Source: a bacterium HR40 (GTDB lineage: Bacteria > Pseudomonadota > Alphaproteobacteria > Geminicoccales > Geminicoccaceae). From it: a stretch of DNA of 64,000 nt. This document shows positions 1 to 64,000 of this stretch, piece by piece. How positions within the stretch are numbered: position 1 is the stretch's first letter; every line of letters begins with the position of its first letter. Under the pieces are notes generated by a model that searched no databases, was not told where the DNA came from, and saw nothing but the letters and a program-made list of their open reading frames with translations. The position numbers were made by a program, and so were the translations under genes. Location: positions 124,001 to 188,000 of the forward strand of contig BEIQ01000002.1 of NCBI GenBank assembly GCA_002898275.1. Direction: 5' to 3'.

Positions 1-1
1 C

Positions 2-907
2 GGCCTCGAGGTGCGGCTGTGGAAGGAAGGGCGCGGCGCCCATCTCGCTCTCTATCCCAATCTCAATGCAGCCGACCCGGTATGGCGCGGGCTTTTCCGC
101 GACCGCCGCTTCCGCCTCGCCCTGTCGCTCGCCATCGACCGCGAGATGCTCGCCCAGTACCTCTATTTCGGCCTCGCCACCCCCGCCAACAACACGATCC
201 TGCCGGAAAGTCCGCTGTGGAGCGACGAGGTGGGCACCGCCTGTCTCGGCCATGACCCCGCCCAGGCCAACGCCCTCCTCGACGCGCTCGGTCTCGATCG
301 GGGACAAGACGGGGTGCGCCGACTCCCGGATGGTCGACCGCTCGAGCTCGTGATCGAGACTCCCGGCGAGGAACCGGAGCAACTCGACGTCATCGAGCTG
401 CTCGCCGATGATTTCGCGGCGATCGGGCTCCGCATCCACGGTCGGCCGAGCGAACGCGAGCTTCTCCGCAATCGACTCTTCGCCGGGCAAGCGCTGATGA
501 CGATCTGGTACGGCATCGAGAACGGCCTGCCGCGGCCGGAGACGAGCCCGCACGAGTTCGTCCCGACGAGCCAGTTCGACCAGCCGCAATGGCCGAAATG
601 GGGTCAACACTTCGAGACTCGCGGCGCGGCTGGAGAGGCCGTCGATCTGCCCGAAGCCCGTCGCTTGCTCGACCTCTTTGCCGCCTGGCGGAATGCGGCC
701 TCGCCCGCCGAGCAGGAGGCGATCTGGCGCGACATCCTCGTCACTTACGCCGAGCAGTGCTGGACGATCGGCCTCGTCCGGGACGTGTTGCAGCCCATCG
801 CCGTCCGTCGCGGCTTGCACAATGTGCCGCAGCAGGCGGTCTGGAGCTGGGAGCCGCACGCCCAGTTCGGCATCTACCGCCCCGACACGTTCTTCTACCG
901 GAACTAG
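2..907 (+). CDS. ABC transporter substrate-binding protein, family 5 (3' part only)
   Basis: This is the C-terminal part of a periplasmic solute-binding protein of the SBP_bac_5 (oligopeptide/dipeptide, DppA/OppA) type. The open frame runs in from before the window, so the N-terminus and any signal peptide are not visible. Family features are the LALSLAIDRE stretch with the following hinge (about residues 35-60 of the visible part), the PETSPHEF segment, and a C-terminal lobe ending in YRPDTFFYRN. Such proteins capture peptides or other solutes for an inner-membrane ABC importer. No permease or ATPase follows; aacS starts 100 bases later. The ligand cannot be read from the sequence. Confidence 0.8.
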   Translation, partial: GLEVRLWKEGRGAHLALYPNLNAADPVWRGLFRDRRFRLALSLAIDREMLAQYLYFGLATPANNTILPESPLWSDEVGTACLGHDPAQANALLDALGLDRGQDGVRRLPDGRPLELVIETPGEEPEQLDVIELLADDFAAIGLRIHGRPSERELLRNRLFAGQALMTIWYGIENGLPRPETSPHEFVPTSQFDQPQWPKWGQHFETRGAAGEAVDLPEARRLLDLFAAWRNAASPAEQEAIWRDILVTYAEQCWTIGLVRDVLQPIAVRRGLHNVPQQAVWSWEPHAQFGIYRPDTFFYRN

Positions 908-1007
908 CGGGTAGGGCGCGCCGCCTTCTCCGCGAGCCTCAGCCTCACCGTTCCGTCGCCGTCGCCTCGGCGCTATCTCCAAGGCGGGTGCCGCGGGAGA
1001 GAGAGCG

Positions 1008-2944
<1,937 letters not shown>

Positions 2945-2948
<4 letters not shown>

Positions 2949-4372
2949 ACCCGCAGGTCCGCAAGCCCGCGACCGGCGTCTCGATCCTCTTCCCGGGGCT
3001 GGCCCCCCTCGCCCTTGGCTTCCTGTTGGCGTTCCTCGCCGGCCTTACACCGGCCGGGCTGCTCGCCGGGGCCGGGCTCGCCACCGCACTGCAGGTAGCG
3101 CTGCTGCGTCGGCGGTCGCGCGCCGTCCGCGAACTCGCCCGCTGGCTCGAATCCATGGCGGCAGGCGAGCGCCCGGCGCGGCTCGAGGGTCTCGACCGCG
3201 AACTCGAGACGGTGCTGGGGGGGCCGCTGCTGCGCCTGTACCGTAGCCTGAGGCGCGAAGTTCGGCGCCGGGAGGAGGTGCACCGGGCGCTCGTGGAGCT
3301 GGTCGAGGGCTTCGCCGATCCGGTGTTCGTCGTCGACCGGACGCTGCGCATCCTGGCCTTGAGCCCCCCGGCCGCCCGCCAGTTCGCCACCGCTCCCGGC
3401 CAGAGCCTGCTCGCCGCCGTGCGCGATCCGGGCTTGCTCGCGGCGCTCGAGGCCGCGTTCCGCGAGCGGCGGTCGGCGAGCCTCGATGTGTCGTTGACCA
3501 GCCGGCCGCCACGCCGCTTCAGCGTGCGCGTCGCCCCCCTCGGTCTGGCACCGGAAGGCCGGGGCGCTCTCGTGGCGCTGCGAGAAGTCACCGAACAGAT
3601 GACGATCGAGCGCATGCGCTCGGATTTCGTCGCCAATGCCAGCCACGAGCTCAGGACACCGCTCGCCGCGATTGCCGCTGCCGTCGAGACGCTGCGCGGG
3701 CCAGCGGCGAACGATGCCGCGGCGCGCGAGGAGTTCCTCGCCCTGGTCGCCGACGAGGCGGCCCGCATGACCCGCCTCGTCGACGATCTCCTCGCCCTCT
3801 CCCGCATCGAGCAGAGCGCCACCCGGCCGCCCAGCGAGGCCTGCGATCTGGCCGCGGTGGTGCGCCGAGTGCTGGCGCGTTTCGAGCCGCTCGCTCGACG
3901 CCAAGGCGTTGCCATCGAGACCCGCATCGCCGAGGAACTGCCCTCCACGCTCGGCGATGCCGACCAGCTCGAGCAGCTCGTCTCCAATCTCGTCGACAAT
4001 GCCATCAAATACGGCCGCGACGGCCGGCGAGTGATCGTCGAACTCGACGCGGTCGCTGCAGCACCTGCCGGGACCGGGCCGGTGACCGGTCGTCCGGCGC
4101 TGCGACTTTCGGTCACGGACTTCGGCCCGGGTATCCCAGCCGAACACCTGCCGCGCCTGACCGAACGCTTTTACCGCGTCGACAAAGGCCGCTCGCGCAG
4201 CCTCGGAGGAACCGGGCTCGGGCTCGCCATCGTCAAGCATGTGCTGCGCCGCCATCAGGGCCATCTGACGATCGACAGCGAGCTCGGGCGCGGCAGCACC
4301 TTCACCGTATGGCTCGCCAGCGACGGCGGGAGCCGTCGCGATCGTCACGAAACTGTCACGCATTCGCCATAG
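2945..4372 (+). CDS. phoR: phosphate regulon sensor histidine kinase PhoR
   Basis: Membrane histidine kinase that phosphorylates PhoB under phosphate limitation. Two hydrophobic segments lie in residues about 15-50, then a linker and a PAS domain (about 110-210), the dimerisation/phosphoacceptor helix ASHELRTPL with His near residue 234, and a HATPase domain with [10 protein letters not shown] (N box), DFGPGIP (G1) and [10 protein letters not shown] (G2). No ATG, GTG or TTG lies near the start of the conserved protein; the best candidate is CTG at 2945, which overlaps the aacS stop as CTGA. A TTG about 80 bases further in would remove part of the first membrane segment. The last 31 bases carry the Pho box for pstS. 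The kinase call is firm; the start is tentative. Confidence 0.9.
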
Positions 4373-4373
4373 A
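4342..4373 (+). promoter_or_regulatory. Pho box and possible -10 for pstSCAB-phoU-phoB
   Basis: Two direct half-sites, TCGTCACG (4342-4349) and CTGTCACG (4353-4360), start exactly 11 bases apart, which is the Pho box geometry (consensus CTGTCAT-N4-CTGTCAT). A CATAGA hexamer at 4368-4373 sits about one turn downstream, where the -10 of PhoB-activated promoters lies. The site is inside the 3' end of phoR and about 70 bases before the pstS ATG. Inference: PhoB~P activates the pst operon and its own gene from here. The match is by eye and untested. Confidence 0.75.
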
Positions 4374-4431
4374 GACGTCGCTGGGCGCTGGCATGCGAGG
4401 CGCGTCTTCCGACAGCGTCCGGAGGAGGAAT

Positions 4432-5436
4432 ATGCGCAGACTCCCGACAGCCACCGCGCTCGCCGCCCTCGTCATCGGCAGCAGCGTGGGATCCGCCGAG
4501 GAAGCCACCCTCGTGCGGATCGACGGCTCCAGCACCGTCTACCCGATCACCGAGGCGGTGGCCGAGGAATTCCAGAACGTCCATCGCGGCAAGTTCCGCG
4601 TCACCGTCGGCATCTCGGGCACCGGCGGCGGCTTCAAGAAGTTCTGCCGGGGCGAGACCGACATCTCGAATGCCTCGCGGCCGATCAAGGAGAGCGAGCG
4701 GCAGGCGTGCGCCCAGAACGGCGTCCAATACATCGAGGTTCCCGTTGCCTTCGACGCGCTCGCCGTCATGGTCAATCCAAAGAACGATTGGGTGGATTGC
4801 CTCACTGTCGAGGAACTCAAGAAGATCTGGGAACCCGAAGCCCAGGGCAAGATCGACCGGTGGAATGAGGTGCGGAGCAACTGGCCCGACCGCCCGCTCA
4901 ATCTCTACGGCGCCGGTACCGATTCCGGCACCTACGACTATTTCACTGCCGCTATCGTCGGCGAGGAAGGCAAGAGCCGAGGGGACTATACGGCGAGCGA
5001 AGACGACAATGTGCTCGTTCAGGGCATCGCCAACGACCCCAACGCTCTCGGTTTCTTTGGCTATGCCTACTATCGAGAGAACGCGGACAAGCTCAAGGCG
5101 GTGCCGATCCGCAATCCGCAGACCGGCCAATGCGTGGCGCCCTCGGTCGAGACGGCGCGCGACGGGACCTATCAACCGCTGTCGCGGCCGATCTTCATCT
5201 ACGTCAATGTGAAGTCGCTCGACCGCGAGGCGGTCGCCTCCTTCGTGGACATGTACCTCGACACCGATCGCATCGTCGACCTCGTCACGGAAGTCGGCTA
5301 CGTGCCGTTGCCCGAAGAGGCCTACGTCCTCGGCAAAGAGAACGTGGACAAGCGGCGCACCGGCACTGCCTTCCACGGCGGCTCGCAGATCGGCGTGTCG
5401 ATCTCGGATATCCTGGCCGCCGAAAGAAAGCTTTGA
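4432..5436 (+). CDS. pstS: phosphate ABC transporter substrate-binding protein PstS
   Basis: Periplasmic high-affinity phosphate receptor, 334 residues. A short signal peptide (residues 1-22, cleavage probably after GSAEE-type sequence) precedes the mature start [12 protein letters not shown], the classic PstS N-terminal phosphate-loop sequence. Further signatures are GTGGGFKKF (about residue 60-70) with [12 protein letters not shown], and [10 protein letters not shown] near residue 165, which contributes ligand contacts. GGAGGAGG lies 4 bases before the ATG at 4432, so the longer open frame reaching into phoR is not used. It is preceded by a Pho box. It delivers phosphate to PstCA/PstB encoded next. 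Confidence 0.96.
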
Positions 5437-5488
5437 ACCCGTGGCCCGGAGCCGTGGGCTCCGGGCCTCCACACCGCGAGGGGACGAA

Positions 5489-6433
5489 ATGGCCGTCGAA
5501 GTGGCAGAGGAGATCCGCGCGACCGGGACGCTCGCCCCGACCGCCGCCTTCCTCGCGCGGCGCCGATGGGTCGATCGGACGATGCGCGGGCTGCTCGCGG
5601 TTGCCGCTTCGCTGTCGATCTTCGTCACCCTGGGCATCGTCTGGGTGCTGGTGAGCGAGTCCTTGGTGTTTTTCCGCCACGTCTCGCTGGTCGAGTTCCT
5701 CACCGACACCGAGTGGACACCCCTCTTCGCCAATCCGCGCTTCGGCATCCTGCCTCTTCTCGCAGGCACCGTCACGGTGTCGGCGATCGCGCTTCTGGTG
5801 GCGATTCCCTGCGGCACCGTCCTCGCCATCTACTTGAGCGAATTCGCCTCCTACCGGGCGCGCGAGGTGATCAAGCCGGTCTTGGAATTGCTCGCCGGTG
5901 TGCCGACGGTCGTCTTTGGCTATTTCGCGCTCCTGGTCGTGACACCCACCTTGCGCATCTTCCTCCCCGACATTTCCGGCTTCAACATGCTCTCGCCCGG
6001 ACTCGTCATGGGCGTCATGATCCTGCCCTATGTGGTATCGCTCAGCGAGGATGCGATGCGCGCGGTCCCCAATAGCCTGCGCGAGGGGGCCTATGCCCTC
6101 GGCTACACCCGCCTGCAAACCGGTCTCCGCGTGGTGGTGCCGGCGGCCTTTTCCGGGATCACCGCCGCCTATCTCCTGGGCATGGCGCGGGCGGTGGGCG
6201 AGACCATGGTGGTCGCCATCGCCGCCGGCCAGAACCCGAAGTTCACCTTCAATCCCCTCGAGGGGGCGGCGACGATCACCGCCTATATCGTCCAAGTCAG
6301 CCTCGGCGACGTGCCGCACGGATCGATCGGCTACCAGTCCATCTTTGCCGCTGGCCTCGTGCTGTTCGTGTTCACCCTGTTCTTCAATTTGGTGGGCTTC
6401 ATCCTGCGGCGTCGTTTCCGGGAGGTCTACTGA
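5489..6433 (+). CDS. pstC: phosphate ABC transporter permease PstC
   Basis: Inner-membrane channel subunit of the Pst importer, 314 residues, about the family length. The first transmembrane helix is around residues 35-60; the cytoplasmic coupling loop carries [10 protein letters not shown] (about 205) and [15 protein letters not shown] (about 235), the EAA-type ATPase contact region. The ATG at 5489 follows GAGGGGACGAA. A GTG at 5441 would add 16 residues without SD support. It ends directly at the ATG of pstA. Confidence 0.95.
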
Positions 6434-7372
6434 ATGTCCCTCGCGTCTCGGCCGACTCCAGGGGTCGACCCCGTCCTCCTCGCCCGCATCCGGCGTGGCC
6501 GCCGGTCCGAGTTCCTCTTCGCCGCCATCGGGTTGCTCGTGCTGTTGATCGGCATCGGCACCCTCTTCACCCTGCTCGTCCAGCTCCTCCTCACCGGGCT
6601 GCCGCACATCGATCTCGACTTCCTCACCAGCTATCCGTCGCGCCGGGCGAGCCAGGCCGGAATCCTCTCGGCCTGGGTGGGGACGTGTCTCGTCATGCTG
6701 GTGACCGCAGCGATCGCCGTGCCCCTCGGCATCGCCGCCGGCGTCTATCTCGAGGAGTACGCGAGCGACAATCTCTTCACCCAAATCGTCGAGATCAACA
6801 TCTCCAATCTCGCTGGCGTTCCCTCCATCATTTACGGTTTGCTCGCCCTCGGTCTCTTTGTCTATGCCTTTGGCTTCGGCGAGACGATCTTGACGGCCGG
6901 TCTCGTGCTGGGGCTGCTCATCATGCCCGTGGTGATCGTGGCGACTCGCGAGGCGATCCGCAGCATCCCGCGCGAGGTGCGGGAGGGGGCCTACGCCCTC
7001 GGTGCCGACAAGTGGCAGGTTACCCGGATGTTCATCCTGCCGGCGGCCAAGCCTGGCATCCTCACCGGGGTCATCGTGGGCATGGCGCGAGCCATCGGCG
7101 AGACGGCGCCGCTCGTCACCATCGGCGCGCTCACCTTCATCGCCTTCCTGCCACCTCCGCCCTTCCGTGCCGAGTTTCCGTGGCTGAGCTTCGACTGGCT
7201 GTGGTCGCCGTTCACCGTGTTGCCGATCCAAGTGTTCAACTGGGTGTCGCGGCCGCAAACGGAGTTCCACGAACTCGCTGCCGCCGCGGCGGTGGTGTTG
7301 CTCGCCCTCACTCTGTTGATGAATGCCTTCGCCATCTGGATCCGCTATCGCGCGCGGCGGCACCTGGGATGA
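6434..7372 (+). CDS. pstA: phosphate ABC transporter permease PstA
   Basis: Second channel subunit of the Pst phosphate importer (312 residues) that pairs with PstC. Six hydrophobic helices can be placed; the coupling loop shows [12 protein letters not shown] (about 175) and [12 protein letters not shown] (about 218), the PstA form of the EAA motif. The ATG abuts the pstC stop and the stop overlaps the pstB start as ATGA, so the operon is translationally coupled. Confidence 0.95.
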
Positions 7373-8208
7373 CGGCGATGGACAAGGCGAGAGATGGCTA
7401 TACCGTGACCCTCGGCCGCGCCGCCGACCCCGGCAGCGAGTTCGCGGCCCGGGTGAAGGTCGAAGTCGAGGGCCTGAGTTTCTGGTACGGAGGGAAACAG
7501 GCGCTCTTCGATGTGACGATGCCGATCGCCGAGCGACGGGTGACCGCCCTGATCGGCCCCTCGGGCTGCGGCAAGAGCACCTTTCTGCGCTGCTTCAACC
7601 GCATGCACGATCTCTATCCCGGCAATCGCTATGCCGGGCGGATCGTGCTTCATCCCGATGGGATCGACATCGTCTCGCCCAAGACCGATCCGATGATCCC
7701 GCGATTGCGGATCGGGATGGTGTTCCAGAAGCCCAATCCCTTTCCCAAGTCGATCTACGAGAATGTCGCCGCGGGCCTGCGCATCCGCGGTATCCGCGAT
7801 CGGGCACTCCTCGACGAGCAGGTGGAGAAATCGCTTCGCCGGGCGGCGTTGTGGGACGAGGTCAAGGATCGCCTCGACGCCAGCGCCTACGATCTCTCGG
7901 GCGGCCAGCAGCAGCGCCTGTGCATCGCTCGGGCGCTGGCGCCGGAGCCGGAAATCCTGCTCCTCGACGAGCCGACTTCGGCCCTCGACCCGATCGCCAC
8001 CGCCCACATCGAAGAGCTCATCGACGAGCTGCGAGCCGAATACACGATCGTCATCGTCACCCACAATATGCAGCAGGCCGCGCGCATCTCGCAGTTCACG
8101 GGCTTTTTCCATCTCGGCAGGCTCGTCGAATTCGGCCCCACCCAGCAGCTGTTCACGCGCCCGCGCGAGACGATGACCCAGGACTACATCACCGGTCGGT
8201 TCGGCTAG
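7369..8208 (+). CDS. pstB: phosphate ABC transporter ATP-binding protein PstB
   Basis: Cytoplasmic ATPase of the Pst importer, 279 residues. Walker [10 protein letters not shown] is at residues 63-71, followed by the Q-loop in [10 protein letters not shown], the signature LSGGQQQR, Walker [14 protein letters not shown] and the switch His in VTHNMQQA, all in family positions. The ATG at 7369 overlaps the pstA stop (ATGA); a second ATG at 7378 is an alternative that changes only three residues. PstB also takes part, with PhoU and PhoR, in signalling phosphate sufficiency. Confidence 0.96.
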
Positions 8209-8219
8209 GAGGCCAGGGA

Positions 8220-8927
8220 ATGCCGGAGAGCGGCGAGGGGTTGCCCATCCGCAAGCATACGGTGCGCTCCTTCGACGAGGAGCTGGAACACCTCACCCGT
8301 CAGATCGTCCACATGGGAGCCCTCGTCGAACGACAAGTGGCGGAGGCGATTCGGGCACTCGTCGAACGCGACGGCGACACGGCGGCGCGAGTGGTGCAGC
8401 AGGACGACGAGGTCGACGAGCTCGAGGAAGCCATCGACCAGGAAGCCATCCGCATCCTCGCCACCCGCCAGCCGATGGCGATCGATCTCCGCATGGTGGC
8501 CATGGCCCTCAAGATCTCCAACGACCTCGAGCGCACCAGCGACTACGCCGTCAACATTGCCCGTCGAGTGCAACGGCTCATCGAGCAACCGCCCCTCAAG
8601 CCCCTCGTCACCATCCCGCGCATGGCCGAGCTCGTCCAGTTGATGATCAAGGACGTGCTCGATGCCTACGTGCGCCGCGACGCCGAACGAGCTCTCGACG
8701 TCTGGCGTCGGGACGAGGAAGTCGATCAATATTACAACAGTCTATTCCGCGAGCTGCTCACCTACATCCTGGAGGATCCTCGCAGGACGAGCATGTGCAT
8801 CGATCTCCTGTTCATCGCCAAGAATCTCGAGCGGATCGGCGATCACGCCACCAATATCGCCGAGAAGATCCGCTATATCGTCCACGGCGATCTCATCAAC
8901 CGTATGTCGCGCGACGTGAAGAAATGA
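8220..8927 (+). CDS. phoU: phosphate signalling regulator PhoU
   Basis: A 235-residue, all-helical protein with two PhoU repeats that connects Pst transporter activity to PhoR and represses the Pho regulon when phosphate is plentiful. Each repeat carries an E/D-rich metal-binding helix: EVDELEEAIDQEAI with LRMVAMALKISNDLERTSDYAVNI in the first half, and the related LLFIAKNLERIGDHATNIAE in the second. The start follows AGGAGGCCAGGG. The stop overlaps the phoB ATG (ATGA), placing both regulators at the end of the pst transcript. Confidence 0.96.
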   Translation: MPESGEGLPIRKHTVRSFDEELEHLTRQIVHMGALVERQVAEAIRALVERDGDTAARVVQQDDEVDELEEAIDQEAIRILATRQPMAIDLRMVAMALKISNDLERTSDYAVNIARRVQRLIEQPPLKPLVTIPRMAELVQLMIKDVLDAYVRRDAERALDVWRRDEEVDQYYNSLFRELLTYILEDPRRTSMCIDLLFIAKNLERIGDHATNIAEKIRYIVHGDLINRMSRDVKK

Positions 8928-9655
8928 GCGCCCGGATTCTCATCGTCGAAGACGAGGCCGCACTGCGGAAAATCCTCGCCTACAACCTGCGCGCCGCCAA
9001 CTTCGAGGTCCTGCAGGCCGCCGACGCTGAAGAAGCGGAGCTGCTGGTGACCGAACAGCCCCCCGACCTCGTGATCCTCGACTGGATGTTGCCCGGCATG
9101 TCGGGGCTCGAATTCTGCCGCCGCCTGCGCCGCCGCCCGGCGACCGCCGAGCTGCCGGTGGTGATGCTGACGGCCCGCGCCGAGGAGACGGATCGCCTGC
9201 GCGGCCTCGACATGGGGGCTGACGACTATGTCACCAAGCCCTTCTCCACCGCCGAGCTGATTGCCCGCATCCGCGCCGTGTTGCGCCGCAGCCGACCGGG
9301 GCTCGTCGGCGATGTCCTGACTTTTCACGATCTGCGCATGGATGTCGCCGCCCATCGCGTCTTCCGGGGCCAGCGCGAGGTCCATCTGACCCCGACCGAG
9401 TTCCGTCTCCTGCGCTACCTCCTCGAGAATCCCGGCCGCGTGTTCTCGCGCGGGCAGCTATTGGATCGCGTGTGGGGGAGCGCTGCCGAAGTCGAACTCC
9501 GGACCGTCGATGCGACGGTCCGCCGCCTCCGGCGGGCGCTCAACGCCGCCGGCGAGATCGATCTCGTGCGCACCGTTCGCGCCGAGGGCTACGCCCTCGA
9601 TCTGCCCTCGGCCACCGACCGTACGACCGCTTGCCCCCCACCCTCGACGGCCTAG
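8924..9655 (+). CDS. phoB: phosphate regulon response regulator PhoB
   Basis: OmpR-family transcription factor of 243 residues that binds Pho boxes when phosphorylated by PhoR. The receiver domain has the acidic pair E9-D10, the phosphoacceptor D53 in VILDWMLPG, T83 and K105 in TKPF. The winged-helix domain (about 140-235) includes HLTPTEFRLL and VDATVRRLRRAL, the recognition-helix region. It starts by ATGA overlap with phoU. Its last four bases overlap the stop of the convergent lipoprotein gene, leaving no space for an intrinsic terminator. Confidence 0.95.
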   Translation: MSARILIVEDEAALRKILAYNLRAANFEVLQAADAEEAELLVTEQPPDLVILDWMLPGMSGLEFCRRLRRRPATAELPVVMLTARAEETDRLRGLDMGADDYVTKPFSTAELIARIRAVLRRSRPGLVGDVLTFHDLRMDVAAHRVFRGQREVHLTPTEFRLLRYLLENPGRVFSRGQLLDRVWGSAAEVELRTVDATVRRLRRALNAAGEIDLVRTVRAEGYALDLPSATDRTTACPPPSTA

Positions 9656-11148
9656 CGGCGATCGATCGCTAGCCCCACTCCGTCGCGCTCCCGCGCCTGG
9701 GCGAGAAAACCGAGGATTTCGGAAAGCGGCACCATGTCCGCACTCTCCGGGGCACGGCGGATCGCGGTCACGCCCCGCGCGTCGACCACAGGTGCTCCCG
9801 GGAGTTCGTCGGAAGCGGCAAACGGCGAGCCGAGGGGCGCACCCCCTGCCCCTCCCGAATCGGCGAGGCGGAGCGGCTCGCCTCGCCGCGGTACCCAGAG
9901 AAGGGCGAGATCGCGCGCCTCGTCGCGGCTCTCGACGAGGCCGTAGGTCACGAGCCCGGGCGCCACGCCGACGGGCACGAGGGTGGTCGTCGGCAGCGTG
10001 CGGGCGAGGGTCAGGAGATGTTCCGGACCGATGTAAAAGGCGAGGGCGCGATCGCCGTCTTCGTCCCGCACCACCACCACTCGGGGATCGAGCCGGACAG
10101 TGGGTCGAGGTGGAGCGGCCGGCTCCAGGCTGGACAGGGACGAGAGGGCGCGCGCCTCGCCCGCGCTCCCATCCTCCTGCCGCCAGCGCCGCTCGAGATC
10201 GGCGAGGGCCAGGCGCGCAGGTGGCTCCAACGGCCGGTCCAAGAGCGCGCGGGCGATGGCGGCGATGGCGACGGCAGGCGGCTGCGACCGAGCCGCATCG
10301 AGGACGCTGCGGTCGCGTACCGGCACGAGGTCGGTCGTCGAGGGAAAACGCACATCGCGCGGGGCGGACGCCGGCAACAGGGCATAGGTGCGGACCTCCT
10401 CGACTGGCACCTCGCCCTGCCAGACGAGCTCGTGGCGAGGATCGACCAACGCCACCCTGACTTTTCCGCGCACCCGCACCGCCGAGCGCTCGACGGCAAG
10501 CGGCAATCTTTCCACCGTCTCTTCCTCGCGGGTGGGCGGCGTGCGGGCGAGCTCCTCCTCGAGGCGCGCCATCTCGGCCCCCCTGCCGGCCACGGTGTCC
10601 ACCACATCGACGAGGGTTTGAGCGGCAAGCCCCACGAGGTCGACCGTCGGGTCGCCGGTGCGCAGAATGTCGCGGCGGTCGCCCCGCCGCTCCTGTCGCA
10701 GCTCGGCGAGCCGGCGCTCCAAGGCGGCCCGCTCGGGATTCGCGATCTTGCGCCGCGACACCACCCGTTCGACCTCGACGGCCAGGCTGCCGAGCGGTCG
10801 CACCTCGCTCTCGGTGATGCGCACCCGGTCGAGGAGGAGGAGACAGTCCGCTTGCGGCAGCTCCTCGCGGCGGACGAAGCCGGCGCTCAGCGCGATCGCC
10901 GCAGCCGGATCCAGCGATCGCACCGCGAGGGCGGGCGCATCTCGCGCCTCTGGCCCGCCCTCGACCAGGAGACGCAGCCGGTCGGGGCAGGAGAGGGTGC
11001 CGCCCGCGGCAGGAATCAAGCGATCGAGCGCCGCCGTCTCCCTTTCCGACCCGGGAGCGAACGGAGTCGTCCCCGAACAGGCGGTGGCCATCCCCGCGCA
11101 CAAGAGGAGGATCCGCTTCACCTGCCACCGATCCGCGGCCTTGCGCAC
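9652..11148 (-). CDS. putative lipoprotein with degenerate trypsin-like domain
   Basis: Unrecognised 498-residue protein. The N-terminus KRILLLCAGMATAC ends in a plausible lipobox with Cys at residue 24. The GTG at 11148 has a GGAGG 7 bases upstream; an internal GTG at 11121 is an alternative. Residues about 120-190 form charged helices. The C-terminal 170 residues resemble an HtrA/trypsin-like fold: AFYIGPEHLLT, then DLALLWV, PLRLADSG and PGAPVVDARG parallel the order of family motifs. The His position reads TLARTL instead of TxAHV, and the GNSGGP nucleophile loop reads ELPGAP, so it should be proteolytically dead. Inference: envelope-attached scaffold or binding domain. It lies downstream of glmM on the same strand, 66 bases away. 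Confidence 0.65.
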   Translation of the reverse strand: MRKAADRWQVKRILLLCAGMATACSGTTPFAPGSERETAALDRLIPAAGGTLSCPDRLRLLVEGGPEARDAPALAVRSLDPAAAIALSAGFVRREELPQADCLLLLDRVRITESEVRPLGSLAVEVERVVSRRKIANPERAALERRLAELRQERRGDRRDILRTGDPTVDLVGLAAQTLVDVVDTVAGRGAEMARLEEELARTPPTREEETVERLPLAVERSAVRVRGKVRVALVDPRHELVWQGEVPVEEVRTYALLPASAPRDVRFPSTTDLVPVRDRSVLDAARSQPPAVAIAAIARALLDRPLEPPARLALADLERRWRQEDGSAGEARALSSLSSLEPAAPPRPTVRLDPRVVVVRDEDGDRALAFYIGPEHLLTLARTLPTTTLVPVGVAPGLVTYGLVESRDEARDLALLWVPRRGEPLRLADSGGAGGAPLGSPFAASDELPGAPVVDARGVTAIRRAPESADMVPLSEILGFLAQARERDGVGLAIDRR

Positions 11149-11214
11149 CTCTCGCCTCCGGCGGCCCTGCCGGAGATCGAGATAGAATACCGACGGGCGA
11201 TTTTCTACTTCCAG

Positions 11215-12576
11215 TTATGCAGCCGGGTCGGCGACCGCGGCGAGGTTGATCGCCGTGCACACGAGGTCGAGAGCGCGATCGAGCAGTGCCTCGTCGTCGG
11301 CCTCCACCATCACGCGCACTACCGGCTCGGTACCCGAGGCGCGCACCAACAGCCGACCCCGCGATCCGAGCAGGCGCTCGGCCTCGGCGCGCGCCGCCCG
11401 CAGGGCCGGCAGTTCGAGATCGAGAGGACGGTCGATGCGGATATTGCGCAGTTTCTGTGGCACCGGCTCGAATACCCGGGCGAGCTCGGACAAGGGCCGG
11501 CTCGAAGTCCGCAGCACCGCGAGCAGTTGGAGGGCGGCCAACAGGCCGTCACCGGTGGTGGCATAGTCGCCGAGCACGATGTGACCCGACTGCTCGCCGC
11601 CGAGATTGCAGCCGAGCTCGCGCATCGTCTCGACCACGTAGCGGTCGCCCACCCGGGTGCGTACGAGGGTGAGCCCGCGGGACGCGAGATAGCGCTCGAG
11701 GCCGAGATTCGACATCACCGTGGCGACCACCTGCGGGCGGCTGAGGCGCCCGCGTGCCTGCCAATCGGCAGCGATGAGGGCGAGCATGTGGTCGCCGTCG
11801 ACGAAGTGGCCCTTCTCGTCGACCAGCACCAAGCGGTCGGCGTCGCCGTCGAGGGCGATGCCGAGATCCGCGCCCCTCGCGAGAACCCGCTCGCGCAGCG
11901 TTTCAGGCGCCGTGGAGCCGCAGCCGCGATTGATGTTGAAGCCGTCGGGATGGGTCCCGATCGCCTCGACTTCCGCCCCGAGCTCGAAAAACAGTTCCGG
12001 AGCGATATGGTAGGCCGCCCCGTTGGCGCAGTCGACGACGATGCGCAGGCCGGAGAGATCGAGTTCGCGCGGGAAGCTCGCCTTGAGGTTCTCGATGTAG
12101 CGGCCGCGGGCATCCTCGAAGCGGCGGGCGCGTCCGAGCTCCTCGGGAGCCACCTGGCCATCGTTGCCGAGCTCCGCCATCGCCGCCTCGATCTCCGCCT
12201 CCTTGTCGTCCGACAATTTGTAGCCGTCTGGCCCGAACAGCTTGATGCCATTGTCGTCGAAGGGGTTGTGGGAGGCCGAGATCACCACCCCGAGATCGCA
12301 CCGCAGGCTGCGGGTGAGGAAGGCCACGGCTGGGGTCGGCATGGGCCCGACGAGGATCACGTCCATGCCGGCGGAAATAAAACCGGCAGTGAGTGCCGGC
12401 TCCAGCATGTAGCCGGAAAGCCGCGTATCCTTGCCGATCACCACCCGGTGCGGCGGCTGGCCGCGGCGAAAGATGGCACCCGCTGCCCGCCCGAGGGCGA
12501 GGGCCACCTCGGCCGTCATGGGAAAACGGTTCGCCTTGCCGCGAATGCCGTCGGTGCCGAACAGTCTGCGTCGCAT
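11215..12576 (-). CDS. glmM: phosphoglucosamine mutase GlmM
   Basis: Converts glucosamine-6-phosphate to glucosamine-1-phosphate on the way to UDP-GlcNAc for peptidoglycan and lipopolysaccharide. The 453-residue protein starts [13 protein letters not shown], as in the family. The active-site serine loop ISASHNPF has Ser102 at the position phosphorylated in E. coli GlmM; the metal loop DGDADR is near residue 245, the sugar loop GEQSGH near 330, and the phosphate-binding [12 protein letters not shown] near 415. The open frame extends 87 codons upstream without family similarity, so the ATG at 12576 is chosen. Confidence 0.96.
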
Positions 12577-12697
12577 CGCTGCCTCTGCTTGCGGCGGAAC
12601 ATCCACGGAGCGCCCGGCGTTCCTTAACCTTCGCGGCCCGCCCTCGACAAGCCTCGGTTCTTCGGGAGCGAGCTTTTCCGGCTCGCCCCGGATCGGG

Positions 12698-13624
12698 TCA
12701 GACCTCGGCTGCCGTCGGCGCTTTCCCGCGTGGCAGCAGAACGAGACCGAGGGCCGGCAGCACGAGAGCGAGCGCCGAAAGCTCGCGCACCCCGGCCGGC
12801 TCCCCGAGCAGCAGTGCCGAGCTCGCGAGCCCGACAATGGGAATGAGCAGAGTGCTCATGGCCGCGACCGTCGCCGGGACGAGCGTCACGATCTTCACCC
12901 AAGCGGCATAGCAAAAGATGAGGGCGATGGTCGAGCCGTAGGCGGTCGCGACAATCCCCTGCCAAGTGAGGCGCGAGAGGTCGGGCACTGGCTCGAACCA
13001 CAGAGTGAGGAGAACGATGGGCACACCGCCGATGAGCAGCTGATATCCAGCGAGCGCCAGCACCCCGACCGACCACCGACGCGCCTTGATGGCGACCGTC
13101 CCGATCGCCCAGGACACGGCAGCGAGCAGGACGAGCAGTGCGCCGAGCGGGCGCTCGCCCAATCGTCCGAGGTCCGGGCCGAGGAGCACCAAGAGGCCGC
13201 AGAGCCCGAGCAAAAGGGCCACCACCACCCGCCAGGAATGGCGCTCGCCGAGCCACAGGGTCGAGACGAGGGCGGCCCACACCGGCATGGTGAAAGCGAC
13301 GATCACCGCCCGTCCGCTCTCGATCATGGTGAGGCCGAAGGCGGTCGACAGGTGCCATCCGGTGATGGCGAAGAGCGAGACCGCGCACATCGGCCGGACA
13401 TCGGCAGTGGCCAAGCGCACCCGCTCGCCCGAGAGGCGGGCGAGCCACAACAGCCCGCTTGCGGAGATCGCGATGGTGACGGTGCGGAACCACCACGGCG
13501 AGAGTTCGCCGAGTGCGATCTTCATGGCCGGCCAGTTGACACCCCAGAAGATGCCGATGGCGAACACGAGCGCGAGCAACAGCCGGCGGTCTGCGGCCGC
13601 GAGGGCCGGGGTGTCGGTTGCCAT
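12698..13624 (-). CDS. EamA/DMT-superfamily transporter
   Basis: Inner-membrane protein of 308 residues with ten predicted helices in two EamA repeats. The first repeat opens with [12 protein letters not shown] and includes the WHLSTAFGL and [11 protein letters not shown] segments; the second repeat contains [15 protein letters not shown] and [14 protein letters not shown]. Members export amino acids, metabolites or drugs; the substrate cannot be deduced. GAGGAGG lies 5 bases before the ATG at 13624; the 25 extra codons upstream are not used. It ends about 120 bases before glmM on the same strand. Confidence 0.88.
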
Positions 13625-13658
13625 ACCGCCTCCTCGCCGGCTGGCAGGTCCGCTGCGA

Positions 13659-13838
13659 CTAGAAATCGATGCAGCGGCCGTCCCGCTCCCAGTCGCCAAA
13701 GCGCGTGGGCTCGGGCCCGCGCGGTCCGCCGATCTCGCCCGGCGGCTGCACCATGGGCGCGCGCGCCGGCGGCTCGGGTGCCGGCTTCGGCGCCGGCGGA
13801 TGCGAGGGCGCGGCCGGTTCGTCGGCCGCCGGCGTCAC
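13659..13838 (-). CDS. DUF1674 (SDHAF4-like) succinate dehydrogenase assembly factor
   Basis: Small protein of 59 residues. The proline/alanine-rich N-terminal half is disordered; the last 25 residues, GEIGGPRGPEPTRFGDWERD then GRCIDF, are the diagnostic DUF1674/SDHAF4 C-terminus. Family members bind flavinylated SdhA and promote succinate dehydrogenase assembly. The GTG at 13838 overlaps the stop of the upstream DUF1476 gene as GTGA, which is why it is preferred over an ATG at 13874 giving 71 residues. Coupling a Sdh assembly factor to an ATP-synthase inhibitor is notable. Family call firm, start uncertain. Confidence 0.82.
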   Translation of the reverse strand: MTPAADEPAAPSHPPAPKPAPEPPARAPMVQPPGEIGGPRGPEPTRFGDWERDGRCIDF

Positions 13839-14158
13839 TCCGCCATCACCTGTGCGCGAGCCTGCTGTTCGCATTCCTCGAGGTGCTTCCGCAAGAGATG
13901 GTCGCTCAGCTGCTTGCCGTGGGCGGCGAGGTCCTGTTTCACCTTCTCGAGCATATCGTGGTCGCCCGGCAGCTCGAAATCCGCCATCACCACGTCCTTC
14001 GCGTACTCGAGGGCTGCCTTCTCGTCGAGACCGAGATGCTCGCGCGCGATCCACAACCCGAACAGCTTGTTGCGCCGGTTGCGGATCTTGAAGGCGAGCT
14101 CCTGCTGATGGCGGAACTTCGCCTCCTCGCTCTTTTCGCGGTCCTCGAATCCGGTCAT
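13835..14158 (-). CDS. F1Fo-ATPase inhibitor zeta subunit (DUF1476)
   Basis: A 107-residue protein that starts [17 protein letters not shown], the N-terminal inhibitory segment of the alphaproteobacterial zeta subunit, followed by [16 protein letters not shown] and the four-helix core ending near [11 protein letters not shown]. Zeta blocks ATP hydrolysis by F1 in Paracoccus and relatives. Family length is 104-110, so the ATG at 14158 is used, not the longer frame. Its stop overlaps the proposed GTG of the DUF1674 gene. The gene is divergent from recA, with 173 bases between. Confidence 0.88.
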
Positions 14159-14331
14159 CGGCAAGCCCTCAGCTGCTGTCGCGGCCCTCATATAGTGGCC
14201 GCTCGAGACCTCCGCCAGCGCGCATCGCGGCGCACGCCTCGGCGAGTCGCGCGCCGCCGCACCGGTTTCCGCCGCTTTCCGCACACTATATAAGGCGACA
14301 GCAGACCTCTTGTTGGACGAGACCGAGATCC
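14159..14331. promoter_or_regulatory. divergent promoter region between DUF1476 and recA
   Basis: This 173-base spacer holds two AT islands in a GC-rich background: CTCATATAGTGG near 14188-14198, a possible -10 for the minus-strand pair, and CACTATATAAGG near 14284-14295, a possible -10 for recA. A GTTC-N7-GTTC or GAAC-N7-GAAC SOS box of the alphaproteobacterial kind was not found. Two TTTCCGC copies start 10 bases apart (14266 and 14276); their role is unknown. Calls are by eye. Confidence 0.35.
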
Positions 14332-15402
14332 ATGGCAGAACCCGCAGTCGGCCGCCGTACGCCCGATGATCGCCAGCGCGCTCTCGATGCCGCCATCGCC
14401 CAGATCGAGCGTGCCTTCGGCAAGGGCTCGGTGATGCGCCTCGGTCAGCGTCAGCAGGTAGCGGAGATCGAGGCCATCTCCACGGGCTCGCTCGGGCTCG
14501 ACATCGCCCTCGGCATCGGCGGCTTGCCGCGCGGCCGCATCGTCGAGATCTTCGGGCCGGAGAGCTCCGGCAAGACGACGCTGGCCCTGCATGTCATCGC
14601 CGAGGCCCAAAAGCAGGAGGGCGTGTGCGCTTTCGTCGATGCCGAGCACGCCCTCGATCCCAGCTATGCCCGCAAGCTCGGGGTCGACCTGGACAATCTC
14701 CTGATCAGCCAACCCGATACCGGCGAACAGGCGCTCGAGATCACCGACACGCTGGTGCGCAGCGGCGCCATCGACGTGATCGTGATCGATAGCGTGGCGG
14801 CCCTCGTGCCCAAGGCCGAGCTCGAGGGGGAGATGGGAGATAGCCATGTCGGCCTCCAAGCGCGGCTCATGAGCCAAGCGCTCCGCAAGCTCACCGCCTC
14901 CATCAGCCGGTCGCGGTGCTTGGTCATCTTCACCAACCAGATCCGCTCGAAGATCGGGGTCATGTTCGGCAACCCCGAGACCACGCCTGGCGGCAACGCC
15001 CTCAAGTTCTACGCGAGCGTGCGCCTCGACGTGCGCCGGATCGGACAGGTCAAGGATCGCGATCAGACCGTCGGCAACCAGACTCGGGTCAAGGTGGTCA
15101 AGAACAAGGTGGCGCCCCCCTTCCGCGTGGTCGATTTCGACATCGTCTACGGCGAGGGGATCTCCAAGACCGGCGAACTCATCGACCTCGGCGTCAAGGC
15201 GGGGGTGGTCGAAAAGTCCGGCTCCTGGTTCTCCTTCAACTCCCAGCGCATCGGCCAAGGGCGCGAGAACGCCAAGCAGTTCCTCAAGGAACATCCCGAG
15301 ATCGCCGCCGAGATCGAGCGGGCGATCCGCGCCAACGCCGGCGTGGCGGCAGGCTCGGTCGGCCTCGACCTGCTCGACGACGAACCCGCGCTCGACGACT
15401 GA
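14332..15402 (+). CDS. recA: recombinase RecA
   Basis: DNA strand-exchange protein and LexA coprotease, 356 residues. Walker [10 protein letters not shown] is at about residues 79-87; [40 protein letters not shown] and Walker [13 protein letters not shown] follow. DNA-binding loop 1 is around [18 protein letters not shown], loop 2 around [20 protein letters not shown]. The C-terminal tail is acidic ([11 protein letters not shown]), as usual. It sits just upstream of alaS (22 bases), a frequent order in alphaproteobacteria. Confidence 0.98.
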
Positions 15403-15424
15403 TCGTCGCGGCACCGTAACGGGG

Positions 15425-18088
15425 ATGGGCATTATGCTGACCAACGACATCCGCAGCGCGTTTCTCGAATATTTTCGAAAACACGGTCATGAGGTCGTGC
15501 CCTCGAGCTCCCTCGTGCCGCACAACGACCCGACGCTGCTCTTTACCAACGCTGGCATGGTGCAGTTCAAGAATGTTTTCACCGGTGTCGAGACAAGGCC
15601 ATACAAGAGAGCGGTCACGGCGCAAAAGTGCGTGCGGGCAGGTGGCAAGCATAATGACCTTGACAATGTAGGATACACGGCACGCCATCATACGTTCTTC
15701 GAGATGCTTGGCAATTTTTCCTTCGGCGACTATTTCAAGGATGTCGCCATCGAGCTGGCGTGGAACCTCGTCACTCGCGAGTTCGGCCTGCCGAAGGAAC
15801 GGTTGCTGACGACCGTCTACGCCGAGGACGACGAAGCCTTCGAGCTGTGGAAGAAAATCGCGGGCCTGCCCGAGAGCCGCATCATCCGCATCCCCACCTC
15901 CGACAATTTCTGGTCGATGGGGGATACCGGCCCGTGCGGGCCCTGTTCCGAGATCTTCTGGGACCATGGTCCCGAGGTGCCGGGTGGACCGCCCGGCAGC
16001 CCCGATGCCGACGGCGATCGGTTCATCGAGATCTGGAACCTGGTGTTCATGCAGTTCGAGAAGCTGCCGTCGGGGGAGATGGTCCCGCTGCCGCGGCCGT
16101 CGATCGACACCGGTATGGGCATCGAGCGCATCGCGGCGGTGCTCCAGGGTAAGCACGACAATTACGAAATCGACCTCTTCCAGCACATCATCCGCCACTC
16201 CGTCGAGCTCACCGGCAAGCCCTTCGCCGGCGAGTTCCGACCCTCGCACAAGGTGGTGGCCGACCATTTGCGGGCGGCGGCGTTTCTGATCGCTGACGGG
16301 GTGATGCCGGCCAACGAAGGGCGCGGTTATGTCCTGCGCCGGATCATGCGGCGCGGCATGCGTCACGCCCACCGCCTCGGGGCGCGCGAGCCGCTCATGC
16401 ACCGGCTGGTACCGGTGCTGGTCGCCGAGATGGGCACCGCTTATCCCGAGCTCGTGCGTGCCGAGCCTTTGATCCAGGAGGTGCTGCAGCTCGAAGAGAC
16501 CAACTTCCGTCGCACCCTCGAGCGCGGTCTCCAACTGCTCGCCGAAGAGGTGGCCAAGCTGCCGGCAGGCGCCCCGCTTCCCGGCGAGGTCGCCTTCCGT
16601 CTCTACGACACCTACGGCTTCCCGCTCGATCTCACCCAGGATGTGCTCCGGCAGGAGGGCCGCAGCGTCGATGTCGCCGGCTTCGAACAGGCGATGCACC
16701 GCCAGCGCGAGGAAGCGCGGCGACATTGGAAGGGTTCCGGGGCACAGGCCATCGACCGAATGTGGTTCGAGATCCGCGAGGAATGCGGTCCGACCGAGTT
16801 CGTCGGCTATCAGAGCCCGAAGGCCGAGGGCCGGGTGTTGGCGATCGTGCGCGACGGCCAACGGGTGGCTCGAGCCCATACCGGCGAAGAGGTGCGGATC
16901 GTCGTCAACCAGACGCCCTTCTACGGCGAATCCGGCGGCCAGATCGGCGACACCGGAGTGATGCGGGCGGGCGAGCTGCGGGTGCGGGTCACCGACACCC
17001 AAAAGCTCTTGGGCGACCTGCACGTCCATGTCGGCGTGATCGAGGCCGGGGAGCTCGTCGTCGGTCAGACCGTGACCCTCGAGATCGACAACGACCGCCG
17101 CCTGGCCCTGCGCCGAGCCCATTCGGCGACCCATCTGCTGCATGCCGCGCTGCGCCGCCGCCTCGGCACGCATGTGACGCAAAAGGGCTCGCTCGTCGCT
17201 CCCGATCGGCTGCGTTTCGATTTCAGCCACCCACGGGCGCTCACTGCCGAGGAGCTCGCCGTCCTCGAGGATGAGATCAACGCCTTCGTCCGCCAGAACA
17301 GCGAGGTCGTCGTGCGGATCATGGCTCGCGACGAGGCGATCGCCGCCGGCGCCATGGCCCTTTTTGGCGAGAAGTACGGCGAGGAGGTGCGGGTGGTGTC
17401 CATGGGCGTGGCCGACGACGGCCGACCCTGGTCGGTGGAGCTCTGCGGCGGCACCCATGTCGCCCGCACCGGTGACATCGGCTATGTGCGGCTCGTGGCG
17501 GAGACCGCGGTGGCCGCTGGCGTGCGGCGCCTGGATGCCTACACCGGGGCCCTCGCGGTGAGCCACGCGCGGGGACGCGACGAGCTCCTCGCGACAGCCG
17601 CGGCGACCCTCAAGGTTCCCGTCGAGCAGCTCCCGGAACGGCTCGAGCAGCTGCAAGACGAGCGGCGCCGGCTCGAACGCGAGGTCTCGGAGCTCCGCAA
17701 GCGCCTCGCCGCGGCCGGGCCCACCGGCGGTCCCGAGGTGCGGGAGATTGGCGGCGTGCGCTTTGCCGGCCGCGTGCTCGAGGGCCTGCCTGCCAGGGAA
17801 CTGCGGGGGGCGGCCGATCAGCTCCTCCAGAGGGTGGGCGAGGGGGTGGTGGCCCTCGTCGCCGTGAACGAGGGCAAGGCATCGGTCGTCGTGTCGGTGG
17901 CGCGGCCGCTTTCCAGCCGCATCGACGCCCGCGAGCTCGTGCGACGCGCGGTCGAGGTGCTGGGCGGCAAGGGTGGCGGCGGTCGCCCCGATTTCGCCCA
18001 AGGCGGTGGCCCCGACGGGACCCGCGCCCAACAAGCCCTCGAGGCGATCGCCGAAGCGTTGGACGAAGCCCGAGCCCAGGTCGCGTGA
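15425..18088 (+). CDS. alaS: alanyl-tRNA synthetase
   Basis: Class II synthetase charging tRNA-Ala, 887 residues. Motif 1 follows the N-terminal IRSAFLEYF; the catalytic core contains [13 protein letters not shown], the conserved C[10 protein letters not shown] block and [15 protein letters not shown]. The editing domain has [12 protein letters not shown] with its HxxxH zinc site and the C-x3-H in [15 protein letters not shown]. The C-terminal domain ends with [15 protein letters not shown] 15425 is given; ATG 15434, three codons in, has the better GGGG/GGG spacing. Bases about 15540-15730 use codons (AGG, AGA, ACA, GTA, GGA, CTT, AAT) unlike the rest of the gene. Confidence 0.97.
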
Positions 18089-18122
18089 GCGGCCGGCTGC
18101 GGACGGCGGGAGGTCACGAGCG

Positions 18123-18413
18123 ATGTCAGAGACCCGAATTCGGGCGCGATTGCCGCAGCTCGATCTCGAGCTCCAGATCGGCCGCGACGAAGCCCGAGGC
18201 AGCGAGTGGCTCATGCTGAGCCTGCGCGCCGTACCGAGCTTTGTCGAGGCGGCCCAGCTGTTCGACCCCTTCGCCTGGTGGCAGGCGGCAGTCGCCCTCA
18301 ACCCGTGGCTCGCTTGGCCCTGGTCGGCGATGCGGCTGCCCGCGCCGGCATGGACGCTGGCACCGCGACAGGACGAGGCCGGCGAGGAGGACATCCGGCT
18401 CCTCCGCGCATGA
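18123..18413 (+). CDS. small conserved-looking hypothetical protein
   Basis: A 96-residue protein I do not recognise. GGCGGGAGG lies about 9 bases before the ATG, 35 bases after the alaS stop, so it probably shares that transcript. The first half is a charged, beta-like stretch (RARLPQLDLELQIGRDEARG); residues about 50-75 are tryptophan-rich (FAWWQAAVALNPWLAWPW) and could form an amphipathic or membrane-associated helix; the tail is acidic. There is no signal peptide. Codon use looks coding, with strong GC at third positions. Confidence 0.6.
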   Translation: MSETRIRARLPQLDLELQIGRDEARGSEWLMLSLRAVPSFVEAAQLFDPFAWWQAAVALNPWLAWPWSAMRLPAPAWTLAPRQDEAGEEDIRLLRA

Positions 18414-18556
18414 CCCACCCACTTGTGCCCCCTGCCTGGCGAGCGCCTGTCCGCGGCGGCAGCCGGTGCGACCCGACACCGCTCGGGCCGACCTGCCGCA
18501 TGGGGCGAGGGTGGCCTTTCTCCCTCCCCTGCGGAGAGCGTTGACGGCCTGTGGGC

Positions 18557-19654
18557 ATGGCGCTCGGCATCGAACCCCGCACGGAGGCCTCCGCGTTCTG
18601 GCGCTTCGCCTCGCCGGTCCTTGCCGTGCTCGCGACCATGCTCGCCGGCGCCCTGCTCTTTGCCTTCCTCGGCCGCGATCCCGTTGTCGCCCTGCGCGCC
18701 TTCTTCGTCTCCCCCCTCTCGAGCGTCTACGGCCTCGGCGAACTCGGTCTCAAGGCCACTCCCCTCGTCTTGATCGCGGTCGGCCTCGCTTTCGGCTTCC
18801 GTGCCGGGGTGTGGAACATCGGCGCCGAGGGCCAGCTCACCCTCGGCGCCATCTGTGGTGGAGGCGTGGCGCTCGCGCTCTCGGGAACGCATGCGCCTCT
18901 CGCTTTGCCCCTCGTCATTTCGGCGGGAATCCTGGGCGGCATGCTGTGGGCGGCCATCCCCGCCTTCCTTCGCGCCCGCCTCGAGGTGAACGAGATCCTC
19001 GTGAGCCTCATGCTGTCCTATGTCGCGCTGCTCCTCCTCCAGGCCCTGGTCTATGGTCCGTGGAAGGATCCCGAAGGCTTCAACTTCCCGCAGTCGCGCA
19101 TGTTCGATCCGGCCGTGATCCTGGAACCGCTGTGGCCGGGAACACGGCTCCACGGCGGAGCGGTGTTCGCGCTCCTGCTCGTGGCCGCGGCCTGGATCCT
19201 GGACGCCGTCGGCATGGCCGCCTTCCGGCTCCGGACCCTGGGTCTCGCACCGCGCGCTGCGGCCTATGCGGGTTTCGACCGCCGTCGGATCGTCTGGGGG
19301 ACCATGCTCGCGAGCGGCGGGCTGGCCGGCCTCGCCGGCGTGTTGGAGGTGGTGGGCCCGATCGGCCAGCTCGTGCCGCAGATCTCGCCGGGCTACGGCT
19401 TTACCGCCATCATCGTGGCCTTCCTCGGCAGGCTCCATCCATTGGGCATCCTGTTGGCCGCGCTCCTCGTCGCCCTCTCCTACATCGGCAGCGAGAATGC
19501 CCAGATCGAAGCCGGCCTGCCGCAGGCGGCGGCGGGCGTGTTCCAGGGGATGCTGCTGCTGTTCCTGCTGGCGGCCGATTTCTTCGTCCGCTACAGAGTG
19601 CGTCGCATCGACACCCCCCGTCGAGCGCGGGAGATCCGGCCCTGGACCCCCTGA
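18557..19654 (+). CDS. BMP-linked ABC transporter permease 1 (nucleoside-type, BPD_transp_2)
   Basis: Polytopic permease of 365 residues in the branched-chain/ribose-type family, most like the YufP/NupP subunit of nucleoside importers. Key stretches are GVWNIGAEGQLTLGAI (about residue 90), LEVNEILVSLMLSYVALLLL (about 145) and the coupling loop GLAPRAAAYAGFDRRRI (about 230-246). ATG 18557 is used; a GTG two codons earlier also fits. It overlaps the next permease gene (CTGA). The usual ATPase gene does not precede it: the 143 bases before it hold only non-coding sequence. Confidence 0.85.
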   Translation: MALGIEPRTEASAFWRFASPVLAVLATMLAGALLFAFLGRDPVVALRAFFVSPLSSVYGLGELGLKATPLVLIAVGLAFGFRAGVWNIGAEGQLTLGAICGGGVALALSGTHAPLALPLVISAGILGGMLWAAIPAFLRARLEVNEILVSLMLSYVALLLLQALVYGPWKDPEGFNFPQSRMFDPAVILEPLWPGTRLHGGAVFALLLVAAAWILDAVGMAAFRLRTLGLAPRAAAYAGFDRRRIVWGTMLASGGLAGLAGVLEVVGPIGQLVPQISPGYGFTAIIVAFLGRLHPLGILLAALLVALSYIGSENAQIEAGLPQAAAGVFQGMLLLFLLAADFFVRYRVRRIDTPRRAREIRPWTP

Positions 19655-20565
19655 CCGCGACCCTGTTGAGCGTGGTCACGGCGGCGACTCCGCTGCTGCT
19701 CGCCGCGACCGGGGAGCTCGTGGTGGAGCGGGCCGGGGTGCTCAACCTCGGGGTCGAGGGCATGATGCTGGTCGGCGCCGTCGCTGGCTTCACCACCGCC
19801 CTCGCAACCGGCAGCCACACCCTCGCACTCTTCGCGGCAGCGCTCGCCGGCGCCGGGCTCGCCGCCCTGTTCGCCTTCCTCGCCCTGCAACTGCTTGCCA
19901 ACCAGGTCGCCAGTGGCCTCGCGCTCACCGTCCTCGGCACCGGCCTCTCCGCCCTCGCCGGCGCATCTCGCGTAGGCATCCCCGTCGAGCGGCTGCCGCG
20001 GCTCGCGCTGCCGGGACTCTCCGACCTGCCGGTCGTCGGACCGCTGCTCTTTGCCCACGACGTTCTCGTCTACGGCGCCTTTGCCATGGTGCCGGCCACC
20101 GCTTGGTTCCTCGGCCGCACCCGGGCTGGTATGGTGTTGCGCGCCTGTGGCGAGAATGCCGAGGCGGCCCACGCCCTCGGTCATCCGGTGCGGCGGGTAC
20201 GCTGGCTCGCCGTCCTTTTCGGCGGTGTCATGGCGGGGTTGGCCGGTGCCTATCTGTCGCTCGCCTATACGCCCATGTGGGCCGAAGAGATGACGGCTGG
20301 CCGCGGCTGGATTGCCCTCGCCCTGGTCGTCTTTGCCGCCTGGCGACCGGGACGACTGCTTTTGGGGGCACTGCTCTTCGGCGGGGTGGGCATCCTGCAG
20401 CTGCACGCCCAGGGCCTCGGTCTCGTCGCCCTGCCGTCGCAGATCCTCTCCATGCTGCCCTATCTCGCCACCGTGATGGTGCTCGTCGCCATCGCCACGG
20501 TACCCGGACGCCGCCGCTTTGCCGCTCCCGCCTGTCTCGGGGAACCGTTCCTGCCGTCCCGCTGA
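19651..20565 (+). CDS. BMP-linked ABC transporter permease 2
   Basis: Second channel subunit (about 304 residues), like YufQ/NupQ. It has TPLLLAATGELVVERAGVLN and NLGVEGMMLVGA near the N-terminus, LANQVASGLALTVLG (about 95) and the coupling loop ALGHPVRRVRWL (about 180), as in its partner. No ATG is available: CTG at 19651 overlaps the upstream stop as CTGA; TTG at 19666 or GTG at 19672 are alternatives that cost 5 to 7 residues. It is 29 bases upstream of the BMP binding protein. Substrate unproven; nucleosides are the usual cargo. Confidence 0.83.
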   Translation: MTATLLSVVTAATPLLLAATGELVVERAGVLNLGVEGMMLVGAVAGFTTALATGSHTLALFAAALAGAGLAALFAFLALQLLANQVASGLALTVLGTGLSALAGASRVGIPVERLPRLALPGLSDLPVVGPLLFAHDVLVYGAFAMVPATAWFLGRTRAGMVLRACGENAEAAHALGHPVRRVRWLAVLFGGVMAGLAGAYLSLAYTPMWAEEMTAGRGWIALALVVFAAWRPGRLLLGALLFGGVGILQLHAQGLGLVALPSQILSMLPYLATVMVLVAIATVPGRRRFAAPACLGEPFLPSR

Positions 20566-20594
20566 GCTGCAACCGAGAGAGAGGAAAACCGTCG

Positions 20595-21671
20595 ATGACC
20601 CCGATCACCCGCCGAATGCTACTCGCCGGTGCGACTGCCGGTCTCACCCTCGCCGCCGTCCGCCGGCGGCCTCGCGCCCAAGCGAGACTCAAGGCCGGTT
20701 GGGTCTACGTCGGACCGGTTGGCGACCACGGCTGGACCTTCCGGCACGATGTGGGTCGCCGCGAGGTCGAGGCGGCCCTGGGCGACCGGATCGAGACGAC
20801 CTATGTCGAAAATGTGCAGGAAGGCCCGGACGCCGAGCGGGTGATCCGCCAACTGGCGGCAGGCGGCCATGGCATCGTCTTCGCCACCTCCTTCGGCTTC
20901 ATGAATGCCGTGCTGCGGGTGGCCCCGCAGTTCCCCCAAGTGAAGTTCGAGCACGCGACGGGCTACAAGACGGCCACCAACGTCGCCGTCTACAATGCCC
21001 GCTTCCACGAGGGCCGAACGGTGATCGGCACGATCGCCGGGCACGTGACCCGCTCGGGCCTCATCGGCTATGTGGGCTCCTTCCCGATCCCCGAGGTGGT
21101 GATGGGGATCAATGCCTTCACTCTCGCCCTGCGCCGAGTGCGCCCCGATGCCCGGGTGCGAGTCGTGTGGGTCAATAGCTGGTACGATCCTGGCAAGGAA
21201 GCCGACGCCGCCAAGGCTCTGATCGACCAGGGGGCGGATGTCCTCGCCCAGCACACCGACAGCCCGGCCGCCGTGCAGGTGGCGCAAGAACGCGGGGTCT
21301 TCGCCTTCGGTCAGGCCTCGGACATGAGCCGCTTCGCGCCGCGTGCCCATCTCACCGCCATCATCGACAACTGGGGGCCCTATTATGTCGAGCGCTGCCG
21401 GGCGGTGCTCGAGGGCCGCTGGCAGACTCACTCCATCTGGTGGGGCCTCCGGGAAGGCATGGTCCAGATCGGACCGTACAATCCCATCCTACCCCAGGCG
21501 GTGGTGGACGAAGCGGAGCGGGTGCGCCAGGGTCTCATCGAGGGCCGCATCCATCCCTTCGCTGGGCCGATCCGCGACCAGAAAGGCGAGTTGCGGCTGC
21601 CCGAGGGCCGCACCCTGTCCGACGAGGACATCCTCAAGATGGACTGGTACGTCGAGGGCGTTCAGGCCTGA
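20595..21671 (+). CDS. BMP family ABC transporter substrate-binding protein
   Basis: Periplasmic receptor of 358 residues of the PnrA/BMP family. A twin-arginine-like leader (TRRMLLAGATAGLTLAAV) suggests Tat export. The mature protein begins with AGWVYVGPVGDHGWTF, then FATSFGFMNAVL, FEHATGYKTATNV, GYVGSFPIPEVVMGINAF and VNSWYDPGKEADAAKALID, in the family order. Family members bind purine nucleosides or related ligands. GAGAGAGGAAAACC gives the ribosome site. It forms a cluster with the two permeases, but no ATP-binding subunit is present in the window. Confidence 0.87.
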   Translation: MTPITRRMLLAGATAGLTLAAVRRRPRAQARLKAGWVYVGPVGDHGWTFRHDVGRREVEAALGDRIETTYVENVQEGPDAERVIRQLAAGGHGIVFATSFGFMNAVLRVAPQFPQVKFEHATGYKTATNVAVYNARFHEGRTVIGTIAGHVTRSGLIGYVGSFPIPEVVMGINAFTLALRRVRPDARVRVVWVNSWYDPGKEADAAKALIDQGADVLAQHTDSPAAVQVAQERGVFAFGQASDMSRFAPRAHLTAIIDNWGPYYVERCRAVLEGRWQTHSIWWGLREGMVQIGPYNPILPQAVVDEAERVRQGLIEGRIHPFAGPIRDQKGELRLPEGRTLSDEDILKMDWYVEGVQA

Positions 21672-22152
21672 CGTCCTGCCTGCTTCGGTGGAGGCGCGGC
21701 GAAGGGAACGGGAGGTCGAGCCGTCGGCCACCCCTCCGTCTCGCCAGGTGGCCGGGACGCTACGTTGGGGGGAAAGGCGCGGTGGCGTTCCTGCCATGCC
21801 CGCACACCGCGCCACCCAGCTCGGTTTGCCCAGCCCCGTGGCTTCGCCGATCCTGGGCGCGGTCGCGGGTGTGGCCTCGCCGCTCCGCGCTCGAGCCTGA
21901 GCCAAGTCCCGCCGTTCCGAGACGGGACGACCTCGGCCGAGCTCGCGAGCGCGAACCCGTCTCCTCCGGCAGTTCGCGAAAAGACCGCGGCCAGCACCGC
22001 TCCCGACTCTTCGTGCGATCGTGACGATCTCCGGCATGTTCCCGCGAGTTGCACGAGCGCGTCCGAACGGTCCTCGGGCTCCGCTTCGTCTTGACGCTAC
22101 GACGCGAAGGTTTTATTCTCGCTCAACTTCAAAAAAGAAAGGGAGGGTGGCG
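21672..22152. other. intergenic stretch, no gene supported
   Basis: 481 bases between the BMP protein and the M48 lipoprotein. Overlapping open frames exist on both strands but none has a ribosome site, a family motif or coding-like codon use. The last 50 bases become AT-rich (TTTTATTCT near 22112 and AAAAAAGAAAGGGAGGG before the start), which probably includes the promoter and ribosome site of the following gene. Confidence 0.5.
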
Positions 22153-23295
22153 ATGCCGGTGTTCGAATGTCGACTTCAGAGGACGCGCCTGATTTTGATG
22201 TTTCTCGCGGCGATCTCTGGAAGTTGCGCTGCGCCGACGGCTCGGGTACCGACACCGACTTCCGAAGAATTGGCCGGTGAACGTATGCGCCAGATCGATA
22301 TTTTCGTTCGCTCCTATCTCGACTACGAAAATCGGCTGTTGAACCATGGCCATAGAATCCTGGTCGGTGCCGCACCGCTTTGCGAGAAGAAGGGTTACGT
22401 CCATGGCATCGCGCTTTTCAATCCCGCTGCCATCAAGGACAGCGATATGCGGAATATGTTCATGCAGCGGATATCCGCGACCGACAGCCAGGATGGACTT
22501 TACGTTACTCGCACAGGGTCGGTGGATGTGTCGGCGGACAACCTGCTCCCGATCGGAAGTCGTGTCGTCGAGATCGACGGAACTGCAGTGTCGGACGTCC
22601 GAGATGCGCAGCGGCGTCTCGCTGGCAGCGAACAGGCGACAATCGCGTATGTGCATGACGGGTCGGTCCGCACCATGGTCCACCGGGGGACACTCGGGTG
22701 CGACTACGAGCTTGTTTTCAGCCCCACCGACGAGCCGAATGCTTGGACCGACGGGACCAGGATCGTCGTAACCCGCGGTCTGATGCGTTTCGTGCAAAAC
22801 GACAGCGAACTCGCTTTTGTCGTCGCCCACGAGCTCGCTCACCTCGTTCGCGGTCATCTCGAGGCGACCCGGCGCAACGCCGTGGTCGGCGGGTTCATCG
22901 GGCTGATCTTCGATGCGCTCGTTCTCGCCGCCGGGGTCGACACGGGCGGCGCCTTCGCCCGTGCAGGGGCGGAAATGGCGGTGCAAACGTACAGCGCGGA
23001 CTTCGAACGGGAAGCCGACTATGTCAGTCTCTATATTCTCCACCGATCGGGATACGACATCGGTGCCGTTGCCGAATTTTGGCGACGCTACGGCTCGACG
23101 GTCGACCCGGCGAGCATAAAGTATGCGCGTACCCATCCGACCTCGCCAGAACGTTTCCTCATTCTCGACAAAACCAAGGCCGAAATCCAGGACAAGGTCG
23201 CTCGCGGTTTACCCGTCCTGCCGGAAGAGAAGTCCGCGACGGATGTGGGAAGTCCGACCCCGGCCGGCTCTCCCTCGTCGGGGGAGGCGAGCTGA
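22153..23295 (+). CDS. M48 family metalloprotease, lipoprotein with PDZ-like insert
   Basis: A 380-residue secreted zinc peptidase. The signal peptide LILMFLAAISGSC ends in a lipobox (Cys about residue 29), so it should be membrane-anchored on the periplasmic side. Residues about 95-180 include LPIGSRVVEIDGTAVSDVRD, a PDZ-like substructure. The zinc site is HELAH (His226, Glu227, His230) with the third ligand Glu287 in FEREADY. M48 lipoproteins of this kind act in envelope protein quality control. AAAGGGAGGG precedes the ATG. GC content and codon choice (GTT, TTT, ATA, CGG) differ from neighbours, suggesting later acquisition. Confidence 0.85.
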   Translation: MPVFECRLQRTRLILMFLAAISGSCAAPTARVPTPTSEELAGERMRQIDIFVRSYLDYENRLLNHGHRILVGAAPLCEKKGYVHGIALFNPAAIKDSDMRNMFMQRISATDSQDGLYVTRTGSVDVSADNLLPIGSRVVEIDGTAVSDVRDAQRRLAGSEQATIAYVHDGSVRTMVHRGTLGCDYELVFSPTDEPNAWTDGTRIVVTRGLMRFVQNDSELAFVVAHELAHLVRGHLEATRRNAVVGGFIGLIFDALVLAAGVDTGGAFARAGAEMAVQTYSADFEREADYVSLYILHRSGYDIGAVAEFWRRYGSTVDPASIKYARTHPTSPERFLILDKTKAEIQDKVARGLPVLPEEKSATDVGSPTPAGSPSSGEAS

Positions 23296-23400
23296 TCTGC
23301 ATCGTCTCGAATCCGGGCCCGGGACGAGGATCGCGGACGGTCGGTGCACCTCGGCGATCGCCGGCGCTAGAGGAATCCCCCCAGCTGCCGTCGCGTCGGC

Positions 23401-24576
23401 TCAATAGCTCTTGGGAAGGCCGAGCACATGGTGGGCGATGTGGGCGAGGATGAGATGGGTCGAGACCGGGGCGATGCGATAGAGCCGGGTCTCGCGCCAT
23501 TTGCGCTCGACGTCGAAGGCACAGGCGAAGGCGAAGCCACCCAAGGTCTGCATGGCCGCCTCGCCGGCCGCCCACGAGGCCTCCGCCGCGAGCAGTTTCG
23601 CCATATTGGCCTCCGCACCGCAGGCGAGGCCAGCGTCGAAGCGGGCGCAGGCCTTGCGCACCACGAGATCGGCGGCCTCGGTCGCGGCATAGGCGCGGGC
23701 GAGGTCGAACTGGATCCCCTGATTCTGGCCGATCGGCCGGCCGAACACCTGGCGTTCCCGCGCATAGTCGCAGGCCCGTCGCAAAAACCAGCGGGCGTCG
23801 CCGAGACACTCCGAGGCAATGAGGATGCGCTCCGCGTTCATGCCATCGAGGATGCAGGCAAAGCCGCGGCCTTCCTCGCCCACCAGGGAATCGAGGGGAA
23901 GCTCGAGACCGTCCATGAAGATCTGGGTGGTGTGGTGATTGATCATGGTCTCGATGGGTCGGATCTCGAGTCCCCGCCCTTTGGCCTCGCGCAGATCCAC
24001 GAGGAAGACGGAAAGCCCGTCGCTCCGCCGCTTCACTCGTTCGAGCGGGGTGGTGCGCGCGAGCAGCAGCATGAGATCGGAATGAAGCGCCCGGCTCGTC
24101 CAGATCTTCTGGCCGGTCACGACATAGCGGTCGCCCCGCCGCTCGGCGCGGGTGGAAATCGCCGGGGTATCGCTACCGCTTCCCGGCTCCGTCACCGCGA
24201 ATGCCTGAAGTCGCAGCTCGCCGGTGGCGATTTTCGGTAGGAAGCGGCGTTTTTGCTCCTCGCTGCCGTGTCGCAGCAAGGTGCCCATGGTGTACATCTG
24301 GGCATGACACGCGGCGGCACTGCAGCCCGCGGCATGGATCGTCTCGAGCACGACACTCGCCGCCCGGAGCGGCAATCCGAGACCGCCATAGGCCTCCGGG
24401 ACGAGGATGCCGAACAGCCCGGCTTCGCCCAGCGCCCGCACGAAGGCTTCGGGATAGGCGCGCTCGCGATCGAGCTGTCGCCAATATTCGCCCGGAAAGC
24501 GCGCACACAGCCGCGCGACCGCCTCGCGCAGTTCCGGCCAATCCGCGCCGGTTGCGATCTCTGGTGCCTCGGCCAT
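23401..24576 (-). CDS. acyl-CoA dehydrogenase
   Basis: FAD flavoprotein of 391 residues that oxidises acyl-CoA to enoyl-CoA. Family signatures are FGILVPEAYGGLGLP, FAVTEPGSGSDTPAI (substrate/FAD loop, about residues 125-140), GQKIWTSRA, ERILIASECLG, RQVFGRPIGQNQGIQFDLA and LGGFAFACAFDVER near the C-terminus. GGGAGG lies upstream of the ATG at 24576. It is divergent from the malonyl-CoA-synthetase-like gene, 76 bases away, suggesting a joint role in breakdown of a short or branched acid. Exact substrate unknown. Confidence 0.92.
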   Translation of the reverse strand: MAEAPEIATGADWPELREAVARLCARFPGEYWRQLDRERAYPEAFVRALGEAGLFGILVPEAYGGLGLPLRAASVVLETIHAAGCSAAACHAQMYTMGTLLRHGSEEQKRRFLPKIATGELRLQAFAVTEPGSGSDTPAISTRAERRGDRYVVTGQKIWTSRALHSDLMLLLARTTPLERVKRRSDGLSVFLVDLREAKGRGLEIRPIETMINHHTTQIFMDGLELPLDSLVGEEGRGFACILDGMNAERILIASECLGDARWFLRRACDYARERQVFGRPIGQNQGIQFDLARAYAATEAADLVVRKACARFDAGLACGAEANMAKLLAAEASWAAGEAAMQTLGGFAFACAFDVERKWRETRLYRIAPVSTHLILAHIAHHVLGLPKSY

Positions 24577-24652
24577 GGCCCGCCTCCCGCTTGGACAGCC
24601 GCGCACGCGCCGCTAGTTTCTGGGCACGGATCGTTGCCCCGGACAAGTCCCC

Positions 24653-26209
24653 ATGCCCGATGGCTCCTTCTTCGTTTCGGTCGCGCGCACCCTCACACGC
24701 CTCGCTTCCAAGACCGCCATCGAGGACGTCGATCGCGGACGCAGCTTCAGCTTTGGCGATCTCGACCGGCAGTCGGCGCGACTCGCCCATGTGCTCGTGC
24801 GCGCCGGGGCGAGCAAGGGCGATCGCGTCGCGGTGCAGGTGGAAAAATCGGTCGAGGCCCTTTGTCTCTATCTCGCCTGCCTCCGCGCTGGCCTCGTGTT
24901 TTTGCCTCTGAATCCCGCCTATCGGGCGGGCGAGGTCGCCCATATGCTGGGCAATGCCGAGCCCTCGGTGTTCGTCTGCGATCCCGCGCGCACGGCGGAG
25001 CTCGCGGAGGCGGTGGAGAAGGCCGGCGTGCGCATCGTCTTGACTCTCGGTGCCGCGGGCGAAGGCACCCTCATGGAGGCGGCGGCTGCGGCTCCCGAGA
25101 GCTTCGCGACGGTCGCCGTCGGTCCCGACGACTATGCCGCCATGCTCTACACGTCGGGGACCACCGGAAGACCCAAGGGAGCGCCCCTCTCGCACGCCAA
25201 TCTGGCGAGCAACGCCACGGTATTGGTCGAGGCGTGGGGTTTCACCGAAGCCGATGTGCTGCTCCACGCCCTCCCCATCTATCACGCCCATGGCCTGTTC
25301 GTCGCCGCCAACTGTGCTCTGCTTTCCGGAGCGACCATGCTCTGGCTCGCGCGATTCGACCGGGCCAAGGTGATGGCGCTCTTGCCGCGGGCGACGGTGA
25401 TGATGGGGGTGCCGACCTTCTACGTCCGATTGCTCGACGATCCTTCCTTCGGCCGCGAGCAAACGCGCAACGTGCGGCTTTTCATCTCCGGCTCGGCACC
25501 GCTTGCGGTCGAGGTGTGGAAGGCGTTTCGCGAGCGCACCGGCCATGCCATTCTCGAGCGCTACGGCATGAGCGAGATCCTCATGCACACCGGCAATCCG
25601 CTCCATGGCGAGCGGCGCCCGGGGTCGGTCGGTCGGCCGTTCCCGGGCTGCGAGGTCAAGATCGTCGACGAATCGGACCGCGAGCTGCCGCCCTTGGAAG
25701 TCGGGCAGGTGCTGGTGCGCGGTCCCAATGTCTTCCGCGGCTACTGGCGGATGCCCGAACGCCATGCCGAGGACTTCACCGCCGACGGTTGGTTCCGTAC
25801 CGGGGACATGGGCTATCTGTCGGAAGATGGCTACCTCTACCTGGTGGGACGGGCCAAGGATCTCGTGATTACCGGCGGCCTCAACGTCTATCCGGCGGAA
25901 GTGGAGAACGCCCTCGACGCCCTGCCGGGAATCCGAGAGAGCGCCGTCATCGGTCTGCCGCATCCCGATTACGGAGAAGCGGTGACGGCGGTCGTGGTGC
26001 CCGAGCCTGGGGCGGTCATCGACGAAGGGCAGGTGATCGCCGCTCTCAAGGAGCGGCTCGCTGGCTTCAAAGTGCCCAAGCGGGTGATCGTGGTCGACGA
26101 ACTGCCGCGCAACAGCATGGGGAAGGTACAGAAGCGCGACCTGCGGGAGCGTTATGCTCGCCTGTACGACAACGCCGCCGAGCCGACAGCCCAGAGGCGG
26201 AGTGCTTAG
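24653..26209 (+). CDS. AMP-forming acyl-CoA ligase, malonyl-CoA-synthetase-like
   Basis: A 518-residue adenylate-forming ligase. The P-loop YTSGTTGRPKGA is near residue 165; LPIYHAHGLFVA, VMMGVPTFYVRLL, ERYGMSEILMHTGNP and HGERRPGSVGRPFPG follow, then GWFRTGDMGYL and the hinge GRAKDLVITGGLNVYP; the catalytic Lys is in NSMGKVQKRDL. The PIYHAHGL and GMSE...NP blocks are closest to malonyl-CoA synthetases (MatB), which convert malonate or methylmalonate to the CoA ester. Substrate is an inference. Its stop overlaps that of the convergent MFS gene by four bases. Confidence 0.82.
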   Translation: MPDGSFFVSVARTLTRLASKTAIEDVDRGRSFSFGDLDRQSARLAHVLVRAGASKGDRVAVQVEKSVEALCLYLACLRAGLVFLPLNPAYRAGEVAHMLGNAEPSVFVCDPARTAELAEAVEKAGVRIVLTLGAAGEGTLMEAAAAAPESFATVAVGPDDYAAMLYTSGTTGRPKGAPLSHANLASNATVLVEAWGFTEADVLLHALPIYHAHGLFVAANCALLSGATMLWLARFDRAKVMALLPRATVMMGVPTFYVRLLDDPSFGREQTRNVRLFISGSAPLAVEVWKAFRERTGHAILERYGMSEILMHTGNPLHGERRPGSVGRPFPGCEVKIVDESDRELPPLEVGQVLVRGPNVFRGYWRMPERHAEDFTADGWFRTGDMGYLSEDGYLYLVGRAKDLVITGGLNVYPAEVENALDALPGIRESAVIGLPHPDYGEAVTAVVVPEPGAVIDEGQVIAALKERLAGFKVPKRVIVVDELPRNSMGKVQKRDLRERYARLYDNAAEPTAQRRSA

Positions 26210-27447
26210 AGCCCGTTCTCGTCGCTGGGCTCGCGAGCGCGCGGATCGATCGTTCCGACCGCTGGGCTCGTGGCCGGCAGATTGACGAAAGGAGCCCGCG
26301 CGTCGGGGAACTTGGGCGCCCGCCGGACGATCCGGTAGAGGACGAAACCCACGAGCGCCGCATCGACAGCTGCCGCATAACCAAAGAGGGCGGCCGCGCC
26401 GAAGAGATCGATCAGAGCCGAGGCGACGACGGGCCCCGCGACCGAACCGCTCGCCCACGCGAGGAGCGCACTGCCGCTCACCGCCACCATCTGTTCCGGC
26501 GGGGCGAAGTCGGCGGCATGGGCAATGCAGAGACCGTAGAAGGACAGTGCGAAGCCGCCCCAAAGGAAGGCGAGGAGCGCGAGCAGCCACCGATCCCCGG
26601 GTCCACAAAGTGGCAGGAGCAGCGACAACGCCGCCACCATCGTGGCGCAGCCGACGATCACGAAGCGGCGGTCGGTGCGGTCGGATAGCCAGCCCAGCGG
26701 CCACTGGAGGACGAGGCTGCCAATTTGGAGCAGCGAGAGAAGGGTGACGGTGAAGGGCACGTCCAGTCCGATACGCGCGCCATAGACCGGGAACAGGCCG
26801 ATCACCGCGCCATTGACGAGGCCCGCGACCGTGGTGCCAGCGATGGCGGCGGGGGCGAGGCGCGCGAGCCGCCTCAGGCCCATGCGCTCGACGGCGGGAA
26901 GCGGCGGCTGCGGCGCGCGGGTCAGGGCAACGGGGACGAGGGCGGCACTGAAAGCCGCACCGGCCAGGACGAACCATCCCTTGGCTAAAACTTCGCCTAC
27001 GGCGAGCAGCAGTTGGCTGGCGATGTTGGCGACCTTCGTGAGGATCATGTAGACGGAGAGCACGCGACCGCGCTGGTGCCCGGGTGTGACGGCATTGAGC
27101 CAACCCTCGGCGGTGATGAACAGGCCGGCCAGGCAAAAGCCCATGGCCAGCCGCAAGAGCGCCCACAGTCCAGGCTCGGCATATTCGACGAAGGTCAAGG
27201 CGAAAACGCAGCAGAGGGCGGAGAGCGCGGCGAAGGCGCGGATGTGACCGACGGTGCGCACCAAACCCTGGGCGCGTCGGCAGCCGAAGAGAAAGCCGAG
27301 GCTGTAGGCCGAAGTGACGACACCCACGAGCCAGGCGGGGGAAGCCATGAGCTCGAGCCGGATCGGCAGCAACACCGCGAACAGCGTGTTGCCGAACTGC
27401 ATCAAGGTCACGCCGCTCAGGATGGCGGCAACAGGGAGGAAGGACAT
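26206..27447 (-). CDS. MFS transporter
   Basis: Major-facilitator carrier of 413 residues with about twelve membrane helices. Helix 1 begins SFLPVAAILSGVTLMQFGNT; the loop between helices 2 and 3 is GCRRAQGLVRTVGHIRAF, an MFS motif-A-like position, and the second half has GWLSDRTDRRFVIVGC in the equivalent place. It resembles the YcaD-like group of putative exporters. ATG 27447 is chosen; a GTG eight codons upstream is possible. It may serve the adjacent acyl-CoA genes, but no substrate can be inferred. Confidence 0.85.
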   Translation of the reverse strand: MSFLPVAAILSGVTLMQFGNTLFAVLLPIRLELMASPAWLVGVVTSAYSLGFLFGCRRAQGLVRTVGHIRAFAALSALCCVFALTFVEYAEPGLWALLRLAMGFCLAGLFITAEGWLNAVTPGHQRGRVLSVYMILTKVANIASQLLLAVGEVLAKGWFVLAGAAFSAALVPVALTRAPQPPLPAVERMGLRRLARLAPAAIAGTTVAGLVNGAVIGLFPVYGARIGLDVPFTVTLLSLLQIGSLVLQWPLGWLSDRTDRRFVIVGCATMVAALSLLLPLCGPGDRWLLALLAFLWGGFALSFYGLCIAHAADFAPPEQMVAVSGSALLAWASGSVAGPVVASALIDLFGAAALFGYAAAVDAALVGFVLYRIVRRAPKFPDARAPFVNLPATSPAVGTIDPRAREPSDENGL

Positions 27448-27604
27448 CGGCCTGCCGCGGGTTCGGCTCACCGCGCAGTCATAGCAGCGTAGCGAGGTCC
27501 TGCCACTCGCGGCGGTCGTGCGTCACCGCGGCGCAGGAAAAGCAGCGTCAGCTCGCCATGCCTATCTCTCGCTCGAGGCGTGCACAGCGAGAAGGAGTCC
27601 GCGG

Positions 27605-28108
27605 ATGATGCGCACCATCCTCTTGGCCGCCGATGGTTCCGACCCCGCCCGCAGGGCAGCCAAATGGGCTGGCGATCTGGCGGCGAAGTACGACGCAGAG
27701 CTCGTGATCGCCCACGTGCTGGTCAACCGGAAGATCCCCGAGGCGCTGCGGCGAATGGCGGAGATCGAACATCTCGTGGAGCCGCAGCCCCGGGTGCGGG
27801 TGGAACCGGCGGTAGGCTTGCAGCTGGCGCCCGTCGAGGACGTCGATGCCCGGCTGATCGCACTCCTCGGGGAAAAGATCCTGCAGGACGCCGAGATGCT
27901 GGCGCGCGAGCAGGGAGCCAAGCGGGTCCGCTCGCTCGCGCTCGAAGGCGAGCCGGCCGAGGCGCTCGTCGCCTGTGCCAGCCAGATCGACGCCGATCTC
28001 GTGGTCATGGGACGCCGAGGCCTCGGCGAACTCGGCGCGCTGCTGCTCGGCAGCGTGTCACACAAGATGATCCAGCTTGCTCCTTGCCCGGTCCTCACGG
28101 TGAAGTAG
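27605..28108 (+). CDS. universal stress protein (UspA family)
   Basis: Single-domain Usp of 167 residues. The N-terminus RTILLAADGSDPARRAA has the strand and Asp of the nucleotide pocket; the C-terminus DLVVMGRRGLGELGALLLGS has the G-x2-G-x9-GS ATP-binding pattern and ends [18 protein letters not shown]. Residues about 55-85 form an extra loop. AGAAGGAG precedes the tandem ATGs at 27605/27608. Its last 14 bases overlap the convergent pyrC-like gene. Confidence 0.9.
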   Translation: MMRTILLAADGSDPARRAAKWAGDLAAKYDAELVIAHVLVNRKIPEALRRMAEIEHLVEPQPRVRVEPAVGLQLAPVEDVDARLIALLGEKILQDAEMLAREQGAKRVRSLALEGEPAEALVACASQIDADLVVMGRRGLGELGALLLGSVSHKMIQLAPCPVLTVK

Positions 28109-29411
28109 CGAGGCCAGTCCGGAACCGCGGGTAGACCGGTCGCCCGTCGACCCAGGTGGCGAGGACGCGACCGCGAAAGGTGCGACCCTCGAAGACCGTG
28201 TTCTTCGACAGCGAGTGCAGGCCCGTTTCGGTGACGGTCCACCGCTCGTCAGGGTCGAACAGCACGAGATCGGCCGGGGCGCCCTTCGTCAGTCGTCCCG
28301 CTGGCAGACGCAGGATCCGCGCCGGCCCCGTGCTCAAGACCTCGATCGCGCGCTGCCACGGCAGACTCCCGGCGTGCACCAGCTCGAGGACCGCGGCCAG
28401 CGCGGTCTCGAGCCCCACGGTTCCCGGCTCCGCCTGGGCGAAGGGCAGGCGTTTGCTGTCCTGGTCCTGAGGCGTATGGTCGCTCGCCACCGCATCGATG
28501 GTGCCATCGGCCAGCCCCTCGATCAGCGCCGCACGATCGCGCGCAGTCCTGAGAGGCGGCACGATCCGGGCGTAGGTCCGCCACCCCTCGACCTCTTCCT
28601 CGCCCAGCAGCAGATGGTGCGGGGTGACGTCGCAAGTGACCGGGAGCCCGCGCGCCTTGGCGTCGCGAATGGCCGCCACCGCTTCGGCGGTGGTGATGTG
28701 GGCGACGTGCAACCGCGCGCCCGTCGCTTCGACCAGCCTCAGGTCGCGCTCGAGGGCGATGATCTCGGCCCAACGCGGCACACCGGCAAGCCCCAGGCGA
28801 GTCGCCACGACGCCGGCATTCATCACGCCGCCGCGGGCAAGGCTCGCATCTTCCGGGTGGGTCTGGACGAGCAAGTCGAACACCGAGGCATAGGCGAGGG
28901 CCCGATACATGATCCGGGCGTCCGCCACCTGTCGATCGGCATCCGTGGCACCGATCGCACCGGCCTCGGCGAGCAGTCCGAGTTCGGCGAGTTCTCGTCC
29001 CTCGAGCCCGCGGGTGAGCGCTGCCCAAGTGTACACTTTGACCGATTTCAAAAGCCGGGCGCGGCGGGCGACGGATTCCACCATCGCCGGATCGTCGACG
29101 GGCGGTCGCGTATCCGGCAGTGCGGCGATGCTGGTGAACCCGCCGGCGGCCGCAGCCGCCACCGCGGTGTCGATGCGCTCCTTGTGCTCGTAGCCAGGTT
29201 CGCCCAGGCGCACCCTGAGATCGACGAGGCCCGGGGCGAGACAGCGTCCATCGGCATCCAGTACCTCGCAGTCCGCCGGCAAATCTCGGCCATCCAGTTG
29301 CGGTCCGAGATCGGCGATGCGCCCCTCGACGACGAGCAAGCCACCCCGCGCGTCGAGGCGGCTTTCCGGATCGAGCAAACGGGCGTTGAGGATGGCGAAC
29401 GGCCGCATCAT
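28095..29411 (-). CDS. dihydroorotase-like protein (PyrX type), zinc ligands lost
   Basis: A 438-residue amidohydrolase fold protein of the type I dihydroorotase group. The HxH zinc motif after strand 1 reads LRVRLGEPG (Arg66, Arg68 replacing both His), so the usual binuclear site cannot form. [11 protein letters not shown] and [16 protein letters not shown] are retained, and the C-terminus ends with a normal subsite ([34 protein letters not shown]). In Pseudomonas and many alphaproteobacteria such pyrC' proteins are inactive but required for assembly of aspartate transcarbamoylase. The ATG overlaps the pyrB stop (ATGA), consistent with complex formation. A catalytic PyrC should exist elsewhere. 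Confidence 0.88.
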
Positions 29412-30391
29412 CCCCCCTCGGGTCGGAAACCATCGCCGTCCGCTGCCGGCCGCCGGTCGCGGGTGAGCAGGTCGAGACAGGCCATGCGCACCGCCACCCC
29501 CATCTCGACTTGGTCGAGAATGGCACTGCGGTGGATATCGTCGGCTACCTCGCCGTCGATCTCGACCCCCCGATTCATCGGCCCCGGATGCATGATGAGG
29601 GCATCGGGTGCGGCATGCCGCAACTTGTCCCGGGTGAGACCGTAGAAGCGGAAATACTCGCGCACCGAGGGCACGAAGCTGCCCTGCATGCGCTCGGTCT
29701 GCAGCCGCAGCATCATGACGATGTCGGCACCTTCGAGCCCGCGGCGCATGTCGTGGTGGATCTCGACTCCGTAGCTCGCGATCTCGCGCGGTACGAGGGT
29801 GCGCGGGCCGACCGCGCGAACCCGCGCCCCGAGACGTCCGAGCAGCAGCATGTTCGAGCGCGCCACGCGCGAGTGGGCGATGTCGCCGCAAATCGCCACG
29901 GTGAGCCCGGCGATGCGACCCTTGCGCCGGCGGATGGTGAGGGCGTCGAGCAGCGCTTGGGTGGGATGTTCGTGGCTGCCGTCGCCAGCGTTGATCACGC
30001 TGCAGCGCACGTGCCGGGCGAGCAGCGCCACCGCGCCGCTGTCGGCGTGGCGAATCACCAACACGTCCGGCCGCATGGCGTTGAGCGTCATGGCGGTGTC
30101 GATGAGCGTCTCGCCCTTGCGGATGGCCGAGTGCTGGACGGCCATGTTGACCACGTCGGCACCGAGGCGCTTACCGGCGAGCTCGAAGGACGTGCGGGTG
30201 CGCGTGGAGCTCTCGAAGAACAGATTGATCTGAGTGAAACCGCGCAAGATCTCGAGCTTCTTCTCGGGGCGCCGCTGCACCTCGACATAGGAGTCGGCGA
30301 GATCGAGGACGAGCTCGATATCCTCGGCCTCGAGCTGGGCGATGCCGAGCAAATGGCGGTGCGGGAAGCGCGAGCGAGCCAGATGGGTCAT
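29408..30391 (-). CDS. pyrB: aspartate carbamoyltransferase catalytic subunit
   Basis: Joins carbamoyl phosphate and aspartate in pyrimidine synthesis; 327 residues. The carbamoyl-phosphate loop [18 protein letters not shown] is near residue 60; [18 protein letters not shown] near 140, [11 protein letters not shown] near 230 and [12 protein letters not shown] near 275 complete the active site. The ATG at 30391 begins [16 protein letters not shown], as in homologues. It is coupled to the inactive PyrC-like gene; no PyrI regulatory subunit is seen, as expected for this class. Confidence 0.96.
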
Positions 30392-30564
30392 CGCGAACGC
30401 GGTTATGACGCCAGCTGGTACCGGCGGCAAGGCGGCGCGTGCGCGAGGGGCTTCGCCATCGCCTTCGTCCTTGCCGCGCTAGCCGGCCGCGGATAGGCTC
30501 GACTGCGGCTCCATCGGCTCGAAGAGGGGCCGTTTGCAGGTCACACCCGAACCGTGACGGAACC

Positions 30565-30930
30565 ATGACCCGACTGCAGACATTGTTCCTCTGTGCATGG
30601 CTTGTGGTCTGGACGGGACTCGCCTGGCTCATGCTCACGCCGCGGCCGCCGGTGGCGCCCGTCTCCGACAAGATCGTCCATTTCGCCGTCTATCTGACGA
30701 TGACGGCCTTCGCCTTGTCCTTCTCGCGCAGTCAGCTTTCGATCGCGGGGACCGCGACCTTGACCGCTATGCTCGCCTCGCTGCTCGAATATCTGCAGGG
30801 CTTCGTGCCCGGCCGCAGCTTCGATCCGGCCGATCTCCTCGCCAATGGCGCGGGCATCGCGTCGGGCTGGCTCCTCGCCGCCACCCTTCTGCTTCTCGCC
30901 CCCCATCCCCTGGCACGCTCGACCGACTGA
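30565..30930 (+). CDS. VanZ-like family membrane protein
   Basis: Small inner-membrane protein of 121 residues with three to four helices. The family pattern is visible: a first helix (LFLCAWLVVWTGLAWLML), the loop SDKIVHFAVYLTM with the conserved D-K-x2-H-F, then ASLLEYLQGFVPGR followed by SFDPADLLANGAGI. VanZ-like proteins are widespread and poorly understood; the teicoplanin link of VanZ does not transfer to this one. No operon partner is obvious: HIT is convergent 18 bases downstream. Confidence 0.8.
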   Translation: MTRLQTLFLCAWLVVWTGLAWLMLTPRPPVAPVSDKIVHFAVYLTMTAFALSFSRSQLSIAGTATLTAMLASLLEYLQGFVPGRSFDPADLLANGAGIASGWLLAATLLLLAPHPLARSTD

Positions 30931-30948
30931 GACCGGCGAGCGCCGCCT

Positions 30949-31311
30949 CTACGATTTCGGGAGCATGGCGCCGAGGCGGCGGCCGCCGAAGATGTGCACA
31001 TGGAAGTGCGGGACCTCCTGGTTGGCGTCAGGGCCACTGTTGGCGAGGATCCGGTAGCCGGAACCGTCGAGGCCGAGCCGTTCGGCCGTGCGCCCGACGG
31101 CGCGGAAAAAGCCGGCGATCTCGGCGTCCGAGGCGTTCTTCGAGAAATCCACCATCGACACATAGGGTCCCTTCGGGATCACCAGCACATGCACCGGCGC
31201 CTGCGGATGGATGTCGTGGAAGGCGAGCGCGTACTCGTCCTCGTACACCTTCTTGCAGGGGAGTTCGCCGCGCAGGATGCGGGCAAAGACGTTATGGGGA
31301 TCGTAGGCCAT
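30949..31311 (-). CDS. HIT family protein (HINT-type purine nucleotide hydrolase)
   Basis: A 120-residue histidine-triad protein. It begins AYDPHNVFARILRGELPCKK, has HDIHPQAPVHVLVIPKG (about residues 38-54) and ends with the triad VPHFHVHIFGGR, His-x-His-x-His catalytic. HINT proteins hydrolyse AMP-lysine or AMP-N bonds, including aminoacyl-adenylates. The ATG at 31311 fits the family start; the longer open frame lacks similarity. It is divergent from gshB. Confidence 0.93.
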   Translation of the reverse strand: MAYDPHNVFARILRGELPCKKVYEDEYALAFHDIHPQAPVHVLVIPKGPYVSMVDFSKNASDAEIAGFFRAVGRTAERLGLDGSGYRILANSGPDANQEVPHFHVHIFGGRRLGAMLPKS

Positions 31312-31448
31312 GGCCGCACCTCCGCTCCCACAGCCGCCACGGGCGTGGGCTCCGGAAGGCGACAAAGCTGCGCCACCCGGCCTTGTCAAGCCGTCGGCCG
31401 CGCCGCAAAAACAGCCACCGCCCACGGCAGCCGTGCCGGAGATCCGCG

Positions 31449-32417
31449 ATGACGCTCACCGTCGCCTTCCAGATGGATCCGCTCGAATCCATCAACATCG
31501 ACACCGATAGCACCTTCGTGCTGGGACTGGAGGCGCAACGGCGCGGCTACACCCTCCTCCACTACACGCCGCGCGACCTCTTCTGGAAGGACGGCCGGGT
31601 GTGCGCGCGCGTGCGACCGTTCCGCCTCCGACGCGAACACGGCAACCATTTCACCGCCGGAGCAGCCGAAACCGTCGACCTCGCCGGCGTCGACGTGGTG
31701 CTGATGCGGCAGGACCCTCCGTTCAACCTGAACTATATCTCGGCCACCCACCTGCTCGATCGGCTGCCGCCGCGCACGCTCGTCGTCAACGATCCGACCT
31801 CGGTCCGCAACGCCCCCGAGAAGCTGTTCGTGACCGAGTTCCGCGAGCTCATGCCGCCGACCCTCATCACCTACGACCTCGCCGAGATCCGGGCGTTCCG
31901 GGAAGAGCACGGCGACATCATCGTCAAGCCGGTCTACGGCAACGGCGGCGCCGGAGTGTTCCTGATTCGCCGCGACGACAAGAATCTGGCGAGCCTGCAC
32001 GAGCTCTTCCGCACCTTTCTCGACGAGCCGCTCGTGGTCCAGCGCTATCTCCCGGCCGTGCGCCAGGGCGACAAGCGGATCGTGCTCGTCGACGGCAGGC
32101 CGCTCGGGGCCATCAACCGGATTCCGCCGCCCTACGACGCCCGTGCCAATCTGCACATCGGTGGCCGCGCCGAAAAGACCACCCTCACTCCGCGCGATCT
32201 CGAGATCTGCGAGATCGTCGGGCCGGTCCTCGAGGCGCGCGGGCTCGTCTTCGTCGGCATCGACGTGATCGGCGGCCATCTCACCGAGATCAACGTCACC
32301 TCGCCCACCGGCCTGCAGGAGATCGCCCGCTTCGACGGCCGTCACCTCGAGATCGACATCTGGGATGCCATCGAAAAGCGCCTCGCGCTGAGGCGCGAGG
32401 CGCTCGCAGGGAACTAG
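31449..32417 (+). CDS. gshB: glutathione synthetase
   Basis: ATP-grasp enzyme of 322 residues that adds glycine to gamma-glutamylcysteine. It starts LTVAFQMDPLESINIDTDST, the family N-terminus; RQDPPFN and NDPTSVRNAPEKLF follow, then the ATP-grasp core DIIVKPVYGNGGAGVFLI, VQRYLPAVRQGDKRIVLVDG, and the metal site GIDVIGGHLTEINVTSPTG. Ribosome site GGAG 9 bases upstream. gshA is not in the window. Confidence 0.96.
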   Translation: MTLTVAFQMDPLESINIDTDSTFVLGLEAQRRGYTLLHYTPRDLFWKDGRVCARVRPFRLRREHGNHFTAGAAETVDLAGVDVVLMRQDPPFNLNYISATHLLDRLPPRTLVVNDPTSVRNAPEKLFVTEFRELMPPTLITYDLAEIRAFREEHGDIIVKPVYGNGGAGVFLIRRDDKNLASLHELFRTFLDEPLVVQRYLPAVRQGDKRIVLVDGRPLGAINRIPPPYDARANLHIGGRAEKTTLTPRDLEICEIVGPVLEARGLVFVGIDVIGGHLTEINVTSPTGLQEIARFDGRHLEIDIWDAIEKRLALRREALAGN

Positions 32418-32465
32418 GGCTGCGAAGCGATCGCCGTGCCGCCCTCGCGCGCCCGCGATTCGACT

Positions 32466-32963
32466 TCACGCAGCCTTGAGCACTTCCTCGAGCCGGCGCG
32501 TCGCTTCGTCCTCGCCCACCCGCTCGATGGCGGCGATCTCCCGCGCGAGCCGCTCCAGGGCAGCGCGGTAGAGCTGCCGCTCGCTATAGGACTGCTCGGA
32601 ATCGTCGTGACGATGGAGCTCCCGCACCACCTCGGCGATGGCCACGGGATCGCCGGAATTGATCTTGGCTTCGTACTCTTGGGCGCGACGGCTCCACATG
32701 ACGTTGCGACGAGGCTTGACCCTGACCTTGAGGGCCTCCAAAGCCGACTGGATCTTCTCGCGCGAGCTCAGCTTCCGCATGCCGGAGCGGGGCGCCTTGT
32801 CGACCGGCACTCGCAGGGTCAGCCGCTCGTTGTCGAACCTGACGACGTACATCTCGAGCTCCACGCCGGCTATCGTCTCCTTCTCGATGCCGACGACTTT
32901 GCCGACACCATGCGACGGATAGACGACATAATCTCCAGCAGCGAAGGCGAGCCTGTTGCTCAT
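32466..32963 (-). CDS. CarD family transcriptional regulator
   Basis: A 165-residue CdnL/CarD-type protein that binds the RNA polymerase beta subunit and stabilises open promoter complexes, especially at rRNA and growth genes. The N-terminal RNAP-interaction domain reads FAAGDYVVYPSHGVGKVVGI and ETIAGVELEMYVVRFDNERL; the C-terminal helical DNA-binding half includes WSRRAQEYEAKINSGDPVAI and RQLYRAALERLAREIAAIER. AGGAG precedes the ATG at 32963; the 66 upstream codons of the open frame do not look coding. Confidence 0.94.
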   Translation of the reverse strand: MSNRLAFAAGDYVVYPSHGVGKVVGIEKETIAGVELEMYVVRFDNERLTLRVPVDKAPRSGMRKLSSREKIQSALEALKVRVKPRRNVMWSRRAQEYEAKINSGDPVAIAEVVRELHRHDDSEQSYSERQLYRAALERLAREIAAIERVGEDEATRRLEEVLKAA

Positions 32964-33211
32964 GTCGTTCCGCTCCTGAGGGTCCGCTCCGATCCGGCCG
33001 ACCAAGGCGAGCCGTCCGGGCACCGATCCGCACGGGGCCCTTCCGGCGCGCCGACACCCGGGCCAGGTGCCGAGCGCACGCGTCGGACCGTGCAGTACGG
33101 GACTGACGGAGGACACCCGAAGGCGACCGGATCTTCTTCGTCGATGCGCGATTTTTATCACAATTATGCCCGGCTTTCCAGACCGGAGGCAGCTGCCCGC
33201 CGCGGCAGGGT
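32964..33211. promoter_or_regulatory. divergent carD/flippase promoter region
   Basis: This 248-base spacer contains a clear AT island at 33151-33168 (TTTTTATCACAATTATG) in otherwise GC-rich DNA. On the minus strand it offers CATAAT as a -10 hexamer for carD, about 200 bases from its ATG; on the plus strand it lies about 45 bases from the flippase start. Strength and direction cannot be told by eye. Confidence 0.3.
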
Positions 33212-34717
33212 ATGGCGGGCATGAGCGGATCCCCCCTGCCCCCGCTGTCGCGGCGGATCGGCCGCAGCTTTCTGCTCCTGCTCGTCGGCCGCGCCCTCAC
33301 CGTCGCCGGCACCCTCGCCTTTCTCGCCATCGTCACCCGCCACCTCGGCCCCGCTGACTACGGCGCCTTCCGCACTGCCCAGGCGTGGCTCGGGTTCGTC
33401 TATCTGCTCGCCAACCTCGGCCTGCCGCCGGTGTTGTTGCGCGAGCTCGGCATCGCCCGCAGCGACCGCGCGCAACTGCTCGCCGCTGCCATCGGCCTCA
33501 GGCTCGCGAGCGCCCTCGGGTTCTTCGTGCCGGGCGCCGTCCTCGCCCTGCTGCTGCCCTTCGACGCCGCGGTCGAACAAGCCATCCTGGTGGCGACCGC
33601 GGGCTCGCTCGCGCTCTCGGTCTTCGACACGCTCATCGCCGTCTTCCGCGCCGAGTTGCGCCAGGAAGGTCAGTTGCGCGCGGAACTGGCCTCGTCCCTG
33701 TTCCTGCCTTTGGCCGCTCTCGCCGTGCTCGCGTTCGATGGCCGGGTAGTGGCCTTCGCCACCGTCCTCGCCCTCTCCCAGATCCTCCAACTGGTCGTCG
33801 CCTGGCGCGAGGTGCAGAGACTGGTCCCCGTGCGCATCGCCCTGGACGTCGCCCGCTGGCGCGCTTTGATGACGGCGGCCTTGCCCCTGGCGGTCGCCAA
33901 TGTCCTCCATCTCGCCTACTACCGCACCGACACTCTTCTTCTCTCTTTGCTGCGACCGCTCGAGGACGTCGGCCATTACGGTCTCGCCTCGCGCTTGCTC
34001 GACACGGCCGTCGGCATCAGCATCCTCTTCGTGAGCCTGCTCTCGCCCCTGCTCGCCGGTGGCCGGGACGACCCCGATCGCTTTCGCGCCATCCTCGGCC
34101 ACGGCATCGATGCGGTCCTCGTCGGTGGCGGCGGCGTGGTGCTGGTGCTCGCGGTCTTCGGCGCCGACCTCGCAGCGTCGATCGGCGGCCCGTCCTTTGC
34201 CGCCGCCGGCGGACCGCTTGCGGTGCTCGCCTTCACCTTCTGGTTCGCCAGTCTCACCCTCCTGCTGCGTCACGCCGTGACCGGCATCGACCGGCAGAAG
34301 GAGCTGCTTCCCGGCTACCTCGCCGGAGTGCTGCTGGCGCTCACCCTCCATCTCCTGCTGATCCCGCCGTTTGGCGGGATCGGTGCCGCTCTCGGCACGG
34401 TCGCCGGTGAGGGCTGCCTCTTGCTGTGGACTGGCCGGGTGCTGACCCGACAGGGGTTGATGCCGCGCCGCTCGCGCACCGCCGCCACCGTACTTTTCGC
34501 CCTCACCATGGCCGCCGCGGTCGGCGCTGGGGCCGAGACTTTGGTCCCTTGGCCGCTCGCCCTTCTCGGCTCCGGCCTGGTCTATCTCGCCCTCCTCCTC
34601 GTCGGCGGAGCGATCGACCGCGACCTTCTCGCCCTCCTGCTCCCGGTAGCCGGTCGCCAGCCGCCACCGGACGGATCGGACACGGCTACTGAGCGGTCCA
34701 GCCGCCGTCGATGGTGA
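33212..34717 (+). CDS. oligosaccharide flippase family (Wzx/MATE-like) membrane protein
   Basis: A polytopic membrane protein of 501 residues with about fourteen helices in the MOP superfamily. It begins RSFLLLLVGRALTVAGTLAF, has AIVTRHLGPADYGAFRTAQAW, the typical flippase motif after helix 1, and LAYYRTDTLLLSLLRPLEDVG around helix 7. Members move lipid-linked sugars across the inner membrane. There are no glycosyltransferases nearby, so its substrate is open. ATG 33212 or ATG 33221. Its last 32 bases overlap bdhA on the other strand. Confidence 0.82.
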   Translation: MAGMSGSPLPPLSRRIGRSFLLLLVGRALTVAGTLAFLAIVTRHLGPADYGAFRTAQAWLGFVYLLANLGLPPVLLRELGIARSDRAQLLAAAIGLRLASALGFFVPGAVLALLLPFDAAVEQAILVATAGSLALSVFDTLIAVFRAELRQEGQLRAELASSLFLPLAALAVLAFDGRVVAFATVLALSQILQLVVAWREVQRLVPVRIALDVARWRALMTAALPLAVANVLHLAYYRTDTLLLSLLRPLEDVGHYGLASRLLDTAVGISILFVSLLSPLLAGGRDDPDRFRAILGHGIDAVLVGGGGVVLVLAVFGADLAASIGGPSFAAAGGPLAVLAFTFWFASLTLLLRHAVTGIDRQKELLPGYLAGVLLALTLHLLLIPPFGGIGAALGTVAGEGCLLLWTGRVLTRQGLMPRRSRTAATVLFALTMAAAVGAGAETLVPWPLALLGSGLVYLALLLVGGAIDRDLLALLLPVAGRQPPPDGSDTATERSSRRRW

Positions 34718-35474
34718 GGGTGGCGCCGCGAATCTCCGCTGCCGCCGGCGAACAGAGGAAGACCGCGAGGGCGGCGATGTGTTCGGGTTCGACGAAGCGC
34801 TGCGAGGGTTGCTTTTCGGCGAGCAAGGCCCTTGCCGCGGTCTCGCCATCGACACCCTCGCGCACGGCCCGAGCTTCGATCTGCCGCTCGACGAGGGGCG
34901 TGCGTACCCAGCCCGGGCAGATGGCGTTGCAGGTGACGCCCGTCCCGGCGGTCTCGAGCGCCACCACCTTGGTCAGGCCCACGAGCCCATGCTTGGCCGC
35001 GACATAAGCGGCCTTGTGCACGCTCGCCACCAGGCCGTGCACGCTGGCGATATTGACGATGCGCCCGAAGTTGCGGCGCAGCATGGAGGGCAGGGCGAGA
35101 CGGATAGTATGGAAACAAGCCGAGAGGTTGACGGCGAGCACCGCATCCCAGCGCTCGGGCGGGAACTCGTGTACCGGAGCGACATGCTGGATGCCGGCGT
35201 TGTTGACGAGGATATCGATGCCCCCGAGCTCGCCCTCGATCTCGCGCATCATGTCCTCGATTTCCGAGGGACGCGCGAGGTCCGCACCGACGTAACGCAC
35301 CCGCACGCTCGCCTCGTTAGCGAGGTCCTCCCTGAGCGCCTCGATCGCCGCGGGATCGCCGAAACCGTTGAGCACGATGTCCGCCCCCTCGGCGGCGAGC
35401 GCTCGGGCGATGGCGAGGCCGATGCCGCTCGTCGAACCGGTGACCAACGCCAGCCTGCCGGAAAACGGTCGCAT
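34686..35474 (-). CDS. bdhA: 3-hydroxybutyrate dehydrogenase
   Basis: Short-chain dehydrogenase of 262 residues that interconverts 3-hydroxybutyrate and acetoacetate with NAD. The nucleotide site is VTGSTSGIGLAIARALA; NNAGIQHVAPVHEFP, the catalytic Ser in NIASVHGLVAS, Tyr-x3-Lys in AAYVAAKHGLVGLTK and the C-terminal GGWTAQ are typical of the bdhA group (the NNAGIQHVAP and SVHGLVAS strings are diagnostic). The product is the substrate of aacS at 1.0 kb. ATG 35474 follows GGAGG. Confidence 0.93.
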   Translation of the reverse strand: MRPFSGRLALVTGSTSGIGLAIARALAAEGADIVLNGFGDPAAIEALREDLANEASVRVRYVGADLARPSEIEDMMREIEGELGGIDILVNNAGIQHVAPVHEFPPERWDAVLAVNLSACFHTIRLALPSMLRRNFGRIVNIASVHGLVASVHKAAYVAAKHGLVGLTKVVALETAGTGVTCNAICPGWVRTPLVERQIEARAVREGVDGETAARALLAEKQPSQRFVEPEHIAALAVFLCSPAAAEIRGATLTIDGGWTAQ

Positions 35475-35555
35475 GCCTCCTCCGAGCCGTCTATGCAGCA
35501 CCCGACTTACGATCTAGCCTTGCGGCTGTCGACGGCATGACGGGGAGGAACGGAG

Positions 35556-36392
35556 ATGACCGAGCGACGCGACCTCGCGGGCAAGGTGGCGATCGTCACC
35601 GGGAGCACCCAGGGTCTCGGCGAGGCGATCGCGGATCTGTTCGTCGAGCGGGGTGTCGTCGGCATCGTCGTCACCGGACGCGACCGCGAGCGTGGCCGTC
35701 GCGTGGCGGACCGGCTGCAGCGAGCCGGCGCCCAGGCAGTGTTCGTCGAAGCCGAACTCGAGCGACTCGATCAGGTGCGCGCGATCGTCGCGGCGGCCGA
35801 CCGGACCTTCGGGCGCGTCGACATTCTCGTGAACGCCGCCGCCATCACCGATCGCGGCAACATCCTCGACACCTCGCCCGAATTGTTCGATCGCATGTTC
35901 GCCGTCAATGTGCGGGCGCCCTTCTTCCTCATGCAGGAATGCGTGCGCATCATGCTGCGCGAGGGGATCGAGGGAGCGATCGTCAACATCCTTTCCATGT
36001 CGGCCCACGGCGGACAGAGTTTTCTCACCCCCTATTCGGCCTCCAAGACCGCTCTCCTCGGCCTCACCCGCAATGTCGCCTTCTCGCTGCTGCCACACCG
36101 CATCCGGGTGAATGGACTGGCGATCGGCTGGATGGACACGCCGGGCGAGCACCTCGTCCAAAAGAAGTACCACGATGCCCCGGATGACTGGCTCGCCCGG
36201 GTCGAGGCGGAACGGCCATTCGGGCGACTTTTGAAACCGGCCGAGGTCGCCCGTGCGGTCGCCTTCCTGGTGTCGCCGGAAAGCGGCATGATGACCGGAT
36301 CCATCGTCGATTTCGACCAGACGGTGCAGGGCTGCTGGGATGCCCCGCCGCTGCCGACAGCGGCCGCGACCCGGCCGGCGGCCCGCCATTGA
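35556..36392 (+). CDS. SDR family oxidoreductase
   Basis: Short-chain dehydrogenase of 278 residues. The dinucleotide motif is VTGSTQGLGEAIADLF, with NAAAITDRG, the catalytic Ser in ILSMSAHGGQ and Tyr-x3-Lys in PYSASKTALLGLTRN; GWMDTPGEHLVQKKYHDAPD is the substrate lid. The VVTGRDRERGRR loop lets Arg follow Gly at the adenine site, which suggests NADP use. Members of this subgroup act on sugars or polyols, but no substrate can be fixed. It is divergent from bdhA, with 81 bases between. Downstream are decayed GntR and permease genes. Confidence 0.88.
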   Translation: MTERRDLAGKVAIVTGSTQGLGEAIADLFVERGVVGIVVTGRDRERGRRVADRLQRAGAQAVFVEAELERLDQVRAIVAAADRTFGRVDILVNAAAITDRGNILDTSPELFDRMFAVNVRAPFFLMQECVRIMLREGIEGAIVNILSMSAHGGQSFLTPYSASKTALLGLTRNVAFSLLPHRIRVNGLAIGWMDTPGEHLVQKKYHDAPDDWLARVEAERPFGRLLKPAEVARAVAFLVSPESGMMTGSIVDFDQTVQGCWDAPPLPTAAATRPAARH

Positions 36393-36395
36393 GGC

Positions 36396-36522
36396 TCGCG
36401 GCAGCGCTGCGAGCAACCGCTCCGCCACATTCCTGAGATGTCGCCGCATGGCATCGGCGGCAGCCTAGGCGTCGCGCGCCGCGATGGCCTCGACGATCGC
36501 CCGATGTCGGGCAAAACGGCGA
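36396..36522 (-). pseudogene. remnant of a GntR-family (FCD domain) regulator
   Basis: On the minus strand the reading FARHRAIVEAIAARDA, a stop (TAG at 36465-36467), then AAADAMRRHLRNVAERLLA in the same frame closely follows the last helices of FCD/FadR-type GntR regulators, where HRAI..AI..RD..AA..AMR.HL is conserved. The N-terminal DNA-binding part and most of the ligand domain are absent, and the neighbouring sequence belongs to another decayed gene on the other strand. Recognition rests on about 35 residues. Confidence 0.5.
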
Positions 36523-36539
36523 CGGTCCGGCGGCGGGCG

Positions 36540-37096
36540 ATGGGGCGGGTCCGCGTCCTCGACCAGGTGTTCGGCACGTGGGCCGATCCGTTCGCCAGCG
36601 CCCCCCGAGTGCCCTGGTAGCGGTGTCGATGATCTTCTCCGGTCTCGGTCGGACCACCATGGTCGTCAGGGTCTTCCTGTTCGCGGTGTGGATCATCGCC
36701 CGCGACACCCGCACCGGCATTCGCCACCTGCCCGTCTCTCCGGTCGAGATGGGCCGCTCCTCCGGCGCCTCGCGCATCGCTCTCCCGACGAGACTCGTTC
36801 TGCCTTCGGCCCTGCCGGAGATCCTGGCCGGCATCCGTCTCGGCACGGTGCGTGGCATAAAGGGCGTGGTCGTCGGCCAGTCGCTCGTGTCGGTGATCGG
36901 CTAGGGCGAACTCTTCGAGCTCCGTTCGCGCCATGTCCTCATGGCCCGTTTCCGGGCTCTCGCGATCCTCCTCTTCGGCTTGGCGCTCCTCGCCTCCGAG
37001 ATCATCGCGATGCTCGAGCGCCGGATCGAGCGGCGGGCGGCGGCCCGCCTCGGCTGGAGCGTTTCCCAGCTGCGCCGACCGGACGCGGCGACCTAG
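36540..37096 (+). pseudogene. decayed NitT/TauT-type ABC transporter permease
   Basis: Three pieces add up to the C-terminal two thirds of an SsuC/TauC-like permease. VRVLDQVFGTWADPFAS (frame 0) passes by a one-base shift near 36610 to ALVAVSMIFSGLG, FLFAVWIIARDTRTG and PSALPEILAGIRLGTVRGIKG (frame 2), where the last is the coupling loop. A TAG at 36902-36904 then interrupts SVIG-GELFELRSRH at the place where homologues have Tyr, and the same frame continues LLFGLALLASEIIAMLERR to a stop at 37094. The 5' third is missing. Frameshift plus nonsense codon plus truncation make it a pseudogene. Its end overlaps the ssb stop. Confidence 0.8.
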
Positions 37097-37578
37097 AAGG
37101 GGATCTCGTCGTCGAGCTCGTAGGAACGTCCTGCATCCCGGCCGCCCTCCCGTGCCGGCCGCGACGACACAGCCGGCGGTTCGTCGGCCGGGACCTCCTC
37201 TGCCGGTTCGCTCGGAGCCTCGCCGCGACGGCCGTCGAGGATCGCCAGTTCCCCGCGAAAGCGCGAAATCACGACCTCGGTCGTCCAGCGTTCCTGGCCG
37301 CCGGCATCGGTCCACCGCCGGGTTTGCAGCTGGCCCTCGACATAGACCAGTCTGCCCTTGTTGAGATAACGCTCGGCGATGTCTGCGAGCTGCTCGTTGT
37401 AGATCACCACCCGATGCCATTCGGTACGCTCGCGCTGGTCTCCCGTGTTGCGGTCGCGCCAGCGCTCGCTCGTAGCGATCGAGAGATGGACGATCTTGCG
37501 GTTGTCTTGAGTGAAACGAACCTCGGGATCTCGCCCGAGATGGCCCACGAGGATCACCTTGTTGATGCTGCCGGCCAT
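37093..37578 (-). CDS. ssb: single-stranded DNA-binding protein
   Basis: SSB of 161 residues. The OB fold begins AGSINKVILVGHLGRDPEVR and includes VHLSIATSERWRD, TEWHRVVIYNEQLADIAERY and KGRLVYVEGQLQTRRW; a Pro/Glu/Arg-rich linker follows, and the C-terminal acidic tip DDEIPF is the partner-recruiting sequence. The ATG at 37578 matches the family start. It is 45 bases downstream of the uracil-DNA glycosylase gene on the same strand. Confidence 0.97.
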   Translation of the reverse strand: MAGSINKVILVGHLGRDPEVRFTQDNRKIVHLSIATSERWRDRNTGDQRERTEWHRVVIYNEQLADIAERYLNKGRLVYVEGQLQTRRWTDAGGQERWTTEVVISRFRGELAILDGRRGEAPSEPAEEVPADEPPAVSSRPAREGGRDAGRSYELDDEIPF

Positions 37579-37623
37579 GTCCGGTTCTCCCTCCGACAGA
37601 GGAGTGTTCGCGCCCCGACCGGC

Positions 37624-38301
37624 TCAGCCGGCCGCCTGCCTCGCCTGCGGACGCCCGAGCTCGCGGGCGCAGCGCGCGACCACCGCGTCGAACATCTCCG
37701 CGGTGAGCCTGCCCGTATGGATGTTGTAGCGGGAACAATGGTAACTGGCGACGAGTCGCCTGCCGTCGGCGAGTGCGTCCACTCGCCCATGGGCGAAGGG
37801 AAAGCGCGTCGGCGAGAGGCCGAGGGCGCGCAGCACGGTGCCGTGCGCGATCCGCCCGAGCACCAGCAGCACGGTCGGTCGCGGCGGTCGCTCGAGTTCG
37901 GGGAGAAGCCACTGCCGGCAGGTCTCGATCTCCGACGGCGAGGGGCGGTTTTGCGGCGGCACACAGCGCAGGGCGTTGGTGATGCGACAGTCGACGAGCT
38001 CGAGCCCGTCGTCGGGCCGGGCGCGATAGTGGCCGCGCGCGAACCCATGGCGAATGAGCGCCGGATAGAGGATCTCCCCGGCGTAGTCGCCGGTGAAGGG
38101 CCGGCCCGTCCGATTGGCGCCGGCGAGCCCGGGAGCCAGCCCGACGACCAGCAGCCGGGCCCCGGGGTCACCGAAAGACGGCACCGGGGCGTTGAACCAG
38201 TTGGCGTGTTGCTGCCGCAGCCGCTGGCGTAGGGCGACCAGGCGCGGACAGAGGGGGCAGTCGCGAGGCGGTTGCGGACGCGGCTCAGCGCTCGTCGTCA
38301 C
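37624..38301 (-). CDS. uracil-DNA glycosylase, family 5 (UdgB-like)
   Basis: Iron-sulphur glycosylase of about 225 residues removing uracil and related deaminated bases. The N-terminal CPLCPRL and later CRITNALRC plus TCRQW supply the cysteines of the 4Fe-4S cluster. Motif A is VGLAPGLAGANRTGRPFTGD, with the Ala-Asn arrangement of family 5, and the DNA-intercalating motif is YHCSRYNIHTGRLT. The start is uncertain: GTG 38301 overlaps the NYN gene by 17 bases and has no clear ribosome site. Confidence 0.85.
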   Translation of the reverse strand: MTTSAEPRPQPPRDCPLCPRLVALRQRLRQQHANWFNAPVPSFGDPGARLLVVGLAPGLAGANRTGRPFTGDYAGEILYPALIRHGFARGHYRARPDDGLELVDCRITNALRCVPPQNRPSPSEIETCRQWLLPELERPPRPTVLLVLGRIAHGTVLRALGLSPTRFPFAHGRVDALADGRRLVASYHCSRYNIHTGRLTAEMFDAVVARCARELGRPQARQAAG

Positions 38302-38893
38302 GGCCGTCGTCGAAACGGTCGCGACCGCTCTCGCCCTCTTCGCGCGGCTGGGTACGGGCGATCGCTGGCTGGAGATCGGCGAGATCGAGGAAAAAGTCGG
38401 CCTGTCTGCGGAGTTCGTCCGCGACCATCGGCGGCTGGGTGCGGATGGTGCTGACCACAGTGACGCGGAGTCCACGCCGCTGCAGAGCCTCGACCAACCG
38501 GCGAAAATCCCCGTCGCCCGAGACCAGCACGACATGCTGGACATACGGGCTGATTTCCATGGCATCGACCGCGATCTCGACGTCCATGTTGCCCTTGTAC
38601 TTCCGCCGGCCTGACGTCTGAGTGTATTCGCGCAGCGGCTTGGTCACCATCGTATAGCCGTTGTACTCGAGCCAGTCCACCAGCGGTCGTATCGGGGAAT
38701 ACTCCTGCTCGTCCAACAGGGCCGTATAGTAGTACGCACGGAGAAGCCGGCAGTTGGTAGAGAAATTTTTGAGAAAACGACGGTAGTCTATGTCGAAACC
38801 GAGGGCGCGCGCAGTTTGGTACAGGTTGGCGCCGTCGATGAACAGCGCCACCCGTTCGTAGGGCTCGCAGAAATGGACGGCTTCCCGCGTCAT
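38285..38893 (-). CDS. NYN domain RNase-like protein (LabA/DUF88 family)
   Basis: A 202-residue PIN-like NYN-domain protein. The acidic metal-binding residues appear in ALFIDGANLYQTARALG, in YKGNMDVEIAVDAMEI and in VVLVSGDGDFRRLVEALQRR, the pattern of LabA/DUF88 nucleases. The tail from about residue 170 is charged (arginine/aspartate/glutamate-rich). The ATG at 38893 is supported by family alignment at REAVHFCEPYERVA; the extra upstream codons are not. It leads a minus-strand group NYN-udg-ssb. RNA target unknown. Confidence 0.88.
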   Translation of the reverse strand: MTREAVHFCEPYERVALFIDGANLYQTARALGFDIDYRRFLKNFSTNCRLLRAYYYTALLDEQEYSPIRPLVDWLEYNGYTMVTKPLREYTQTSGRRKYKGNMDVEIAVDAMEISPYVQHVVLVSGDGDFRRLVEALQRRGLRVTVVSTIRTQPPMVADELRRQADFFLDLADLQPAIARTQPREEGESGRDRFDDGRDDER

Positions 38894-39054
38894 GATGCAT
38901 CCTCTCGCCACAGCCGGCTAGTCCGCTAGAACTAGTGCGCAAGGCGAACCCGGCCAGCCCCCTTTGCCCGTGCGGCCGGGCGAGCGCCATTGTTTCCCGG
39001 TACGGGGCTACCTACCTTGTTGGGGGTTGCAGTCGATCCTCCGCGGAGTGTCAG
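38894..39054. promoter_or_regulatory. NYN/rpoZ divergent spacer with three CTAG motifs
   Basis: 161 bases. CTAG, normally rare in such genomes, occurs three times in 18 bases (38918, 38926, 38932), and CTAGT/ACTAG form an inverted repeat with an 8-base gap (38918-38922 and 38931-38935). This could be an operator or part of a promoter, but no known family matches. The rest holds the leader of rpoZ. Confidence 0.3.
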
Positions 39055-39435
39055 ATGGCCCGTATCACAGTCGAGGACTGTGTTCAACGCGTTCCCAACC
39101 GTTTCGAGCTGGTGATGCTCGCGGCTCAGCGCGCCCGGGACATTTCCGCCGGCGCGCCGCTCACCCTCGATCGCGACAACGACAAGAACCCAGTGGTGGC
39201 GCTCCGGGAGATCGCCGAGGGCACGGTGGATCTCGACCATCTGCGCTACGAGCTCATCCACGGCCTCAGGCGGCATGCGCCGCTCGGTGCCCCCGAGGAG
39301 GAGCACCACGACATCGAGAAGGAACTCGAGGCCCTGCTCCCGGTCCTCGAGACGGAGGAGGGCGAGGCACAGGTGTTCGAGCCACTGCCCGAGGGCCAGT
39401 CCTACGCGGAGTTCGACGTCCCCGAGCGCGACTGA
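39055..39435 (+). CDS. rpoZ: RNA polymerase omega subunit
   Basis: Small RNAP subunit of 126 residues that helps fold beta' and binds ppGpp. The N-terminus [20 protein letters not shown] and [13 protein letters not shown] are the conserved omega core, followed by [16 protein letters not shown]. The C-terminal extension (residues about 85-126) is acidic and common in alphaproteobacteria. It lies 33 bases upstream of rsh, the usual rpoZ-spoT order, so omega and the ppGpp enzyme are cotranscribed. Confidence 0.96.
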
Positions 39436-39468
39436 CGGCCCGGGCAGGAGGCCGAGCGGGGAGGGGAG

Positions 39469-41700
39469 ATGCCGGAGACGGAGCTCACCTCTGCCAGCCG
39501 GGGCACGAGTGGGCCCGCAGGTCCCGCGACGGCGGACAAGCCGGCGGTGCGCCGCCCGCTCATGCGGCAATACGAGCTCGTCGAGCTCGTCAAGAGCTAC
39601 GATCCCGACGCCGACGAGGACCTGCTCAATCGCGCCTACGTCTTCGCCATGCAGGCGCACGGCAAGCAGCTGCGCGAGAACGGCGATCCCTATTTCCATC
39701 ATCCGGTCGAGGTAGCGGGCATCCTCGCCGGCTACCGGCTCGACAGCGCGACGGTCGCCACCGGGCTGCTGCATGACGTCGTCGAAGACACCGAGGTCGG
39801 CCTCGACGAGATCGAACGGCTGTTCGGACCGACGGTCGCGCGATTGGTCGACGGTGTCACCAAGCTCGGCAAGCTCAGGCCGCAGTCGGTGCAGCGGGCT
39901 CAGGCGGAGAACTTCCGCAAGTTCCTGCTCGCCATGTCCGATGACATCCGCGTGCTCCTCGTCAAGCTCGCGGATCGTCTGCACAACATGCGCACCCTGC
40001 GCTTTCTGCGCGACCCTGAGCGTCGCCAGCGCATCGCCCTCGAGACCCTCGAGATCTACGCGCCGCTCGCCGAGCGCATCGGCATGGAGCGGATGAAAAG
40101 CGAGCTCGAGGACCTCGCTTTCGCGGAATTGTGGCCCGAGGCCCGCGAGAGCATTCTGCGCCGACTCGAACATCTGCGCCTGCACGATGCCGATCTCGTG
40201 GAACGGATCTGCGAGGAGTTGCGGCGGGCGCTGGCCGAGGACGGAATCGAGGCGGAGGTCTACGGCCGCGAGAAGTCGCCGCTCTCGATCTGGCGCAAGA
40301 TGCAGCGCAAGAACGTCAGCTTCGAGCAGCTCTCCGACATCATGGCGTTTCGGGTGATCGTCGCGACGGTACCCGAATGTTACGCCGCGCTCGGCATCAT
40401 CCACGGCCGCTGGACCATGTTGCCGGGCCGCTTCAAGGATTTCATCAGCATTCCCAAGCCCAACGGTTATCGCTCGCTGCACACGACCGTGCTCGGCCCC
40501 TACCAGCGCAAGATCGAGGTTCAGATCCGCACCCACGAGATGCACGAGGTGGCGGAGCTCGGGGTCGCCGCGCACTGGGCCTATAAGCAGGGCCGGCCGC
40601 CGACCGATGGTCGCCAATACCGTTGGGTGCGCGAGCTGCTCGAGATCCTCGAACATTGCGCGAGCCCCGATGAGCTGCTCGAGCACACCAAGCTCGATCT
40701 CCACCGCGACCAGGTGTTCTGCTTCACTCCCAAGGGCGACGTGATCGCCCTGCCGCGGGGAGCCACACCCGTCGATTTCGCCTATGCCGTCCATTCCGAG
40801 ATCGGCGATCACTGTGCGGGGGCGAAGGTCGACGGGCGACTCGTGCCCCTCAACACGCCCCTCAATAACGGCGATCAGGTGGAGATCATCACCCGCCGCG
40901 ACGCAGTCCCGTCGCCGGAGTGGGAACGCTTCGTGGTGAGCGGCAAGGCCCGGGCTCGCATCCGCCGCTTCCTGCGCACCCGCCAACGTGACTTCTTCAT
41001 TGCCCAAGGGCGCGAGCTGTTGACCCGGTTGGCCCGCAGCGAGCGCATCGCCCTCGGCGAGAAATTGCTCGACCGCGCCCGTCAGGCCTTCAATCTCGAG
41101 AGCATCGAGGAGCTCCTGGCAGCGGTCGGCGAAGGCAGACTCGCGGCCCGTCTGGTGCTGGAGACGGTGGAGCCCGGCCTCGTCCAGCGCCGGCGCGAAC
41201 AGGCGAGCCAGGAGGCACGGTCCCGCCGGCGGCGGACGAAGGACGGCGCGGCGGTCGCCCCGTCGCCCGTCATCGGTTTGCCGAGCGGCGTGCCCTTCCA
41301 ATATGCCGGCTGCTGCCGGCCGGTGCCGGAAGAGCCCATCGTCGGGCTCCTGCGCACCGGCCGGGTGTCGATCCACCGCCGCAACTGTCCGGTGCTCGCC
41401 CGCGTCCAGGACCGCGACCGCCGCCTCGTCGACCTCGCCTGGAACAGCCACGGGGCCGCTCGCGCGCCGGCGCGGCTGGCGGTGTGGGCAGTGAACCGGC
41501 CCGGTGCCCTCGGCGAGATCACCACCCAAATCGGCAAGCACGGAGTCAACATCAGCAACGTCAGCTTCGGCCTGCGCAATCGGGACATCTACGAGATCTT
41601 CATCGATGTCGAAGTCGACGGTAAAGAGGCGCTGGGTCGCCTCGAAGCGAGCCTGCGAGCCGCACCGGTCGTGACTTCGGTCCAGCGGGTGAGCGGCTGA
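39469..41700 (+). CDS. rsh: bifunctional (p)ppGpp synthetase/hydrolase (Rel/SpoT, RSH)
   Basis: Stringent-response enzyme of 743 residues. Hydrolase HD domain: YFHHPVEVAGILAG and LLHDVVEDTEVG with the His-Asp pair intact (about residues 85-115). Synthetase domain: YGREKSPLSIWRKMQRK, FRVIVATVPECYAALGIIHG, FKDFISIPKPNGYRSLHTTV (about 330-350). TGS domain: VFCFTPKGDVIALPRGATPV. ACT domain at the C-terminus: NRPGALGEITTQIGKHGVNI. All catalytic blocks are present, so both activities are expected. GGGGAGGGGAG precedes the ATG. Confidence 0.97.
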   Translation: MPETELTSASRGTSGPAGPATADKPAVRRPLMRQYELVELVKSYDPDADEDLLNRAYVFAMQAHGKQLRENGDPYFHHPVEVAGILAGYRLDSATVATGLLHDVVEDTEVGLDEIERLFGPTVARLVDGVTKLGKLRPQSVQRAQAENFRKFLLAMSDDIRVLLVKLADRLHNMRTLRFLRDPERRQRIALETLEIYAPLAERIGMERMKSELEDLAFAELWPEARESILRRLEHLRLHDADLVERICEELRRALAEDGIEAEVYGREKSPLSIWRKMQRKNVSFEQLSDIMAFRVIVATVPECYAALGIIHGRWTMLPGRFKDFISIPKPNGYRSLHTTVLGPYQRKIEVQIRTHEMHEVAELGVAAHWAYKQGRPPTDGRQYRWVRELLEILEHCASPDELLEHTKLDLHRDQVFCFTPKGDVIALPRGATPVDFAYAVHSEIGDHCAGAKVDGRLVPLNTPLNNGDQVEIITRRDAVPSPEWERFVVSGKARARIRRFLRTRQRDFFIAQGRELLTRLARSERIALGEKLLDRARQAFNLESIEELLAAVGEGRLAARLVLETVEPGLVQRRREQASQEARSRRRRTKDGAAVAPSPVIGLPSGVPFQYAGCCRPVPEEPIVGLLRTGRVSIHRRNCPVLARVQDRDRRLVDLAWNSHGAARAPARLAVWAVNRPGALGEITTQIGKHGVNISNVSFGLRNRDIYEIFIDVEVDGKEALGRLEASLRAAPVVTSVQRVSG

Positions 41701-41777
41701 GGCGGCGACAGCGAGGGTCTGACCACCGCCGACAGGGACGGGAAAGAACGGTCAGTCCACGAAGGGAGCGTGGTGGC

Positions 41778-42992
41778 ATGGCCCGCGCCGATACGCCTGC
41801 GGCCCTCTCGCCGAGCGCCGCCGACCATCTGACGATCGCCCTGATCGCGACGGCCCATTTCGCCGCCCATTTCTACATCCTCGTGCTGCCGCCGCTTTTC
41901 CCCACCCTCGCCCGGGATCTCGGCTTGAGTTACGCCGAACTCGGCCTCGCGCTCGCCCTGCTCAACGGGACGACCGCGCTGTTCCAGGCCCCGATCGGCT
42001 TTCTCGTCGACCGCTTCGGGCCATTCGCCATCCTGCTCCTCGGGCAGAGTCTGTTCTCCGCAGCCATCGCCGCCATCGGCTGGTTCGCCGACCCGCGGGT
42101 GCTGTTCTTGGGTTGTGCCCTGGCCGGCCTCGGCAATGCCGTCTACCATCCGGCCGACTACGCGATCCTGGGCTCGCGTGTCAGCCGCGCCCGCATGGGT
42201 CGCGCCTTCTCGATCCACACCTTCGGCGGCTATCTGGGTTTCGCCGCCGCTCCGGCGACGGTGGTCGGGCTCGCCGAGTGGATCGGCTGGCAGAACGCTC
42301 TCTTGGGAGTCGGACTCGCCGGCTTTGCCATCTCGGCCGCCCTGCTCCTCTGCCGCGACCTGCTCGCGGTACCCCAAGCCGCGGCGCCCGTGGGCAGCGG
42401 AGCGACGGGCTCCTCCCTCGCGCTGTTGATGAGCCGACCCATGCTCCTCGCCTTCGCCTTCTTCACCCTCTATGCGCTGGCCCAGGGTGGCATCAACAGC
42501 TTCACCCCGACCGTCCTCGATGCCGTCTACGGGTTCGGCCTGGTCGCCGCCAATCTGCCGCTCGCCGCCTTCCTCGCCGCGAGCACCCTCGGGGTGCTGC
42601 TGGGCGGCATCGTCGCCGACCGCACGGAGCGGCACGATGCCGTGGTCGCCGTCTGTTTTCTCGTGATGGCCGCGTTTGCCGGGAGCGTGGCCGTATTGCC
42701 GTTGCCGCAGCCCTTGCTCGTGGGCTCGTTCGCCCTCGCCGGAATGGCTGCCGGCGCCATAGCCCCGTCGCGCGATATGCTGGTCCGGGCGATCACTCCC
42801 GAAGGCCAGAGCGGCAAGGTGTTCGGCTTCGTTACGACCGGCTTCAATCTCGCTGGGATGCTGGCACCGCCGCTCTTCGGGCTCGTCGTCGACGCCGGCG
42901 CGCCGCGGCTCGTGTTCGTGCTGGTGGCCCTGCTCGCCCTCGTCAATCTGCCGCTCGTCTTTGCCGCAGGCGGTCGCGACCGCGCGGGCTAA
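41778..42992 (+). CDS. MFS transporter
   Basis: A 404-residue carrier with twelve predicted helices. Helix 1 region is AHFAAHFYILVLPPLFPTLA and the motif-A loop is GFLVDRFGPFAILLLG; GLGNAVYHPADYAILGSRVS with FSIHTFGGYLGFA is the helix 4-5 signature of the fosmidomycin-resistance-like/unknown-substrate group, and ASTLGVLLGGIVADRTERHD is the second repeat. Possible export of small acids or drugs. ATG 41778 has GAAGGGAG upstream. Its stop overlaps the convergent small gene by four bases. Confidence 0.87.
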   Translation: MARADTPAALSPSAADHLTIALIATAHFAAHFYILVLPPLFPTLARDLGLSYAELGLALALLNGTTALFQAPIGFLVDRFGPFAILLLGQSLFSAAIAAIGWFADPRVLFLGCALAGLGNAVYHPADYAILGSRVSRARMGRAFSIHTFGGYLGFAAAPATVVGLAEWIGWQNALLGVGLAGFAISAALLLCRDLLAVPQAAAPVGSGATGSSLALLMSRPMLLAFAFFTLYALAQGGINSFTPTVLDAVYGFGLVAANLPLAAFLAASTLGVLLGGIVADRTERHDAVVAVCFLVMAAFAGSVAVLPLPQPLLVGSFALAGMAAGAIAPSRDMLVRAITPEGQSGKVFGFVTTGFNLAGMLAPPLFGLVVDAGAPRLVFVLVALLALVNLPLVFAAGGRDRAG

Positions 42993-43174
42993 GCCGAAGC
43001 GCCGTCCTCCTCTGGCGCCGTCCGGCCGTCCTCGGGCGAGCGTGGCCGCATCTTTCGCCGCCGCAGATTGGCGCGCAGGGCAGCGGCGAGGCGTCGCTCC
43101 CGCTCCTCCCTCGCCCGCTCGCCTGCGGGCGAGCGGCGCGGCTGTCTGCGGCTTGTCTCCTCCCGGTCCGCCAT
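42989..43174 (-). CDS. small basic protein next to tRNA-Thr
   Basis: A 61-residue protein of very high charge: the core ERAREERERRLAAALRANLR and RRRKMRPR is an arginine-rich helix. Short proteins with the AALRANLxRRK pattern occur near tRNA genes in other alphaproteobacteria, as I recall, but no function is known. The ATG at 43174 is the first that keeps this block; the longer open frame runs over the tRNA and is spurious there. Translation is likely but not proven. Confidence 0.55.
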   Translation of the reverse strand: MADREETSRRQPRRSPAGERAREERERRLAAALRANLRRRKMRPRSPEDGRTAPEEDGASA

Positions 43175-43234
43175 TAGATTGTCCCTTGCCGATGCCTGCG
43201 GCATGTGGCAGGTGCGGCTGTGCGTCAAGCGCGG

Positions 43235-43310
43235 GCTGCCGTAGCTCAGCTGGTAGAGCACGTCCTTGGTAAGGACGGGGTCGGAGGTTCGAGTCCTCTC
43301 GGCAGCACCA
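43235..43310 (+). tRNA. tRNA-Thr (GGT)
   Basis: A 76-base cloverleaf: acceptor stem GCTGCCG/CGGCAGC, D arm GCTC-AGCTGGTA-GAGC, anticodon stem CGTCC/GGACG enclosing TTGGTAA (anticodon GGT), T arm with GGTTCGAGTC, discriminator A and encoded CCA. It reads threonine ACC/ACT codons. Confidence 0.97.
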
Positions 43311-44592
43311 GGAACATGAGGGCTCGGGTGGCAGGTCGGCAACTCCCCGAGCCGCTCGGTCTCGGTTTCCTTCGGGCTGGCAATCGCGCTCTCCCCCCGA
43401 GGGTGTCCCTGCGATCGAGGCGTCGGCGCTCGTGCCCCGAGCGCAAAGGGATTCCGCGTGTCCCACGCGGCCGCACCGAAGGTCGGTGGTCGGGCGCCGC
43501 CATCGCCCCCGACGACACCCCAACGGGTCGCGGACCGTGGGCCTCCGGGTCGCGGCCCGAAGCCTCGGGTGCGCCCAGGCCCGACCCCTGTTCCCGCGCT
43601 CGAGCGGAGGCTTGCGCGATCGCCCCGCGCCGTCACCCCGAACGACCAGGTGTCCCGAGTGTCGGCCGTGGCGAATTCGATCGCTCCGAGGTGGACGAGC
43701 GGGCCATTTGCGAGCCGGCAAAGGAGAGCCAGTCGGGAAGAGCGGTGCCAACCAGGCGGGATTTCCCTTCTCCGCTCATGGCCGCTCCGGTGCTCGATGC
43801 CGGCTTTTCCTGCGACACTCGAGAACCGCCTCGACCATGCCGTCGGCAGCGCGATCGGAAAATCCGCTCCGCGAATGGAAGAGACGCGCAAGAGAGCGGC
43901 GGAGCCCCGCAGGCGCTCCGGCAGGCAGCGATTCCCGAGCCGAGCGATCCGGGCAGGGGAGCGCGGGGAGACGCCGCGACTTTTCCGACGGCCCTCGACG
44001 GACGGTCGTGCATTCGTGCGAGAACGCTCGCCGGCGATGGCATGACCTCGCGATCGTTCTCGTCCGCGTTTCGACCCGAGCTCCTCCCTGGCGACAAGCC
44101 ATGCTGCTCGAAGGAATCTTTCATCGTCGACTTTCTCGATTCCGCACGTCCTGAAGAGGAGAGAGCGACGATGGCTCGGCGCGTGCATCGTGCGCGCTCG
44201 GTGCCAGCGACGGCACGACTCGGATGTCGCGGTCCACAGCGAGATCCGGTCGGCTGTCGCTCGTCTTCGTTCGCACGTGCGGGAAGCTCGCCCGACGTCT
44301 CGGCTGCTACCGCGGTTGCTCCTCCCCCGAAGCCCGGCCCTCTCCAGCATCCGACGGCTCGCCTTTCCTCGTGCCCCGAGGATCTGCGCGCAGGCCCATG
44401 GGGAAACATCCGGCGGTCACACCGGGGCGACATCGCCCGGGCTCCGACGGGCACTCACGGTCGAGGCTTCAGCGGAGATCGCTTTCTCTCGAAGGGGATC
44501 CCGGGGAGGAGCGATGGCGATGCCCACGCTGCCGATGGAGCGGCAGCTCGTCGAGGCGCCCGAGAGCCCAGGTGCCGAGGCTACCGCGATCG
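43311..44592. other. 1.28-kb stretch between two tRNA genes, no gene supported
   Basis: Open frames of several hundred codons exist on both strands, but they read through the tRNAs (giving the well-known spurious peptides such as RTRTSDPVLTKD and RIRTADPLLPKQM), have no family motifs, and show no third-position GC bias. An 8-base stem GGCTCGGG/CCCGAGCC with a 17-base loop (43321-43353) follows tRNA-Thr, without a T run. An ATG at 44171 has GAGGAG upstream, but the product looks random and crosses tRNA-Pro. I see no repeat array, tmRNA or RNase P RNA signature. Confidence 0.55.
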
Positions 44593-44669
44593 TGGTCGGG
44601 GCGGGCGGATTCGAACCGCCGACCCTCTGCTCCCAAAGCAGATGCGCTACCGGACTGCGCTACGCCCCG
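44593..44669 (-). tRNA. tRNA-Pro (TGG)
   Basis: On the minus strand a 77-base cloverleaf: acceptor CGGGGCG/CGCCCCG with the C1-G72 pair typical of tRNA-Pro, D arm GCGC-AGTCCGGTA-GCGC, anticodon stem TCTGC/GCAGA enclosing TTTGGGA (anticodon TGG), T arm GGTTCGAATC, discriminator A and encoded CCA. Confidence 0.97.
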
Positions 44670-44739
44670 CTCGCCGCTCCGCCAATCTAGCCCTGGCTGC
44701 CGCGGGTGGCAACGCCACCCGCGGCACCACCCCCGGCGC

Positions 44740-45489
44740 TCAGCCGGCGGCGGAGCGAAAGCGGCTCGCCGGGTCCTCGCCCGCTCCTTGTCCAGCGGGC
44801 GATGCAGCGACCTCGTCCGGCTCCTTGAGCACATAGCCGCGACCCCATACGGTCTCGATATAATGCGGACCGCCCGTGAGCGCGGAGATTTTCTTGCGCA
44901 GCTTGCAAATGAACACATCGATGATCTTGAGTTCGGGCTCGTCGATGCCGCCGTAGAGATGATCGAGGAACATTTCCTTGGTGAGCGTCGTACCCTTGCG
45001 CAGGGACAGCAGCTCGAGGATGGCGTATTCCTTGCCTGTCACGTGCAGCCGCTTGCCCGCCACCTCGACCGACCGCGTATCGAGATTGACGACCAGCTTG
45101 CCCGTGCGGATCACCGACTGGGCATGCCCCTTCGACCGTCGCACGACGGCATGGATGCGGGCGAGCAGCTCGGAGCGGTCGAAGGGCTTGGTGACATAGT
45201 CGTCCGCACCGGTGTTGAGCCCTTGCACCCGGTCGCTGGTGTCCGTGCGACCCGAGAGGATCACCACGGGGGTGCGCACGCGGGCCGCCCGCAGCCGCCG
45301 CAGCACCTCCGTCCCGTCGATGTCGGGCAGCCGCAGATCGAGGATGATGACGTCGAAATCGTAGAGTTTCGCCAGCTCGATCCCGTCCTCGCCCCGCTCG
45401 CAGCTTTCATAGACGATGCGCTCGGCCGCAAGCGCCGTCTCCACGAGCCTGCGGGACACGGGATCGTCTTCGATCACAAGGGCACGCAT
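44740..45489 (-). CDS. ctrA: cell-cycle master response regulator CtrA
   Basis: OmpR-type regulator of 249 residues. Receiver: acidic residues E7-D9, phosphoacceptor Asp51 in [10 protein letters not shown] (same number as Caulobacter CtrA), Lys in TKPFDRSEL. The linker [20 protein letters not shown] and output [40 protein letters not shown] are almost identical to CtrA and not shared by other OmpR proteins. The C-terminal tail beyond EPDEVAA is longer than in Caulobacter. CtrA controls flagella, motility and cell-cycle genes. A CtrA box lies 67 bases upstream. Confidence 0.95.
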
Positions 45490-45555
45490 CGCCGACCACT
45501 CCTCATCTCGCGCCCGCCGACAGCCGCGCTACGCCTGCGGAATGCCACGCGACGC

Positions 45556-45570
45556 TTAAGCCTTCGTTAA
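45556..45570. promoter_or_regulatory. CtrA binding box between ctrA and fliI
   Basis: TTAA (45556-45559), seven bases, TTAA (45567-45570): an exact TTAA-N7-TTAA full CtrA site in GC-rich DNA where TTAA is rare. It lies 67-81 bases upstream of the ctrA ATG and about 77 bases upstream of the fliI ATG on the other side, so one site could serve autoregulation and the flagellar ATPase gene. Assignment is by consensus only. Confidence 0.75.
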
Positions 45571-45646
45571 TCCCGGGCGGCTAACTTGTCCTCGAACCGC
45601 CTGCGGGGGTGTGGGTCTCCTGGGGCGATACAACCATGCGTTGATC

Positions 45647-47062
45647 ATGGCCGCAAGTATGGGGTGTGCGAACGGTAAAGTTTACTCGCGGAAGTTGTGT
45701 CGGCCCCTCGTCACCGAAGCCGACCTCCAGCGGCTGAGCTCGGCTCTCGCCGACCTCGAGCCGCGCCGATTGCGCGGTCGGGTGCGCGCCTGCCTCGGCC
45801 AGAGTCTTGTCGCCGGCGGTCTCCACAGCTTCACCGCCCGGGGCGACATCTGTCGCATCGGCACCGACGACGGTCCCTTGTTGCTGGCGGAAGTGGTCGG
45901 TTTCGACGATGGCGGCGTGCGGCTCGTCGCCTACGCCGATCCCGCCGGCGTGGTGCGCGGCGCACCGGTCACCCTCGACCGCCGGTGGTCGGCGGTGCGT
46001 CCCCACACCAGCTGGCAGGGCCGGGTGATCGATGCCTTCGCCCGGCCGGTGGACGGTCTCGGGCCGCTGCCGCAGGGGCCCGAACCGCGGCCGCTGTTCG
46101 CTCCGCCTCCCGACGCCCTCGCGCGTCGGCCGCTGGGAGCGCGGTTGCGCACGGGTGTGCGGGCGCTCGACCTGTTCGTGCCCTGCGTGGAGGGCCAACG
46201 CCTCGGTTTGTTTGCCGGCTCCGGGGTGGGAAAGTCGACGCTGCTCTCGATGCTCGCCCGTCATGCCGAGGTCGATGTGGTGGTGGTAGGGCTCGTCGGG
46301 GAGCGCGGCCGCGAAGTCGGCGAGTTCCTCACCCACGCGCTCGGGCCCGAAGGCCGCCAAAGGGCCGTGGTCGTCGTCGCTACTTCCGACCAGCCGGCGA
46401 TGCTGCGGCGGCGTGCGGCCTATCTGACCCTGACGGTCGCCGAATGGTTCCGCGATCGTGGCGCCCGCGTCCTCTGTCTGCTCGACAGCATCACGCGTTT
46501 CGCCGCAGCGCTGCGGGAGATCTTCCTTTCGGCGGGCGAACTGCCGGCGACCCGCGGCTATCCGGCGAGCGTGTTCACCGAATTGCCGAGGCTGCTCGAG
46601 CGTGCCGGGCCCGGTACGGGAACGGGCACCATGACGGCGGTCTTCAGCGTGCTGGTCGAGGGCGACGACCCCAACGAGCCGATCTCGGATGCGGTGCGCG
46701 GCATCCTCGATGGCCATGTCGTGCTGGCGCGAAGGATCGCCGAACGTGGCCGTTTTCCCGCCGTCGACGTGCTCGCGAGCCTGTCCCGTGCGGCGCCCCG
46801 TTGCTATGCGCCCGACGAACGCGAGCTCGTCGCCCGTGCGCGGGCCCTGCTCGCCACCTACGAGAGCATGGCCGAGCTCGTCGAGATGGGCGCCTACGAG
46901 CGGGGCAGCAATCCCGAGCTCGAGCGGGCGATCGCGGTACGGCCAGCCATCGAGGCCTTGCTCGCCCAAGCCCCCGACGAGCCACCCACCGACGATCCTT
47001 TCGCCCGCCTCGCCGCGGCCCTCGCCGCTGCCGAAGCTGGAACGAGCGGGAATCGCCCATGA
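45647..47062 (+). CDS. fliI: flagellar type III export ATPase FliI
   Basis: Cytoplasmic ATPase of the flagellar secretion system, about 471 residues. It has the F1-beta fold: Walker A GLFAGSGVGKSTLLSML (about residues 185-200), VVVVGLVGERGREVGEF, Walker B region VLCLLDSITRFAAALREI and the family segment GELPATRGYPASVFTELPRL. Start uncertain: ATG 45647, ATG 45659 or GTG 45611; the N-terminus is a little longer than usual. The fliJ start overlaps its stop. No other flagellar genes are in the window. Confidence 0.93.
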   Translation: MAASMGCANGKVYSRKLCRPLVTEADLQRLSSALADLEPRRLRGRVRACLGQSLVAGGLHSFTARGDICRIGTDDGPLLLAEVVGFDDGGVRLVAYADPAGVVRGAPVTLDRRWSAVRPHTSWQGRVIDAFARPVDGLGPLPQGPEPRPLFAPPPDALARRPLGARLRTGVRALDLFVPCVEGQRLGLFAGSGVGKSTLLSMLARHAEVDVVVVGLVGERGREVGEFLTHALGPEGRQRAVVVVATSDQPAMLRRRAAYLTLTVAEWFRDRGARVLCLLDSITRFAAALREIFLSAGELPATRGYPASVFTELPRLLERAGPGTGTGTMTAVFSVLVEGDDPNEPISDAVRGILDGHVVLARRIAERGRFPAVDVLASLSRAAPRCYAPDERELVARARALLATYESMAELVEMGAYERGSNPELERAIAVRPAIEALLAQAPDEPPTDDPFARLAAALAAAEAGTSGNRP

Positions 47063-47511
47063 GGCGGGACCCGGTGCTCCGTCTCGCTCGCTTCCTCCGG
47101 CAGCGACTCGAGCAAGAACGTCTCGCCCTCGCCCGGGCGCAGGCGCGCCTGTCGGCCTGCGAGGGGACACTGGCCGCCCTGGAAGAGCGTTGGGCCTCGG
47201 ACGGCGAGCCGGTCGAGGCAGCCTGGCTCCTGCCCGTCGCCAGCTGGCGGCAGCGCCTCCTCCAGGAGCTCGCGCTCGCCCAGGAGCGGCGCCGGCAGGC
47301 CCTTGTCGAACGGCAACGCGCCGCCGACCGCTTGCGCGCCCGCTTCCGCCGCGCCGCGACTGTGGAGCGGCTCGTCACGCTCCTCGCCCGAGCCGAGGCG
47401 CAGGCGGCGGAACGGCGGCAACAGGCGGCCCTCGACGAGCTCTCCTCGCAGCGCGCCGCGGCAAGAGCTCGCACCCCTTCCTGTCCCCGAGGCGATGACC
47501 GGCGGACCTAG
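47059..47511 (+). CDS. fliJ: flagellar export chaperone FliJ-like protein
   Basis: A 150-residue protein that is almost entirely alpha-helical coiled coil, rich in Arg, Ala, Glu and Gln (LARFLRQRLEQERLALARAQ, RQALVERQRAADRLRARFRR). Sequence is poorly conserved in this family; the call rests on length, the coiled-coil character and the position directly after fliI with an ATGA overlap. FliJ activates the FliI ring and links it to FlhA. Confidence 0.75.
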   Translation: MRRDPVLRLARFLRQRLEQERLALARAQARLSACEGTLAALEERWASDGEPVEAAWLLPVASWRQRLLQELALAQERRRQALVERQRAADRLRARFRRAATVERLVTLLARAEAQAAERRQQAALDELSSQRAAARARTPSCPRGDDRRT

Positions 47512-47863
47512 GCGCCCATGGATCGTGGCGAGCTCGGGCATTCGCGCGAGCGACGCCGCCCACCGCCGACGACGGTCTGTGTGGCGGAGGTGATGCGCCG
47601 GAGCGAGTCGCTCGCCGTTGCGGGAGCGGGCCTCCGTCGGTCGCGGCGCCCCGCGGCGGGCGGAGGCCGATCCCGCTTGGCTGGTGGCGCCGTCGTTCCT
47701 ACCCTCGAAGCCAGGAAACCCGGCCGGCGGTGCCGCCGCCCTGCGGCGCGATGCGGCGGTGGCGCAGGCGGAAAAGAAACTGTCCGCTCTCCGCTTGCAG
47801 GGCGGCTCGGGTGTGGTCCTTGTGCGCGCCATGGGTCGGAGCGAACAGCGGGAGGGATCGGCG
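47512..47863. other. intergenic stretch, no gene supported
   Basis: 352 bases between fliJ and the FAD dehydrogenase. The dehydrogenase frame is open back to 47618, but that extension has no FAD motif or plausible leader. GGGAGGGA, 6 bases before the ATG at 47864, marks the real start. An ATG at 47831 would add 11 residues. No terminator hairpin or repeat was seen. Confidence 0.45.
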
Positions 47864-50314
47864 ATGCGAACGCATGCGCGGGTCGTGGTGATCGGCGGCG
47901 GCGTGGTGGGAGTCAGCACCCTCTATCACCTCGCCAAGCGCGGCTGGAGCGATGTCGTACTGCTCGAGCGCTTCGAGCTCACGGCTGGCTCCACCTGGCA
48001 TGCCGCTGGCCTGCTGCCGCTCTTCAACATGAGTTATTCGGTGGGCCAGCTGCACCGCTATTCGGTCGAGCTCTACAAGGGGCTCGCGGCCGAGACCGGT
48101 CAGGACGTCGGCTTCCATCCGACGGGCAATCTGCGGCTTGCGACCCATCGCGACCGGATGGACGAGTACCGCAACTACCAGTGCACCGCCGAGACCATCG
48201 GCGTCGAGTGCCACATCGTCGGCGTCGAGGACATCGTCAAACTGTGGCCGCTGCTCGATCCCAAGGGGCTGGTGGGCGGTCTCTGGCATCCCACCGACGG
48301 GCATATCGCTCCGGCCGACGTGACCATGGCCCTCGCTCGAGGCGCGCGCATGCGCGGCGCCGAGATCTACCAACATACGCCGGTGCTGGCGATCGAGCGC
48401 ACCCACCACTACGAGTGGATCGTCAAGACCGCCAAGGGCGACATCCGCTGCGAACACCTCGTCTTCGCGACCGGCAGCTGGGCCCGCCAGACGGCTCGCA
48501 TGGTCGGCCTCGAGATCCCGGTCATCCCGGTGGAGCACCAGTACATCGTCACCGATGTCGACCCGGTGCTCAAGGCCTATCGCGAGGCTGGCCATCGGGA
48601 GCTCCCCATCCTGCGCGAACCCGATGCCTCCTACTACTTCCGCGAGGAGCGCATGGGCTGGATCCTCGGCCCCTACGAAAAGGGGGCGCCCGCCTGCTTC
48701 GTCGAGGGAGTGCCCGCGGACTTCGGCAAGGAACTGTTCCCAGGCGACCTCGAACGGCTCATGCCGCATGTCGAGGCCTGCGCTCGGCGCGTGCCCTCGT
48801 TCGAAAAGGTCGGCATCAAGACCATCGTCAACGGTGCCATTCCCTACACCCCGGACGGCAATCCCATGGTGGGTCCAGCCTTCGGGATCACCAACCTGTG
48901 GATCAACGAGGGCCACAGCTTCGGGATCACCGCCGCCGGGGGCGCCGGCTGGCAGCTGGCGAACTGGATCGTCGATGGCCAGCCGTCGGTCGACATGCTC
49001 GGGGTCGATCCGCGCCGGTTCGGCTGTGTCACCAAGGACTATGCGCGGATCAAGAACCAAGAGGCCTATGAGCACGTTTTCTTCACCCACTATCCGATGG
49101 AGTACGAGAACCGGCCTGCGGCGCGGCCGGCCAAAGTGCCGCCGGTCTACGACCGGCTTCGGGCGCGCGGCGCTGTGTTCGGCATGCGCTTCGGCTGGGA
49201 ACGACCGAACTGGTTCGCGCCCAAGGGGGTGGAGCCGCGGGATATCTATTCCTTCCGGCGTTCCAACTGGTTCCCGCATGTCGGTGCAGAGGTGCGGGCG
49301 GTGCGCGAGCGGGTCGGCATCATCGAGGCCAGTCCGTTCGCCAAGTTCGAGGTCGAGGGCCCGGGAGCCCGCCGCTGGCTCGACTCCATGGTGGCCAACA
49401 GCTTGCCGCAGAAGGTCGGCGCCATCCGTCTTTGCCACATGCTCTTCCCCTCGGGCTCGGTGCGCTCGGAGTTCACCATCTGCCGTCTGCCCGACGGGCT
49501 CTGGGGCGAGCGCTTCTATCTCGTCGGTCCCGCTGCCGCTCACGACATCGACTGGGACTATCTCGTGAAGAGCCTGCCCCGGGATGGCTCGGTCATCCTG
49601 CACGACGTCACCGCCCGCTATGGCGTCTTCCTGCTGGTCGGCCCGAAGTCGCGGACGGTGCTGCAGAGGCTTGCCGATGGCGACGTGTCGAACGAGGCCC
49701 TACCGTGGCTCTCCGGCCGCGAAATGTCGGTCGGCTTCTGTGCCGGCGTGCGGGTCCTGCGAGTGAACTTCGTGGGGTCGCTCGGTTACGAGCTGCACCA
49801 CCCCATCGAGTATCAACTGCACCTCTACGAGGAGCTGTTGCGAGCGGGTGCCGAGTTCGATATCGCCGATGTCGGTCTGCGGGCCATGGACTCGCTCAGG
49901 CTCGAAAAGAGCTATCGGCTTTGGGGCAGCGATCTCAATGCCGAGAACACCCTGCTCGAGGCCGGCATGGAACGGTTCGTCCGCTTCGACAAGGGCGACT
50001 TCCCCGGCCGAGCCGCCCTCCTCGCCCAGAAGCAAAAGGGCCTGCGTTGGACCTTCCGCACCATCGAAGTCGCGGCGGAGGACGCCGATCCTTTCGGCAA
50101 CGAACCCGTCTTCCTCGACGGCGAGGTGATCGGCCGCGGCACCGCCGGCGGCTACGGTCACTATGTCGGCAAGTCCCTGATGCTGGGATACATTCGGAGC
50201 GACGTGGCGGCGATCGGCCAAGAATGTCGGGTGCGCGTCCTCGATCGCATGCTGCCGGCCCGGATCGTCGCCGACAGCCCCTACGACCCGGACAACCTCG
50301 CGCTGCGCGCCTGA
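47864..50314 (+). CDS. FAD-dependent dimethylglycine/sarcosine dehydrogenase-like protein with folate (GcvT) domain
   Basis: Two-domain flavoenzyme of 816 residues. The N-terminal half is a DAO-type oxidoreductase: VVVIGGGVVGVSTLYHLAKRG (ADP-binding), AGSTWHAAGLLPLFN with the His that carries covalent FAD in this family, VFATGSWARQ, NEGHSFGITAAGGAGWQLANW. The C-terminal half (about 430-816) is a GcvT-type tetrahydrofolate-binding aminomethyltransferase domain with SRTVLQRLADGD, FVGSLGYELHHPIEYQ, GLRAMDSLRLEKSYRLWG and GTAGGYGHYVGKSLMLGYI. Members oxidatively demethylate dimethylglycine, sarcosine or related N-methyl amines, passing the methyl carbon to folate. Substrate unproven. The end overlaps queG by 34 bases. 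Confidence 0.9.
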   Translation: MRTHARVVVIGGGVVGVSTLYHLAKRGWSDVVLLERFELTAGSTWHAAGLLPLFNMSYSVGQLHRYSVELYKGLAAETGQDVGFHPTGNLRLATHRDRMDEYRNYQCTAETIGVECHIVGVEDIVKLWPLLDPKGLVGGLWHPTDGHIAPADVTMALARGARMRGAEIYQHTPVLAIERTHHYEWIVKTAKGDIRCEHLVFATGSWARQTARMVGLEIPVIPVEHQYIVTDVDPVLKAYREAGHRELPILREPDASYYFREERMGWILGPYEKGAPACFVEGVPADFGKELFPGDLERLMPHVEACARRVPSFEKVGIKTIVNGAIPYTPDGNPMVGPAFGITNLWINEGHSFGITAAGGAGWQLANWIVDGQPSVDMLGVDPRRFGCVTKDYARIKNQEAYEHVFFTHYPMEYENRPAARPAKVPPVYDRLRARGAVFGMRFGWERPNWFAPKGVEPRDIYSFRRSNWFPHVGAEVRAVRERVGIIEASPFAKFEVEGPGARRWLDSMVANSLPQKVGAIRLCHMLFPSGSVRSEFTICRLPDGLWGERFYLVGPAAAHDIDWDYLVKSLPRDGSVILHDVTARYGVFLLVGPKSRTVLQRLADGDVSNEALPWLSGREMSVGFCAGVRVLRVNFVGSLGYELHHPIEYQLHLYEELLRAGAEFDIADVGLRAMDSLRLEKSYRLWGSDLNAENTLLEAGMERFVRFDKGDFPGRAALLAQKQKGLRWTFRTIEVAAEDADPFGNEPVFLDGEVIGRGTAGGYGHYVGKSLMLGYIRSDVAAIGQECRVRVLDRMLPARIVADSPYDPDNLALRA

Positions 50315-51438
50315 GCTGTCACCTCGGCGAGCGCACTCTCCCACTCCTCGCGCACGGTGGGATCGCGCTCGCCGGGGAGATGACGGCAGGCGAGAGCAGC
50401 CAACTCTTCGGGCGCGGCGAGCCGGCCTACCGCCCACACCGCGGCCCCGCGCACGAGCGGCGAGGGATCGGTGAGCCGGCTCGACGCTGCGCTCGAGAGT
50501 TCCGGCCGACCGGAATTGCCGATGGCGAGGAGGACGTTGCGCAGCAAGCGGGCAAGGCCGATCCGCCGGATCGCGGTGCCGCGGAAAAGAGCACGAAAGC
50601 CCGCCTGGTCGAGCCGCACGAGGTCCGCGAGCGGCGGCGCGTCGAGTTCCGATCGGTGGGCGAACAGGCCTCGCGACGCCGTTCGCGCGAACTTGTTCCA
50701 TGGGCATACCGCCAGACAATCGTCGCAGCCGTAGATGCGATTGCCCAAAAGCGGCCGGAGCGAGCGCGGGATCGGGCCCTTGTGCTCGATCGTGAGGTAG
50801 GAGACACAGAGCGTGGGATCGAGCCGACGGGGGCCGAGGATGGCGCCCGTGGGGCAAATGTCGAGACAACGCCGGCAGGAGCCGCAGCGATCGCGCTCCG
50901 GCGGGTCCGCGGGGAGCTCGAGGTCGGTCAGGATCTCGCCGAGGAACAGCCACGAGCCGAACTGGCGCGAGACGAGATTGGTGTGTTTGCCCTGCCAACC
51001 GAGACCGGCCTGCTGGGCGAGGGGTTTCTCGAGAAGGGGGGCCGTGTCGACGAACACCTTGACTCGCGCTCCGGCCCGCGCCGCGAGCCAGCCCGCGAGC
51101 TGTTTGAGTCGGCCTTTGAGCACCTCGTGATAGTCGCGGCCCCGGGCGTAGACCGAGATGTTGCCCACCTCCGGCCGCGACAGGTTGGCCAAGGGCTCAC
51201 CGGCGGGCGCATAGTTCATGCCGCAGACGACGGCGCTGCGCGCCTCCGGCCACAAGCGTGTCGGATCCTCGCGGCGATCGGCAGTGGCCACGAGCCAGTC
51301 CATGTCGCCGGCGCGACCCGCCGCCAGGAAGGCGCGATACTCGCGGCGTACGTCCTCCGGCAACCTCGCTTGGGTGACGCGGACGACATCGAACCCGAGC
51401 GCCCGGGCGCGCGCCTTTACCTCCGCAACCAGCTCCAT
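50281..51438 (-). CDS. queG: epoxyqueuosine reductase QueG
   Basis: Last enzyme of queuosine tRNA modification; 385 residues, cobalamin- and iron-sulphur-dependent. The DUF1730 region contains VVCGMNYAPAG, ARGRDYHEVLKGRLKQLAGW and DTAPLLEKPLAQQAGLGWQG; the two 4Fe-4S motifs are CGSCRRCLDICPTGAILGP and YGCDDCLAVCPWNKFAR. A C-terminal HEAT-like segment (GNSGRPELSSAASSRLTDPS) is normal for the longer family members. ATG 51438, 23 bases after the GST stop, so they share a transcript. Confidence 0.95.
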   Translation of the reverse strand: MELVAEVKARARALGFDVVRVTQARLPEDVRREYRAFLAAGRAGDMDWLVATADRREDPTRLWPEARSAVVCGMNYAPAGEPLANLSRPEVGNISVYARGRDYHEVLKGRLKQLAGWLAARAGARVKVFVDTAPLLEKPLAQQAGLGWQGKHTNLVSRQFGSWLFLGEILTDLELPADPPERDRCGSCRRCLDICPTGAILGPRRLDPTLCVSYLTIEHKGPIPRSLRPLLGNRIYGCDDCLAVCPWNKFARTASRGLFAHRSELDAPPLADLVRLDQAGFRALFRGTAIRRIGLARLLRNVLLAIGNSGRPELSSAASSRLTDPSPLVRGAAVWAVGRLAAPEELAALACRHLPGERDPTVREEWESALAEVTAQARSARLSGS

Positions 51439-51461
51439 GGGCGGGAGATCGCGCGTCCGGA

Positions 51462-52133
51462 TCAGAAGTCCAGATCCCCATAGTGGGGCGGCGGCTTGAG
51501 CGCCACGATGCGGTCGGCGAGCAGGGGACGAAAGCTCGGGCGGGATTTCATCCGCGCGTACCAGTTGCGCGCGCTCTCGAACTGATCCCACGGCACGTCC
51601 CCGAGATAGTCCAGTACCGAGAGGTGCGCCGCGGCGGTAATGTCGGCCATGGTGAGCTCGTCCCCGGCGAGCCAACGCCGCTCCTCGTAGAGATGGGCGA
51701 TATAGGCGAGGTGGAAGCGAATATTGGCGGTTCCCTGGCGCAGGGCCTCGGAATTGGGGGTGCCGCTGCGCTTGAGGCGCTTGAGCAGCTTTTCGCCCCA
51801 GAGCAGATCGGTCACCTCGCGGCGGAATTTGACGTCGAACCAGGCGACGAGCCGGCGGGTCTCGGCGCGCTGCTCGAGGGTGCGGCCGTAGAGGGTGGTA
51901 TCCGGCCAGGCCTCTTCGAGATATTCGGCGATGGCGTTGCTGTCGGCGATGACGAGTTCGCCGTCGACCAGCACGGGCACTTCGAGGGCAGGATTGAGAC
52001 GGAAGAACTCGGAATCCTCGCCTTCCTCCCACGGCGCCACCTCGACCAACTCCGCCGGCAGCCCCTTTTCCCTGAGCGCCACCCGGATCTTGCGGCTGAA
52101 CGGACAAAGGGGCAGATGATAGAGGCGCAGCAT
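51462..52133 (-). CDS. glutathione S-transferase family protein
   Basis: A 223-residue thioredoxin-fold transferase. The N-terminal domain LRLYHLPLCPFSRKIRVALR has a C-P-F-S active-site motif with Cys near residue 10; NPALEVPVLVDGELVIADSN is the cis-Pro and glutathione-binding loop with Asp-Ser. The C-terminal helical domain has WLAGDELTMADITAAAHLSV. It may use glutathione from gshB at 31.4 kb. ATG 52133, with queG as downstream partner; this pairing (GST-queG) occurs in other alphaproteobacteria. Confidence 0.9.
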   Translation of the reverse strand: MLRLYHLPLCPFSRKIRVALREKGLPAELVEVAPWEEGEDSEFFRLNPALEVPVLVDGELVIADSNAIAEYLEEAWPDTTLYGRTLEQRAETRRLVAWFDVKFRREVTDLLWGEKLLKRLKRSGTPNSEALRQGTANIRFHLAYIAHLYEERRWLAGDELTMADITAAAHLSVLDYLGDVPWDQFESARNWYARMKSRPSFRPLLADRIVALKPPPHYGDLDF

Positions 52134-52285
52134 CGGGCGGATCTCCAGGCCGTGACGGATCCCGGCACGGCGAGAGAAACGCGAACGATTGCCCGCGCGC
52201 AAGTGGGGCCCGGATGGATTCGGCCGTCGCGGTACGCTGTCATGGTCGCCGGGCGGCGCCGGCAGTCGCGAGGGGAGCGCGAGGC

Positions 52286-52945
52286 ATGAGGTTCGCCAAC
52301 CGGCGGGATGCCGGAAAACGGCTGGCGGAGAAGCTCAAGGGCACGATCGAAGGGCCGGTCTCCGTCTTCGCCCTGCCGCGCGGCGGCGTGCCCGTCGGGC
52401 TCGAGATCGCCAAGGCGTTGCGGGCTCCGCTCGATCTCGTCATGGTGCGCAAGATCGGGGCTCCCGGCCAGCCGGAGCTGGCGCTCGCGGCGGTCGCCGA
52501 CGGCGAACAGCCCGAACTCGTGATCAACGAGGACGTGATGCGCATGACCGGGGCGACCCGCGACTATCTCGAGCGGGAAGCGCGGGCGGAGCTCGCCGAG
52601 ATCGAGCGCCGGCGGCACCGTTATCTCGCCGGTAGAGCGCGGGCGCCGGTGGCTGGCCGCACGGTGATCGTGGTCGACGATGGCATCGCGACCGGAGCGA
52701 CCATGCGCGCGGCGCTTCGGGCACTGCGTCGCGGCGGTCCGCGCGAACTGGTGCTCGCGGTGCCAGTCGCCCCGCCGGATACGCTCGATCGACTGCGGCC
52801 CGAGGCCGACCGCATCGTCTGCCTCTATACTCCCGAGTGGTTCGCCGCGGTCGGACAGTTCTATGACGAATTCACCCAGACGACCGACGAGGAGGTGATC
52901 CAAGCGCTCGCCGAAGCGCCTCCCGACCGGGAGGAGGAAGCGTGA
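52286..52945 (+). CDS. phosphoribosyltransferase family protein
   Basis: A 219-residue PRTase fold protein. The PRPP loop is VIVVDDGIATGATMRAALRA (about residues 128-147), with the ALPRGGVPVGLEIAKAL and LVMVRKIGAPGQPELALAA segments of the free-standing ComF/DUF-type PRTases. It lacks an obvious nucleobase-specific hood, so its acceptor is unknown. The GTG of the nicotinate phosphoribosyltransferase gene overlaps its stop (GTGA), suggesting a shared pathway. Confidence 0.88.
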   Translation: MRFANRRDAGKRLAEKLKGTIEGPVSVFALPRGGVPVGLEIAKALRAPLDLVMVRKIGAPGQPELALAAVADGEQPELVINEDVMRMTGATRDYLEREARAELAEIERRRHRYLAGRARAPVAGRTVIVVDDGIATGATMRAALRALRRGGPRELVLAVPVAPPDTLDRLRPEADRIVCLYTPEWFAAVGQFYDEFTQTTDEEVIQALAEAPPDREEEA

Positions 52946-54324
52946 GCGCCGCCGCCTCGCCCTGCACCGCCGCGCCGATGCTCGACATCCTGCGGACGCC
53001 GCTGCTGACCGACCTCTACGAACTCACCATGTACGACGCCTATCTCGAGGCCGGCATGGTGGGACCGGCGAGCTTCGAATTCTTCGTCCGCAAGCTTCCG
53101 CCTTGCCGCAATTTCCTGCTCGCGTGCGGGCTCGCGCAAGTGGTGGAGTTCGTGCTCGGCGCCCGCTTTGGCGAGGCCGAACTCGCCTGGCTCGAGGGCT
53201 GCGGACGATTTTCCCCGAGGACCATCGCCCGTCTCGCCCGCTTCCGCTTCACCGGAGATGTCGACGCCGTGCCGGAGGGCACGGTGGTCTTCGCCCACGA
53301 GCCCATCCTGCGCGTCACCGCACCCCTGCCCGAAGCGCAACTGCTCGAGACTCGGCTCGTCAATCTCCTCCACTTCCAGACCCTGATCGCCTCCAAGGCG
53401 GCGCGGATGGTGCTGGCCGCTGGCGAGGGCAAGATGTTGCTCGACTTCGGGCTCAGGCGGGCGCACGGGGCGGAAGCCGGCGTGCTCGCGGCACGGGCGA
53501 GCTACATCGCCGGCTTTGCCGGCAGCGCTACGGTGCCGGCGGAACCGCTTTTCGGCATTCCCGTCTATGGCACCATGGCCCATTCCTTCGTCCAGGCCCA
53601 CGAGGACGAGATCCAGGCCTTTCTCCATTTCGCCCGCGCCCGACCGCAATCCCTGGTGCTCTTGATCGACACCTACGATACCGAGCGCGCCGCTCAGCGC
53701 GTCGTCGAGCTCGCGCCCAAGCTCGCCGCCGAAGGCATCCCGCTGCGGGGCGTGCGCATCGATTCGGGCGACCTCGCCGAGCACGCGCGAAAGGTGCGAC
53801 GCATCCTCGACGAAGGCGGGCTTCGCGAGGTCCGGATCTTCGCGAGCGGCGGCATCGACGAGCAGCTGATCGCCCGCCATGTCGCCGAAGGGGTGCCGAT
53901 CGACGGTTGGGGAGTCGGGACCAGCCTCACCACGTCGAACGACTGGGCATCCCTCGACTGCGCGTACAAGCTCGTCGACTATGCGGGCAAACCGCGACGC
54001 AAGCGTAGCGAAGGCAAGGCGACGCTGCCGGCGCGCAAGCAGGTCTTCCGCCGCTTCGACCGGAGCGGCCGGATGGTCGCCGACACCATCGCCCTGGAGA
54101 GCGAACGGCTCGCAGGCGAGCCTCTTCTCGTTCCCGTCATCCGTGGCGGCGAGCTGGTTTCGCCCCTTCCCTCGCTCGCGCGCATCCGCGAGCGGGTGCA
54201 GGCGCAATACCGAAGTCTCCCCGAGCCCCTCAAGGGCCTCGAGCCGGCCCACGACTATCCGGTCGACATCTCGCAAGGGCTTTCCCGGCTGGTGCAAAGC
54301 CTCGATCAGGCTGGTGATCCGTGA
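52942..54324 (+). CDS. pncB: nicotinate phosphoribosyltransferase
   Basis: Converts nicotinate and PRPP to nicotinate mononucleotide in NAD salvage; 460 residues. Signatures are LLTDLYELTMYDAYLEAGM at the N-terminus (about residues 20-40), FEFFVRKLPPCRNFLLACG, LLDFGLRRAHG, FGIPVYGTMAHSFVQAHED (catalytic-loop His), LIDTYDTERAAQ, GVRIDSGDL and FASGGIDEQLI, the phosphoribosyl site, and a WGVGTSLTTSNDWASLDCAYK end. It is the PncB2-like form with a C-terminal extension. The start may be GTG 52942 (overlap) or ATG 52978. Confidence 0.93.
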   Translation: MSAAASPCTAAPMLDILRTPLLTDLYELTMYDAYLEAGMVGPASFEFFVRKLPPCRNFLLACGLAQVVEFVLGARFGEAELAWLEGCGRFSPRTIARLARFRFTGDVDAVPEGTVVFAHEPILRVTAPLPEAQLLETRLVNLLHFQTLIASKAARMVLAAGEGKMLLDFGLRRAHGAEAGVLAARASYIAGFAGSATVPAEPLFGIPVYGTMAHSFVQAHEDEIQAFLHFARARPQSLVLLIDTYDTERAAQRVVELAPKLAAEGIPLRGVRIDSGDLAEHARKVRRILDEGGLREVRIFASGGIDEQLIARHVAEGVPIDGWGVGTSLTTSNDWASLDCAYKLVDYAGKPRRKRSEGKATLPARKQVFRRFDRSGRMVADTIALESERLAGEPLLVPVIRGGELVSPLPSLARIRERVQAQYRSLPEPLKGLEPAHDYPVDISQGLSRLVQSLDQAGDP

Positions 54325-54327
54325 GGC

Positions 54328-55401
54328 ATGGTGGCAGCCCGAGCCATCGACCGCGAGGTCGCCGAAAAGCTCCGCTTCCTGTCGGATCCCGAGAGTTACG
54401 GAGACGAGCGGCCGGCAACCGTCGAACGCATCGAGACCCACATGTCGTGGGTCTTTCTCACCGAGCGTTTCGCCCGGAAGCTCAAAAAGCCGGTGCGCTT
54501 CCCCTTCCTCGACCTGTCCACCCTCGCGGCCCGCGAACGCCTGTGTCGGATGGAGCTCCGGCTCAATCGCCGGCTCGCCGAGGAGGTCTATCTCGGTGCT
54601 GTGCCGCTCGTGCGCCGTGCGGACGGTCGGTTGCAACTGGGCGGCGAAGGCCGGGTGGTCGACTGGCTCGTCGAGATGAAACGTCTGCCGCGCGAGCGCA
54701 TGCTCGATTGCCGGCTCGAGGCGGGACCGGTCGGCATGGCGGAGCTCCTGCCGGTGGTTCGCCGTCTCGCGCGCTTCTTTTCTACCGCCGAGCGCGCCGA
54801 TCGCGATTTCGAAACCCACTGGGGTTTGCTCGCACGCGAGCTCGTCCTCGACCTCGCCGCCTTGGCGCAGCCCGCAGCGGGCATCGCCGATGTCACCGTC
54901 CGGCGAGTCTTTTCGGGTCTGTTCGCCGCCCTTGCCCGTCATCGCACCGCTCTCGCCGCCCGGCTCGCCGCCGGTAGAGTGATCGACGCGCATGGCGACC
55001 TGAGACCCGAGCATGTGTTCCTCGGCCCGCCACCGGCGGTGATCGACTGCCTCGAATTCTCGAAGGAACTGCGGGTACGAGATACAGCCGACGAGATGGC
55101 CTTTCTCGCCCTCGAGTGCGAACGATTGGGCCGACCCGAGACCGGTGAACTGCTGCTCGCCCTCTACGAGCGGGAGACCGGCGATCGGCCGGGAGCACAG
55201 CTCTATGCGCTGTTCAAGGCGCTGCGGGCAGCCCAGCGCGCGCGGCTCGCGGTCTGGCACGCCGCCGACCCCGGGAACCGGCCGAAGGCGTACTGGCTCG
55301 CTCGGGCGGCGACCTATCTCGAGCTCGCACTTCGGTACGTGTCGATCGCTCGTGCCGGCGAGCTGCCGCGCGACCGCGGTCTCCCCGGCCTCTCCCGCTA
55401 G
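54328..55401 (+). CDS. aminoglycoside-phosphotransferase-like kinase (APH fold)
   Basis: A 357-residue protein kinase-like fold. The N-lobe has ERIETHMSWVFLTERFARKL and KKPVRFPFLDLSTL; the catalytic loop is IDAHGDLRPEHVFL (about residues 225-240), and VIDCLEFSKELRVRDTADEM is the metal-binding Asp and following helix. This is the APH half of proteins that elsewhere are fused to an ATP-binding AAA domain; here the second half is absent. It starts 3 bases after the pncB stop, so the kinase may act in the same salvage context; true substrate unknown, antibiotic resistance is not implied. Confidence 0.8.
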   Translation: MVAARAIDREVAEKLRFLSDPESYGDERPATVERIETHMSWVFLTERFARKLKKPVRFPFLDLSTLAARERLCRMELRLNRRLAEEVYLGAVPLVRRADGRLQLGGEGRVVDWLVEMKRLPRERMLDCRLEAGPVGMAELLPVVRRLARFFSTAERADRDFETHWGLLARELVLDLAALAQPAAGIADVTVRRVFSGLFAALARHRTALAARLAAGRVIDAHGDLRPEHVFLGPPPAVIDCLEFSKELRVRDTADEMAFLALECERLGRPETGELLLALYERETGDRPGAQLYALFKALRAAQRARLAVWHAADPGNRPKAYWLARAATYLELALRYVSIARAGELPRDRGLPGLSR

Positions 55402-55439
55402 TGCCACGAGCCGATGGGCGTGGCAGGCCGGAACCGGGC

Positions 55440-56723
55440 CTAGCTGCGTCCGTCGTCGAGACGTTCCACGGGTCCGCGCCGCACGCGCAAGAGCGCGAGC
55501 CGGTGCCGCTGCCGCCGCACCACCTCGACTTCGTAGCCGTCGATCTTCAAGGTCTCCCCCGCCTCGGGGATCCGCCCCGCCACTTCCATCACCAGCCCAG
55601 CGAGCGTGGCTGCTTCCCCTTCCGGCAGATCCCATTCCATGTGCCGGTTGAGATCGCGCACCGGCACACTGCCCTCGACCAGGGCACTGCCACCGTCCTC
55701 GCGCTGGATTTCGGCGAGCTCGACGTCCTTCTCGTCGACGATGTCGCCGACCACCTCCTCGACGATATCCTCGAGCGTCACGAGACCGAGCAGCGATCCG
55801 TACTCGTCGACCACGAGCGCCATGTGCAACTGGCGGTGGCGGAAGGCCAAAAGCTGGGTGGCGAGGGGCGTGGTGGCGGGCACGAACCACGCGGGCTTCA
55901 TGATCGCCCGGAGGGTGACATCTTCGCGCAGCCGGCCGGTGTCGTCGATGCACTGCAGGATGTCGCGGATGTGCACGATGCCGACGATCTCCTCGGCCGT
56001 TCCGGCATGCACCGGAAAGCGGCTGAACGGTTTCTCCTTGAGGAGCGGCAGCACCGAACGCGGAGTCGCGTCCGCCGGCAACGTGGCCATGCGGCTGCGG
56101 TGCGTGACCACGTGCCGCACCTCCAGCTCGAGCAGGTCGAGCACGCCGGAGAGCATCTCGCGCTCGGGTTCGTTCAACACGCCGCGTTCGGTCCACAGCG
56201 CGATCGCCGCGCGCAGGAAGGCGGCGCGCGAGGCGGCCGCGGCACGACCGCGCGCGGCAGCGCGCGGTGCCATGGCGAAGAGCGCGTGCAGGAGGAGGGT
56301 CGCCGGCGTGAACAGCACCACCAGCCCGCGCAGCACGGGTGCCAGGGCGAGGGCGAGACGCTCGGCGTGGCGCATGGCATAGGTCTTCGGCATCACCTCG
56401 CCGAAGACCACGAGCACGACCGTCATGATGGCGGTGGCGAGATACACGCCGGCCTCGCCCGTCACTCGCACGAGGGCATCGGTCGCCACCGCCGTACCGA
56501 AGATGTTCACGAGATTGTTGGCAATCAGCAAGGTCGCCACCAGCCGTTCGCGGTCCTCGAGCAGCCGCTCGAGGATGCGGGCTCGCCGGTCGCCAGCCTG
56601 CACGGCCTGGCGTACGACGATGCGCGAAGCCGCGGTGGTGGCGGTCTCGCTACCCGAAGCGAGGGCGGAGAGGGCAAGCAGCACCACGATCAGCGCGATC
56701 GTGAGCCATTCGTCGCCGATCAT
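55440..56723 (-). CDS. HlyC/CorC-type transporter (DUF21-CBS-CorC_HlyC domains)
   Basis: A 427-residue membrane protein. DUF21 helices (residues 1-140) include SALASGSETATTAASRIV and VVFGEVMPKTYAMRHAE; a CBS pair (about 200-325) holds FSRFPVHAGTAEEIVGIVHI and MALVVDEYGSLLGLVTLEDI; the C-terminal transporter-associated domain ends in VVRRQRHRLALLRV. Members move Mg/Co or Na ions. It follows aroK-aroB on the same strand, an arrangement repeated in many alphaproteobacteria. Confidence 0.92.
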   Translation of the reverse strand: MIGDEWLTIALIVVLLALSALASGSETATTAASRIVVRQAVQAGDRRARILERLLEDRERLVATLLIANNLVNIFGTAVATDALVRVTGEAGVYLATAIMTVVLVVFGEVMPKTYAMRHAERLALALAPVLRGLVVLFTPATLLLHALFAMAPRAAARGRAAAASRAAFLRAAIALWTERGVLNEPEREMLSGVLDLLELEVRHVVTHRSRMATLPADATPRSVLPLLKEKPFSRFPVHAGTAEEIVGIVHIRDILQCIDDTGRLREDVTLRAIMKPAWFVPATTPLATQLLAFRHRQLHMALVVDEYGSLLGLVTLEDIVEEVVGDIVDEKDVELAEIQREDGGSALVEGSVPVRDLNRHMEWDLPEGEAATLAGLVMEVAGRIPEAGETLKIDGYEVEVVRRQRHRLALLRVRRGPVERLDDGRS

Positions 56724-56829
56724 GTTCGACCCCGATCCTTGTCAGTACCGGGAAGCCTGCCTGCCGCTGCCGCGCTCGGCCGGTGGGTGCCGGTCGAGCC
56801 CTGCGACAAGCGGCGAGCAGGTCGCGCGT

Positions 56830-57948
56830 CTAGGCGAGGGCATCGGTGAGCAGACGCCGCACCAGGTCCTCCGGCACGTCGCTGGCGATGAACGCCTGCC
56901 CGGGCCCGCGCCAAAGAACGAAGCGCAGCCGCCCGTCGACGACCTTCTTGTCGTGGCGCATGGCGGCGAGCAGGGCGTCCACCTCGAAGCGAAGACCGAG
57001 GTCCCGGGGCCGCACCGGCAAGCCTGCTTGCCGCAGGTGCCGCACGAGCCGCTCCGTCTGCGCGGATGGAGCGTAGCCGAGGGCTGCGGACAGTTCGGTG
57101 GCGCACACCATACCCATCGCCACCGCCTCGCCGTGCAGCAGGCCCTCGCCATAGCCGGCGCAAGCCTCGAAGGCATGGGCGAAGGTGTGGCCGAAATTGA
57201 GCAGCGCCCGGCGCCCCGAGGTCTCGAACTCGTCCTCGGCGACCACTTCCGCCTTGATTTCGAGCGCCCGGCGAATGGCCCGCCGGCAGGGCGCGGGCTC
57301 GCCTTCGACGACCGCGCGGCCCTGGCCCTCGAGCCAGGCGAGGAAATCCGCATCGACAATGCAGCCGTACTTCACGATCTCGGCGTAGCCGGCGCGCCGC
57401 TCGCGCATGGGCAGAGTGGCGAGGGTGGCGGTATCGACCAACACCATGCGCGGCTGATGGAAGGCGCCGACCAGATTCTTGCCGTGGCGGGTGTCGATCC
57501 CGGTCTTGCCGCCGATGGCGCTATCCACCTGGGCCAGCAGGGTGGTCGGGAGTTGGACATAGGCGACACCGCGAAGGAGGATGGCGGCGGCAAAGCCGGC
57601 GAGATCGCCGATCACTCCCCCACCCAGGGCCACCACCACCGAGCGGCGCTCGGCACCGGCCAGAAGCAGCTCGTCGAGCAGGCGCTCGAGCCAGATGAAG
57701 CTCTTGGTCGCCTCGCCCGGCGGCAGGACGATGCGCGCGAAGGTGAAGTCCGCCGCCGCGAGACCGTGTTCCAGACGGTCGGCATGCCCGGCCGCCACCA
57801 CATGCTCGTCGGTCACGACGAAGAGCCGGCGGCCCGCGAACTGGGGCCGGAGAAGCTCGCCCGCCCGCTCGAGAAGCCCATGGCCGATGTGGATCGGATA
57901 GCTGCGGGCGCCGAGGGAGACCTCGAGGGTTTCCTGCTCTTCGCTCAT
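56830..57948 (-). CDS. aroB: 3-dehydroquinate synthase
   Basis: Second shikimate-pathway enzyme, 372 residues, NAD and zinc dependent. The glycine-rich loop VVALGGGVIGDLAGFAA and IQLPTTLLAQVDSAIGGKTG-type sequence (YVQLPTTLLAQVDSAIGG) and NLVGAFHQPRMV are family blocks; zinc ligands are in GYAEIVKYG, NFGHTFAHAFE and GEAVAMGM. It is coupled to aroK (ATGA overlap at 57945-57948). Confidence 0.97.
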   Translation of the reverse strand: MSEEQETLEVSLGARSYPIHIGHGLLERAGELLRPQFAGRRLFVVTDEHVVAAGHADRLEHGLAAADFTFARIVLPPGEATKSFIWLERLLDELLLAGAERRSVVVALGGGVIGDLAGFAAAILLRGVAYVQLPTTLLAQVDSAIGGKTGIDTRHGKNLVGAFHQPRMVLVDTATLATLPMRERRAGYAEIVKYGCIVDADFLAWLEGQGRAVVEGEPAPCRRAIRRALEIKAEVVAEDEFETSGRRALLNFGHTFAHAFEACAGYGEGLLHGEAVAMGMVCATELSAALGYAPSAQTERLVRHLRQAGLPVRPRDLGLRFEVDALLAAMRHDKKVVDGRLRFVLWRGPGQAFIASDVPEDLVRRLLTDALA

Positions 57949-58520
57949 CTCGCGCTTCGCCTCTCTTCCAGGATGCGCAGGATCTGGGCGACCACCTCGT
58001 CGACCGGTCCGTTGCCCGTCTTCACCCGGAAGTCCGCCTCGGCATAGATGGGATAGCGAGCCTCCATCAGTCGCCGGAGCACGTCGCGCGGTTCGCCGCG
58101 CGCGAGCAATGGCCGGCTGCCCGGCTTACGGGCGGTACGCTCGACCAAGATCTCGAGATCGGCCTCGATCCAGATAGAGATCGCGCGGCTGCGAACGAGG
58201 GCCCGGGTCTGCGGATCGATGAAGGCTCCACCGCCGAGGGCGATCACCGTTCCCCGCTCTTCGAGCAGCGCGGCGACCACTCGCCGTTCGAGCTCGCGGA
58301 ACGCCGGTTCGCCGTAGCGCTCGAAGATCTCCGGGATCGACATGCCCGCCGCCTCGACGATGGCGTCGTCGGCATCGCGAAACGGGCGACCGAGGACCCT
58401 GGCCAGCCTACGGCCGACCGCACTCTTGCCGGCTCCCATGAGCCCGACGAGGACGATCGGAGGCGTGTCCGTCGCATCGGTGGCGGCAGGTGGGGAGGGC
58501 TGCTCGTCGGATTCCAGCAT
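57945..58520 (-). CDS. aroK: shikimate kinase
   Basis: Phosphorylates shikimate; 191 residues including about 20 unstructured ones at the N-terminus. Walker A is VGLMGAGKSAVGRRLA; RPFRDADDAIVEAAGMSIPE (shikimate-binding Asp), ELERRVVAALL, VIALGGGAFIDPQTR and the lid RKPGSRPLLARGEPRD follow. GGGAG lies 6 bases before the ATG at 58520. Precedes aroB. Confidence 0.96.
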   Translation of the reverse strand: MLESDEQPSPPAATDATDTPPIVLVGLMGAGKSAVGRRLARVLGRPFRDADDAIVEAAGMSIPEIFERYGEPAFRELERRVVAALLEERGTVIALGGGAFIDPQTRALVRSRAISIWIEADLEILVERTARKPGSRPLLARGEPRDVLRRLMEARYPIYAEADFRVKTGNGPVDEVVAQILRILEERRSAR

Positions 58521-58632
58521 CGGCTCCCGATTGCGGGTGCTGTCGGGCGCGGATATAAACCCGGGGCGCATGCTGGCGCAAGCTTCCGCCAGCCGGCGGG
58601 CTCGTCCGGCGCCCCTCACGCCCCGGAGCCTC

Positions 58633-58773
58633 ATGGGACGGTTCGGCCGCTACCTCTTGCTCGGCATCACGATCGTCGTGCTGGGCGCGCTCGTCTTCGT
58701 GTTGAGCTGGGATATTCCCCCACCCACCGTGCCGGTCGAGGTGGTCATCCCTGACGAGCGGCTCCAGCGGTGA
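58633..58773 (+). CDS. small single-span membrane protein
   Basis: A 46-residue protein with one hydrophobic helix (YLLLGITIVVLGALVFVLSW) and the tail DIPPPTVPVEVVIPDERLQR. Short proteins with the same WDIPPP-x-PVE-x-VIPD ending accompany the following gene in other alphaproteobacteria, as far as I recall. Its stop overlaps the GTG of the next gene (GTGA). GGAGCC is the nearest ribosome site. Role unknown. Confidence 0.65.
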   Translation: MGRFGRYLLLGITIVVLGALVFVLSWDIPPPTVPVEVVIPDERLQR

Positions 58774-60410
58774 AGCGATCGGCGAGGACGTTGTCGCGAG
58801 CGCTGCTGGCGGCGCTGTGGCTGGCGGCAGCCCCGGCGGTCGGCGAGGAACCCCGATCGCTCGTCCCGCGGATGGAACCTCCTTCTTCCACCGCCCCGGC
58901 GCCCCCTGCTCCCATCAGCGTCGCACCCCTCGCCTCCCCCGACATCGCCGCTGCCGGGCTCGCCGCTGTGCCGGGATGGAACCCTGACTTTTCTCGCTCC
59001 GACCCTAAGCGGCTCGTCGCCATGCTCGACCGGCTGCCTACGGCCCTGCCGTCCGAGGCGCTCGCCACGCGCCTCGCGGCGCGCATCGCTGCGCCCTGGG
59101 CCGGGGCAGGCGGTGGCGTCGCCCTGCTCGCCGCCCGTGTCCGCGCCCTGCTGCGGCTCGGGGCGGCAAGGGAAGCGGCTGCCCTCGCGCTCCTCGGCGA
59201 GACGGGAGGGCAAATGAACCCCGAACTGCGTCTGCTCGCCGCCGAGGCATTCGCTACCGCCGGCGAGGTCGAGCGCGCCTGCGCTGTGGCCGAGCCGCTC
59301 GAGGCCACGGATACGGCGGTCGTCGCTCTCGACTTCGCCTGCGCGCTCCTGCATGGCCAGGCGCCGCGCGCCACCCTCGCGCTCGAGCTGGCGCGCGAGC
59401 GCGGCATCCTGCCTCCAGCGAGTTTCTCGACCTTCGCCGAAGCCGCACTTTCCGGCTCTCCCCTTCCGGTGGAACTCGCGGAGGATGGCACCCGCGCAGC
59501 TCGGCTCCTGCTTTTGGCCACCCATCCGCTCGCGCTCACCGCAACCCTCCCGGCGAGCGCACCTCCGGCCCTTCTGCGCGCCGTGGCGCGCAACCCCGAG
59601 GTGCCGGTCGAGGTGCGGCTCGATGCCGGGGAGCGAGCGGCGATCCTGGGGCAATTCACGATCTCCGAGTGGCGGTCGATGGCGAGCACGCTCGCAGACG
59701 TCGCGACGGCGAGCGACGGCCGCAGCCCCTCGGCCCGAGCCCATCTGTTGCGGGCGCTTGCCGGAGAAGGGGTAGCGCTCGCACGCGCCGCCCTGCTGGC
59801 GCGCGCGGTGACCGCGGTCGCGGCCGGCAGCGAGCGTGTGCGCTGGCTCGAGGCCCTGTCCGTGGATGCCGAGGCCCTGCCCGTGGACAGGAGCCTCCTT
59901 TTCGCCGAGAGCGGAATCCTGCCGCCGCTGCTCGCCCGCGGTCTCTTCGAACGGGCGCGCGCATGGCTCGAACTCGCCGCCACGACACCTGACGAGACGC
60001 GCAGCGATCGCGAGCGTGCACGACTTCCTGCCACCCTGGCGCTCGCCGGCTTGTCTCCTTTCCCAGCTTCCGGCGACCGCCCCTCGGTGCAGCGCGCGCT
60101 GCTCCATGCCCTCGCCGACGGTCTCGGCATCGCCATCGACGCCGACGCCTGGACCGCTCTCTTGGTGGCGGAGATGCCAGGCGATCCGCGGCCGCCGCCG
60201 TCCGTGGGGCTGTGGCATGCGGCATCGGACGCCGCCTCTTCCGGCCGCAGGGGCGAGGCGGTGCTCGCCGCTTTCGCCCTCCTCGCCCCGGCCGTCGAGG
60301 CGGCACAGCCTCAAGCCCTCGCTCACGCCCTCACGGTGCTGCGACAGGCGGGAGAAGACGAACTCGCGCGCCTGCTCGCGGTGGCGGTGGCCCTCGCACT
60401 CCGTCTGTGA
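58770..60410 (+). CDS. secreted helical-repeat hypothetical protein upstream of xerD
   Basis: A 546-residue protein with a signal peptide (LSRALLAALWLAAAPAVG) followed by an Ala/Pro/Ser-rich linker. Residues about 75-546 are leucine/alanine-rich and read as an all-helical solenoid, TPR- or Sel1-like in spacing but without clear repeats. GTG 58770 overlaps the stop of the 46-residue membrane protein. Position before xerD is conserved in related genomes from memory; no function is known. Periplasmic location inferred. Confidence 0.7.
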   Translation: MKRSARTLSRALLAALWLAAAPAVGEEPRSLVPRMEPPSSTAPAPPAPISVAPLASPDIAAAGLAAVPGWNPDFSRSDPKRLVAMLDRLPTALPSEALATRLAARIAAPWAGAGGGVALLAARVRALLRLGAAREAAALALLGETGGQMNPELRLLAAEAFATAGEVERACAVAEPLEATDTAVVALDFACALLHGQAPRATLALELARERGILPPASFSTFAEAALSGSPLPVELAEDGTRAARLLLLATHPLALTATLPASAPPALLRAVARNPEVPVEVRLDAGERAAILGQFTISEWRSMASTLADVATASDGRSPSARAHLLRALAGEGVALARAALLARAVTAVAAGSERVRWLEALSVDAEALPVDRSLLFAESGILPPLLARGLFERARAWLELAATTPDETRSDRERARLPATLALAGLSPFPASGDRPSVQRALLHALADGLGIAIDADAWTALLVAEMPGDPRPPPSVGLWHAASDAASSGRRGEAVLAAFALLAPAVEAAQPQALAHALTVLRQAGEDELARLLAVAVALALRL

Positions 60411-60419
60411 GGGCCGACC

Positions 60420-61391
60420 GTGTCCGCCCATCTCGTCGAGCGCTTCCTCGAGATGCTCGCCGTCGAGCGCGGGGCATCCCCTCACACCCTCGATGCCTAT
60501 CGCCGCGACCTTGCCGATCTCTCTGCCTTCCTGCGCCGTCGGGACGGCCGTCTCGAAACGGCGCAGGAGGACGATCTCCTCGCCTGGCTGGCCGATCTCG
60601 GCGAGCGACGGCTGGCCGCCGCCACGGTGCGCCGTCGCCTGTCGGCCATAAGGCATTTCTACCGTTTCTTGTTCCTCGAGGGCACGAGACGGGACGATCC
60701 CACGGCGCGCATCGACCGACCGCGGGCCGCGCGGGCGCTCCCGCGCGTGCTCGAGGAGAAGGAGGTCGAGGAGCTGATCGCGGCGGCCCGCAGGCGACCG
60801 GGCGCCGAAGGGATTCGCCTGCTCGCCTTGCTCGAGCTGCTCTACGCTACCGGCGGACGGGTGAGCGAGATCGTGGCCCTCCCGCTTTCGGCCCTGTCGC
60901 CGGAACTCGATGCCGTGCGCCTCGCCGGCAAGGGCGGCAAGGAGCGCATCGTCCCGATCGGCGGTCCGGCGCGCGAGGCGCTCGGCCGCTGGCTCGCGGT
61001 GCGCGCAGCAGGAAGCCGGGCGCAGCGCGGGTCGCGCTTTCTCTTTCCCTCGCGCGGACGCAAGGGCCACCTCACCCGGCAGCGCGCCCTCCAGCTCCTC
61101 AAGGAGCTGGCGGTCGCCGCCGGGATCGATCCGGCGCGGGTCTCGCCGCATGTGCTCCGCCACGCTTTCGCCACGCACCTCCTCGCCCACGGTGCCGACT
61201 TGCGGGCGGTCCAGACCCTACTCGGCCATGCCGACATCGCCACGACCGAGATCTACACCCATCTCGAGGGCGATCGGCTGTCGAGGGTGATGACCAGTTT
61301 TCACCCGCTTGCTAGAGAGCGCGCCAGTGCCAACCCGTCCTCGGACGAGGGTGCCAGCCATAACCGGAATCAGCGGGGAGATGAGAGATGA
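60420..61391 (+). CDS. xerD: tyrosine recombinase XerD
   Basis: Site-specific recombinase that resolves chromosome dimers at dif, 323 residues. N-terminal SAM-like domain: FLEMLAVERGASPHTLDAYR. Catalytic domain: first Arg in LYATGGRVSEIVALPLSAL, Lys in GKGGKERIVPIG, HVLRHAFATHLLAHGADLRA (His-x2-Arg), LLGHADIATTEIYTHL with the His and the nucleophile Tyr. A hydrophilic tail of about 25 residues after the catalytic fold is unusual and covers the ribosome site of mclA. GTG start 60420. XerD rather than XerC by overall similarity; moderately sure. Confidence 0.9.
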   Translation: MSAHLVERFLEMLAVERGASPHTLDAYRRDLADLSAFLRRRDGRLETAQEDDLLAWLADLGERRLAAATVRRRLSAIRHFYRFLFLEGTRRDDPTARIDRPRAARALPRVLEEKEVEELIAAARRRPGAEGIRLLALLELLYATGGRVSEIVALPLSALSPELDAVRLAGKGGKERIVPIGGPAREALGRWLAVRAAGSRAQRGSRFLFPSRGRKGHLTRQRALQLLKELAVAAGIDPARVSPHVLRHAFATHLLAHGADLRAVQTLLGHADIATTEIYTHLEGDRLSRVMTSFHPLARERASANPSSDEGASHNRNQRGDER

Positions 61392-62371
61392 GCTTCAAAA
61401 TCGTCGAGGAGGCGCCAGCGCGTCTCAACCGCTCCGAGCTCGCGGTGCCGGGCTCGAGCCCGCAGATGTTCGAGAAGGCGGCGAAGAGCGCGGCCGATAT
61501 CGTCTTCCTCGACCTCGAGGACGCGGTCGCGCCCGACAAAAAGGAGGAAGCGCGGCGCAACGTGATCGCCGCCCTCAACGACATCGATTGGGGCGACAAG
61601 ACCGTAAGCGTGCGCATCAACGGTCTCGATACGCCGTATATGTACCGGGACGTGGTCGACGTGCTGGAGCAGACGGGCGACCGCCTCGACCTCATCATGA
61701 TCCCGAAGGTCGGCACCGCTGCCGATGTCTATGCGGTCGACATGCTCGTGAGCCAGGTCGAGCAGGCGAAGGGCCGCAAAAAGAGGGTCGGTTTCGAGCT
61801 CATCATCGAAACCGCTCTCGGCATGCAGAACGTGCACGAGATCGCGGCGGCGAGCCGGCGCAACGAGTCGCTCCACTTCGGAGTGGCCGACTATGCCGCG
61901 TCGATCCGCGCCCGCACCGTCCGCATCGGCGGTGTCCATCCCGACTACGGGGTGCTCGCGGATCCCGACGAGAAAGGCGAACGCGACTATTTCTGGGCCG
62001 ATCCTTGGCACTATGCCATCGCTCGCATGGTGGTGGCAGCGCGTGCCAACGGTCTGCGACCGGTCGACGGGCCGTTTGGCGACATCCGCGATCCCGATGG
62101 CTACCGCGCGGCGGCGCGGCGGGCGGCGGTGCTGGGCTGCGAAGGCAAATGGGCGATCCATCCCTTCCAGATCGAGCTCGCCAACGAGATCTTCACCCCC
62201 TCCGAGGCAGAGGTGGAACGCGCCCGTCGGATCCTGCAGGCCATGGAGCAGGCGGAACGGGAGGGTCGCGGGGCCGTGAGCCTCGATGGCCGGCTCATCG
62301 ACATCGCCTCGATCCGCCAGGCGCGCACCCTCGTCGCCAAGGCCGATCGCATCGCCGCGAAGGCGGGCTGA
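61388..62371 (+). CDS. mclA: L-malyl-CoA/beta-methylmalyl-CoA lyase
   Basis: HpcH/HpaI aldolase-fold lyase of 327 residues that splits malyl-CoA and beta-methylmalyl-CoA, in the ethylmalonyl-CoA pathway or serine cycle. RSELAVPGSSPQMFEKAAKS, ADIVFLDLEDAVAPDKK (metal Asp/Glu), SVRINGLDTPYMYRDV, ELIIETALGMQNVHEI (metal Glu), GVADYAASIRARTVRIGG and GKWAIHPFQIELANEIFTPS follow the methylotroph MclA sequence closely. It begins by ATGA overlap with xerD. Acetyl-CoA assimilation without glyoxylate shunt would fit. Confidence 0.9.
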   Translation: MSFKIVEEAPARLNRSELAVPGSSPQMFEKAAKSAADIVFLDLEDAVAPDKKEEARRNVIAALNDIDWGDKTVSVRINGLDTPYMYRDVVDVLEQTGDRLDLIMIPKVGTAADVYAVDMLVSQVEQAKGRKKRVGFELIIETALGMQNVHEIAAASRRNESLHFGVADYAASIRARTVRIGGVHPDYGVLADPDEKGERDYFWADPWHYAIARMVVAARANGLRPVDGPFGDIRDPDGYRAAARRAAVLGCEGKWAIHPFQIELANEIFTPSEAEVERARRILQAMEQAEREGRGAVSLDGRLIDIASIRQARTLVAKADRIAAKAG

Positions 62372-62391
62372 GCCTCGCGCTCGGAGGGCGG

Positions 62392-63108
62392 TTAGAGGTC
62401 GACCGGGGATCCCGGACCGAGAGCCAAGGCCTCGACGGCACTGCCGCAGTTCACCGCGATCTCGACGAGGCCGGCACTGTTTTCGTACCAGAAGGCAGTG
62501 CCGGCCGGGAGATCGCCGAAGGTGCGAGCGCGGGCGAGCTCGCGACCGCTCACTCGCAGCCGGGCATCCGGTGGCAGCGCTGCGGCCCGTAGCCCTGTCC
62601 AAGCGTTGCCGTAGCGATCGCACCAAACGACCTCGGGGAGATCGTCCGGCCAGAGGGGAAAGCGCGACGGCACAGCGGGCGAGAGAGCGGAGAGATCGCC
62701 ACGGGCGAGCCTCGCGGCCACCGGAGCGAACAGATCGCGGCCGTGGAAACTCGCCGACAGCTGCGGCGGCCGCCAATCGATCCGAAACGTCTCCGCCTCG
62801 CCTGCCCGACGGAGCACGAGCTCGAAAAGACCGTTGTCCGGACCGACGAACCACACGCCGTCCGCCCTGAGCGCCAGCGCCGCCCGCTCGGTGCCGACCC
62901 CCGGGTCGACTACCGCCAGGCAGACATCGCCGGCGAGGAAGCGCTGGGCGAGGGCGGCCAGGATATAGGCCGAGCGCCGGGGATCGAACGCCGGCGCATC
63001 CGACAACAGGCGGACGCGGGGCACTTCCGGTGCGAGACGAGCGAGCACCGCTTCCATCTCGCCGACATAGGGGCCTTCTTCGCCGAAGTCGGTAAAGAGC
63101 AGGATCAT
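62392..63108 (-). CDS. SAM hydroxide adenosyltransferase (DUF62 family)
   Basis: A 238-residue protein that hydrolyses S-adenosylmethionine to adenosine and methionine in characterised relatives. ILLFTDFGEEGPYVGEM, VCLAVVDPGVGTERAALAL, VWFVGPDNGLFELVL and SFHGRDLFAPVAARLARG are the family core, with the Asp-His-Arg site; VVWCDRYGNAWTGLR and FWYENSAGLVEIAVNCG complete the C-terminal domain. Its ATG overlaps the ispE stop (ATGA). Confidence 0.9.
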   Translation of the reverse strand: MILLFTDFGEEGPYVGEMEAVLARLAPEVPRVRLLSDAPAFDPRRSAYILAALAQRFLAGDVCLAVVDPGVGTERAALALRADGVWFVGPDNGLFELVLRRAGEAETFRIDWRPPQLSASFHGRDLFAPVAARLARGDLSALSPAVPSRFPLWPDDLPEVVWCDRYGNAWTGLRAAALPPDARLRVSGRELARARTFGDLPAGTAFWYENSAGLVEIAVNCGSAVEALALGPGSPVDL

Positions 63109-63980
63109 CGGCTGGCGTCGATCACTCCCGCGGCCACCCACCACTCGGGATGCCCGGCCGCGAGCCGGGCGGCAGCCCGCTGGGCCGCGGCTTCGGACGA
63201 GAACAAGCCGTAGCAACTGGAACCGCTTCCCGACATTCGGGCGACGAGGCAGCCCTCCTCGCCACGCAGCGCCTCGAGCACGTCGCCGACCACGGGGGCC
63301 AGCTCGCGGGCCGGCGCCTCGAGATCGTTGCGGCCGCGGGCGAGCCAGCTGGCAAAGCCGACGAGCGAGGGAGCGGCGGGAAGCGGTGGACGGGAGGCCG
63401 TTCCGAAGCGCCCGGCGAGGGCGCGAAATACCCGCGCCGTCTCGAGGGCGATCGCGGGATTGACCAGCACGAGCGGAAGCGGCGGCAGACCCCGGACCGG
63501 ATCGAGGCGCTCGCCGATACCGCGCATGCGGGCCGTGTTGGCGAACACGCAAACCGGCACGTCGGCGCCAAGCCCGGCGGCGAGATCGAGCAGGACTGGC
63601 AGCTCCGGATCCAGACCAGCCAGTCGCACGAGAGCGCGAAGACAGGCGGCCGCATCCGCCGAACCGCCACCGAGGCCAGCTGCCACGGGGATGTTCTTCA
63701 CCAGCCGCAGTCTGGCTGCCGTCGGCGGGCGGAAGGTACGGGCAAATTCGCGCGCTGCCTGGAGAACGAGGTTGCTCTCACCGCGTGGCACGGCAGCCGC
63801 GAACGGTCCCTCGACCGAGAGGGAGAAATCCGCCGCCGGCTCCAGCCAGAGCTCGTCGGCGACGAGACCGAAGACCACGAGGCTGTCGAGTTCGTGGAAA
63901 CCATCCGCCCGCCGGCCGGTCACGAACAGATCGAGATTGATCTTGGCCGGCGCCCGTTCGCGGATCACGGTCTCAGCCAC
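63105..63980 (-). CDS. ispE: 4-diphosphocytidyl-2-C-methyl-D-erythritol kinase
   Basis: GHMP kinase of the non-mevalonate isoprenoid pathway, 291 residues. APAKINLDLFVTGRRADGFH is the N-terminal substrate motif; VAAGLGGGSADAAACLRAL is the ATP-binding glycine-rich loop; GADVPVCVFANTARMRGIGE and MSGSGSSCYGLF complete it. The start at 63980 is GTG. Operon with the downstream SAM hydrolase. Upstream neighbours lie outside the window. Confidence 0.95.
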   Translation of the reverse strand: MAETVIRERAPAKINLDLFVTGRRADGFHELDSLVVFGLVADELWLEPAADFSLSVEGPFAAAVPRGESNLVLQAAREFARTFRPPTAARLRLVKNIPVAAGLGGGSADAAACLRALVRLAGLDPELPVLLDLAAGLGADVPVCVFANTARMRGIGERLDPVRGLPPLPLVLVNPAIALETARVFRALAGRFGTASRPPLPAAPSLVGFASWLARGRNDLEAPARELAPVVGDVLEALRGEEGCLVARMSGSGSSCYGLFSSEAAAQRAAARLAAGHPEWWVAAGVIDASR

Positions 63981-64000
63981 GGTCGACCGACGATGGACCA

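Follow-up and report, generated by a model that had tools for sequence, protein, structure and literature searches.

A probable CtrA box between divergent ctrA and fliI may drive two competing promoters arranged as mirror images

Between the divergent genes ctrA and fliI-fliJ of the Geminicoccaceae bacterium HR40, a 15-bp site, TTAAGCCTTCGTTAA, forms a perfect TTAA-N7-TTAA and is probably a working CtrA box that serves the promoters of both transcription units. The site lies in a 64-kb stretch of DNA (64,000 nucleotides of contig BEIQ01000002.1, hereafter referred to as the window), where its letters read exactly as a preliminary description of the sequence had claimed. In the mechanism that we propose, phosphorylated CtrA would bind the box and act in place of a -35 element in either direction, one predicted promoter facing fliI-fliJ with TAACTT as its -10 element and the other facing ctrA with CATTCC as its -10 element (Table 1). 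The two predicted starts are 62 bp apart, which would be too close for two polymerases to fit together; plausibly, then, polymerases compete at two promoters that mirror each other around the one box.

Table 1. Positions of the genes, the box and the predicted promoter elements in the window.
Feature	Position	Strand	Basis or remark
ctrA, response regulator transcription factor, 249 aa	44740..45489	-	NF045991, PF00072, PF00486
Predicted weak -10 CATTCC of the ctrA promoter	45539..45544	-	Mirror position; -11 A pairs with T 45543; start predicted near 45532
Probable CtrA box TTAAGCCTTCGTTAA	45556..45570	.	Pattern scan of window and genome; conserved in the family
Predicted -10 TAACTT of the fliI promoter	45582..45587	+	Spacing rule; A expected at -11 is 45583; start predicted near 45594
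fliI, flagellar export ATPase	45611..47062	+	Most upstream in-frame start used; true start uncertain
fliJ	47059..47511	+	PF02050, 34.8 bits (cut-off 28.4); overlaps the fliI stop (ATGA)

The site and its flanking genes

The perfect TTAA-N7-TTAA is the only one in the window, compared to 0.01 expected from dinucleotide-preserving shuffles (a perfect site appeared in 1 of 100 shuffled windows), and a scan of the 64 kb with up to one mismatch returned no further site. The window has TTAA at three places, 12624, 45556 and 45567, the last two being the halves of the box, and the ctrA-fliI intergenic region contains no TTAA outside it. Selective depletion of TTAA outside CtrA sites was considered and rejected, as the trinucleotides of the window predict 2.5 occurrences. 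Six perfect boxes are present in the whole genome (2.89 Mb, 8 contigs), compared to one match for a control pattern, which is the same pattern read backwards. No GANTC was found within 45480-45720; these CcrM sites have a role at ctrA of Caulobacter.

Profile searches agreed with the preliminary description that the box lies between divergent ctrA and fliI-fliJ. The ctrA product matches the CtrA equivalog NF045991 of NCBIfam (373 bits, cut-off 350) and is the only CtrA match of the genome at E 1e-80 or better. Among solved structures, the DrrD-type regulator 1kgs is its best match (E 2e-41); the CtrA receiver structure 4qpj is matched at E 1.8e-36. The same genome encodes a ChpT phosphotransferase (PF10090, C1:712854-713219, 29.6 bits, cut-off 22.9). 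The fliI product belongs to the FliI/YscN family (TIGR01026, 452.9 bits, cut-off 379.5), and its best model, TIGR03498 for FliI clade 3, scores slightly under its cut-off (573.9 compared to 587.45 bits). In-frame start candidates of fliI are GTG 45611, TTG 45641, ATG 45647, ATG 45659 and TTG 45695; 121 bp separate the ctrA ATG (45489) from the most upstream of these. Other flagellar genes had been placed elsewhere, and this holds for the two that we located: flgB (C1:679 kb) and flhA (C1:564 kb) lie on contig C1, as does the ChpT gene, and the window belongs to contig C2.

Conservation of the neighbourhood and of the box

We searched for CtrA (E 1e-80 or better) in 60 genomes, i.e. the window's own, 30 of the same family and 29 from other families of the class, and then searched the extracted loci with FliI. 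A CtrA match was present in 48 of the 60 genomes (28 of 31 in the family, 20 of 29 outside), and fliI diverges from ctrA at no fewer than 21 family loci, window included, and in at least 11 of the 20 families outside it in which CtrA was matched, one of which (G057) was counted through a partial FliI match. Both counts are lower bounds, as ctrA lies close to a contig end in some genomes. No fliI was seen alongside ctrA at three family loci of the window's type (G003a, G008 and G017a), a second ctrA lineage alone was found in G006, G012 and G025, and G020 (L034) was excluded, its CtrA match starting at residue 43 at a contig end. Judging from these loci, the ctrA-fliI neighbourhood is old. A literature search covering titles and abstract openings returned no description of it, which is not a claim that none exists. 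Its occurrence in 11 of the 20 other families fits the idea, put forward in PMC8116508 along with the statement that CtrA controls flagellar genes in every order studied, that control of motility may have been the first role of CtrA.

Raised by the preliminary description as a point to check, conservation of the box in relatives with the same arrangement is borne out. A perfect box is present at 10 of the 21 divergent family loci and a box with at most one mismatch at 20, compared to 0.04 and 0.71, respectively, expected from shuffles that keep dinucleotides. The sole locus without a box at this threshold is G009a, and the one-mismatch sites of G019a and G010a lie closer to fliI. Where fliI was not seen, the box is perfect in G008 and G017a and has one mismatch in G003a. 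Since it persists at ctrA in these three loci, the box goes with ctrA, and autoregulation would be the better conserved half of the proposed function.

The second ctrA lineage, with no fliI seen alongside, serves as a negative control: none of its 11 loci carries a perfect box and one carries a one-mismatch site. Its 11 rows form a clade of their own with 100/100 support in a CtrA tree from which 7 of 56 rows had been dropped because they were short or had stops within the alignment, and in which G004b is a long branch. The lineage was found in 11 family genomes (L127, L128, L133, L136 and L139-L145), with 54-66% identity to the window's CtrA. Although the case for function is made from sequence evidence, a chance match without function is extremely improbable, and we rejected it on the rarity of the site in the window and on its conservation relative both to the shuffles and to the second lineage.

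Enrichment of the box across whole genomes does not generalize. In three genomes of genus g2 the box outnumbers the control pattern (20 vs 2, 23 vs 0 and 15 vs 1), but in 8 of the 31 family genomes the control pattern is as common as the box or commoner. We therefore dropped enrichment as a general argument, and our case rests on the position and conservation of the box. Outside the family, six loci have a TTTAC-N6-TTAA site closer to fliI, four of them (G031, G037b, G034 and G058) with CA at the same distance; G032 and G050 have several sites at a background-like level, and single sites weigh less in A+T-richer genomes.

Promoter spacing on the two sides of the box

A spacing rule was derived from boxes other than those between ctrA and fliI. 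The sample consisted of 40 boxes: all that remain once the ctrA-fliI box is set aside in the window's genome (5), G001 (19) and G007 (4), plus 12 of the 22 remaining in G015, each read outwards both ways to give 80 directions, which are not independent since orthologous boxes from related genomes are among them. A pyrimidine followed by A (YA) starts 11 bases past the box in 33 of the 80 directions (TA in 23 and CA in 10; background 6.5%), and the next position is an A in 41 of the 80 (background 18%). This offset was noticed first and counted afterwards; in three of the four genome sets none of the other 49 offsets equals it. It is occupied by YA in 7 of 10 directions in the window's genome (P = 5e-7, for an offset picked once the data had been seen; the maximum among the 49 others is 3 of 10), in 14 of 38 in G001, in 10 of 24 in G015 and in 2 of 8 in G007, where the rule is not significant and another offset gets 4. 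Boxes elsewhere in the window's genome and in a related genus thereby repeat the spacing found at the window's box. The elements with YTA at this offset include GCTATCCT, GCTAGAGT, GTTAGCCT and similar ones. We read them as -10 hexamers, the second base of which would correspond to the A reported as invariant at position -11 of the CtrA-dependent promoters of R. sphaeroides (PMC6180460).

By side, YA is missing at both ends of 14 of the 40 boxes, present at one end of 19 and at both ends of 7. Boxes reading both ways were rejected as an enriched class, the 7 observed being close to the 6.8 expected for independent sides ((33/80)^2 x 40). Half-site polarity, inspected by eye, gave no clear pattern as a guide to direction. 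In this family, the rule itself (box, 11 bases, pyrimidine-A) would be of use for predicting which genes CtrA targets and in which direction.

At the window's box, the direction of fliI reads TCCCGGGCG-GCTAACTT, with TA at the rule position, and the direction of ctrA reads GCGTCGCGT-GGCATTCC, with CA at the rule position, so that the two A's (45583 and the partner of T 45543) are each 20 bases from the centre of the box, one per side. The fliI-side -10 is the better of the two; the ctrA-side hexamer is weak, with a C at a position usually held by T. Of the two arms in the window, that of fliI is clear and that of ctrA weaker. We compared it with the family loci that are divergent and have their box near ctrA (18 including the window; G009a, G019a and G010a not counted). 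YA occupies the rule position on the fliI side in six of them, i.e. the window (G000), G007, G014, G026, G018 and G013a, and on both sides in three, the window, G018 and G013a, so that 2 of the 17 others are symmetric. It is lacking on the fliI side in 12 of the 17 others, and CtrA control of fliI through this box may therefore be confined to some genera.

On the ctrA side, many relatives carry something that the window lacks. CTTAAGG, with its TA one base later than the rule, is present in 12 of the 20 other family boxes (12 of 21 with the window) and is followed by TTAC in 11 of those 12. A conserved TAACCTTAAG block stands in the interval between box and ctrA of 12 family relatives, with TTAA 36-53 bp from the ctrA start. 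This block, which the window has lost or never had, may combine the ctrA -10 and a CtrA half-site overlapping it. The family seems to have retuned the ctrA-fliI promoter region more than once.

These patterns bear unequally on the two sides. It is unlikely, if worth keeping in mind, that the box serves ctrA autoregulation only, with fliI expressed from a promoter of its own further downstream and the fliI-side -10 a coincidence. Retention of the box upstream of ctrA where fliI was not seen is in keeping with such an arrangement, as are the 11 of 20 other family boxes that have CTTAAGG on the ctrA side and no fliI-side YA at the rule distance (G007 being alone among the 12 in having both), and a TACAAYCA block of several fliI leaders could belong to another promoter. 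Against this, the fliI side of the window has GCTAACTT exactly at the offset learned from other boxes, where the background of YTA is about 1% per position, and G018 carries GCTATCTT at the same place. The converse arrangement, in which the box would activate fliI only and ctrA would have a promoter independent of it, finds some encouragement in the weakness of the window's ctrA-side -10 and in the missing CTTAAGG, but we hold it to be highly improbable: the box stays at ctrA where fliI was not seen, and in Caulobacter crescentus and Hyphomonas neptunium CtrA is reported to interact with the promoter region of its own gene (PMC7200025).

Two further features of the fliI leaders came to our attention. 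By eye, TACAAYCA recurs in several of them about 70-80 bp beyond the start of the box (45629-45636 in the window); in G007 and G014 it is followed by a stop codon in the fliI frame, and a second promoter or some regulatory site may lie there. A repeated ATGCAACC, downstream of that block, was mostly set aside as a binding site, since by eye it is likely the fliI start in several relatives.

A shared box could also act with opposite signs, CtrA repressing one side and activating the other as at flgB/fliO of Caulobacter. This has a precedent in that shared site, where CtrA is described as activating fliO and repressing flgB (PMC6180460), and the extra TTAA of the CTTAAGG relatives sits at the would-be ctrA -10 in 12 of the 20 other family boxes, a position that the same source links with repression in Caulobacter. 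The extra TTAA is absent from the window, and both of its candidate -10 elements stand at the distance found at other boxes. We consider repression of one side quite unlikely here; because it is a form of the shared box, its chances are not additional to those of our preferred reading but overlap with them.

The reading that we prefer, a box serving both promoters, agrees with the preliminary description in combining CtrA autoregulation with direct control of flagellar export, which conservation and promoter spacing make the best account of the locus. It parts from that description over the "simple local circuit", as the genome has five more such boxes. Autoregulation and fliI control together are favored by both arms following the spacing, but their support is unequal, the fliI-side spacing recurring in 5 of 17 other loci. 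Moreover, two promoters mirrored around one box should be mutually exclusive, and joint activation thus cannot be assumed. In E. coli, polymerases are reported to compete at bidirectional promoters once one side is strongly activated (PMC12825309); given this and the closeness of the predicted starts, a trade-off would be expected more than joint activation. We put forward, tentatively and with the balance of our judgment against it, a stronger version in which ctrA and fliI form a mutually exclusive mirror pair on one box, the balance of which the family has retuned by gain or loss of a -10 on either side; it draws on CTTAAGG in 12 of 20 other boxes and on the symmetry of the -10 elements in the window and two further genera. 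If this were true, a polymerase starting ctrA could not start fliI.

Other boxes of the genome and known CtrA-dependent promoters

The other boxes of the genome place the site in a wider setting. One lies between divergent csrA and flgB (C1:679338-679352, L116, box at 5339); csrA was identified by PF02599 (57.7, cut-off 27; TIGR00202 gave 60, under its cut-off of 70.1) and flgB by PF00460 at its cut-off (20.7), the NCBIfam FlgB models scoring under theirs. This single csrA/flgB box has YA at the rule distance on both sides in the window's genome, G001 and G015 (L116, L182 and L175). Further boxes precede a Flp pilin gene (PF04964, 73.3, cut-off 32.2), a gene for a nuclease-like protein (PF00565, 28.7, cut-off 21) and one for a small membrane protein of 57 aa (C3:371743-371757, L117; also L176), which is 40% identical over 40 residues to a G001 protein behind a box. 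The box at C5:52506-52520 (L118) precedes a crotonase gene (PRK08788, 267, cut-off 177) whose product also resembles the DSF synthase RpfF, though far under the cut-off of that model (163.9 compared to 550), and whose side lacks the YA spacing. A box also precedes a similar gene in G001 and G015 (L184 and L171), a hint of possible CtrA control over a fatty-acid signal synthase. In G001, boxes stand before csrA/flgB and before genes for a crotonase and a small protein that resemble those of the window's genome, and a G007 box precedes Flp pilin. From sequence, the box set of the genome is a flagellum-and-pilus profile, as expected of CtrA, and since the ctrA-fliI box is one of six, with others at csrA/flgB and Flp pilin, fliI looks like part of this regulon.

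Bidirectional promoters of E. coli have their symmetry in core promoter elements, whereas the symmetry proposed here would come from an activator box plus a -10 on each side. The two are alike in that one pseudo-symmetrical stretch drives, or here would drive, divergent transcripts (PMC12825309). Closer to our case is fliF2p-fliL2p of Rhodobacter (Cereibacter) sphaeroides, where mutagenesis led to the conclusion that one CtrA site activates both divergent promoters; the single site near -35 and the A at -11 are shared features, but both genes are flagellar there and the arrangement was tested by mutation, while here one gene is ctrA and the promoters are predicted (PMC6180460). The same source infers single CtrA sites between fliI and flgB in some Rhodobacterales. 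In flgBp-fliOp of Caulobacter crescentus a CtrA site is likewise common to divergent promoters, although one is activated and one repressed and the genes differ from ctrA and fliI (PMC6180460). Caulobacter ctrA is described as having two promoters, P1 and P2, with opposite responses to CtrA (PMC6180460), unlike the one box shared with fliI in the window. Divergent CtrA promoters with a single site, and CtrA at its own promoter, are thus already known; what is particular here is that ctrA would share its box with a flagellar operon. The locus offers a clean and testable example in which one binding site would tie a regulator gene to one of its targets.
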